Shown: positions 1-37,167 of the stretch, piece after piece
Numbering within the stretch: the first letter of the stretch is position 1
Layout: every line of letters starts with the position of its first letter
IMG/VR virus record: IMGVR_UViG_3300013132_000113
Span: 1-37,167 of that record
Direction: 5' to 3' (one strand)
DNA from: a virus
Length of the DNA stretch: 37,167 nt
The notes under the pieces: model-generated
The model's input: the letters and a program-made list of their open reading frames with translations, nothing else
Told to the model about the DNA's origin: nothing
Database searches by the model: none
Position numbers and translations under genes: made by a program

Positions 1-1
1 A

Positions 2-3000
2 GCTCCTGTAGGATTAACTGCTGAGCAAATAAACTTTAATAGAAGTTCTGCATTAACTGCTGCTGAAAACTCGGCTAAAAGTTTTGAGTCAGTTGCTAAT
101 GTAAACAAAGCAAAAAATATCCGGAAGGATATGGAGATGATGCAAGCTTCTGATGGTTTCATAGGTTCTGTTGTTCCTGAAACCAGTTCAAGTTATTCAT
201 CTGCAACAGAAATATATAAAGCAGGATGGGGTGCATCTGCCAATAATGATTTTGCAGGAATGAAAGCTGTAATGATTAGTGGTAGTGGTTTATGGAATCC
301 TGCAGAAAAAGGAGGAAAGATAACAAACATTAATGTTGTTGATCATTTTAATAACTTCTATAAACCTCTTATTGATAAAGCAATTAGTCAAGGTGTAACA
401 ACATTTAATCTTGGTGTTGCATCAGGAATGGATTCTGTAGTATCTGATTACTTAAAAGGTCTTGGATATGTTGCTACGTCTAATGGTAAATGGAATTCTT
501 TTTCTAAACCAGAAGTTAAAATTGAAAGTCCTGTAGTAGAACAAGGTAGAAAAGATGCTGCTGATACTTCTACAAAGTCTTCTGCTGATAATTCTATAGC
601 CGATGCTGTTTCTAATGAAGATTTGCTAAAAAAAATTCTTGATAGACACAAAGATAAATTAGATAAACAAACTACGGTTCAAGCAACTATAAAGCAAATA
701 CAGGAAGCAAAGGCTTGGTATGAGAAAAGCCCGTTGTCAAAACATATACCGTTTACGGTAATGTTTAATGTAATTAATTCTAAGACTCCGGGATCAATTG
801 CAACATGGACAGTACAAGGTATTACATTGTTTAAAGGGGCAGACTATTCTGACTTATATCACGAGGCATGGCATGGTTTTACCCAGATGTTCATGACTCA
901 AAAACAAAGAGATGAGTTATATACTGAGGCAAGAAAACAAACTGGAACTTTTAAATCTTTTAAAGACCGGGAAGTATCTTATCAGAATGCAACTGTAGAG
1001 GAACTAGAAGAAAAGCTTGCTGAAGACTTTCGTGAGTTTATGCTTGGTAAAAAGAAACCAACATCTTCTACCCCTGCAAAGAAGAACTTCTTTGAGAAAC
1101 TTTTAGATATGCTGCTTGCTTTATTTGGTAGCAGTACAGTAAAAGACATTGTAACAGAAGGTAGAGATAACTCATTAATCAATGATCTCTATGATAAACT
1201 ACGTGTTGGTAATTTAGCTGGGTATACTTTTAATCAGGCAAACGCAGAATTTAGTTTATTAAATAGTAATCGTAACTGGTCTGAGAATTTTAGACCCGCA
1301 GATTCTAATATATACTATGATCCTAGTAACAAAACACTATCTAGAGGATCAAAAGTAAAATATAACGGTAAGGATTATATTCTATGGAACATTAAGAGTG
1401 ATAACAAGGTTCAGTTACTTGATCCTATTACTCTTAAGAAGTTTTCCGGAACACCGGATAAGAGTAAAATAGAATCTGTACTAGGTAACTATAGGTCTGT
1501 TACACACTCTAACAAGGTTGACTATATAGTCGTAGACAATAATATTATTTCATTAGCAACTGGAGATACTGTCTTTATTGGTGAAAAAGATCCACAAAGA
1601 CAACAAGTATTAGATAGGTTCAATGAAATGATCAACACATTACCTGCAAATGTACCTAGTACTATAAGTAGGGAGGATGCAAACTTTATGTTTGAGTCTG
1701 CTAATGGTTTGATCTCGGAGTATGTAGATTATGCAAATAAAGCAGCAAATACTAACGTATTTACATCGGCAATAATAAATGACCCAGAGTTTAGAGGTTT
1801 GGCTTATGACTATGTTAAAGCAAAGTTTGAGCAAAGTCTAAAAGATCTTCTTGTAAAGAAGGCTGCTGTTAATCCTGATGAATACATAGGAGAGTATGAC
1901 TATGATATTGCACTGCTGACATATGTAATAGACTACTTTGGTGATAGTAAAAACCTCCTATCTCCAAAGGGTTTCATTCGTTATCATCTTGAGACCTCTG
2001 AGTATATTTCCTTAGTAAGGGACAGCTCTGTAGAGGATACTACTGATGATGGTAATGTTACTGTTAAAAATGAATTTGAAGCTCGTTCTGGTAATGAATT
2101 ATCTACACAGAATCTTGCATCTAGTTCTTTCTTAAATACTGTTAAGTCTTTACTTGCTGTTGATGAAGATGGCAAGGTTAAACTTAATAGACTAGGTTTC
2201 CCGGAGACTGCTAACTTTACTAGGTCTTGGAATAGAATAATCAATGTTACCGAAGGATCTTCTACTATTGATGAAGTTATAGAAAAGCTTAAAGCTGTAA
2301 GTGAGGATTATCCTGTTATTGCTCAGTTCTTATCTAAGATAGGTAGTCCCAATACTATGGATAGGGTTACAGTTAATTTGTGGACCGACATTAATAAGAT
2401 TCTTACAATGCCTCGTATTAATCTTGTTAGTCTTAAGTTTCGAGTAACAAAAAAAGATGACTCAATATCAGCAATCATTACTCCTACTGAGGCAATGGGT
2501 GAGTACACCAAAGTTGGAAAACTTTGGGATAACGTTTTTGTTTCTGCTGCTCCTTCTGAGTATATACTTAGAGATGCAAACAACAATAACTATTTAGATG
2601 TTGATGCTATAATTAGAGATTATAAAACGCTTACTGATGATAACATAATTGATTTTATGAATGCCATTGGTATGACGATGGATAAAAATAAATCAATTAA
2701 AAAAGCTTTATTAGACCCTGAAAAAGGAATTAAAGAAGCTATACTAAAAGTACATACGACTTTATCTAGAATAAAAGACTATAACAATAGTAAATATCTT
2801 AATGATACACCAATTGAAGAAAGTAAAAAAATTATAATAAAAAGACCTTCTGATATTGTAGCTAGTCACAGTAATAAAGTTCCTGACAAAGTTAAAATAA
2901 ATAACAAAGAATCTTTCATTAAAAGAGCCCTCGGAGGAGATAGTAATGCATATAAAGAGATACAAAAGTTTTTACTAATATGGTCTGATGATTTTTCTGA

Positions 3001-6000
3001 TACAACAGTATCTAATGCTGAAGGAGAAAATCAATATGAAAGATCTCAAAAGAGTTCTGCATCTAATCAAGTTGATAAAATCAATAGGGCTGCTAGTATA
3101 ATAGAACTAACTCAGGAAGGGGTTGACAATTCTACAGACCGATCAATGAATCATCTTTCTAAATCTAGGAATCCTTTTATAAAAGGTTCCCGCATGATGA
3201 AAAGATTATTTGATGAAAAAGGGAATAAGAAGAAATTCGAAAATAAAACTTCCAGGATAAGACTGATTAACATGTCAGGATTATCTAAAGAACTAGAAGA
3301 AATAAAATCCTTTGTAAATGAAGAAGGTATTACTAATCAACAAGTAAAGAATTTATTTTCAGGAATTGCATCTGCCTCTGCAGATGCAGAATCAAAAAGA
3401 ATACAAGACTTTTATATGACTATGCTATTTGGAGTTGCTGAAGCAACCCGAAGTGCAGATAAGTCGACAACTCTATTATATAAAGTAGAAGGTCAAGATA
3501 AACACTATATATCTTTAAAAAATAGCTTTATTGTTACAGATAGCTTTGGAAATATAGAAATAAGCCAAAATGGTCGAAGTCAAACTGTTGCTGCTTTTAT
3601 TGATTATATTTCTAACGAATACGAAAGAATACAAAAGCTTAAAGATGGAGATCCTGCAGGTAATGTAACGGTAGGTAAAAAAACTTATAAAGAAATAGCA
3701 ACAAGCTTTGTGATTTTTAAAGATGTTCTTGGAAAATTGGATAGTGAAATTGAATCTATTGAGAATGTAAAAACTTCTGAAGATTTCATAAACTACTTAA
3801 ACAACAACAATCAAATAAGACAAGAGCTTCAAAATAAAGTTAATAGTTATCTAAATAGAAAAGAAAAAGAGTTTTTAGATTTTTTAAATTCTATAAACTT
3901 CTTTGAGTTTTCCAATATGATCGGGCCAATACTAAGAGAATACGGTATTAAACCTGAAAAATATAAGGAATTAACTCCTGAAAATAAATTAGAAGTTAAT
4001 AAAGCAATTGTTAGAGGTTATATTGCAAATGACTGGATTAGCAGATATGAAGCTACTATTGTGTTTCAAGGTGATCCAGCATTGTATGATCATAGTAAAG
4101 ATGATTTCTTTAAAAGAAATGCTGGATTTGCATCTACGGGAGAATTCCCAAGGATAGATCCATATATGATCAGCTATGTAAATAAAAAACTTTCACAAAA
4201 TAGTTTAGCTGCTAAAAAAGGATATCAAGTAAAACCCTTTGGCAGAACGATGTCTACTGCCGTTCTTGAGGATAAAGTTACTAAGTCAAAGTACTATGAC
4301 GAGTATGTAAAGGCAACTAAAGAAAAAGAAGAAACTCGTTTAAGAAAATTAAATATATCTGAAAAAGAAATACAGGAGACCCTTAGTGTTATAGATAAAA
4401 CTTTTGAAGAGACCTATGCTGATATGAAAGAGGGTGATGGTCAAGGTTGGATTAACTTTGATGCATACAGAAATCTACTCACATCGTTAAATCTTTGGTC
4501 TTCCCAACAAGAAAAACTTTATATAGATATAATTAATGGTGTTGATGTTTCAGCAAAAGACATTACTCAATTCTTCCCTGTAAAGAAGTTTCAGTATTGG
4601 GGACAACTAGATAGCAAAGGTCTTCCTGTTGTAGGATTTCATAAGTTCTCTCTTATGCCTTTGATTCCTAACATGTTAAAACCAGGAACAGGTTTAGCAA
4701 TTCTTCAGGATAAAATGTTGGAACAAGGTGTTGATTATGCACTGTTTCAATCAGGATCCAAAATCAATACTATAACCACAAATGGTAAAGTAGATAAGTT
4801 TTATAATGATAATAAAAATTATCAAGATAGAACTGTTGCGTTTGCAGATCCTGGTTTTAAATTTACCAAGAACGATATTTTCTTAGACTATCTTAAAGAT
4901 CAGGTATCAGTAAACGATGTGTACAAAGGAAAGAATACCTTCTCCACACAGCTTAGAAAATTAATTGAACAAGGTCTTTATGAATATGGAGTACCTACAG
5001 ACTGGAGACCAGAAATAACAAATGATACTGAACGGGTTAATGCATGGAAATATGCTAAACCTAAGGAGAGACAAGAGTCTGATCATTATAATAAAGTTCA
5101 ACGATACGAAGAAGCCCTTAATAAATTAGTTGATATTAAGAAAGAAAAGCTCAAGAATGAGATTGGTAAAGATAAAAAATCTCTTATTGAGTTTATTAAA
5201 AAAGAATTAACAAGACAAGAGGTTGCTGATCACGTAGAAGACTTTATTGATTTTGATCCAACAACAAATAACTTTAAACATTCTTTAGAGCTTAGCTTAT
5301 CTATAGAAGATATAGAACGATTACTTGTTGGTGTAATTCAGAAACGACTTATCAATCTAAACGTAACCGGTGAATCTCTTGTTCAGGTATCTGGTGCAGG
5401 TTTTGAACAATCTGCTCTTAGAACTGCGGACATAGACGTAATGTTTGATGAAGGAACAAATGGTCTTAAGTTCTATAGACAAGATCCTGTTACTAAAAAG
5501 ACTTTGCCAATGCAGATTAAAATCTCAATGCAAGGTCCTTTTAAGAAACTATTAGAACTTCCAGATGTAAAAGAAAGATCAAACAGATTAAAGATTTCTA
5601 GATTAGAAGCATTAAATCAGTTAATATCTGATGAGGGTTGGATGTCCTCTAATGAAAACCGCAAACTAGTTACTCTTGTTTCTGTAAGGATACCGGTTCA
5701 AGGTTTGAACTCTATGGAGTTTATGGAAGTTGTGGAGTTCTTCCCGGAAAGCAGTAGTAATCTTATTGTTCTACCAGCCGAAATTGTAGCTAAATCTGGT
5801 GGTGACTTTGACATCGATAAGATGTTTACGATGTTCCCAAACATAGAATCAAAACTTGATTTTAATATTGAGGCTAACGTTAAACAAGTATCTGACTTTG
5901 TTGGAAAGACTCTTACCAAAAAAGAAATATTTGATGCAAAGAAAAAACAAAATAAGTTCGAGGATACTGGTGAAGACACAAGAACTGAGGTAGACAAAAA

Positions 6001-9000
6001 GATTATCGAAGCTTTAGACTCTATTGACTTTGATAATATGACCGTAGGATTAACTGCAGGAGAAGGTAGTAAGGCAGTTGAAAATGAAATATTAGATTCT
6101 ATAAAAGAAATCTTAGAACTTGCTGATAACTTTGTAAACCTGATTACTCCTAACACTACTTATGATCTTAAGAATTTAGCAACCGAGATGGCTGAAAAAG
6201 TTCGTAATGAAAAAGAAGTACCATCGGCAACTAAGATATTTGAGATTGAAAGAAACATATATAAGCATCAGTCTAACAGTATAGGTAAAACGATACTTGG
6301 TATAATAGCTGTAAACAATACTTTTAATTCTGTATTTTCTAGAACTGGATTATTGTTAAATTCAACTGCTTTTATAACCACAAAACTAGATGGAACAAAA
6401 GTATCTCACAGACAAAAACTAGAACTTCCTCACAATAATATTGGAGGAAGAATAGCATTGTCTGGATTATATGCAGCCAATGGTATAAAAAAGATATCTG
6501 ATATTATTAGTCAGATGATCAACGGTTCTGTTGACGTTGCTAGAGATGCATGGATTTTTGATATACAAGGTAATAAAGAAATCATTGGAGCCTTGATGTT
6601 TATGATTCAAGCAGGAGTTCCTGCAGACACGGCTGTTTACTTTGTATCTCAACCTATTATACAAGATTATATTAGAAGACAAAAAGAATACAAAAGTCAA
6701 ATACATGATGTATTAGGTCGTAACTCAGTAGGTTTATACTGGAGAAAAACGGCTTTAGAAGATATCATTATGGAGTATTCTGAGAATATTCCTGTGCCAC
6801 AAGATGAGAAAGGAGGGTTTAAAAAAGAAAAAATATTTGAAACTTTACAAAGATTAGCAACACAAGGTGTAAAAGATAATTTATTTACAAATGAATCTTT
6901 AATAAAGAATATAGAAAAGAAAGGTGAGTTTTCAAATGTAGACTTTGCAGTATTTGCTCATTTCATTGAAATAGAGGAGATGTCTAAAAAGGTAACTCAA
7001 ATTACTCAGAATCTAAACTTTGATACTACTAAAACATCTAACATGTTTGATGCTAGACATAAACTATATATGTTAGATGAAATAGAAAATGGAATTGATT
7101 CTGAAGCAATAAATGCTATTCTTGAGAACTCTCCAATAGGTGCTTTTCAAATCCAAGAATTTATATTAGATATATATAAAGACATCTTTCCAGTAAGAGA
7201 CAATAAAGAATTTGTAGATCATATATTAGGATTAAAAACAAGTTCAAAACCAGGAATTCCTCCTGCAATCAACACGATAAAAAAAGAAACAGATTTAGAC
7301 ACAGATGAAATTATAAGGAGATATAGAAACGATCTTATTTCTTACATCTTTCAAAACTCTTTTTATAAGTTTGATAGTGATGCAAAAACATATAGTAACA
7401 AAGATGTAAACTATAAAGTAGAAAGAATCTTATCCTTAAGTATGAGGTCTGGCGTTATAGTAAAAGACAATACTTTATTTGTAGATAGAACTACATTAAA
7501 GAATTCTTTTTATATAAAAGACAAATCAAGCATTTGGCAACAGGGAGTTGCACCAGTTCCTGATTATATGTTTAGCTCAGCATATTATAATGAGAATACA
7601 GCATATGAACTTTATGTAAAGTTTGTATATGAACGAGAAACATTAAGAACTCTTCCTGATTATTCTTTTGATACTATTTCTAAAACAAAAGAGTTTGATG
7701 AATATTACAAGGATCTTATGTCAACAGTTGGGACAGCGGAAAAAACAGCAGAGGGAAAAGCATATGAACTAGTTTTAAGAGACACAGCAGCAGAAAATGT
7801 AGGTTTGTTTGGAGCAATGTTCTTAGGTCAAAATTCTTATGCAAGTAAAATAGTCAAAGTCATAAACAATAAAAATTTGGTTTTAAAGTATCCTGTTCTT
7901 GATTTAATTTCTCCTAACACTATCAAGTATGCAGGAGAAACAATGATAAACTTATCTTTAAAGGGAAGATTAAGTAAAGAGCAAATAGATACTGCCAATA
8001 AGAACTTAATAAAGCTATCAGACCCGAACGTAAAAAAAGTTGATGACCCTATAGAAAATCTAAAAATATCTAAGCTCTTTAAAAAGTTTGCATTGTTTGC
8101 ACTGCTTCAATCTGGGGTAGATACTAGAAGTACATTCAGTATGATTAAAATTATTCCTAATGCTGACTATTTAGCATTAATGGAAAAACCATACAATGAC
8201 TTTTTAAATCTTTCCAGCAATGATAAGAATACGCTTTTTAATAATTATAAAACAGCATTTAAAAAACAATATAACGTATCTAATAAGTTCTTAGCTAATA
8301 GATTTAAAAACTATGCTGAGAACGTATCACAAAAAGATAAAAAGAGTTTAGGATTAGTTAAACAAAAGATTGCATCACAGGACAATGCCTTTGAAGGATC
8401 TTCTAATCCTGAGTTAGATGCGTTTGATTCTATGGATGCCCAAAAAGAAGTTAGTACTGATGTTATCACTATTAATGGAGTTAATATTGATCTTGCAGCT
8501 CTTGGTATTGGTTTCCAACCTAACTCTCAACAGTTAGAGGCTCTTCAAAAAATGGCTGATTTTATTGACAAAGACTTTTCTGAAAGTGCTGAAAATAATA
8601 TTTATACGTTAATGGGTTATGCCGGAACAGGAAAATCAAGCATTACTAAAATATTACTTAACTATATAAAGCAGACAGGATTAACCGCTAACGTAACAGC
8701 ACCTACTCACAGAGCTAAAAAGATTATAAAGGAATTAACTGGTAAAAAGGCAAGAACAATTCATAAAGAACTTGGACTAAAACCTGATCAAGATCTAGAA
8801 AAATTAAATCTTGCAAACTTAAAGTTTGCATTAGCTAGTAAGAATATCAAAGAAACTCCACCAGACATCTTGATAATAGATGAAGCATCATTTATAAATG
8901 ATGGATTACTTGATTCAATAAAACAAATCTTAATGACGGAAAACTATAAAGTAATATTTATAGGAGATCCTGCACAGTTAAGACCTGTAGATCAAAAAAC

Positions 9001-10753
9001 TAATTCAAAAGTATTTGATGTTGCTAATAAGTCAGAGTTAACCAAAGTAGAAAGACAACAAGAGGGTAATCCACTTGGTCCTATTTTAGATGCTATTCGT
9101 AGTAATTTATCTTCACCAGTTGATAAGTTTAAAATAGAATCCGTTCTTAATGGTAATCAAGGAGTTGTCTTTACTACAGATGCTAAAAAGTTTCTTGAAC
9201 AAGCAGGTCAAGCATTCTTAAGCAAGAACTTTAAAAAGGATAGAAACTATGTAAGAGTTGTTACTTATACTAATGATAGGGTTGCTTCTATTAATGAATC
9301 CATTAGAAAAACTATGGGATATACTGAAGAGTATGTACAAGGTGAAATTTTAATGGCATATGATAGCCTAAGATCTAATTTTAAAACGGGTGATTATAAT
9401 ATAAGCAACTCTGCTGATTATCAGATTGTTGGTTTACCTGTAGCTAAAACCATTTCCTATGGTGAAGGATTTGAAAATATCGGTTTACAACCTATAGAGC
9501 TAGATGGATTTAATGTTATAATAGAAGACATAAACGAACCAGGAACTAAACAAGAAATATTTATTGTATCAAGAGATACTTCTCAAGAAACTTTAGAAAG
9601 AGTTGCTGAATTTGTAGATAAAGTTGCAAAAAAAGCAGCAGCAGAAAAGAAAAGTACTGGAGAAACTTATCTATGGCAAAAATATTATAAACTAAAAGAT
9701 AATGTAGCCTTTACTAAAGATCTCCTTACTAAGGATGTTGATCCGACAACAGGAAAAAAAAGAGTAGTTGTTAAAAAAACTTTTGATTATGGGTATGCTC
9801 ATACTATTCATAAATCACAAGGTGGAACCTATACTCATATTTTTACTGATTTTGAATCTATAAATAGTTCAGACTTACCTTCAGAAGAAAAGAATCAATT
9901 GAAATATGTTGCTTTGTCTAGGGCAACAAACATTGGTTATGTATTTAATAACAAAGCTGCTGGTGTTACTAAACCTATTAACTGGGAAATGGCTCTTGCT
10001 GAAAAGAAAGTTAAAGTAAATCCAAAGTCCGTTGCTAATGGAACAGCAACACCTGCTGAGAAAAATGAATTAGATAACTTTTTTAGTGTTTTTCAAAGTA
10101 CTGTTAATGGAGTATTTACTTTTGAATGGAATAAAGCATCTGCTCAAAAATTAGTAAATGGTGAAACAATTCCACTTTATGTTCCAGTTAAAAATGCTTT
10201 ATCAGAAGATAAAGTTCAACTGTTTAAAGTAAATTATCCAAAAGCATTGATTGTTTACAATGAAGCAATGAATCTTTCAGATGTAAACATATCAGGTACA
10301 AACTCTGTATACAGAGCTCTTGGTAATGCTTCCTACGGTATTAGAACTAAAATAGGTTTGAAACCTACTAGCCCTGGTAATAATAATATAAATTTATTAG
10401 ATGCACTAACTGATGAAACATATGCTGAAAATGTTAAAATGATAGATGAAGATATTAATGCTATGCTTAATAAACAGGCTGAAGGATTTTCTCTTATCTT
10501 TGATGATCATGGTTATGGTCAATACATGATCGGAAAATATGATTATCCTGGAACAACAACGCAGGCAATGATTGTAGGAGATCCAAAAGCACCCGCAACT
10601 TTTGATTATCTATCACAACAATTGTTTGAAAAGTTTGGATATATTAATCCTAATTGGCTTGGAACTGAGAAGGGAAGAGCTGCTGTGCAAAAGACTCAGA
10701 GTGTATCTGATAATGAAGTTTTAGAACAAATTAAAAAATGTAGACGCAAATGA
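2..10753 (+). CDS. Giant virion RNA polymerase polyprotein: zincin + DFDID RNAP + SF1 helicase (5' partial)
   Basis: The frame is open from base 2, 43 codons before the first ATG at 131, so the gene begins outside the window; residues here count from that ATG. Residues about 45-115 are a glycine-rich Rossmann-like stretch, possibly SLOG-like. HEAWH at 244-248, with glutamates near 290-304, is a zincin-type motif. GGDFDIDKM places DFDID at 1892-1896, the catalytic aspartate loop of crAss-like phage virion RNA polymerases, preceded by the conserved RIPVQGLNS region. The C-terminus is a Dda/RecD-like superfamily 1 helicase: Walker A GYAGTGKS at 2829-2836, IIDEAS at about 2915-2920, GDPAQLRP after it, HTIHKSQGG near 3224-3232 and VALSRAT after it. 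By analogy with phi14:2-type phages, it would be packaged, enter with the DNA and transcribe early genes. The stop overlaps the next start as ATGA. RNAP assignment is strong; the N-terminal domain is uncertain. Confidence 0.9.
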   Translation, partial: APVGLTAEQINFNRSSALTAAENSAKSFESVANVNKAKNIRKDMEMMQASDGFIGSVVPETSSSYSSATEIYKAGWGASANNDFAGMKAVMISGSGLWNPAEKGGKITNINVVDHFNNFYKPLIDKAISQGVTTFNLGVASGMDSVVSDYLKGLGYVATSNGKWNSFSKPEVKIESPVVEQGRKDAADTSTKSSADNSIADAVSNEDLLKKILDRHKDKLDKQTTVQATIKQIQEAKAWYEKSPLSKHIPFTVMFNVINSKTPGSIATWTVQGITLFKGADYSDLYHEAWHGFTQMFMTQKQRDELYTEARKQTGTFKSFKDREVSYQNATVEELEEKLAEDFREFMLGKKKPTSSTPAKKNFFEKLLDMLLALFGSSTVKDIVTEGRDNSLINDLYDKLRVGNLAGYTFNQANAEFSLLNSNRNWSENFRPADSNIYYDPSNKTLSRGSKVKYNGKDYILWNIKSDNKVQLLDPITLKKFSGTPDKSKIESVLGNYRSVTHSNKVDYIVVDNNIISLATGDTVFIGEKDPQRQQVLDRFNEMINTLPANVPSTISREDANFMFESANGLISEYVDYANKAANTNVFTSAIINDPEFRGLAYDYVKAKFEQSLKDLLVKKAAVNPDEYIGEYDYDIALLTYVIDYFGDSKNLLSPKGFIRYHLETSEYISLVRDSSVEDTTDDGNVTVKNEFEARSGNELSTQNLASSSFLNTVKSLLAVDEDGKVKLNRLGFPETANFTRSWNRIINVTEGSSTIDEVIEKLKAVSEDYPVIAQFLSKIGSPNTMDRVTVNLWTDINKILTMPRINLVSLKFRVTKKDDSISAIITPTEAMGEYTKVGKLWDNVFVSAAPSEYILRDANNNNYLDVDAIIRDYKTLTDDNIIDFMNAIGMTMDKNKSIKKALLDPEKGIKEAILKVHTTLSRIKDYNNSKYLNDTPIEESKKIIIKRPSDIVASHSNKVPDKVKINNKESFIKRALGGDSNAYKEIQKFLLIWSDDFSDTTVSNAEGENQYERSQKSSASNQVDKINRAASIIELTQEGVDNSTDRSMNHLSKSRNPFIKGSRMMKRLFDEKGNKKKFENKTSRIRLINMSGLSKELEEIKSFVNEEGITNQQVKNLFSGIASASADAESKRIQDFYMTMLFGVAEATRSADKSTTLLYKVEGQDKHYISLKNSFIVTDSFGNIEISQNGRSQTVAAFIDYISNEYERIQKLKDGDPAGNVTVGKKTYKEIATSFVIFKDVLGKLDSEIESIENVKTSEDFINYLNNNNQIRQELQNKVNSYLNRKEKEFLDFLNSINFFEFSNMIGPILREYGIKPEKYKELTPENKLEVNKAIVRGYIANDWISRYEATIVFQGDPALYDHSKDDFFKRNAGFASTGEFPRIDPYMISYVNKKLSQNSLAAKKGYQVKPFGRTMSTAVLEDKVTKSKYYDEYVKATKEKEETRLRKLNISEKEIQETLSVIDKTFEETYADMKEGDGQGWINFDAYRNLLTSLNLWSSQQEKLYIDIINGVDVSAKDITQFFPVKKFQYWGQLDSKGLPVVGFHKFSLMPLIPNMLKPGTGLAILQDKMLEQGVDYALFQSGSKINTITTNGKVDKFYNDNKNYQDRTVAFADPGFKFTKNDIFLDYLKDQVSVNDVYKGKNTFSTQLRKLIEQGLYEYGVPTDWRPEITNDTERVNAWKYAKPKERQESDHYNKVQRYEEALNKLVDIKKEKLKNEIGKDKKSLIEFIKKELTRQEVADHVEDFIDFDPTTNNFKHSLELSLSIEDIERLLVGVIQKRLINLNVTGESLVQVSGAGFEQSALRTADIDVMFDEGTNGLKFYRQDPVTKKTLPMQIKISMQGPFKKLLELPDVKERSNRLKISRLEALNQLISDEGWMSSNENRKLVTLVSVRIPVQGLNSMEFMEVVEFFPESSSNLIVLPAEIVAKSGGDFDIDKMFTMFPNIESKLDFNIEANVKQVSDFVGKTLTKKEIFDAKKKQNKFEDTGEDTRTEVDKKIIEALDSIDFDNMTVGLTAGEGSKAVENEILDSIKEILELADNFVNLITPNTTYDLKNLATEMAEKVRNEKEVPSATKIFEIERNIYKHQSNSIGKTILGIIAVNNTFNSVFSRTGLLLNSTAFITTKLDGTKVSHRQKLELPHNNIGGRIALSGLYAANGIKKISDIISQMINGSVDVARDAWIFDIQGNKEIIGALMFMIQAGVPADTAVYFVSQPIIQDYIRRQKEYKSQIHDVLGRNSVGLYWRKTALEDIIMEYSENIPVPQDEKGGFKKEKIFETLQRLATQGVKDNLFTNESLIKNIEKKGEFSNVDFAVFAHFIEIEEMSKKVTQITQNLNFDTTKTSNMFDARHKLYMLDEIENGIDSEAINAILENSPIGAFQIQEFILDIYKDIFPVRDNKEFVDHILGLKTSSKPGIPPAINTIKKETDLDTDEIIRRYRNDLISYIFQNSFYKFDSDAKTYSNKDVNYKVERILSLSMRSGVIVKDNTLFVDRTTLKNSFYIKDKSSIWQQGVAPVPDYMFSSAYYNENTAYELYVKFVYERETLRTLPDYSFDTISKTKEFDEYYKDLMSTVGTAEKTAEGKAYELVLRDTAAENVGLFGAMFLGQNSYASKIVKVINNKNLVLKYPVLDLISPNTIKYAGETMINLSLKGRLSKEQIDTANKNLIKLSDPNVKKVDDPIENLKISKLFKKFALFALLQSGVDTRSTFSMIKIIPNADYLALMEKPYNDFLNLSSNDKNTLFNNYKTAFKKQYNVSNKFLANRFKNYAENVSQKDKKSLGLVKQKIASQDNAFEGSSNPELDAFDSMDAQKEVSTDVITINGVNIDLAALGIGFQPNSQQLEALQKMADFIDKDFSESAENNIYTLMGYAGTGKSSITKILLNYIKQTGLTANVTAPTHRAKKIIKELTGKKARTIHKELGLKPDQDLEKLNLANLKFALASKNIKETPPDILIIDEASFINDGLLDSIKQILMTENYKVIFIGDPAQLRPVDQKTNSKVFDVANKSELTKVERQQEGNPLGPILDAIRSNLSSPVDKFKIESVLNGNQGVVFTTDAKKFLEQAGQAFLSKNFKKDRNYVRVVTYTNDRVASINESIRKTMGYTEEYVQGEILMAYDSLRSNFKTGDYNISNSADYQIVGLPVAKTISYGEGFENIGLQPIELDGFNVIIEDINEPGTKQEIFIVSRDTSQETLERVAEFVDKVAKKAAAEKKSTGETYLWQKYYKLKDNVAFTKDLLTKDVDPTTGKKRVVVKKTFDYGYAHTIHKSQGGTYTHIFTDFESINSSDLPSEEKNQLKYVALSRATNIGYVFNNKAAGVTKPINWEMALAEKKVKVNPKSVANGTATPAEKNELDNFFSVFQSTVNGVFTFEWNKASAQKLVNGETIPLYVPVKNALSEDKVQLFKVNYPKALIVYNEAMNLSDVNISGTNSVYRALGNASYGIRTKIGLKPTSPGNNNINLLDALTDETYAENVKMIDEDINAMLNKQAEGFSLIFDDHGYGQYMIGKYDYPGTTTQAMIVGDPKAPATFDYLSQQLFEKFGYINPNWLGTEKGRAAVQKTQSVSDNEVLEQIKKCRRK

Positions 10754-13700
10754 TGTCATGTCCTTTACCTAGTGAGTTTGATGTATTAGTTGATTATGCT
10801 AAATCAGCAGGACTTGGAGAGCTTTCAGAATTTCAAGCAATGAAAGCTTATATTATTCATAATATGAATCTGAAGGTAGGAGAAGAACCAAAAGTTCCTA
10901 CAGAACAAGAGTTCAATGATATTATGGATAGTCAGAACGTATTTGTTATGTCTTCCAATAGAAAACCCGTAATAGAAGATCTAGCTTATGGTTTTGCAGA
11001 TGTAATGAATGCCTTTCCTGAATATAAAAATATATTTGACAAAGTTCCTTTTACTGCTGAAAATAAAAGTAATCTTGAAGGTAGGGCTATTATCTCAGCT
11101 TTAGCTGATAAACTAAGTACTAATCTTGGTGTACCTTATCAATTTATTACTGAAGATGAGGCTATTGAATTAACAAAGAACATCAACGGTTGGAAAGGAC
11201 AACCCGGTTTTTTCTATAATGGTGTTGTTTATTTAGTTCCAGGTTTGGTTACAGCTACTTCTGTATTTCATGAGTTTGCTCACCCTTTTGTTAGAGCTAT
11301 CTATATGTCTAACAGACCATTATATGATAAGCTTGTAGAGAAGTTAATGCAAACAAGTGAGGGTAAAAAAATGTTACAGGCTGCAGCTGCAGCTTATCCC
11401 AATCTTTCAATAACAGATCCTATAGTAACTGAGGAGGCTCTTGTAATGTCAATGACACAAGTTGCAAAAGGTAATCAGGATTCTGCTTTAGTGAAGTTTG
11501 TTAAAGATTTACTTTATGCTATAAAGCAATTACTTAGGAAACTCTATGGTAAAAAAGAAAAGATATCTATTGATAAATTAGATGTAAATACATCATTAGA
11601 AGAACTAGCAGATATGTTGGTTATAAAAAGTTTTGCTATTGATACTAAAGCAATAAGTAGAGAAGACGTTGCTTCTTATTTTGGTGATATTCAAGATCTT
11701 ATAAATGATGTATCAAGAGTAGATGAATCTAGTATTCAATGGGGTATTGATGATCTCTTTACAAAGATGTCTGATGCTGCAAAGGTTATATCAAAAGATA
11801 AGAACTATACAGCAATGAAAGAGATTCTTAAAGATGCATTTGATAGGGAAGATATTCAAGAAATATTAAGCGGTCTTAAACCATATCAAGATGTTAATCT
11901 TTATTTGCAAAATCAGTTTACTCGTCTGCAAAAAGATATAGACTTTGCAAGAAACAAGTCTATTGCTTTTATTCAAAGTCTGCAACGATTAAACCAGATG
12001 GCTTCAAGAATGGGTGAGGCAGCTCGAGGGTTTGCAACAGATTTAAACAATAAAGACAATCTTTCTAAATTGTTTTATTACAACAATGTTGTAGGTAACT
12101 GGGAAGATTTTCTAAGAGGTTTTCAAGAGATTCTTCAAAATGAAACTAATAATAATAACTTACAAGATGATAACTCTCTTGCCGTACTTGTAGCAGAAAT
12201 ATTAACTAAAATAGATGGTATAAAAATTAATACCAATAAAGTATATACTGCTGGGGTAAGAGATGTAATTTTTCAAACAATAGCTCCAATGAAAGATACC
12301 ATAGATAGCAGGTATAAGGAGTTAATGGAGGATCTTAAAAAAAGAAATGCACCACAGTGGATTGTAGAAACAAGACAAAAAGATTACTGGGGATTAGAAG
12401 GAGAAAACTTAAGAAACTTTCTTGCTTTAAAAACAAGAGTTGAAAACGGTGAAAAACTCCTTGGTGTAGAAAAACAAACATATGATCTGCTTAATAGGGA
12501 AAGCTTATTAAAAGGAGCATACTTAACTGAAGAGAAAATAGAACTTTTACTCAAGGGAAAACTTGGTGATGCATCAGCACTTAACTCCTTTATAGAGGGA
12601 TATATGTACAATCAGGATCCAATTGTATTTGGATTTGCAACATTTGTTAAGAACTCAATGACTGATGTGTTTAATAATGCTCAAGCAAAAGGTAATTCTT
12701 TTATAAAAGATGTTAAGCCTTATCTAGAAAAAGCAGGTTATAATCAATCTAATCCTGCAGCTTTTGGGCAAAGAGCTACATTCAGAGATGTTATTGGATC
12801 TAAAGATAAAACTGGCCAGTTCGCAAAAAAAGAAATTCATGCTTTATTAAATCCATTCAAAGACTATAGATCTGAAATAGATAGAATTAATAATGAAATA
12901 TCAGCAGCAAGAGAAGCTGCCCATACCTCTGGAAGTAATGAAGAACTCCTTCTTCTTAAACTTGAGAAAGAAAGATTTGAAAGAAAATTCTTTCATACTA
13001 AACACACACCGGAGTATTACAAACGATATGAAATATTTAATAAGGGAAAAGATGATATAATCGGAGCAAAGGCAGAAGCTCTTAGAGAAGATTTATTGTC
13101 AAGAATACAACAGCTTACTACAAGTATAAACATTTCAACCAGTCATGAAACTGAACAAGTTAGAGAAGAGTTAGTACAATTGTGGAGAGAATACAGAATG
13201 CTTCATTCTGATTATACAATTGATGGTTCAAAAAAAGATCCAATAGGATTGGCTATTGCACAAAGACTTAGAGAGTTTAGAGATGCAACAAGAGAACTAT
13301 ATGATGAAGAATTAATTCCATCTTCATTTACAAATGCTCTACGCAGGGAAGAAGATAGAATATCAAAAGAATATGGTAAGGATACTCCCGCATATCTAAG
13401 ACTTAGATACTTGTGGATTCAACAAAACACAAGAATAAAAATTAAAGATTCTTTTTATAAAGACCGTCAAAAAATTCTAGATGAAATTTCTAGGATTATG
13501 GGCAAGCTCCCAAAGAACGCACAAGTAGAATTTGATATATCTAAGCTATACGAAAATTTAATTCAGCTAATGAACCCTTACAGAGATGAGGATTCACAGC
13601 CGGAAGGTACAGCAATGGATGAAGGTAGAATAGCTAAGATAAAAGAAATACAAGAGGAGATTGCTGAAAAGAAAAAAGGACTATCTAAACTTTCTGGGCT

Positions 13701-16461
13701 TACACAGCTTGAACATGATTTCTTATCTGAATATTTTAGAAAGATCAATGAACAAGAACCTGTAACCGCTCAAGAAAGAGCTGATGCAAATGATCTTTTA
13801 GACAAGAGAGCTGCCTTTGGTTTATCTAAAGAGGATAAAAAACTTCTTTATGAGCAGTATCAAAAGCTAGAAGAAATACAAGAATCTATACCAACTGATT
13901 ATTACTTAGACTCTATTAATACAAGAATGACATCTGAGCAATTAGCAAAGATGTTAGAGTTGTATGGAAGAAAAGATATAACTATTGAAAATTCTAATGT
14001 TGTTTTAACTGAAGAGTTTTATGATAATGTTGTTTCTTTAAATCCTAGCATGAAACAATGGTATGATGACAATCATATTTTTTCTCAAAGAGTAAATGAA
14101 CTTGGTGAACCATATACTAAGATAGAAAGAGTAAAAGCATGGAGTGTTACTAGACCTAAATCCCCTACTCACTTTGAAACATTTACGTTTACTAATAGCA
14201 AAGGTCAGGAAGAAACAATTCCAGGAATGCCAACCAATGCATATTATACTAGAACAGTAAAAGAAAAGTATGTAACTAAAATTGTAACTTATCAAGAGGC
14301 CTTAGAACAAGGAGATCCTACGTTAGCCAACATGAATAACAAGGGAAACTTCTTACCAAGACTTGATATAGAAGACAAAAGATTTATCAATGATAAGTTC
14401 TTTGAAGTTAAGGATAAAGATAAAGATCTTTATAATGCAATAATTGCCTTATCAAAGTGGCACCTTAAGTTTCAAGAAGGTCTCCCTAATTCATCTAAGC
14501 TTTTTCTAGATGTTCCTAGATACATGAAGTCTGGGTATGAATCAAGGATGGAATATTTTACAGCAGAGGGTAAAAAAGAAAATCCTGTGTCAAGCTGGTA
14601 TAAAAGAGTTAAAGCTTTGTTTATAGGTACAGACTCTCCTGATGATTATGATCGTGGTTACAATTTTAAAAACTCACTAGAAATGATGCAGGCAGATGTA
14701 TATGACGATCAGTTTGCAGGCATACCAATTACAGGAACATCTGCTCTTGATGCTATGGAAGTATCTCTTGATCTTACCCACAGCATGTTAAGATATATGA
14801 TATCAGGAGAAAAGCAAAAGAAGCTAATAGAAATTAATCCTATTGCACGAGCACTTCAAACTGTTGTTAGTAATTCTGAAAAAACAAATGAAGAGATAAA
14901 AGAATTTAGCAAAAGGACTCAAAAAAATAACAGCATGATAAGCTTGCTTGCTGAAAAAGCAGGAAGCAAATCTAAGAAAAGCTCTGGTAAAGTTAGAGAA
15001 ACTGCTATTAATAATTTTATTGAAAGAGAGTTTGAAGGTAGACTTCATAAAGGGGTTATTGGTCTTGGAGAAAGTGCTTGGGCTCAGAAACTTGCAGATA
15101 ATATAATGAAGTTATCTGCCTTTGGTTACTTTGCTATGGATATACCATCAGCTTTAAAGAACGATTTTAGTTCCAGGATTCAAAGTCTTCAAGAAGCAGC
15201 AGCTGGTAAATACTATAATGGTATTAGTTATGCTAGAGGTACTGCATGGGCTAGTAATGTTACTTTTGAAATTAGTTTAAATCTATATAAGTTTGGACCC
15301 AAATCTTTAAACGAACAAATTGTAGATATCTTTGATGCATATCAAGGAAGGTTTGAAGAAAAGTTTCACGAAGTAGGCTCACGTTCTGTTGCAAAGGATG
15401 CTCTTGGTGGACTAAGCTGGATGACAAGCTTTAGAAAATGGAACGAATTAAACTCTGCTCTTACTGTATTTGGTTCAATGATGTATCATCAAAAAGTTGA
15501 AAGGACAGTAGATGGAGTTAAAACACAGATATCCTACATGGATGCATGGGAGGTTGTAGATGGTCAGATAAAACTTAAAGATGGTGTTGATAAAGCTTGG
15601 GACATTGGAGGTGTTAAATTCAAAGCATTTAAGAACAGGACTCAAGGTGTTACTAATAATATCAATGGTGCTTTTGCAAAGTTTGACTATGCAGAAGCAG
15701 ACAGATATCTTACCTTTAGATTTATTATAGCCTTTAAACGTTGGTTCATTAGAATGTTTATGAATCGTTATCAGTTTAGAGGTAGTATAAAAGATCCTAG
15801 ATTCAGATATGATGCTGCTGTTGGTGATACAGCATTAGGCTTTCACGTAGAAGGAGTAAGAGCTTTCTGGAGAAGTATAAAATCTGGAGGAGAATATCTT
15901 TCATTTCTATCAGATAGTGAAAAGGCTGCAGTATCTAAACTGTTAATGGATGCGGCATATGTAGTAATGTTTGCAATGCTTCTATCTTTAATTTTTGGAT
16001 ATGATGAAACCGATGAAGATAAATTCAAAAAGTTTCGTGAACGTTCAGGACCATTACCATTTCCTTTCTTAGGTGGTGAAGAAGAAGACTTCAAACTTGG
16101 AGGTTGGTTAACAAACCATGCTCTTATGATGACTCTTCAATTAAAGAATGAAACTCTTCAATGGCTACCTGTAACAGGATTTGGATTTAAAAACTATGTT
16201 GATATGTTAAAACTAGATGCTATTGCTATGAAGAATACATTCGATAACTATAAGAAGATAGGATCTGCTCTTACCATTATGGTGTTCAACGATGATACAT
16301 CTAAAGCATACTTTGAACAAAGGGAAGGTCCTTATGAATGGATGCAGGAGGGTGGATCTAAAGCTCTTACTTATGTTGCTCGATCATTTGGTATCACTGG
16401 TAAATCAGTTGATCCGCCAATGGCATTAACAAACTGGGTTAAAGCTCAAAACTGGAGATAA
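10750..16461 (+). CDS. Giant virion-associated protein with zincin-like HEFAH motif
   Basis: This is a 1903-residue protein starting in an ATGA overlap with the RNA polymerase gene, so translation is probably coupled. HEFAH at residues 174-178, with a downstream EEAL, looks like the metal site of a zincin metallopeptidase. Most of the chain is charged and helical, with coiled-coil-like stretches (for example around 960-1040). One hydrophobic segment at about 1735-1752 could cross or insert into a membrane. In crAss-like phages very large proteins lie beside the RNA polymerase and are thought to be packaged and ejected with it, so an ejected cargo protein is the likeliest role; that is inference from context. 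No polymerase catalytic aspartate loop was found here. It is followed after one base by a small membrane protein gene. Confidence 0.8.
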   Translation: MMSCPLPSEFDVLVDYAKSAGLGELSEFQAMKAYIIHNMNLKVGEEPKVPTEQEFNDIMDSQNVFVMSSNRKPVIEDLAYGFADVMNAFPEYKNIFDKVPFTAENKSNLEGRAIISALADKLSTNLGVPYQFITEDEAIELTKNINGWKGQPGFFYNGVVYLVPGLVTATSVFHEFAHPFVRAIYMSNRPLYDKLVEKLMQTSEGKKMLQAAAAAYPNLSITDPIVTEEALVMSMTQVAKGNQDSALVKFVKDLLYAIKQLLRKLYGKKEKISIDKLDVNTSLEELADMLVIKSFAIDTKAISREDVASYFGDIQDLINDVSRVDESSIQWGIDDLFTKMSDAAKVISKDKNYTAMKEILKDAFDREDIQEILSGLKPYQDVNLYLQNQFTRLQKDIDFARNKSIAFIQSLQRLNQMASRMGEAARGFATDLNNKDNLSKLFYYNNVVGNWEDFLRGFQEILQNETNNNNLQDDNSLAVLVAEILTKIDGIKINTNKVYTAGVRDVIFQTIAPMKDTIDSRYKELMEDLKKRNAPQWIVETRQKDYWGLEGENLRNFLALKTRVENGEKLLGVEKQTYDLLNRESLLKGAYLTEEKIELLLKGKLGDASALNSFIEGYMYNQDPIVFGFATFVKNSMTDVFNNAQAKGNSFIKDVKPYLEKAGYNQSNPAAFGQRATFRDVIGSKDKTGQFAKKEIHALLNPFKDYRSEIDRINNEISAAREAAHTSGSNEELLLLKLEKERFERKFFHTKHTPEYYKRYEIFNKGKDDIIGAKAEALREDLLSRIQQLTTSINISTSHETEQVREELVQLWREYRMLHSDYTIDGSKKDPIGLAIAQRLREFRDATRELYDEELIPSSFTNALRREEDRISKEYGKDTPAYLRLRYLWIQQNTRIKIKDSFYKDRQKILDEISRIMGKLPKNAQVEFDISKLYENLIQLMNPYRDEDSQPEGTAMDEGRIAKIKEIQEEIAEKKKGLSKLSGLTQLEHDFLSEYFRKINEQEPVTAQERADANDLLDKRAAFGLSKEDKKLLYEQYQKLEEIQESIPTDYYLDSINTRMTSEQLAKMLELYGRKDITIENSNVVLTEEFYDNVVSLNPSMKQWYDDNHIFSQRVNELGEPYTKIERVKAWSVTRPKSPTHFETFTFTNSKGQEETIPGMPTNAYYTRTVKEKYVTKIVTYQEALEQGDPTLANMNNKGNFLPRLDIEDKRFINDKFFEVKDKDKDLYNAIIALSKWHLKFQEGLPNSSKLFLDVPRYMKSGYESRMEYFTAEGKKENPVSSWYKRVKALFIGTDSPDDYDRGYNFKNSLEMMQADVYDDQFAGIPITGTSALDAMEVSLDLTHSMLRYMISGEKQKKLIEINPIARALQTVVSNSEKTNEEIKEFSKRTQKNNSMISLLAEKAGSKSKKSSGKVRETAINNFIEREFEGRLHKGVIGLGESAWAQKLADNIMKLSAFGYFAMDIPSALKNDFSSRIQSLQEAAAGKYYNGISYARGTAWASNVTFEISLNLYKFGPKSLNEQIVDIFDAYQGRFEEKFHEVGSRSVAKDALGGLSWMTSFRKWNELNSALTVFGSMMYHQKVERTVDGVKTQISYMDAWEVVDGQIKLKDGVDKAWDIGGVKFKAFKNRTQGVTNNINGAFAKFDYAEADRYLTFRFIIAFKRWFIRMFMNRYQFRGSIKDPRFRYDAAVGDTALGFHVEGVRAFWRSIKSGGEYLSFLSDSEKAAVSKLLMDAAYVVMFAMLLSLIFGYDETDEDKFKKFRERSGPLPFPFLGGEEEDFKLGGWLTNHALMMTLQLKNETLQWLPVTGFGFKNYVDMLKLDAIAMKNTFDNYKKIGSALTIMVFNDDTSKAYFEQREGPYEWMQEGGSKALTYVARSFGITGKSVDPPMALTNWVKAQNWR

Positions 16462-16462
16462 T

Positions 16463-16858
16463 ATGAAACAAACAATTGCTTGGGACAAGATAATATTGTA
16501 TATTATGGTAGGTACAATAATCTTATATGGATTAGCTCAACTTAAGTTTCCCAAACCTGATGTTGAAGTAATTGATACTACTTTTAATACTAAAGCTGTA
16601 GATAGTCTATTAAGAAAAAAAGATAGCTTAGATATTAAAGTAATTCAATTACAACATGAACTAACAATAGCTTTAAAAGATAGAGCTAATAATACTAAAA
16701 ATAAAAACAATGAACAGCTTTCTGAAATTAAACGTATTCCTTCTCTTCGTAATCCTGAACGTGACAGCATTTGGACAGTACTTCTCAATGCCAAGGATAG
16801 TATACCGCACAGATACTGGGATATTCTTGAACAAGATACAAGAAGAAAAAGTAATTGA
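16463..16858 (+). CDS. Small inner-membrane coiled-coil protein (possible i-spanin)
   Basis: The 131-residue product has one N-terminal membrane segment (about residues 9-26) followed by a charged, helix-rich domain with coiled-coil character, giving N-in, C-periplasmic topology. That is the layout of Rz-type inner-membrane spanins, but no family signature is recognisable. The start lies one base after the stop of the preceding giant gene. Its last 149 bases are overlapped in another frame by the next gene, as in many Rz/Rz1 pairs. A lysis role is inferred from topology and gene overlap only; a virion or membrane-anchoring role is also possible. Confidence 0.65.
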   Translation: MKQTIAWDKIILYIMVGTIILYGLAQLKFPKPDVEVIDTTFNTKAVDSLLRKKDSLDIKVIQLQHELTIALKDRANNTKNKNNEQLSEIKRIPSLRNPERDSIWTVLLNAKDSIPHRYWDILEQDTRRKSN

Positions 16859-17174
16859 AACTTTTAAGTGGAAAGAAATATACCGAGACAATTTGGATAG
16901 CATGTATTTACAGGCTCATGATTGCATGGTATATTTTGAAGTTCTTAGTAATGACTATCGTTCTTTATCTAATCAATATGATTTACTAGCTACAGAATAT
17001 GATTACTTAGTAGAAGACTGTAAGCAGAAGATTACAGATACTCACGAGAAATTAGTTCTTACTGAAGAAAAGTTTTATAAAGAAGAATCGCGCAAAAGAA
17101 CTTGGAGATCAATTGCTATAACAGAAGGTGTAGTTATATTAGGAATTGTAGGTCTAGGTTTCTTGGTTTTTTAA
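16710..17174 (+). CDS. Exported coiled-coil protein with C-terminal membrane segment (possible spanin partner)
   Basis: The 154-residue product begins with a signal-peptide-like segment ending in AFGQ, a common signal peptidase I style end in Bacteroidota. A periplasmic coiled-coil region follows (about 60-130), then a C-terminal hydrophobic anchor (about 135-154). There is no lipobox cysteine, so it is not a classical o-spanin; the layout recalls a unimolecular spanin without the lipid anchor. The start at 16710 is inside the previous gene in another frame and has an A-rich leader. A shorter product could begin at ATG 16788 but would lose the signal peptide. The perfect palindrome at 17177-17206 begins right after the stop. 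Confidence 0.6.
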   Translation: MNSFLKLNVFLLFVILNVTAFGQYFSMPRIVYRTDTGIFLNKIQEEKVIETFKWKEIYRDNLDSMYLQAHDCMVYFEVLSNDYRSLSNQYDLLATEYDYLVEDCKQKITDTHEKLVLTEEKFYKEESRKRTWRSIAITEGVVILGIVGLGFLVF

Positions 17175-17176
17175 AA

Positions 17177-17206
17177 TCTTTTACTATAATATATTATAGT
17201 AAAAGA
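17177..17206. repeat. Perfect 30-base palindrome at the convergent junction
   Basis: Both 15-base arms are exact reverse complements with no spacer, and the sequence is almost entirely A+T. It lies three bases after the last well supported rightward gene. It could fold as a hairpin that ends or stabilises the rightward message, or be a dimeric protein-binding site. On the plus strand it is not followed by a U-run, so a classic intrinsic terminator is not shown. Confidence 0.75.
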
Positions 17207-17208
17207 CA

Positions 17209-17313
17209 ATGGCAAAAAAATCATCAACAGAAAAAAATAAAAGCTATGCCCCCAAGGATACTAAAGTTAGTCGCCTTGGGGGGTTCACAGCAAAAAGAAA
17301 AACAGTAAATTAA
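17209..17313 (+). CDS. Possible 34-residue basic peptide
   Basis: The ATG at 17209 opens a short frame rich in Lys, Ser and Thr (starting MAKKSSTEK), ending at TAA 17311-17313. It lies directly after the palindrome and overlaps the hairpin that seems to terminate leftward transcription. The A-runs that make its lysines are also the U-tract of that terminator on the other strand, so the frame may be chance. No family is recognised. Confidence 0.3.
   Translation: MAKKSSTEKNKSYAPKDTKVSRLGGFTAKRKTVN
17249..17283 (-). terminator. Intrinsic terminator of the leftward MazG-like/DUF1599-like pair
   Basis: A 9-bp inverted repeat (CCCCCAAGG at 17249-17257, CCTTGGGGG at 17274-17282, 16-base loop) is followed on the minus strand, after about seven bases, by a long T-rich run. 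It lies beyond the stop of the gene ending at 17346. No T-run follows on the plus strand. Confidence 0.6.
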
Positions 17314-17345
17314 AGAGTAGTAAGAACTAAGTTAAACCATATAAC

Positions 17346-17732
17346 TTACAGGGTCGTTAAGATCCTTTGTATATTCGGTTTAAAGTAATTAGAACTCTTT
17401 AGAATTTTACCATCAGGCCTAAGAATAGGCTGACCGTTTTCATCAAGTTTACTCATATTAGACCTATGGATCTCTTTAAAGACTTCCTCAATCTTGTGCT
17501 GTAAACCATGTTTGATAATTGTACCTAATAGAATGTACAATTGATCACCCAATGCATCGGATATACCGACTAGGTCTTTATTAATTACAGCATCTAGATA
17601 TTCAATAGACTCTTCTGTTATCAGAGTATATCTAAGGAGTCCTTCCTTATCAGAGATTAATCCAGGCTTGTTGGCATAGGTCTGACCAAAAGCCTTATGA
17701 AAATCAGAAACAAGTTCTAATTCTTTCTTCAT
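17346..17732 (-). CDS. MazG-like / phosphoribosyl-ATP pyrophosphohydrolase-like NTP pyrophosphatase
   Basis: The 128-residue product has the all-alpha pyrophosphohydrolase signature: an EESIE acidic pair of turns at residues 40-44 and DALGD at 59-63, which would bind magnesium. The C-terminal phrase built around DGKILKSSNYFKP is typical of this family in Bacteroidota and their phages. Such enzymes hydrolyse nucleoside triphosphates to monophosphates and pyrophosphate; phage versions are thought to cleanse or adjust nucleotide pools. The preferred substrate cannot be told from sequence. It is the last gene of a two-gene leftward unit, 16 bases after the DUF1599-like gene. Confidence 0.8.
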   Translation of the reverse strand: MKKELELVSDFHKAFGQTYANKPGLISDKEGLLRYTLITEESIEYLDAVINKDLVGISDALGDQLYILLGTIIKHGLQHKIEEVFKEIHRSNMSKLDENGQPILRPDGKILKSSNYFKPNIQRILTTL

Positions 17733-17748
17733 ATGCAGGGTTGATTAT

Positions 17749-18093
17749 TTAAGCAATGGTGGATGTAAAACGAAGTGAACTCTTTTGTTCTTTTTCTAAA
17801 AGCATTGCTTTAATTATCAAGAGATACGCAATGGCATCATTTACTTTTTCTTTTACTACTGCATCACTTGATGGAACACTCTCTGATATGATATCCTTTA
17901 TAGACTGGAAATGTTTTGTAGCATACTCCCAAGCTACCATCTCCGGTTTATCATGATAAGATAGTCCACTAGATGCACGTTTAAAATTTGAAAATGCATC
18001 TTCGTTTGCATATTCCCTACCTTTCTTTTCTATAAGATCTAGAATTTCTTGTAGGGTTTCTCTAGATATGTTTGCAAATTCTTTTATGTCCAT
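17749..18093 (-). CDS. DUF1599-like (nucleotide-modification-associated) alpha-helical protein
   Basis: The 114-residue product reads as one small helical domain. Features include KGREYANEDAFSNFKRA near residues 24-40, HFQSIKDI in the middle and KVNDAIAYLLIIKA near the end. This pattern resembles the DUF1599/Nmad1-type family often found in phages and usually placed near nucleotide metabolism. No catalytic activity can be assigned. It is directly upstream of the MazG-like gene, which supports a nucleotide-pool role. The start at 18093 comes shortly after the strong terminator at 18109-18136, so this pair either has its own promoter or depends on read-through. Confidence 0.65.
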   Translation of the reverse strand: MDIKEFANISRETLQEILDLIEKKGREYANEDAFSNFKRASSGLSYHDKPEMVAWEYATKHFQSIKDIISESVPSSDAVVKEKVNDAIAYLLIIKAMLLEKEQKSSLRFTSTIA

Positions 18094-18108
18094 AGAACAA
18101 ATATAAAA

Positions 18109-18136
18109 AAAAGAGAGGGGTTTTCCCCTCTCTTTT
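18109..18136 (-). terminator. Strong intrinsic terminator of the leftward replication cluster
   Basis: Twelve-base perfectly complementary arms (18109-18120 and 18125-18136) with a GC-rich inner half surround a four-base loop. On the minus strand an uninterrupted T-run follows immediately. It lies 11 bases beyond the stop of the DUF932-like gene and separates the replication cluster from the nucleotide genes. The flank at 18137-18157 holds a short tandem repeat of CAAATCA. Confidence 0.9.
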
Positions 18137-18147
18137 CAAATCACAAA

Positions 18148-19089
18148 TCACAAATCGGGAAGAACAAATGATTGACCATCGTCTCCTGTATCAAAGGTAG
18201 GAAAAAAATCATCAGATGCAACAACGTTGTCAAAATTTTCAACAACATTTTCTTCTACTGCCTCATGTTCAAACAAGGTTAGCTGATTAGGATCATTGAT
18301 TGGTGTCTCCTGTTGTTCGTCTTCATCCTCTGGTCCAACAACGGGAGCAGGAGTATTAAAGGAAGTATTGACAACAATGTTAGATACAAAGTAGCTATGC
18401 ATTTCTGCCTGTGTATAAAACCAATTCTTAGGATGAGATTCCTTAACTGCCTTAGCAACAACGTTATAGAAGTTCCAAGCATTGTTATATGCATATCCAT
18501 CTATAACACTTTCTTCTTTGATAATCATATCTCGAATCATAGAAACTTGTTCTTTATTAAGAATCTGTTTCTCTAAGAATAACACACCTACATGCTGTGA
18601 CATCTCTCTAATAGTAAGGTCAATTCTTTTCATATCTTCCTTGTTAGAAGAAAGAATTGAATAATAATAATCAGCCATACTCATTTGACTTTGGATCATA
18701 CCAAGAGCTTCCTCTTTAGCATTACCAGTATGTTTACGAGCATAGTTTGCTACATCTCCGGCAAACATATAGTTACCTGTACTATTGATATAAGCACCGA
18801 TACCACACATAAACCGCATAGACTTATCATAGGAATTGCCCCAGAAGAACATCATCTTGAGTTCTGAGTCTTTAGAGCTATTAAGCATAATGCTACCATT
18901 AGCAACGGTACCATGTGAGTTAGCTCTATACAATTCTGTTTCTGCAACAAAACCTCTGATATTTATTTCATTTGCTACATTATTCATAATTTCATTATGT
19001 CCGATTGGAGCATATCTTCCGCCATGATTAGGCAGGGGGATACTCACCAAAAATTCTTTGGTGATACCCGTTGGGATTTTTCTACTCAT
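18148..19089 (-). CDS. DUF932-like phage/plasmid protein with beta-clamp-type motif
   Basis: The 313-residue product has the DUF932 look: a segment around SYDKSMRFMCGIGAY and a following GD, then a helical half. DUF932 proteins occur on plasmids and phages, often beside replication or recombination genes, but their biochemical role is not established. The last 80 residues are acidic and low in complexity, and contain QLTLF at residues 269-273, which matches the bacterial sliding-clamp-binding pattern QLxLF. This suggests tethering to the replisome through the host clamp; that is inference. It is the promoter-distal gene of the replication cluster, with the DNA polymerase gene two bases upstream and a terminator right after it. 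Confidence 0.75.
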   Translation of the reverse strand: MSRKIPTGITKEFLVSIPLPNHGGRYAPIGHNEIMNNVANEINIRGFVAETELYRANSHGTVANGSIMLNSSKDSELKMMFFWGNSYDKSMRFMCGIGAYINSTGNYMFAGDVANYARKHTGNAKEEALGMIQSQMSMADYYYSILSSNKEDMKRIDLTIREMSQHVGVLFLEKQILNKEQVSMIRDMIIKEESVIDGYAYNNAWNFYNVVAKAVKESHPKNWFYTQAEMHSYFVSNIVVNTSFNTPAPVVGPEDEDEQQETPINDPNQLTLFEHEAVEENVVENFDNVVASDDFFPTFDTGDDGQSFVLPDL

Positions 19090-19091
19090 AA

Positions 19092-21086
19092 TTAGAATAA
19101 ACTAAGTTGAATTAAAGGTTTGGGATTGCTTATATTACCTATCTCTTTATAGATGTTTTCTAGATAATATGCCGTATTTATATCATACTCTTCCCAAGAT
19201 TTATCTACATGTAAATTATACTCTGTCTGTAACCACTTGCCGGCTTCAGTCTGGATCTCTCTTCCGTCAGTAGTATTTTTCTTAATTATCTTACAACCGT
19301 GATTAGATATATAATATCTAACTATCTTTTGTAATTCTCTTTCTAGTTTTAAACCTCTGACGTTACAAGCCTCTACAAAAACCCAATCACCTTTTGCTTT
19401 AATACCACCACAATAATCCATTATATTTTTATTTTTATTTACATAATGTTCAGGTATAACATCATGTACAAAATAATAATATACTGCCTGTGGTATTACA
19501 AGAAAGCTTTTGTTCTTATGTAGTGCAAGATCTAAGAATTCAAATCTACCTTTGCACTTAGTAGAATTATAAAAGAACCGACCATTAGAACTATTAAAAA
19601 CATAATGAGAAGATTCCTTAGATAGTTTTTTAAACTCTTCCTCAGAACATTCTTTTGTTTTATGAACCGCAATATAGTTATTCACATCAGCAAGAATGAT
19701 TTTCTTATACTCATCATGTTCTAGTTGTAGGTTGGTTATCCTTTCCCACTCTTTACATATTTCAAAATACTTGTCTTTATAATGAGCTGGAATCATTGTT
19801 TCAAGACCATCAGTATTTTGCATAATAGGAATGCATCCAGGAATCTCTGTGCAAATCATTTCATATAGCATAGCAAGACTCAGCTGACCATTAATAGTAA
19901 TCCTCATAGTAAACTCAGGATCATATAGGAAAGCATTCTTATCATTACTTAAACCATACGTTGAATTCAAAATAATTTTATAGACATAGTTCAAAGGATC
20001 CTTCTTAGGGATTTTCTTTCTCTCTTCAAAGAACCATTCATACTGATCACAGAATTCTTGTTTAGGTAGATGTGCCGGTGCCCATCTGTTTCTTATAGCA
20101 AGATTAGGATAAAAGCTAGTAACATCTGAAGTCATGATGATCATTCCATCTTTAGCTTCATAGATACCAGATTTAGCAGCACCATGCACACCACCTAAGC
20201 CAAAATCGGTCTTTACATCCTTATAGATAATAGAATGTTTAAAGCCACCCTTTGTATTATTAACATCTATAACAAGAGAACCAAATTTATCTAGTATAGA
20301 TTTAAACTCAGGAGTTTTAAACTTTATATAAGGAAGTATAATATTACCAACATGAATCTTATCTCTTATAGTACGCATCTTCATGATATCCCATCTCCTT
20401 ATTTTAAGCTTATTACTTAAGAATAAACTAAATAGGTCTTTAGATATCCTTGGTTCAGATGCATTTATAAGATTGATTGAATAAAGTTTAGACAGCTTTT
20501 GTCTTAAACCAATCAATTCTTTACTAAGATCATATATCTGTTTAGTAGACTTGACATCATTAATACAATACTGAACAATAGAGTCAACGTCGTTAATGGA
20601 ATCAATTCGTGTACTATGATGAATTGGCATCTCCTGTATGTTGAACCAATCCATAGAATACTGAATCCATTTAAGACTAGATCTTTTGGCAGCATTATCC
20701 CAATGATTTAACTTATAAAGATCTAATTGCTTTATACCAAATACTGTATCAAGATACTCTTTGTTTGTTACATCCTCTTCACTAACAATCAATCGTTGTG
20801 CTATAAGATATAACGAATGAGCTATTTTTTCAGGCTCTACAAATTTGTAATCTTTATTACTGATTAAAGCTTTAGTTATGTGAGCATCAAATGCTAAACC
20901 ATTATAAGTTATGTGCCAGTCTAGGTTTCTTTGATTTTCAAATAAAAAAGAGTTAAGCTCGGCAAGGTCATTCCTTTCTTTATGGATAACAAATACTCGT
21001 AGATCATCTGAATCTTTGTAGTGTTGAAATACAGCAACAAAGCAGTTGATCATGGTTTCATAATCCACTATCCAACAATTGACCAT
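19092..21086 (-). CDS. Family B DNA polymerase with 3'-5' exonuclease
   Basis: The 664-residue replicative polymerase has all three exonuclease motifs: VDYET (D8, E10), YNGLAFD (D67) and YCINDV (D177). The polymerase motifs are DVTSFYPN (motif A, D321), KIILNSTYG (motif B, K370-G378) and QNTDG (motif C, D426). Motif C has Asn424 where most family members have the first Asp of DTDS; the metal-binding second Asp is kept. The last five residues are QLSLF, a consensus sliding-clamp-binding peptide in the usual extreme C-terminal position, so processivity probably comes from a clamp, likely the host's. It is compact and starts at the first exonuclease motif. PolB is known in several crAss-like groups. 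Neighbours are the DUF932-like gene and a short unknown gene. Confidence 0.95.
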   Translation of the reverse strand: MVNCWIVDYETMINCFVAVFQHYKDSDDLRVFVIHKERNDLAELNSFLFENQRNLDWHITYNGLAFDAHITKALISNKDYKFVEPEKIAHSLYLIAQRLIVSEEDVTNKEYLDTVFGIKQLDLYKLNHWDNAAKRSSLKWIQYSMDWFNIQEMPIHHSTRIDSINDVDSIVQYCINDVKSTKQIYDLSKELIGLRQKLSKLYSINLINASEPRISKDLFSLFLSNKLKIRRWDIMKMRTIRDKIHVGNIILPYIKFKTPEFKSILDKFGSLVIDVNNTKGGFKHSIIYKDVKTDFGLGGVHGAAKSGIYEAKDGMIIMTSDVTSFYPNLAIRNRWAPAHLPKQEFCDQYEWFFEERKKIPKKDPLNYVYKIILNSTYGLSNDKNAFLYDPEFTMRITINGQLSLAMLYEMICTEIPGCIPIMQNTDGLETMIPAHYKDKYFEICKEWERITNLQLEHDEYKKIILADVNNYIAVHKTKECSEEEFKKLSKESSHYVFNSSNGRFFYNSTKCKGRFEFLDLALHKNKSFLVIPQAVYYYFVHDVIPEHYVNKNKNIMDYCGGIKAKGDWVFVEACNVRGLKLERELQKIVRYYISNHGCKIIKKNTTDGREIQTEAGKWLQTEYNLHVDKSWEEYDINTAYYLENIYKEIGNISNPKPLIQLSLF

Positions 21087-21095
21087 TTTAAAAGT

Positions 21096-21491
21096 TTACT
21101 CAGCAATAGAAAGAACAGAAGTAGGTTGCGGAACTACATTAAAATACTTATCATAATCAAAGCTATTAGCATTTAATGCAAAGAGATCTACAAAACTTTT
21201 GATCTCAGCCTCTACTTCAACATAATATTCCTGATAAGTTTCAATAGTTTTTCTCTCTTCTTTAAATGGTTTACCATCTTTTGAAGGAGTCTTTCTCATT
21301 TCAGGATCCCCTGCCTCATTAAGCCTTGGCATCATATGGAAAGTATTCTTTTTGTCTTTACCAATCACAGCCAATATCTTAAGGCTAGGATCATAAATAC
21401 ATTCTACATAGGGACAATCTACGGTTGCAGGGATCATCTTAAAGGTTTGTCCATCTTGCCAAGATGACGTAATCAAAAACATATCTTTCAT
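21096..21491 (-). CDS. Conserved-looking phage protein of unknown function
   Basis: I do not recognise this 131-residue protein. It begins MKDMFLITSSW, is beta-rich in the first half (CPYVECIYD, KILAVIGKD) and carries a charged middle and a helical YVEVEAEIKSFVDLF stretch. There is no signal peptide or membrane segment. It lies nine bases upstream of the DNA polymerase gene, in the same direction, so it probably belongs to the replication machinery or supports it. Confidence 0.7.
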   Translation of the reverse strand: MKDMFLITSSWQDGQTFKMIPATVDCPYVECIYDPSLKILAVIGKDKKNTFHMMPRLNEAGDPEMRKTPSKDGKPFKEERKTIETYQEYYVEVEAEIKSFVDLFALNANSFDYDKYFNVVPQPTSVLSIAE

Positions 21492-21517
21492 AAAATAAAT
21501 TTAAGGTTGCAAAGCTA

Positions 21518-22078
21518 CTAAGAAATATCAAACAAAGAAATCTGTTTGACCTTAACTAGTAACTTTTCTTTATCTAAGTCCGGGGTAGAACACAATTCAC
21601 CAACTGATCTTAACACACTCTCTTCAATACCTAACAATTCTGCATAAGACTCATAATATATCTCTGGGTTTAGATAACTGTTAATGTGATGGTATGTTGC
21701 TTTATTAGTCATAAAAAACTTTAGAACGATATTCTTTGTGGTAGAACTCATCAGTGAGTATTTGCCTGCTAGGAATATATCCCAATCTTTTTTCATAAAA
21801 CTAAAATCAAAAACATACGCACCTGTGTTATCTTCTAACTCAAAGAAATTATCAAATAGCTTATGACTTGTTAGTTTAGCTCTCTCAAACATTTTGAATT
21901 CTGTGTCCTCACGTAGGTGATATGTACAAATAAATTTTTGGTCTTTGGCAGTATATACTCCATCCCACATGCAATAGCTTTCTATGGGAACTGCCTCCGA
22001 TCCTTTCTTTATTTCTAATAGGGGATAAAAGAATAATCTGGACTTCTGGATATATTCTTTCTGGAGGGTTTTAATCAT
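21518..22078 (-). CDS. Unknown protein ending in a clamp-binding-type peptide
   Basis: I do not recognise the family of this 186-residue soluble protein. Near its end KQISLFDIS places QISLF at residues 179-183, close to the bacterial sliding-clamp-binding consensus QLxLF and in the typical C-terminal position. It ends with TAG, the only amber stop I noted in the cluster. It is two bases from the nuclease gene upstream and 26 bases from the next gene. Location and peptide together suggest a replisome-associated factor. Confidence 0.7.
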   Translation of the reverse strand: MIKTLQKEYIQKSRLFFYPLLEIKKGSEAVPIESYCMWDGVYTAKDQKFICTYHLREDTEFKMFERAKLTSHKLFDNFFELEDNTGAYVFDFSFMKKDWDIFLAGKYSLMSSTTKNIVLKFFMTNKATYHHINSYLNPEIYYESYAELLGIEESVLRSVGELCSTPDLDKEKLLVKVKQISLFDIS

Positions 22079-22080
22079 AT

Positions 22081-23046
22081 TTACAATTTAACCAATCCTT
22101 TACAAAAGTCATAAGGTAATGTGTAATTACGACTATTGTAATGATAACTTACAGTATTTAGTTTTGACTCTAGTCGAGATAACCATTCTTTCATTGTATC
22201 ATCAGATACTTGAAAGTAATAAACTTGTTTATATTTATCAATGACTAGAAAGCCAAATTCAATATTATCAACAGGATAATTATTTTTAACTAGAGTGTTG
22301 TAGATAGCAGCCTGTAACCAATAGTTATAGAACTCAACAGTATCTTTAAATTCAGATAATGTTTTACTGGTTGTCTTTAAATCAATAATCCTGCAACTAA
22401 AGTTATTAAAAGACAACCGATCTATTATACCTTTGATTCCAAACTCGTAATCTACTAAGTCTGAGCTAAGCTTTAATTCACTTAACTTTTGAGAATCATC
22501 ATTACCTTCTAAAAGATCATATGCAGATTTATTATTTTTTATAATCTCTGCATATTCTTTTACTCGAAAGTATGTTTCTTCATCAACAAGATCTTTACCA
22601 TTCTTTAACTTGAGAAAACTATAATAACTAATTGTGTCTTGGTTAATTACCTTTTCTAATCTTTGAGCATCTGTCTTTAACTTTTGATAAAAATTTACTT
22701 CTTCCATTACAGTTAAAACAGTATCTCTCTGTTCCTCTAAGGAAAGCTCAACAGAACTATTAAGCAATGAACGTTTATATACATTATCTATAACGGTTCG
22801 TATTGATCCTGAAGGTAATGTAGATGGAGTCAAAATAAACTGACTATCAAAAGCATTGTTATCTAATAGAAGGCAGTGTAACAATCTGCCCTCTATTAAA
22901 TGTAGATCAGTTTTATCTTCCCATTCTTTAAGAACATAACTTTTATAAAACAAACTAGGTGCATATAAAAGTTTGTTAATACTTGAATAGCTAAAATAAA
23001 ACTTATTAGAATAAAACTTTTCTTCTGCCTGATAATCAATCATCAT
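22081..23046 (-). CDS. PD-(D/E)XK (RecB/Cas4-like) nuclease
   Basis: The 321-residue product opens with SSINKLLYAPSLFYKSYV and EGRLLHCLLLD, the N-terminal helices usual in RecB-type phage nucleases. The catalytic core is GIIDRL (D209) followed by IIDLKTT (D222, K224), a classic D...DxK arrangement. A helix with WLQAAIYNTL supplies the motif QxxxY-like position. Such enzymes work as exonucleases in recombination or host DNA breakdown. It overlaps the start of the unknown gene upstream by 11 bases, so the two are co-translated. Confidence 0.85.
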   Translation of the reverse strand: MMIDYQAEEKFYSNKFYFSYSSINKLLYAPSLFYKSYVLKEWEDKTDLHLIEGRLLHCLLLDNNAFDSQFILTPSTLPSGSIRTVIDNVYKRSLLNSSVELSLEEQRDTVLTVMEEVNFYQKLKTDAQRLEKVINQDTISYYSFLKLKNGKDLVDEETYFRVKEYAEIIKNNKSAYDLLEGNDDSQKLSELKLSSDLVDYEFGIKGIIDRLSFNNFSCRIIDLKTTSKTLSEFKDTVEFYNYWLQAAIYNTLVKNNYPVDNIEFGFLVIDKYKQVYYFQVSDDTMKEWLSRLESKLNTVSYHYNSRNYTLPYDFCKGLVKL

Positions 23047-24118
23047 GTTCTTCTACTTTACTAACGTATTGATCTATAAATTCTTCATAAGTCTGTGTCA
23101 TCTTTACCTCAATGGTAATAGCACTTATGCTAGGATTAGGACAGTTTCTTTTGTTATCAGCTATTATATATTCTATTAGCTCATCCCATATACCTTTAGT
23201 AAGCTGTAACTTTTCAGCAAGATGTATCATAATTTCCTCGTGATCTAAATATCTTAATTCACGAACGATACCATTAAATATATCATGCATCTTTGTATTT
23301 CTAAATTTCTTATGATCCATTTTATAGCTGTAACTTTGAATAAGTTCCCAAATATAAAAATCTGACTTATCTAAATCACAGTTATATATTATCTGCATTG
23401 CTATAGCCCAATCTTCTGAAGATGAACTATCGAACATTGAGCATAATGTTTCATATGAAAAACTATCTAATGGAACTTTATCTATTGATTTAAACAAATC
23501 AATGTCATTTACAACAGGAATACCTTTAGATAAGATGTTATATAAAACTTGAGCACATTCATTTGAAATAACAGAATCATAATATTGATTACTAGTTACG
23601 GGAAAGGTAGGATAATTATACTGAAAAGTTCCCGGGCCAAACATAACATTTGTATTAGTGTCTGATATATCAGTACTCCAACGTACTCTACAATAATCTA
23701 CAAAGTCTGGATTTTTATAAGAAGCACAACTATCAAAGTATTCCTGATATATATAGGATCTTCTAGCAATTTTACCAGAAGAACCTGCTCTACCTATAGT
23801 GTTTGCATTACCTATAACCACATCAGCTTTCTTAGGATTAAGAGTAATAGTTAGATCTTTTTGTTTACAAACTTCTTTTAAATCATCTGTCTTTAGAGAA
23901 CTACCAGGAGTAATAAAAGCTTTCATACCTTTACTAAGAGATGAAACAGAAGCCCTCCCCGAGAGGAGAGCTTCTATTTTCTCTTTTTCTGTAACTCCTG
24001 AAAGCCTATGTACTATTTCTGCAGATCCTTCTCCTTTGATCAGGATATTAGTAGATGTTATAAAAGATAATTTACTTAATTCTGCAGTAGTAAGAAGGGG
24101 TTCAATTTTCTTTATCAT
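23036..24118 (-). CDS. Unknown 360-residue protein between nuclease and MoxR-type ATPase
   Basis: I do not recognise this protein. Its first 130 residues have alternating beta/alpha character (GMKAFITPGSS, KKADVVIGNANT), vaguely BRCT-like, but that is not convincing. The rest is helical with many aromatic residues. No membrane segment or nucleotide-binding loop is visible. It overlaps the nuclease gene by 11 bases and shares a TAATG-type one-base overlap with the AAA+ ATPase gene upstream, so it may be a partner of the ATPase or the nuclease. Confidence 0.7.
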   Translation of the reverse strand: MIKKIEPLLTTAELSKLSFITSTNILIKGEGSAEIVHRLSGVTEKEKIEALLSGRASVSSLSKGMKAFITPGSSLKTDDLKEVCKQKDLTITLNPKKADVVIGNANTIGRAGSSGKIARRSYIYQEYFDSCASYKNPDFVDYCRVRWSTDISDTNTNVMFGPGTFQYNYPTFPVTSNQYYDSVISNECAQVLYNILSKGIPVVNDIDLFKSIDKVPLDSFSYETLCSMFDSSSSEDWAIAMQIIYNCDLDKSDFYIWELIQSYSYKMDHKKFRNTKMHDIFNGIVRELRYLDHEEIMIHLAEKLQLTKGIWDELIEYIIADNKRNCPNPSISAITIEVKMTQTYEEFIDQYVSKVEEHDD

Positions 24119-25302
24119 TACTTAACGGCCATTTTAACAACTTCAGGATTCATCATTAGCTTGCTAAACTTAGCTTTGTTACCATTAAGAATATTCTTTA
24201 CCATATGATATTTCAAATCATTAGTAAATAATTCTTCAGTAATCAAATTAGTAACTCGGTCAATAATCTTTTGAGTTACATCTGAAGTATTAGAATAATG
24301 AACAGTGTAATTAATAATCCTTGTTGCCATTACACTTGCTATGTCTGCACGATAAGCAGGCCCATGTCCAACAGATGCTTTCAAAGCACTAGATACTTTA
24401 TCCCAATCAGCACCAGTAAGAACCTCCTTAGGAGTAATCATCTTATCTAGTCGATTGTTAATGAACATAGTAAACATAGTACCAAACTCTGCACCAACAG
24501 AACCTTCTGCAATAAACTGAATCATTGGAAGATTATCTTCAAACGTTTCAAAAGAACTAATGGAATTAAAGAAAGTAGTAATACTACGAGCATTAGTTTC
24601 TCTGGTTACTAACTCCGGATGCATCAATAAGAAATTAATACAACGAGAGTCTACACCATTTTGCTCAGCCCATTTTGCCCAACAGTCAATATCAAACTTT
24701 AGATTAGCTGTAATGAATCGAGTCTTTTGAGCTGTGTCAATAGACTGAACATTATAATCTCCATTATCTGGATTAGTAGTAAGAATGATGTGCCAATCTT
24801 TTGGGAGCTTCCATGAAATATATTCTTGCCTATCGATCAGATCCATACAAGCTTGTAAGAACCTAGCATCAGCCCGAGTATAGTCATCAAGAATAAGAAT
24901 ACCACCCTCACCTTTACCTTGTATCCATTCAGGTGCAGCATGTGTCATTCTCTTCTCTCCAGTAGGCACATATTTATTTTGCACATACATTTGTAAAATA
25001 CTTTCAGGAACCCACTTGGTAATAACATTACCTGTCTCATCCTTCTTCTTAATCTCAAACTCCTTCATAGGGAAACCAGTCAAGTCACCTATCTCTTCAA
25101 TCTGAGCTAGGTTTAACTTAACAACATTAAGACCAAGACCATTTCCTATTTCAAGAATAGTACTAGTCTTACCAATACCTGCCTCACCCTCTACAGCAAC
25201 AGCAACAGGAATCTTTCCATTAGACTGGAGATAACGATTATTATTTACAATGTGGTTAATAAAACCTTTAAGTTCTTCTGTGTTTAAATTTACTTGTGCC
25301 AT
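24118..25302 (-). CDS. MoxR-type AAA+ ATPase
   Basis: The 394-residue AAA+ protein has Walker A GEAGIGKT at 39-46, Walker B ILILDD at 135-140 and sensor 1 TTNPDN with N177. The layout, with a long insert before Walker B and the phrase TRADARFLQACMDLID, fits the MoxR branch. MoxR ATPases usually act as chaperone-like remodelling enzymes together with a VWA-domain partner encoded next door. Here the VWA metallopeptidase-like gene is directly upstream (20 bases), an established pairing in bacteria. The substrate is unknown; in a phage it may remodel a replication, virion or host complex. Confidence 0.9.
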   Translation of the reverse strand: MAQVNLNTEELKGFINHIVNNNRYLQSNGKIPVAVAVEGEAGIGKTSTILEIGNGLGLNVVKLNLAQIEEIGDLTGFPMKEFEIKKKDETGNVITKWVPESILQMYVQNKYVPTGEKRMTHAAPEWIQGKGEGGILILDDYTRADARFLQACMDLIDRQEYISWKLPKDWHIILTTNPDNGDYNVQSIDTAQKTRFITANLKFDIDCWAKWAEQNGVDSRCINFLLMHPELVTRETNARSITTFFNSISSFETFEDNLPMIQFIAEGSVGAEFGTMFTMFINNRLDKMITPKEVLTGADWDKVSSALKASVGHGPAYRADIASVMATRIINYTVHYSNTSDVTQKIIDRVTNLITEELFTNDLKYHMVKNILNGNKAKFSKLMMNPEVVKMAVK

Positions 25303-25322
25303 TTTGTTTTTATTAATTTAAA

Positions 25323-26301
25323 TCAATTAAGTTTTATCTGAGGTCCGGGCAAGCTCTTATTTATTTCTCCGCGAGTTGATATTACCCAAAGCATTTTACC
25401 TCTAGGTATAACATCTGTATTACACTCACCGTCAGTAAGATATACCAAACAACTATATCTGCCTATGTTTTGATTATAATATTCTAGCACTGGATCAAAA
25501 TCGGTACCACCTCTTCCGTGGATTTTACAATTATCACCTGCTTTATACTTTCCAATAAATGTGATTGTAGTATCACATTGTATAATAGTAATTTCAGAAC
25601 CTGTCTTGTTAATATGATCTATTTCATTTAGAAATTCTTTTAGTTCTTTATCACTAACAGAACCACTAGTATCAATAGCAACAAGAATGTGTCTTCTTTG
25701 CTTAATCTTAAGACCTGGATTTTCTTCAAATCTTTTATTGTGTTTTCTTCTAAGCTTTTTAGTAAACACAATTTGAGAACCTCCTGCAAAACGTCTTAGA
25801 TATGATTTCCAATCAAACTTAGCTGGCTCTTTTGTTCTAAGTTTTTGTATTATCTCACTGAATTCTCCGGGAATGCTACCACAAGATTTCTCTACTTGTT
25901 CCGCAATTTCTTTTAAGATATGTTCTGTTTGGCTACGAAGCAATTTCTTTTCTGCTTCACTTAAATCTTCAAAGTCTCCCCATGTACTATGGTCTGGTAC
26001 AAAATCTCCGTCTTCGGTTTGGGATTTACCTTCTCCTATAGCAATAAGAATCTTCTGAAGTTTTTGACCACCCGATCCCCCGTTTTTATCTTGCTCCTGT
26101 TTAAGGATATCATAATAGGTTCTCCAACCTGCCTTCACAGGTAGATTTAATTCTGGAAACCCATCTATTGTACAACCACCTTCAGGAAGATACTCAGGAT
26201 CAATATATTGATTTATCTCTAAATCCATTGCAATGTTTGCAAGGTTCTTATCCAAACTAGGATCATCATGAGAATCAAGGTGAAAGAATCCTATATGCAA
26301 T
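25323..26301 (-). CDS. VWA metallopeptidase-like protein (DUF2201-type), exon 2
   Basis: This is the 3' exon of a 399-residue protein. In the spliced numbering it begins with the last base of codon 74, then L75-H76, completing HELLH. It continues with a conserved ANIAMDLEINQYI helix typical of the DUF2201 N-terminal domain, a charged middle, and a C-terminal von Willebrand A domain. The MIDAS metal site is visible as DTSGS at 284-288, GRGGTDFDP later and LTDGE. The frame contains no ATG near its 5' end; TTG at 26300 is not a real start. Such proteins partner MoxR ATPases, and the adjacent downstream gene is one. The product is only made from spliced RNA, with exon 1 at 27400-27620. Confidence 0.88.
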
Positions 26302-27399
26302 CATAATGTTAGCTTACATTTTCATGTAAGATCGGACTATACCTTTACCCGTATTGGGGTAATCCATTATAGTCTCTGAACCTTTTTCTTGGCTTATAGT
26401 TTAAAAGATAGTTATCAAATATTTGTTTTTTTCTTTCTAAATAAACATTAGCATTTTTGTACATATAATTACATAAAGCTAAAGAATCATTTAGAGAAAA
26501 TTTTGTAGTGTAAACACAATTATGATAAATACTTTTATTCTTAACTGGAAGTTTTTCCAATAACTGTTTAATAAATAACTCAGAACCTGAACATATTCCT
26601 GATTTTAAAACCTTCCAATCGTTTGATTTTAAGTTTGTATATATACCTACTGTTCCATCACCATCAAAGTAACCACGTATAAAATGATGAATTAGGCCAT
26701 CATGTATGCGAGGAAATGTAATAGTTTTAGACTTAGTCGGTGTACAACCAAGAGTATTAAGATCATTAAACATTTGAGAACTAGTTATTTGAGCTTTCCA
26801 TACATAAGTGTTATACTTTTTATGAAACTCTTTTCTAGGTTTATTAGTAGACTCAATGTCTTTCATAAAGTTTACCACCCAGTCTTCATCAGAACTTGTT
26901 AAAAAGATCTGACCAGATTTACTAGCCCTTTTGGATATATTCCCATCAGCATATAAAGCACCTAACCAGTAAGCTTTAATTTCATTATCTATATTTGAAA
27001 AGAAACTATCGTTACAGGTATACTTCATTGATGCTTCAGATAGATTACGTAGTTTTATACCCCGCCTAAGTAAAATTGCTCTTACTGTTTTTACATTACA
27101 TTGTGCATGTAATGAAACTTTTTTAGCAGAAAATCCCTTAGAATAGTAATTAATTACGAGTTCTTCTTTTTCTTTTGTGGTCACAATGTGTAATTATTTA
27201 TACTTCAATATACCACTTTTATTTTACATTACCAAGAAACTTGGCTGCGGATTGACCAATGTTTATCTTTTTTACTTTACCCAAGTGATTAGCTTGGCCA
27301 CAAACACATTACTATGTTTATTTAGTAGATAAACCCCTAAGGTTTTTCCCGTCAGTTTAGGATATTTTACATACACATTACTGTGTAAGGAGCCCATTG
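26302..27399 (-). mobile_element. Group I intron interrupting the VWA metallopeptidase-like gene
   Basis: This is a 1098-base self-splicing-type intron with borders set by three agreeing signs. First, exon 1 ends GAGCT, which pairs with GGCTC at 27394-27390 to form P1 with the required U.G at the 5' splice site. Second, the intron's first four bases CAAT pair with the 3' exon start ATTG to form P10. Third, the intron ends in G (26302). Joining the exons keeps the frame and makes HELLH. Core-like segments are visible on the minus strand: AAACTGACGGGAAAAACC (27358-27341), GGTCAATCCGCAGCCAAG (27257-27240) and the typical GGTATAGTCCGA box (about 26343-26332). The last is followed by a P9-like hairpin with a GAAA loop at 26330-26313. 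The homing endonuclease gene occupies a peripheral loop, probably that of P8. Confidence 0.92.
26345..27184 (-). CDS. LAGLIDADG homing endonuclease encoded in the group I intron
   Basis: The 279-residue protein has two LAGLIDADG-type motifs: YWLGALYADG at 72-81 and IRGYFDGDG at 169-177, with D80 and D176 as the catalytic acidic residues. It is therefore a single-chain, pseudo-symmetric enzyme. Residues about 8-45 form a helix-turn-helix-like resolvase-style DNA-binding segment. The start is GTG. Such enzymes cut intron-less copies of the host gene so that repair copies the intron across. The target is expected to span the exon junction at the HELLH codons. The stop codon abuts the conserved GGTATAGTCC core box, so gene and ribozyme end are tightly interleaved. 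Confidence 0.92.
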   Translation of the reverse strand: MTTKEKEELVINYYSKGFSAKKVSLHAQCNVKTVRAILLRRGIKLRNLSEASMKYTCNDSFFSNIDNEIKAYWLGALYADGNISKRASKSGQIFLTSSDEDWVVNFMKDIESTNKPRKEFHKKYNTYVWKAQITSSQMFNDLNTLGCTPTKSKTITFPRIHDGLIHHFIRGYFDGDGTVGIYTNLKSNDWKVLKSGICSGSELFIKQLLEKLPVKNKSIYHNCVYTTKFSLNDSLALCNYMYKNANVYLERKKQIFDNYLLNYKPRKRFRDYNGLPQYG

Positions 27400-27620
27400 A
27401 GCTCATGTTTTAACAAGCCTATCTTATGTTTATCAGGAAGACTATTCCAAAACTCAGGATTAATTAACAGTTGATAGTTAATATTATTTTTACAAACACC
27501 TGCTGTTGGAATCTTATCACCCCAAATTTTATTAAGGCTAATAAGAAACAAACCATAGAAAGGCTCTTTTAGCATAAGCTCTTTACTGGCTCTTGCTAAC
27601 GTGTCATTGTTGTTATTCAT
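27400..27620 (-). CDS. VWA metallopeptidase-like protein (DUF2201-type), exon 1
   Basis: The 5' exon gives residues 1-73 and two bases of codon 74. It shows the DUF2201 N-terminal pattern: KEPFYGLFLISL, then YQLLINPEFWNSLPDKHKIG and LLKHEL. The HE at 72-73 is the first half of a zinc-binding HExxH; the second histidine comes from exon 2. Read without splicing, the frame adds seven intron codons and stops at TAA 27380-27378, giving an 80-residue fragment. Its start overlaps the stop of the upstream gene as ATGA. Confidence 0.85.
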
Positions 27621-28036
27621 ACTTTAGAAATCAATTTTATTTTATAGTCCTTCAAAAAAGAAAAACCCCATTTTTCTAGATTCAATGCAATACTTTCAGC
27701 AAATCTCTCTAGAAAATAATCCATTGCCTCTTCATCTACATTGTGTGCCTTTATTTCTTCATATATCATATTATATGTTATACTTGAAGTATCAGCAATT
27801 ACCATTGTTTTACAACAACTATTAATGTTATCTTTAATAGTATTTAAAAACAAAGAAGTTCTTACTGCAGGCGTTGCTTCTTTATACATCATTAGTAGAT
27901 AAGGAAGATTCTTTTCTACATTTATATTCCTGATTATTTCTTCGGCAACTGTAAAGTTAGAAACATCAGTACTGGATACCATTTTAATAATCTCCTTGCA
28001 GGTATCTCTATTTAATTCAAGCTCATTGGTAATCAT
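27617..28036 (-). CDS. Unknown 139-residue helical protein
   Basis: I do not recognise this mostly alpha-helical, soluble protein. It has a cysteine pair in NSCCKTM and no motif that I can name. A four-base ATGA overlap joins it to exon 1 of the VWA gene and a one-base TAATG overlap joins it to the DUF6915-like gene, so all are translated from one message. It may be a further subunit of the MoxR-VWA set. Confidence 0.65.
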   Translation of the reverse strand: MITNELELNRDTCKEIIKMVSSTDVSNFTVAEEIIRNINVEKNLPYLLMMYKEATPAVRTSLFLNTIKDNINSCCKTMVIADTSSITYNMIYEEIKAHNVDEEAMDYFLERFAESIALNLEKWGFSFLKDYKIKLISKV

Positions 28037-28377
28037 TAATCTTCTATCTTTTGTGTTTTCAACATCCAGATTGTAGGCTTATTAATATTATCTATCCACT
28101 CTTTAGCAGTAGGTATGTATCCGTTACAATCTTCTTTTACATGTTGTTCTCCAATATATCTTACATATACTTTCTTTCCGTCTGAATTAATTATATGTGA
28201 ACCAAATACTTTCTCACATTCAAATATTCCTTCACTATGGTGACGAAACATTCTATGTATACTATGCCCAACCCAAGATTTAGTTTGATCAAACCATTCA
28301 TGGATTACAGTATAGTCCTCAAGTTTTCCTCCCCATTTTTTTACAGAACTTTTAGCATGATCGTGAGGATGAGCCAT
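28036..28377 (-). CDS. DUF6915-like protein
   Basis: The 113-residue product matches the DUF6915 pattern from its first residues: HPHDHAKSSVKKWGG, then IHEWFDQTKSW, a histidine-rich HRMFRHHSEGIFECEKVFG and finally VRYIGEQHVKEDC with PTAKEWID. The many conserved histidines suggest a metal site. Function is not established; the family is scattered in bacteria and phages. It overlaps both neighbours by one base in the packed leftward operon. Confidence 0.8.
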   Translation of the reverse strand: MAHPHDHAKSSVKKWGGKLEDYTVIHEWFDQTKSWVGHSIHRMFRHHSEGIFECEKVFGSHIINSDGKKVYVRYIGEQHVKEDCNGYIPTAKEWIDNINKPTIWMLKTQKIED

Positions 28378-28733
28378 TAGTCTTCAATTGTATTGTCAAT
28401 AAATTCAACAAGATCTCCAGAGTCTCCAGCAGGAATTGATTTCATTTCACGTACATAACCATCAATTTCCCAGGTCATTTCTTCTAGATTTATTATAATT
28501 GTTCCATATCCGCCTTCATTGTTATACCAATCATACTCATAGTTTCTAAGAATAGTATATCCAAAATCATCAAGGCTTTTTTCTTCTTCAGCAGTTAATT
28601 CATAATCTCCACTATAAATGTCAATCGTATCTATAGCTCCACTATCTCCACTACCTGCATATTCTATATGAATAATATTAACACCTTTTTCTTTTAAAGA
28701 AATAAGAAGTGCTTTAGTATTTGTTTCAGACAT
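28377..28733 (-). CDS. DUF6878-like acidic protein
   Basis: The 118-residue, strongly acidic product carries YAGSGDSGAID near residues 25-35, a WYNNEGGYGTI stretch in the middle and a C-terminal helix, which resembles the DUF6878 family. The role is unknown. In other genomes such small proteins occur near AAA+/VWA genes, as here, but the link is by context. It overlaps the RuvC-like gene by eight bases. Confidence 0.7.
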   Translation of the reverse strand: MSETNTKALLISLKEKGVNIIHIEYAGSGDSGAIDTIDIYSGDYELTAEEEKSLDDFGYTILRNYEYDWYNNEGGYGTIIINLEEMTWEIDGYVREMKSIPAGDSGDLVEFIDNTIED

Positions 28734-29229
28734 TGTATTTTCTTTTTAAAAATTCTGCTATTAATAAAGCATCAACAAGACCATCGTGTGGTTTAGTTGA
28801 TCTAGTACCAAACTTTAAATCTACATTTGGAAATAATCTTTGTGCAGCTACTAAAGCCATTGCCTTAGTATCTAATTTACTTGAACCAGATTTGTTTATA
28901 GTTGTTATTCCCATAAACATTTCTTTCTGCCATTGTTTTGCCGGGATCATTACATAAGGAATTGCTAAAGCTATACAAACCATTTCAATTGCTCCTGACT
29001 GATAACCCATTGAGAATGCAGTTGATTTACCAGTACCGAATATAACACCAAGCTTTTCAAAACCAATGATTGCATCTTGGTCTTTATAATCACTTATTGT
29101 TTTATACAGGCTGTGATAATCTAACTCATCTTTTATAGTCGGCATCTTTATACTTGTTACGGTACCACTAGACAATACGACTATAGATCCCTTCTTTCCA
29201 GGATCAATTCCAATAAATGTATTAGGCAT
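28726..29229 (-). CDS. RuvC-like Holliday junction resolvase
   Basis: The 167-residue RNase H-fold nuclease has the RuvC signature: GIDPGKKG with D9, FEKLG with E58, and PHDGLVDALLIAEF with D149 and D153, giving the four-acid metal site. It would cut branched recombination or replication intermediates before packaging. Length is right for the family. It lies two bases downstream of the primase gene. Confidence is high from the complete acidic set. Confidence 0.92.
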   Translation of the reverse strand: MPNTFIGIDPGKKGSIVVLSSGTVTSIKMPTIKDELDYHSLYKTISDYKDQDAIIGFEKLGVIFGTGKSTAFSMGYQSGAIEMVCIALAIPYVMIPAKQWQKEMFMGITTINKSGSSKLDTKAMALVAAQRLFPNVDLKFGTRSTKPHDGLVDALLIAEFLKRKYNV

Positions 29230-29231
29230 AA

Positions 29232-30203
29232 TTATTTTTTTAAGGCTTCTTTTAATAAAGGAGTCAGGGCTTCTCTTACTTTATCTAACCCTAGTTCTTT
29301 ATAAGAATCAGAAAGATCCTTCATTAAGTTTAAATGAACAGAAGGTATTTGATATTCTTCATAATATCTATGCATACTTCTTATACCTGCAGTATCATTA
29401 TCAAGCAAAGTACAAATCGATTTATATTTTCTTTTATATAAATCCATTATCTCTTTTCTTATTAATGTGTTCTCACTGTCAGGTGCAACAACTTCTATAT
29501 TATATCTAAACTTAGATAAGCACATTGCATCTTTTAAAGAACTGCAAATAACAAGATTAGGATTTTCAAATTTAAGTTGATCAGTTCCCTGAATATAATT
29601 CCTAAACTTTAGGAACTTACAATTAAGATGCTTAGGTTGATAAATTTTATATACCTCGTTATTAGAATTAAAATAACCATATATAAAATTATTGTGAATT
29701 GTTACTGGATCCTTTGTATTATTTTCTGTAGATAAAGTAAAAGATTCTAAAGGTCTTACATTAAAATAATTTAATGTATTGGAATCTATTCCAAATGCCA
29801 ACCAAAAGTTAGCATCCAAAGTATTCCAACTTCTTTTCTCATAAGTATCTAAGGTATAACTTTCACTCTTAAGTTCTTTCAAGGTATAACCATCCTTATA
29901 TTTGCTAATAAAAACATTATAGTCTTTTACTATTTTCATACAGGCATCAAAATAGTTTAGACCAAATAAAAAAATCACAAGATCAATAAAGTTACCACCT
30001 TTATCTGTAGAGAAATCTTTCCAACGATACTCTCCATTCTTATAATAAATTACAAAGCTTGGATTAGTATCTTTAGAATTAAATAAAGATTTAATTTTTA
30101 CACTCTGGCCTGTAAGTTTTTCTGTAAGATTACAGTAATACTCTAAAGCCCATGTTGTCGGTATTTCCGAAACATTAGATACTAATCCTTTGGTACTTAT
30201 CAT
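29232..30203 (-). CDS. DnaG-type primase with divergent TOPRIM
   Basis: The 323-residue product has an N-terminal CHC2-like domain without zinc cysteines (NPSFVIYYKNGEYRWKDF, GGNFIDLVIFLFG) and a C-terminal TOPRIM domain. The TOPRIM DxD is clear in LLDNDTAG (D268, D270). The usual EGxxD, however, reads SSLKD, with S221 and S222 replacing Glu and Gly before D225. It should make primers for the phage polymerase if still active. Context with DnaB-type helicase, SSB and PolB genes supports the call. A terminator-like hairpin lies just upstream of its start, so it may be made at a lower level than the SSB. Confidence 0.82.
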   Translation of the reverse strand: MISTKGLVSNVSEIPTTWALEYYCNLTEKLTGQSVKIKSLFNSKDTNPSFVIYYKNGEYRWKDFSTDKGGNFIDLVIFLFGLNYFDACMKIVKDYNVFISKYKDGYTLKELKSESYTLDTYEKRSWNTLDANFWLAFGIDSNTLNYFNVRPLESFTLSTENNTKDPVTIHNNFIYGYFNSNNEVYKIYQPKHLNCKFLKFRNYIQGTDQLKFENPNLVICSSLKDAMCLSKFRYNIEVVAPDSENTLIRKEIMDLYKRKYKSICTLLDNDTAGIRSMHRYYEEYQIPSVHLNLMKDLSDSYKELGLDKVREALTPLLKEALKK

Positions 30204-30217
30204 AGTTGTAAAAATTT

Positions 30218-30243
30218 AGGGGAGGAACAAATCTTCCTCCCCT
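30218..30243 (-). terminator. Terminator or attenuator between SSB and primase genes
   Basis: Ten-base perfect arms (30218-30227 and 30234-30243) with a six-base loop and a GC-rich stem are followed on the minus strand by AAATTTTT. It sits between the SSB stop and the primase start, inside an otherwise compact operon. It would give much SSB and less of the downstream genes. Confidence 0.75.
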
Positions 30244-30261
30244 TTATTTATATTCAGTTAA

Positions 30262-30951
30262 TTACAGAACAAAATCATCTGCAATGCTTGACGTCGTTGT
30301 GATATTCTCACCAAAAGAAGTCACGGTAGAAACAGTATTCTTTTTAATATGAACTTCTGGATCAAACTTAACTACTTTACTTACGACCTCATCAACACGA
30401 GCACTCTCATATGCAACACCTGACTTAGACCATTTTGGTAAATACAAATCATAGCTGGCATATCCTGCTTTATTTGTATACTCTTTACCTGCAACACAAG
30501 CTCGGAGATACTTACCTATATATGGTTTATCAGAGTTAAACTTCTCATAGAGAGATTCAATTGTATCATGCTTTTCATCTTGAGATTCAAACCAAACAAC
30601 ACAATCAAGATTTTTACATAGCTGTTGCAAAGCTTTCAACATCTCTGCATCTCTAGATATCTCAACGCCTTTCTTAGTTGTGCCATCTGCAAAAGGATAC
30701 TCAGACAAACGTACACGACCTACTTGTCCTGCATAACGACCTTTACTTGGATCATCTTTATCTACAAAAAATCCTTCAAAGTCATCACCCAAAGCAGGAC
30801 CTTCTACATTCAAGATTACATTATATGCATCTTGTTTATATACTGGAGCTTCAAGTCTAACATCATAGATTTTAAACTCTACGTTTCCAGGGCTTAGTGT
30901 TTTAGGTACTGATGACCCACCTTCCGTTTTAATGTTCTTTGTACTAATCAT
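30262..30951 (-). CDS. Single-stranded DNA-binding protein (phage type)
   Basis: The 229-residue product looks like an OB-fold protein: alternating strands EFKIYDVRLEAPVY and YNVILNVEG, then a basic and aromatic core. It ends IADDFVL, an acidic plus hydrophobic tail like the protein-recruiting tip of bacterial SSB. It lies between the Sak4-type ATPase and the primase, the usual place for an SSB in Bacteroidota phages. A terminator-like hairpin follows immediately, consistent with a product needed in large amounts. Sequence identity to classical SSB is not evident, so the call rests on fold impression, tail and context. Confidence 0.7.
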   Translation of the reverse strand: MISTKNIKTEGGSSVPKTLSPGNVEFKIYDVRLEAPVYKQDAYNVILNVEGPALGDDFEGFFVDKDDPSKGRYAGQVGRVRLSEYPFADGTTKKGVEISRDAEMLKALQQLCKNLDCVVWFESQDEKHDTIESLYEKFNSDKPYIGKYLRACVAGKEYTNKAGYASYDLYLPKWSKSGVAYESARVDEVVSKVVKFDPEVHIKKNTVSTVTSFGENITTTSSIADDFVL

Positions 30952-30963
30952 TTTTCTTTAGTG

Positions 30964-31707
30964 TTAATCAATAAAAATTTCTGACCAATCGATTTCGATT
31001 TGTCCGTTCTCATTTATCTTTGAAACTGTAAACTCCTGATTTCTAAGATGCTCCGGCCTAGCACCACAGGTAACATCATCCTTCGTCTTAAAGGTAATAA
31101 TATTTTGGTTACCTTTTCTATACAGATAACCAATTGCATCAGACTGAGATGTTGTTATACTTTTAATCTTACCCGTAAGATTAAGATCTAATGCAGAAAA
31201 CTCTGCACCATTCTTCTCAAGCATAACATCTTTAACGTGACCTGAAAGAATAACTCTCGGTGCCCATTGCTTTATATAACTAATTATAGTTGTAAAAGCA
31301 TCTCTTAACCAAGGATAACCTGCCCCGTTAGGCATATTCAGAATTGATCCATACTTAGGTTTACCCTCTGTTAACCAATTCTTACCCATCGGGGACTTCA
31401 TATACAACTGTTCAGCAAAAGGAATACACATTTCTTCTAAGGCTGTAATCGTATCCACGGCTACATACTTATATGGAAAACCTGCTTCCTTAATTGCTTT
31501 ACCTATTGCCAGGATCTCTTCTGTAGAATTCGCACTAATCTTTAATGCTTCTACATAATTAGAACCTTTCTCTAAATCTAAAATCAAACAATCAGGCAAT
31601 GCCGAAAACAAAGTTGTTTTACCAACCTTTGGCTTGCTGAAGATAATCAGATTGTTAGGACTAGAGCTAACAGGCTTGATTTTACTAGTAGGCAATACAA
31701 TATCCAT
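30964..31707 (-). CDS. Sak4-like RecA-fold recombination ATPase
   Basis: The 247-residue ATPase has Walker A SKPKVGKT at 24-31, with Ser in place of the first Gly, then a CLILDLEKG strand and a YVAVDTITALEEM Walker B-like segment. This layout is that of phage Sak4/AAA_24 proteins, single-domain RecA-like ATPases that promote strand annealing with the phage SSB. The SSB gene is immediately downstream (12 bases), the usual pairing. One base separates it from the unknown gene upstream. Confidence 0.85.
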   Translation of the reverse strand: MDIVLPTSKIKPVSSSPNNLIIFSKPKVGKTTLFSALPDCLILDLEKGSNYVEALKISANSTEEILAIGKAIKEAGFPYKYVAVDTITALEEMCIPFAEQLYMKSPMGKNWLTEGKPKYGSILNMPNGAGYPWLRDAFTTIISYIKQWAPRVILSGHVKDVMLEKNGAEFSALDLNLTGKIKSITTSQSDAIGYLYRKGNQNIITFKTKDDVTCGARPEHLRNQEFTVSKINENGQIEIDWSEIFID

Positions 31708-31708
31708 C

Positions 31709-32248
31709 TTATTTATTTATAATGTCATTCAACCATTTCTTTCTGCTTACCGGTTTTATTAAAAATATAGCTGCCAAATCCCTTAAAGTTATTTGATCTA
31801 ATGGACAATCCATATCTGGATCCATTATCTCATCAAACTTTTCAAAAGAAATAATCTCTGGTGAACTTGATTTAATAACAGGCTTGGGAACAATAGTAAG
31901 TTCTTCAACAGGTACAAGATATCTAAAGTCTGTACTGTTCTCTATCTCTACTGTTTCATATTCTTCCTGCCAATACTCATTAAACCTCCACTTATACAGA
32001 GTTCTATTTGGATCTTCAGGTACAAGATCTTTGTTTGTAAACTCAGTATATATATCCTGTCCTTTCTTTAATTGACTAGGAAAGAAACTAATATACTTTG
32101 AATCTTTACCTGTTGGTTTGTAAGCCATTGATCCAACAAACAAAGGATCAGTTATCCCATGTCTTTCAAATGTAGCAAGATGATAATCTTTAAGTTCTTG
32201 GAGCTTTGCTTTTTTATCTTCCGGTTTATTTTTTGTACTTATAGCCAT
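31709..32248 (-). CDS. Unknown protein with C-terminal TLRDLAAIFLIKPVS domain
   Basis: I do not recognise a function for this 179-residue product. A lysine-rich N-terminus is followed by a beta-rich middle (KYISFFPSQ, LYKWRFNEYWQEEYE). A short helical C-terminal segment with ITLRDLAAIFLIKPVS and KKWLND looks like a small repeated module of Bacteroidota phage proteins. Its start shares one base with the helicase stop. Its place between helicase and Sak4 genes suggests a replication or recombination accessory role. Confidence 0.65.
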   Translation of the reverse strand: MAISTKNKPEDKKAKLQELKDYHLATFERHGITDPLFVGSMAYKPTGKDSKYISFFPSQLKKGQDIYTEFTNKDLVPEDPNRTLYKWRFNEYWQEEYETVEIENSTDFRYLVPVEELTIVPKPVIKSSSPEIISFEKFDEIMDPDMDCPLDQITLRDLAAIFLIKPVSRKKWLNDIINK

Positions 32249-33237
32249 TAGATTGTATTTATTCTTTTATCGTGTTTAGGTGGTGTAGGTATTTCTACTA
32301 TGGTCATTCTTTCAAAGTCACCTTTAAAGAAACTCATTCTAGTATCACCGTTCCTACATTTCAGGAAGTGCATTACCATAACAGTCTCATCATGAATGAT
32401 ATACTTATCAGGACCATAGTATCTTATCTTAAAGTAACCAGGTCTGTTTAAACCAACAACAACATCAGCATGTTGCAACAAAGCATCTGCACCCATTAAA
32501 TCTGAAGTAAGAATATAGTTTCCAGCTCTACCATCTTCATTTCTTTCTGGGTTATCAATGTTTCTATTCAGCTGACTAAGAATAATAAAAGCTATTGGAT
32601 ACCTTCTTTTAAGTCTAGTAAGCATTTCAGCAAACTCATATAACATGTCTTGCTTGCTTTGACCAGGTCTAACTTTAATTAGATAGGAGTGATCTAAAGT
32701 TATAATTGTATTAGTATATCTTGGGGTAGATAGCTCATGATTAATGTGCTCCTCCATATACATAACGATTATTTTTTCAATCTCTTCTACCATCATTGGT
32801 GTTTCTACAACATCAATTGGATATTTGATTCGTGCTTTAGCATATTCATAACAGGCTTTCAAAGTATCATCATCTAGTTCAGATGACGCACTGCACAAAT
32901 CTTTATAAGACCTATGTACTATACTTGAGAATTCACGCAAAGCCGTAACTCGGGCAAGCATTTCAAACTGAAACTCAAGTATCCTAAAGTCTTCTCCTTT
33001 GTTTAAAACAAAAGCATTATTGACTATGTTATCTTTTAACAAGGTCTTTCCTGCACCGGAACGACCACCAATAACTGTCAAAGTATTCCATTCAATGCCG
33101 TTAGTAGCTGCATCATTGAATTTAGGCCAAGGTGTTTTTATACTTTTTATAACTCCATCCTTTCTGCCTTTCATGTATTCAAGAGCTTGGACAAAACCAT
33201 CCTTCTGCCCTTTCCAAGGCCTTGAAATTTCTGACAT
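32248..33237 (-). CDS. DnaB-type replicative helicase
   Basis: The 329-residue RecA-fold helicase has Walker A GRSGAGKT at 58-65, a catalytic-Glu-type segment in FQFEMLARV, Walker B-like IITLDHSYLI, and ILSQLNRN, the Q/N sensor phrase of DnaB helicases. ADALLQHADVVVGL follows, and an arginine-bearing end. It lacks the N-terminal DnaB domain, so it is the helicase domain alone, as in several phages. It would unwind the fork as a hexamer ahead of PolB. The winged-helix-like gene two places upstream could be its loader or the origin protein. Confidence 0.92.
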   Translation of the reverse strand: MSEISRPWKGQKDGFVQALEYMKGRKDGVIKSIKTPWPKFNDAATNGIEWNTLTVIGGRSGAGKTLLKDNIVNNAFVLNKGEDFRILEFQFEMLARVTALREFSSIVHRSYKDLCSASSELDDDTLKACYEYAKARIKYPIDVVETPMMVEEIEKIIVMYMEEHINHELSTPRYTNTIITLDHSYLIKVRPGQSKQDMLYEFAEMLTRLKRRYPIAFIILSQLNRNIDNPERNEDGRAGNYILTSDLMGADALLQHADVVVGLNRPGYFKIRYYGPDKYIIHDETVMVMHFLKCRNGDTRMSFFKGDFERMTIVEIPTPPKHDKRINTI

Positions 33238-33258
33238 AAATAATTGAAAATTAAAAGA

Positions 33259-33453
33259 TTACGATACGATCTTTCCCCTCATCCTATCCCCTGTAAATTT
33301 ATAAATTTTAGACGTAATTCCAAATAAAAAATCTAGAAAAATACAATCAAGAATTGTAAAATTTGGGATAAAAAATTGAATGATTGTCCATATCATTAGT
33401 AGCTTTACAATGTATAGAATAAACATTATAACTACTGATTGTCTTATACTCAT
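33259..33453 (-). CDS. Small two-span membrane protein
   Basis: The 64-residue, highly hydrophobic product has two likely membrane helices (about residues 5-27 and 32-52) and a short basic tail. The ATG overlaps the stop of the upstream gene by four bases (ATGA), which supports a real gene. No family is recognised; a membrane anchor for replication, superinfection exclusion or a lysis-timing role are all possible without evidence to choose. Confidence 0.55.
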   Translation of the reverse strand: MSIRQSVVIMFILYIVKLLMIWTIIQFFIPNFTILDCIFLDFLFGITSKIYKFTGDRMRGKIVS

Positions 33454-34034
33454 ACTACTTTTTCTTCAATATGATTATCATTAGCCAAGTCATCCCCACT
33501 GTTAACCAGATCACAATAACTTGCTAAGTCTGACTCTTTAGTTTTATCGGGATTAGTTTTTCCTATAAAGTAGTGAGCATTCCTCATAAATTTAAAACCA
33601 TTCTGTTCAAAACTATCTACATAGTATGTAGTAGCTTTTAGAATAACATCCCAAGAGTAATCATAGTTTTCAAAGAACCATTTAAAAGCTTTTATTACAT
33701 CTTTTTTATTTGCTCTTGCGGACTTACCACTAGGTAACTTACCTCTTGGAAACAAGTTAAGATACTCATCTATTTTAGTTTCTAAAACAGAACTAACTAG
33801 AATAGGTTTCTGACTTGTCTTCATGTTAAAAGTCTCAATAGCTTTCTGTAATATAGCGGCACCTTTGTCTGTTATTACATACTCTTTTGTAATGCATTCT
33901 GTGTTGATTAAGTTTCTTAACTCAGTGTGTGAGTTAGTTATAACCGGTCTACATTTTTCGTGGATACACCATAGGACGTAGAAAGAGTTGGGAGTAATCT
34001 CTTCTTGTTCTAAGTAGTTAAAAAAATTAATCAT
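33450..34034 (-). CDS. Winged-helix-like protein, possible replisome organiser or helicase loader
   Basis: The 194-residue product starts with a winged-helix-like part (residues about 1-70: PNSFYVLWCIHEK, ELRNLINTE, VITDKGAAIL). A conserved-looking domain follows around EYLNLFPRGKLPSGKSARANK, with an aromatic helix and FMRNAHYFIGK. This two-part layout resembles phage replication-initiation or DnaD-like proteins, and the gene lies just upstream of the DnaB-type helicase. The function is inferred from fold impression and position. Confidence 0.55.
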   Translation of the reverse strand: MINFFNYLEQEEITPNSFYVLWCIHEKCRPVITNSHTELRNLINTECITKEYVITDKGAAILQKAIETFNMKTSQKPILVSSVLETKIDEYLNLFPRGKLPSGKSARANKKDVIKAFKWFFENYDYSWDVILKATTYYVDSFEQNGFKFMRNAHYFIGKTNPDKTKESDLASYCDLVNSGDDLANDNHIEEKVV

Positions 34035-34099
34035 TATTATAAGTTTTGATTTCTGTGCCGAAGATATAAACTTAATTCCTTAATCCAATACTTAAGATA

Positions 34100-34546
34100 T
34101 CAGACAGACTGTGCATTAGCTTCCTTGTATTCAGCATCAAGTTGCTTGCAATAGTCTAGAACAATTTCATAATCTCTTACATATCCAGGATAAACACTTA
34201 ACCAGACATCTGACTTCTTAATGTTATACATAGGAGTAGTATGATTATAAACATTAAAAATATCTCCTATTTCTGCGTACGAATAGTCAAGAACTTTTTT
34301 TATAACAGCTTGAGCACACGTTCTTGCTTTTATAATCTTATGCATTCTTGATTTACCCAAGATGTCTTCTCGTGTAAGATTAAAAACATCTGCTACAACA
34401 TTTATAATTTCATCCGGAGTTAAGTTCTTTTTATTTATTCCTGCCTTACGACGGAATGCCATTTGCTTAGTATTCTCTAATCCTGGATATACATAAACGT
34501 TGTAAACAGTTTTACTTTTACCATGAAATTTTGGAGCCTTTGGCAT
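34100..34546 (-). CDS. DnaA domain IV-like DNA-binding protein
   Basis: Residues about 46-115 of this 148-residue product match the DNA-binding domain IV of DnaA. The matching parts are IINVVADVFNLTREDILGKSR, the KARTCAQAVIKK helix, YAEIGDIFNVYNHTT and a final helix. NHTTPM at 101-106 stands where DnaA has its DHTTV recognition turn. There is no AAA+ domain, so it cannot melt DNA like DnaA; it may mark a phage origin, or act as a repressor or as a decoy for host DnaA boxes. It overlaps the UDG gene by 29 bases. Confidence 0.8.
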   Translation of the reverse strand: MPKAPKFHGKSKTVYNVYVYPGLENTKQMAFRRKAGINKKNLTPDEIINVVADVFNLTREDILGKSRMHKIIKARTCAQAVIKKVLDYSYAEIGDIFNVYNHTTPMYNIKKSDVWLSVYPGYVRDYEIVLDYCKQLDAEYKEANAQSV

Positions 34547-35219
34547 TGTTCAAGTAATTATTTATTTTGTTCCACATGTCTTCACAATTCCACTCTGCCT
34601 CATTGTTATAAGCAGCACTGGCAGGATGTGTAAGATGTATCTTAAAATTATTAGATGGTATAAGATCCGATAACTCAGCAGCTGTCTTTCCTAAAAATAC
34701 ATATACTAAGTCTGGTTTATTCCAAACAAGATAGTCTAATACACTAACTATAAACGGTCTCCATAATAACTTATGTGAACCTGGTTTGTTTATAGTAGTA
34801 GTTAAAGAACTATTAAGCATTAACACTCCTTGCTTAGACCATCGAGATAAATCAGGGTCCGTACATATAATACCGGTTGTTTTCTCAATTGATTTAAATA
34901 TATATTCTAAAGACTTTTCTATTCTTCCTGTAAGGCTACAAGAAAAAGCTATACCATCTGCAGTATCTATCTGAAAATAAGGATCTTGACCGATAATAAC
35001 TATCGACAAATCATTATAAGGACAGGTCTCAAATGCTCTAAATAAATACTTAATCTTAGGAGTAAATCGTTTACCATTTTGTGATTCTTTTAATAGTTGT
35101 AACAAAACATTATCAAAGTCAGAAGACATAACAGTATTAACCAATGCTGGTCCCCATCCTGAATCTTTTACATTTGAATAAAGTTGTTCTTTTATTTCTT
35201 GCAAATTGATTGTTTTCAT
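34518..35219 (-). CDS. ung: Uracil-DNA glycosylase, family 1
   Basis: The 233-residue enzyme carries VIIGQDPYF with D79 as catalytic water-activating acid, GIAFSC after it, the LMLNSSLTT strand and THPASAA with H198. These are the family 1 landmarks, with two changes: GQDPYF for GQDPYH and HPASAA for HPSPLS. It would remove uracil from phage DNA. UDG is a frequent gene of crAss-like replication blocks. The first ATG at 35219 is 24 bases from a divergent start, so the promoters must overlap coding DNA. Confidence 0.9.
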   Translation of the reverse strand: MKTINLQEIKEQLYSNVKDSGWGPALVNTVMSSDFDNVLLQLLKESQNGKRFTPKIKYLFRAFETCPYNDLSIVIIGQDPYFQIDTADGIAFSCSLTGRIEKSLEYIFKSIEKTTGIICTDPDLSRWSKQGVLMLNSSLTTTINKPGSHKLLWRPFIVSVLDYLVWNKPDLVYVFLGKTAAELSDLIPSNNFKIHLTHPASAAYNNEAEWNCEDMWNKINNYLNNAKGSKISW

Positions 35220-35243
35220 ATTAACTTTACTAAAAAGTTTTAC

Positions 35244-35579
35244 ATGTCAGAGAATACAGAAAAAAAAATAACCGAAGTAGATGTATACAAAGAGGGAGTA
35301 ATAATAGATATTAAACTCCCAGTTGCATTTGTAACTAGGTTTAACCAACTTCTGCTAGAAGGTATTCCATTTAAAGATGTAGAACATGTTGCAGAAGTAA
35401 TGGGAAAAGTAGCTAAAGGAGATCAAGATGATCCCTTTGCATACCATGTTACTACTCTTATTTCTTTTCTATCTCTTGTAGAAGATGCAGCAAAAGAACA
35501 AGGACATCTTAAAAAGATTAAGATAAATTCAGAAGGTAATATTGAGGAAGAACCTGCTGATTCAAAAGAATCAGTGTAA
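35244..35579 (+). CDS. Lone rightward 111-residue acidic protein, unknown
   Basis: This is the only well supported plus-strand gene inside the leftward block. I chose the ATG at 35244 (MSENTEKKITEV) because the longer frame from 35184 would run back through the UDG start and gives an unlikely leader. The product has a beta start, a middle helix with PFKDVEHVAEVMGKVA and a charged tail. No family is recognised. It is divergent from UDG and overlaps the next minus-strand gene tail to tail by nine bases. Confidence 0.65.
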   Translation: MSENTEKKITEVDVYKEGVIIDIKLPVAFVTRFNQLLLEGIPFKDVEHVAEVMGKVAKGDQDDPFAYHVTTLISFLSLVEDAAKEQGHLKKIKINSEGNIEEEPADSKESV

Positions 35580-35948
35580 GTTAAATCCTACCATATCTCC
35601 TATCTCTATTGCTGCTTGAATAGCTAAGCTTAGCTCATCTTTAGAACATTCTCCAAATGATTTACAAGATTGCTCTAAGCATAGTCCTGCTCTGAGCTTT
35701 ACTTGCAATTTCATATCTTCAAATGTTTCACCAGTATAGGAAGCAAGTTCCCGTATACACTTGTGAAGCTTAGATAGTTGAGCATAAGAGCCACCTACAC
35801 TAATTGTTTCGTAGGTAGCATGTATCTCTTGCCCTTCCTCTAAGCTTCGTATAAAAAGATCTAGTTTAGTTCTTGATAGATCCGTTGTTATTACCAGATC
35901 CTTCCCCCTCCTTACTAGTTTTATTGTTACCGGTAGCTGATCTGCCAT
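35571..35948 (-). CDS. Small conserved-looking phage protein, possibly NinB-like
   Basis: The 125-residue product has a beta start (PVTIKLVRRGKDLVI), RTKLDLFIRSLEEGQEIHATYE, then helices with SKLHKCIRELA and MKLQVKLRAGLC and CSKDELSLAIQAAIEIG. The general order recalls phage NinB-type recombination proteins, but the match is only an impression. Its first 28 codons overlap the end of the upstream gene in another frame; the N-terminal strand looks authentic, so I keep the long start. Confidence 0.65.
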   Translation of the reverse strand: MADQLPVTIKLVRRGKDLVITTDLSRTKLDLFIRSLEEGQEIHATYETISVGGSYAQLSKLHKCIRELASYTGETFEDMKLQVKLRAGLCLEQSCKSFGECSKDELSLAIQAAIEIGDMVGFNLH

Positions 35949-36291
35949 TTGATTTTTTAGTTTGTCTACGTTGCTGTACTACTTTATCAATATCAACATC
36001 AGAACCTTTAATGTTTATAGTAACATCGTCTGATGCTTTTTCTAACAACTCTTTGTTAGTTTCCTGCAAAGATTTAATTGTCTTATGTGCTGACTCAACT
36101 TTAATTTGAAGAATAGAAATCTCATTGTTTCTTTCATTCAAAGCTTTGAATTGGGCATCTAGTTTTTGGTCAAGATGCTTTATCTCATTCTTTAGTTTTT
36201 TATTTCTATTCCGAAGAACAATAGCCACAACAATAAATACAATTGTTAAGGATACAGAATAAGCAGAAACAAAAGCAGTAAGGGTTTCCAT
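35866..36291 (-). CDS. Membrane-anchored coiled-coil protein
   Basis: The 141-residue product has one N-terminal membrane helix (about residues 8-27), a basic stop-transfer RNRNKKLK, and a long coiled coil (about 32-90). Its low-complexity, Asn/Lys/Gly/Ser-rich tail overlaps the next gene by 83 bases. No family is recognised. It starts five bases after the stop of a 54-residue membrane protein, and the two may act together at the envelope. Confidence 0.65.
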   Translation of the reverse strand: METLTAFVSAYSVSLTIVFIVVAIVLRNRNKKLKNEIKHLDQKLDAQFKALNERNNEISILQIKVESAHKTIKSLQETNKELLEKASDDVTINIKGSDVDIDKVVQQRRQTKKSNGRSATGNNKTSKEGEGSGNNNGSIKN

Positions 36292-36296
36292 AGGGT

Positions 36297-36461
36297 TTAA
36301 TTTTTTTCTTTATAAGTTTCTATAAGGTTTAACACTATAGCAAAGATAAGAATTCCAATTACAATTCCATAATTCCAAGCCGGAAAATATCTTTCTTCTA
36401 TAAAAGAATAGACAACAACCAGCAGTGCAATCATCATAATGTATACATGAGATCTTATCAT
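36297..36461 (-). CDS. 54-residue two-span membrane protein
   Basis: The ATG at 36461 opens 54 codons to TAA at 36299-36297. The product has two hydrophobic helices (VYIMMIALLVVVYSF and GIVIGILIFAIVLNL) linked by a short charged and aromatic turn, and a charged end ETYKEKN. It lies five bases before the coiled-coil membrane protein gene. No family is recognised; a small accessory membrane gene is likely. Confidence 0.6.
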   Translation of the reverse strand: MIRSHVYIMMIALLVVVYSFIEERYFPAWNYGIVIGILIFAIVLNLIETYKEKN

Positions 36462-36526
36462 ATCACTATAATATCATTTAATCTATATCAAACTCGTTTA
36501 TAATTGGCAATAGCAAGATGTGATTT

Positions 36527-37009
36527 TCATAATGAAAGTAAAATTAACAAATCATTTGCAGTCACCGTTCCGTCACCATCGTAATCAAACCCAGTCGAAT
36601 CTCTGTAATACCATTCATCAACTTCGGGAAAGAATACCCATCCTGCATCGATTATAGAGCAGCCATCATTGCACTCCGGGAAATCATAAAATGACCATAT
36701 CACCCATACACATTCTGTCCTGGAGAAGATTGCTCCGGTTGGGTGAACTCCAGTTAACTTAACTTGGAATGCTCCTTCACAACCCTGCCAATTCCTAAGA
36801 GTATCAAGAGGTAGATTAATTCCCTCCCACTCCACTCCTTGAGTTTCCCATTTCCAAGTGAATAGCCCGTCATCGGGAGTGGTGTGATTGGTGAACTTAA
36901 AAGTGGTAAATTGACCATGTGGTTGGAAGAACGACGGCCAAGCCGGTTGAGCATCGGGATAAGATGTTCCGAACACAGAGAGGAAGGATAGGAGTAGTTC
37001 AATGTTCAT
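36527..37009 (-). CDS. Probably exported protein ending in an EF-hand/dockerin-like repeat
   Basis: The 160-residue product is rich in Trp, Phe, Cys and Asp. Its C-terminus DYDGDGTVTANDLLILLSL is a calcium-loop plus helix as in one dockerin-type I repeat, a module common in secreted proteins of marine Bacteroidota. The N-terminal hydrophobic stretch ELLLSFLSVFG is either a weak export signal or a second half-repeat helix. Local G+C is visibly higher (43-47% in two lines I counted against about 22% in a line of the replication block), so this is probably acquired DNA or a joined contig. A binding role at the virion or cell surface is speculative. Confidence 0.6.
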   Translation of the reverse strand: MNIELLLSFLSVFGTSYPDAQPAWPSFFQPHGQFTTFKFTNHTTPDDGLFTWKWETQGVEWEGINLPLDTLRNWQGCEGAFQVKLTGVHPTGAIFSRTECVWVIWSFYDFPECNDGCSIIDAGWVFFPEVDEWYYRDSTGFDYDGDGTVTANDLLILLSL

Positions 37010-37013
37010 ATTG

Positions 37014-37091
37014 TTAGCACAATAATGGTGATAGATATGCCGAAGTCAGGGTTAGCAGCGATATGACTGCGGATAGGGAGGGTGTTTTCAT
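37014..37091 (-). CDS. Possible 25-residue signal-peptide-like ORF
   Basis: The frame begins MKTPSLSAVISLLTLTSAYL and ends at TAA 37016-37014, just before the dockerin-like gene, in another frame. It looks like a signal peptide without a mature protein. It may be a leader peptide, chance, or the true start of the next protein separated by a frameshift. Confidence 0.25.
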   Translation of the reverse strand: MKTPSLSAVISLLTLTSAYLSPLLC

Positions 37092-37104
37092 CTTTAGCGA
37101 TTAG

Positions 37105-37167
37105 TTATGCGTAATTTTCAAACCACTCCTCGAATGATTCAAATTTAGCACACCTTGTTGTCTGTTC
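37105..37167 (-). CDS. C-terminal end of a minus-strand gene (partial)
   Basis: An open minus-strand frame enters from the right edge and stops at TAA 37107-37105. The 20 visible residues include FESFEEWFENYA, which looks protein-like. Too little is seen to name a family. Confidence 0.4.
   Translation of the reverse strand, partial: EQTTRCAKFESFEEWFENYA

Follow-up and report, generated by a model that had tools for sequence, protein, structure and literature searches.

A putative mobile group I intron with a LAGLIDADG endonuclease gene in the predicted zinc motif of a DUF2201 gene from a crAss-like phage

Introduction

Phage Twort is said to carry three group I introns in a single gene, orf142. 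In crAss-like phages of the Delta and Zeta groups, core genes are interrupted by group I introns with endonucleases of the LAGLIDADG family or of other kinds, with up to 14 introns per genome, and MCP, PolB, primase and ATP_43b have been reported as hosts (Yutin et al., 2021, PMC7886860). The Jug phages of the gut contain many group I introns, some of them with LAGLIDADG endonucleases, and metatranscriptomes support their splicing (PMC12363816). Phage introns tend towards genes for conserved proteins (PMC3984707).

Here, we analyse a stretch of viral DNA of 37,167 nucleotides (the whole of positions 1 to 37,167 of IMG/VR record IMGVR_UViG_3300013132_000113; hereafter, the window). Judged by its gene content, the window is a fragment of a crAss-like phage of bacteria. 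One open reading frame (ORF) of 3540 aa contains DFDID, a DxDxD motif, and this middle segment of the ORF matches only 12 records, all crAss-like (uncultured cr-numbered phages and Kehishuvirus), some of them annotated as RNA polymerase. The DNA polymerase is closest to that of Cellulophaga phi14:2, and the window combines the giant RNA polymerase with DxDxD and the crAss-type replication genes by which Crassvirales are recognized. Neither a capsid nor a terminase gene was recognized in the window, and a search for tRNA genes found none. We conclude, with a probability of about 0.95, that a mobile group I intron, which carries a homing endonuclease gene (HEG) of the LAGLIDADG family, has invaded the DUF2201 gene of this phage within the HELLH motif, and that splicing would restore the zinc motif.

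Results

The locus spans positions 25323-27620 of the minus strand and consists of exon 1, intron and exon 2 of one DUF2201 metallopeptidase/VWA gene. It is covered on this strand by ORFs of 80 aa (27620-27378), 279 aa (27184-26345) and 325 aa (26300-25323), and the unspliced host frame meets a stop after HELNGLLTQ. Exon 1 (27400-27620, 221 nt) ends within the Leu codon of HE-L. Exon 2 (25323-26301, 979 nt with the stop) contributes the last base of that codon, continues with the LH of HELLH and contains the VWA-like domain. The intron (26302-27399, 1098 nt) interrupts the first Leu codon in HELLH after its second base. Its removal joins CATGAGCT to ATTGCATA at 27400/26301, and the 1200 nt of the joined exons read ...LLKHEL|LHIGFFH... 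through 399 codons and a stop. The joined product scores 60.8 bits with PF13203 (DUF2201_N) and 66 bits with PF09967, both above the cut-offs, and has both the HExxH domain and the VWA-like domain, whereas the two unjoined pieces reach 24.9 (exon 1) and 20.3 bits with DUF2201_N. The predicted HELLH and MIDAS motifs are assigned from these Pfam domains, and HELLH is kept in 237 of the 240 full-length proteins collected. The host protein is a predicted metallopeptidase, presumably with catalytic activity. It matches 535 annotated phage records, which often bear the name HNH endonuclease. This label appears to be wrong, because no HNH domain was found in the joined product; phrog_1314 labels the DUF2201 metallopeptidase/VWA protein in the same way. 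The downstream gene on the same strand (24118-25302; phrog_1297 ATPase, E=9.9e-36) encodes an AAA ATPase, MoxR-like by context, which from the gene neighbourhood is likely the partner of the VWA protein.

A local Rfam scan of positions 26200-27500 with permissive filters matched Intron_gpI (RF00028) twice on the minus strand and in order, at 27354-27212 (model positions 60-138, 19.8 bits, E=0.023) and at 26451-26313 (up to the model end at 253, 31.6 bits, E=6.7e-6). Scans of the whole window, in gathering and in E-value mode, gave no match, an effect of the 840-nt ORF that interrupts the core; for the same reason, the window intron alone scores below the RF00028 gathering score of 50. A 303-nt intron without HEG at the same bond (L286, L287, L288 and L303) matches the full model with 80.4 bits, against the gathering score of 50. 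The window intron has the P/Q/R/S core and the P3-P8 fold of a group I intron, together with a P1 helix with U.G at the 5´ splice site, a P10 pairing and a terminal G. P1 pairs GAGCU at the end of exon 1 (27400-27404), which supplies the U of the U.G pair, with the guide sequence GGCUC (27390-27394), and P10 pairs CAAU of the intron (27396-27399) with AUUG of exon 2 (26298-26301). In the core, P4 is formed by the P element (27349-27355) and the Q element CCGCAG (27245-27250), P6a by UUUCUUGG (27232-27239) and CCAAGAAA (26385-26392), and P7 by the R element GACUA (26370-26374) and the S element UAGUC (26335-26339). The P9 hairpin, CUUACAU-GAAA-AUGUAAG (26313-26330), is followed by the terminal G at 26302; all these elements are on the minus strand. 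Self-splicing of the intron in cells would be expected from this organization. An AGCCAAG repeat at both ends of the HEG was considered as an insertion-site duplication and rejected, the repeat being the P6a helix.

The HEG, on which the preliminary description of this DNA was silent, fills most of the intron. It is an ORF of 279 aa with a GTG start (26345-27184, minus strand) that is located in the P6a loop and includes the 3´ strand of that helix, such that its last codons overlap P6a, P6, P7, P3 and P8. Its product matches PF14528 (LAGLIDADG_3) in two stretches, with 31.1 bits against a curated cut-off of 22.5, and the endonuclease family phrog_4645 (E=2.9e-52); the best PDB match, 2dch, is weak (E=0.089). 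Aligned with its relatives, it has both LAGLIDADG motifs (YWLGALYADG and GYFDGDG) and the invariant acidic residues. An enzyme of this kind presumably cleaves the intron-less allele.

The junction is colinear and ungapped in all of the 80 nearest IMG/VR homologues (50-73% identity to the joined protein), which read GLLKHELLHI or near it, and the nearest relatives of the window gene (70-73% identity) are all without the intron. A single-sequence search of IMG/VR with the window endonuclease gave no match, and a profile of six endonucleases was required to find relatives. This profile found L090-L101, which have an intron at the same residue of the same gene. Their endonucleases are 58-62% identical and their DNA is about 68-72% identical along the whole intron; their exons, joined at the same bond, give an intact ORF or run on to a second intron (L091 and L093). 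In L102, a related intron is inserted one base further on, as established partly by inspection. A pattern for the 5´ splice site retrieved 45 stretches from IMG/VR, with the gene present in 38 and both splice sites in 28 by the rule used; the counts of 38 and 28 were made by hand and include near-copies. By these searches, at least 38 contigs besides the window have this intron at the identical bond. Same-site introns that include the endonuclease are about 1.1 kb long, and those that lack it measure 272, 296 or 303 nt; L331 and L350 are further examples without the HEG. In L092 and L325, splicing would give HELLP in place of HELLH through an apparent one-base insertion that is compensated a few bases on; their sister contig L337 is without the inserted base, which points to either an error in sequencing or damage to the allele.

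The preliminary description had placed a group I intron within the HExxH motif of a VWA metallopeptidase gene, and the covariance matches, the 80 colinear homologues and the same-bond relatives bear this out. Its splice points (27400/27399 and 26302/26301, dividing HEL from LH), P1, P10 and terminal G all proved exact, and its 1200 joined bases or 400 codons correspond to the 399 codons and stop. The two computational tests by which it could have been refuted both spoke for it: the minus-strand covariance search matched the two halves, in the local scan only, and none of the 80 nearest homologues has a protein-level insertion at the junction, the relatives interrupted there carrying the intron between exons that join to an intact ORF. 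The score of 60.8 bits over the joined product agrees with its DUF2201 assignment, and the two broken proteins that it foresaw from genomic ORF calling are the 80-aa and 325-aa ORFs.

Compensatory changes are found across the border of intron and exon. Among 23 distinct introns at this site, the first intron base and the fourth base of exon 2 combine as C-G (16), U-A (5), U-G (1) or C-A (1), and they can pair in all except L350; exon 2 base 4 is a synonymous position of a Leu codon. P1 is altered on both strands in L316 (GAACU with GGUUC). In a set of 21 introns that represents three sites, pairing is seen in 1098 of 1155 helix cells (95%), a percentage biased towards the window, on whose sequence the pairing structure was drawn. 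Double-change pairs number 32, a count inflated by kinship, compared to an average of 18.7 in 300 shuffles (maximum 25) and to 6-10 with slid partners. P9 has double changes among the relatives at all 7 pairs, and P7 is invariant among the introns compared and so uninformative. P1 and P10 covary across the intron-exon border, and so do helices of the core.

Movement of the intron family is seen in comparisons between its members. The empty alleles L250 and L251 encode proteins 97% identical to that of intron-bearing L101, and the joined flanks of L101 align ungapped to L250. For L093 and L090, intron DNA is 99.1% and exon DNA 84.7% identical, and for L092 and L091 the values are 94.4% and 69.2%. 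A quick FastTree gene tree of 108 proteins requires at least 11 intron gains or losses. These comparisons show that the family spreads laterally between phages: an intron-less allele of 97% identity exists, and intron DNA is more alike than the surrounding exons. For the window copy itself, identities to relatives are close in the intron (70-74%) and in the exons (65-72%), which gives no sign of a recent transfer into this phage. Co-conversion of the flanking exons was not detected in a test against intron-less pairs of like identity, third-position identity being 0.572 vs 0.506 in codons 65-74 and 0.552 vs 0.521 in codons 75-84, no higher than elsewhere in the gene. One may ask from this whether the window intron still splices while its endonuclease is inactive, the copy being inherited and no longer moving. 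The intron-less state of the nearest gene relatives fits such a history, as do the HEG-less copies at the same site, which indicate that the family passes through loss. We nevertheless consider it unlikely, if far from negligible, given that the window HEG is a full ORF of 279 aa with both motifs and the invariant acidic residues, and that the intron family, taken together, moves laterally. A mobile intron with its own endonuclease remains our preferred reading of the window locus.

The gene has two further intron sites. Related LAGLIDADG introns are found after D100 (D|LEIN) in L103, L104, L105, L106, L121 and L124 and as the second intron of L091, and between G339 and T340 (GG|TD) in L110, L111, L114, L117, L122 and L139 and as the second intron of L093. 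By analogy, GG|TD would be the MIDAS motif of the VWA domain, and the D-x-E-I-N motif may bind metal. The three sites are among the most conserved junctions of the gene, ranking 2nd, 16th and 20th of 389 by the mean entropy of the eight flanking residues. Hopping of one intron within the gene may be their origin; the endonuclease tree has separate site-specific clades (local support S1 99, S2 99, S3 100) and does not firmly join them. We find it probable that the DUF2201 gene is a repeated landing place of LAGLIDADG introns, with three sites (zinc, D-x-E-I-N and MIDAS) colonized separately and the HEGs converging on catalytic or metal-binding codons; this would be a natural data set on such convergence in a single protein.

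Several other arrangements were seen at or near related loci. In L121, the D100 intron includes a sequence similar to the first part of exon 2 (ATGGAAATTAATTAGTATATTAG), which may be a recombination fossil. Beside the DUF2201 gene and in opposite orientation to it, L107, L108, L115, L123, L133 and L135 have LAGLIDADG genes of a further related clade, members of which are also near L096 and L110. On the mini-intron contig L286 (5527-7792), a group I intron (58.1 bits at 6730-6982) interrupts the adjoining ATPase gene as well; this intron has a GIY-YIG-like ORF, recognized by eye (5973-6773), and lies closely 3´ of a Walker B-like stretch, ILDDYTRAD. In L089, a phage record of 735 kb, an M16-type peptidase ORF is followed by a LAGLIDADG ORF.

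Discussion

In the mechanism that we propose, the intron would fold within the transcript into P1-P9, with the HEG in the loop of P6a. A guanosine would attack directly behind GAGCU, which P1 keeps in place. Exon 1 would in turn attack behind the terminal G, with exon 2 positioned by P10, such that HEL and LH are rejoined and the zinc motif HELLH is restored. At the DNA level, the endonuclease would cut intron-less alleles at a nearly invariant stretch, and repair from an intron-bearing phage genome would copy the intron into the cut allele.

The placement of the intron raises the question of regulated splicing, in which the intron would be a switch that withholds the metallopeptidase up to a certain point of the infection. 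Position is the only indication of this: the intron interrupts the catalytic motif, and the unspliced product stops after HELNGLLTQ. Such a role is very improbable, because the position is explained by a preference of the endonuclease for conserved target DNA, and all of the 80 nearest relatives are without the intron, which is thus dispensable to such phages. A chance arrangement of two unrelated ORFs, or a chimeric contig, might have been suspected from the empty whole-window Rfam scans, but has next to no credibility and is ruled out by independent contigs in which this intron recurs at the identical bond, with covariation. Inteins typically interrupt catalytic motifs and carry a LAGLIDADG nuclease, a description that fits this locus too, but an intein or other in-frame insertion in place of an RNA intron is the least credible reading, ruled out by in-frame stops of the host frame right after exon 1 and opposed by the group I core with P1 and P10.

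The intron family offers a clean natural experiment on homing: one phage gene has intron-plus and intron-minus alleles at 97% identity, introns at one bond come both with and without the HEG, and intron bases covary with synonymous exon bases. With three motif sites in one protein, the rule that introns sit at functional codons becomes measurable within a single gene. ORF calling and whole-contig Rfam scans overlook such genes and return two broken ORFs in place of a common phage protein.

Among known systems, the introns of crAss-like phages (Yutin et al., 2021, PMC7886860) are like the window intron in phage order and in the type of intron and endonuclease. They differ in host: metallopeptidase or VWA genes are unmentioned as hosts in the main text of that study, whereas the window intron is in a DUF2201 gene, and we found no report of this gene as an intron host in the literature searched, supplements aside. 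The Jug phage introns (PMC12363816) belong to another phage clade and interrupt terL, nrdD and polymerase genes. Introns beside recombinase and polymerase genes of Staphylococcus phages (e.g. L087 and L086) have LAGLIDADG-type endonucleases homologous to that of the window (25-30% identity) and 5´ cores that align with its core at 72-76% DNA identity over about 145 nt, but differ from it in gene, site and host. As in orf142 of Twort, several related introns occupy separate sites of one phage gene. Unlike that case, the three sites are distributed across the DUF2201 family, with at most two per genome seen (L091 and L093), and are occupied by site-specific LAGLIDADG lineages. The kind of intron is already known; what is new here is the host gene and the sites of insertion.
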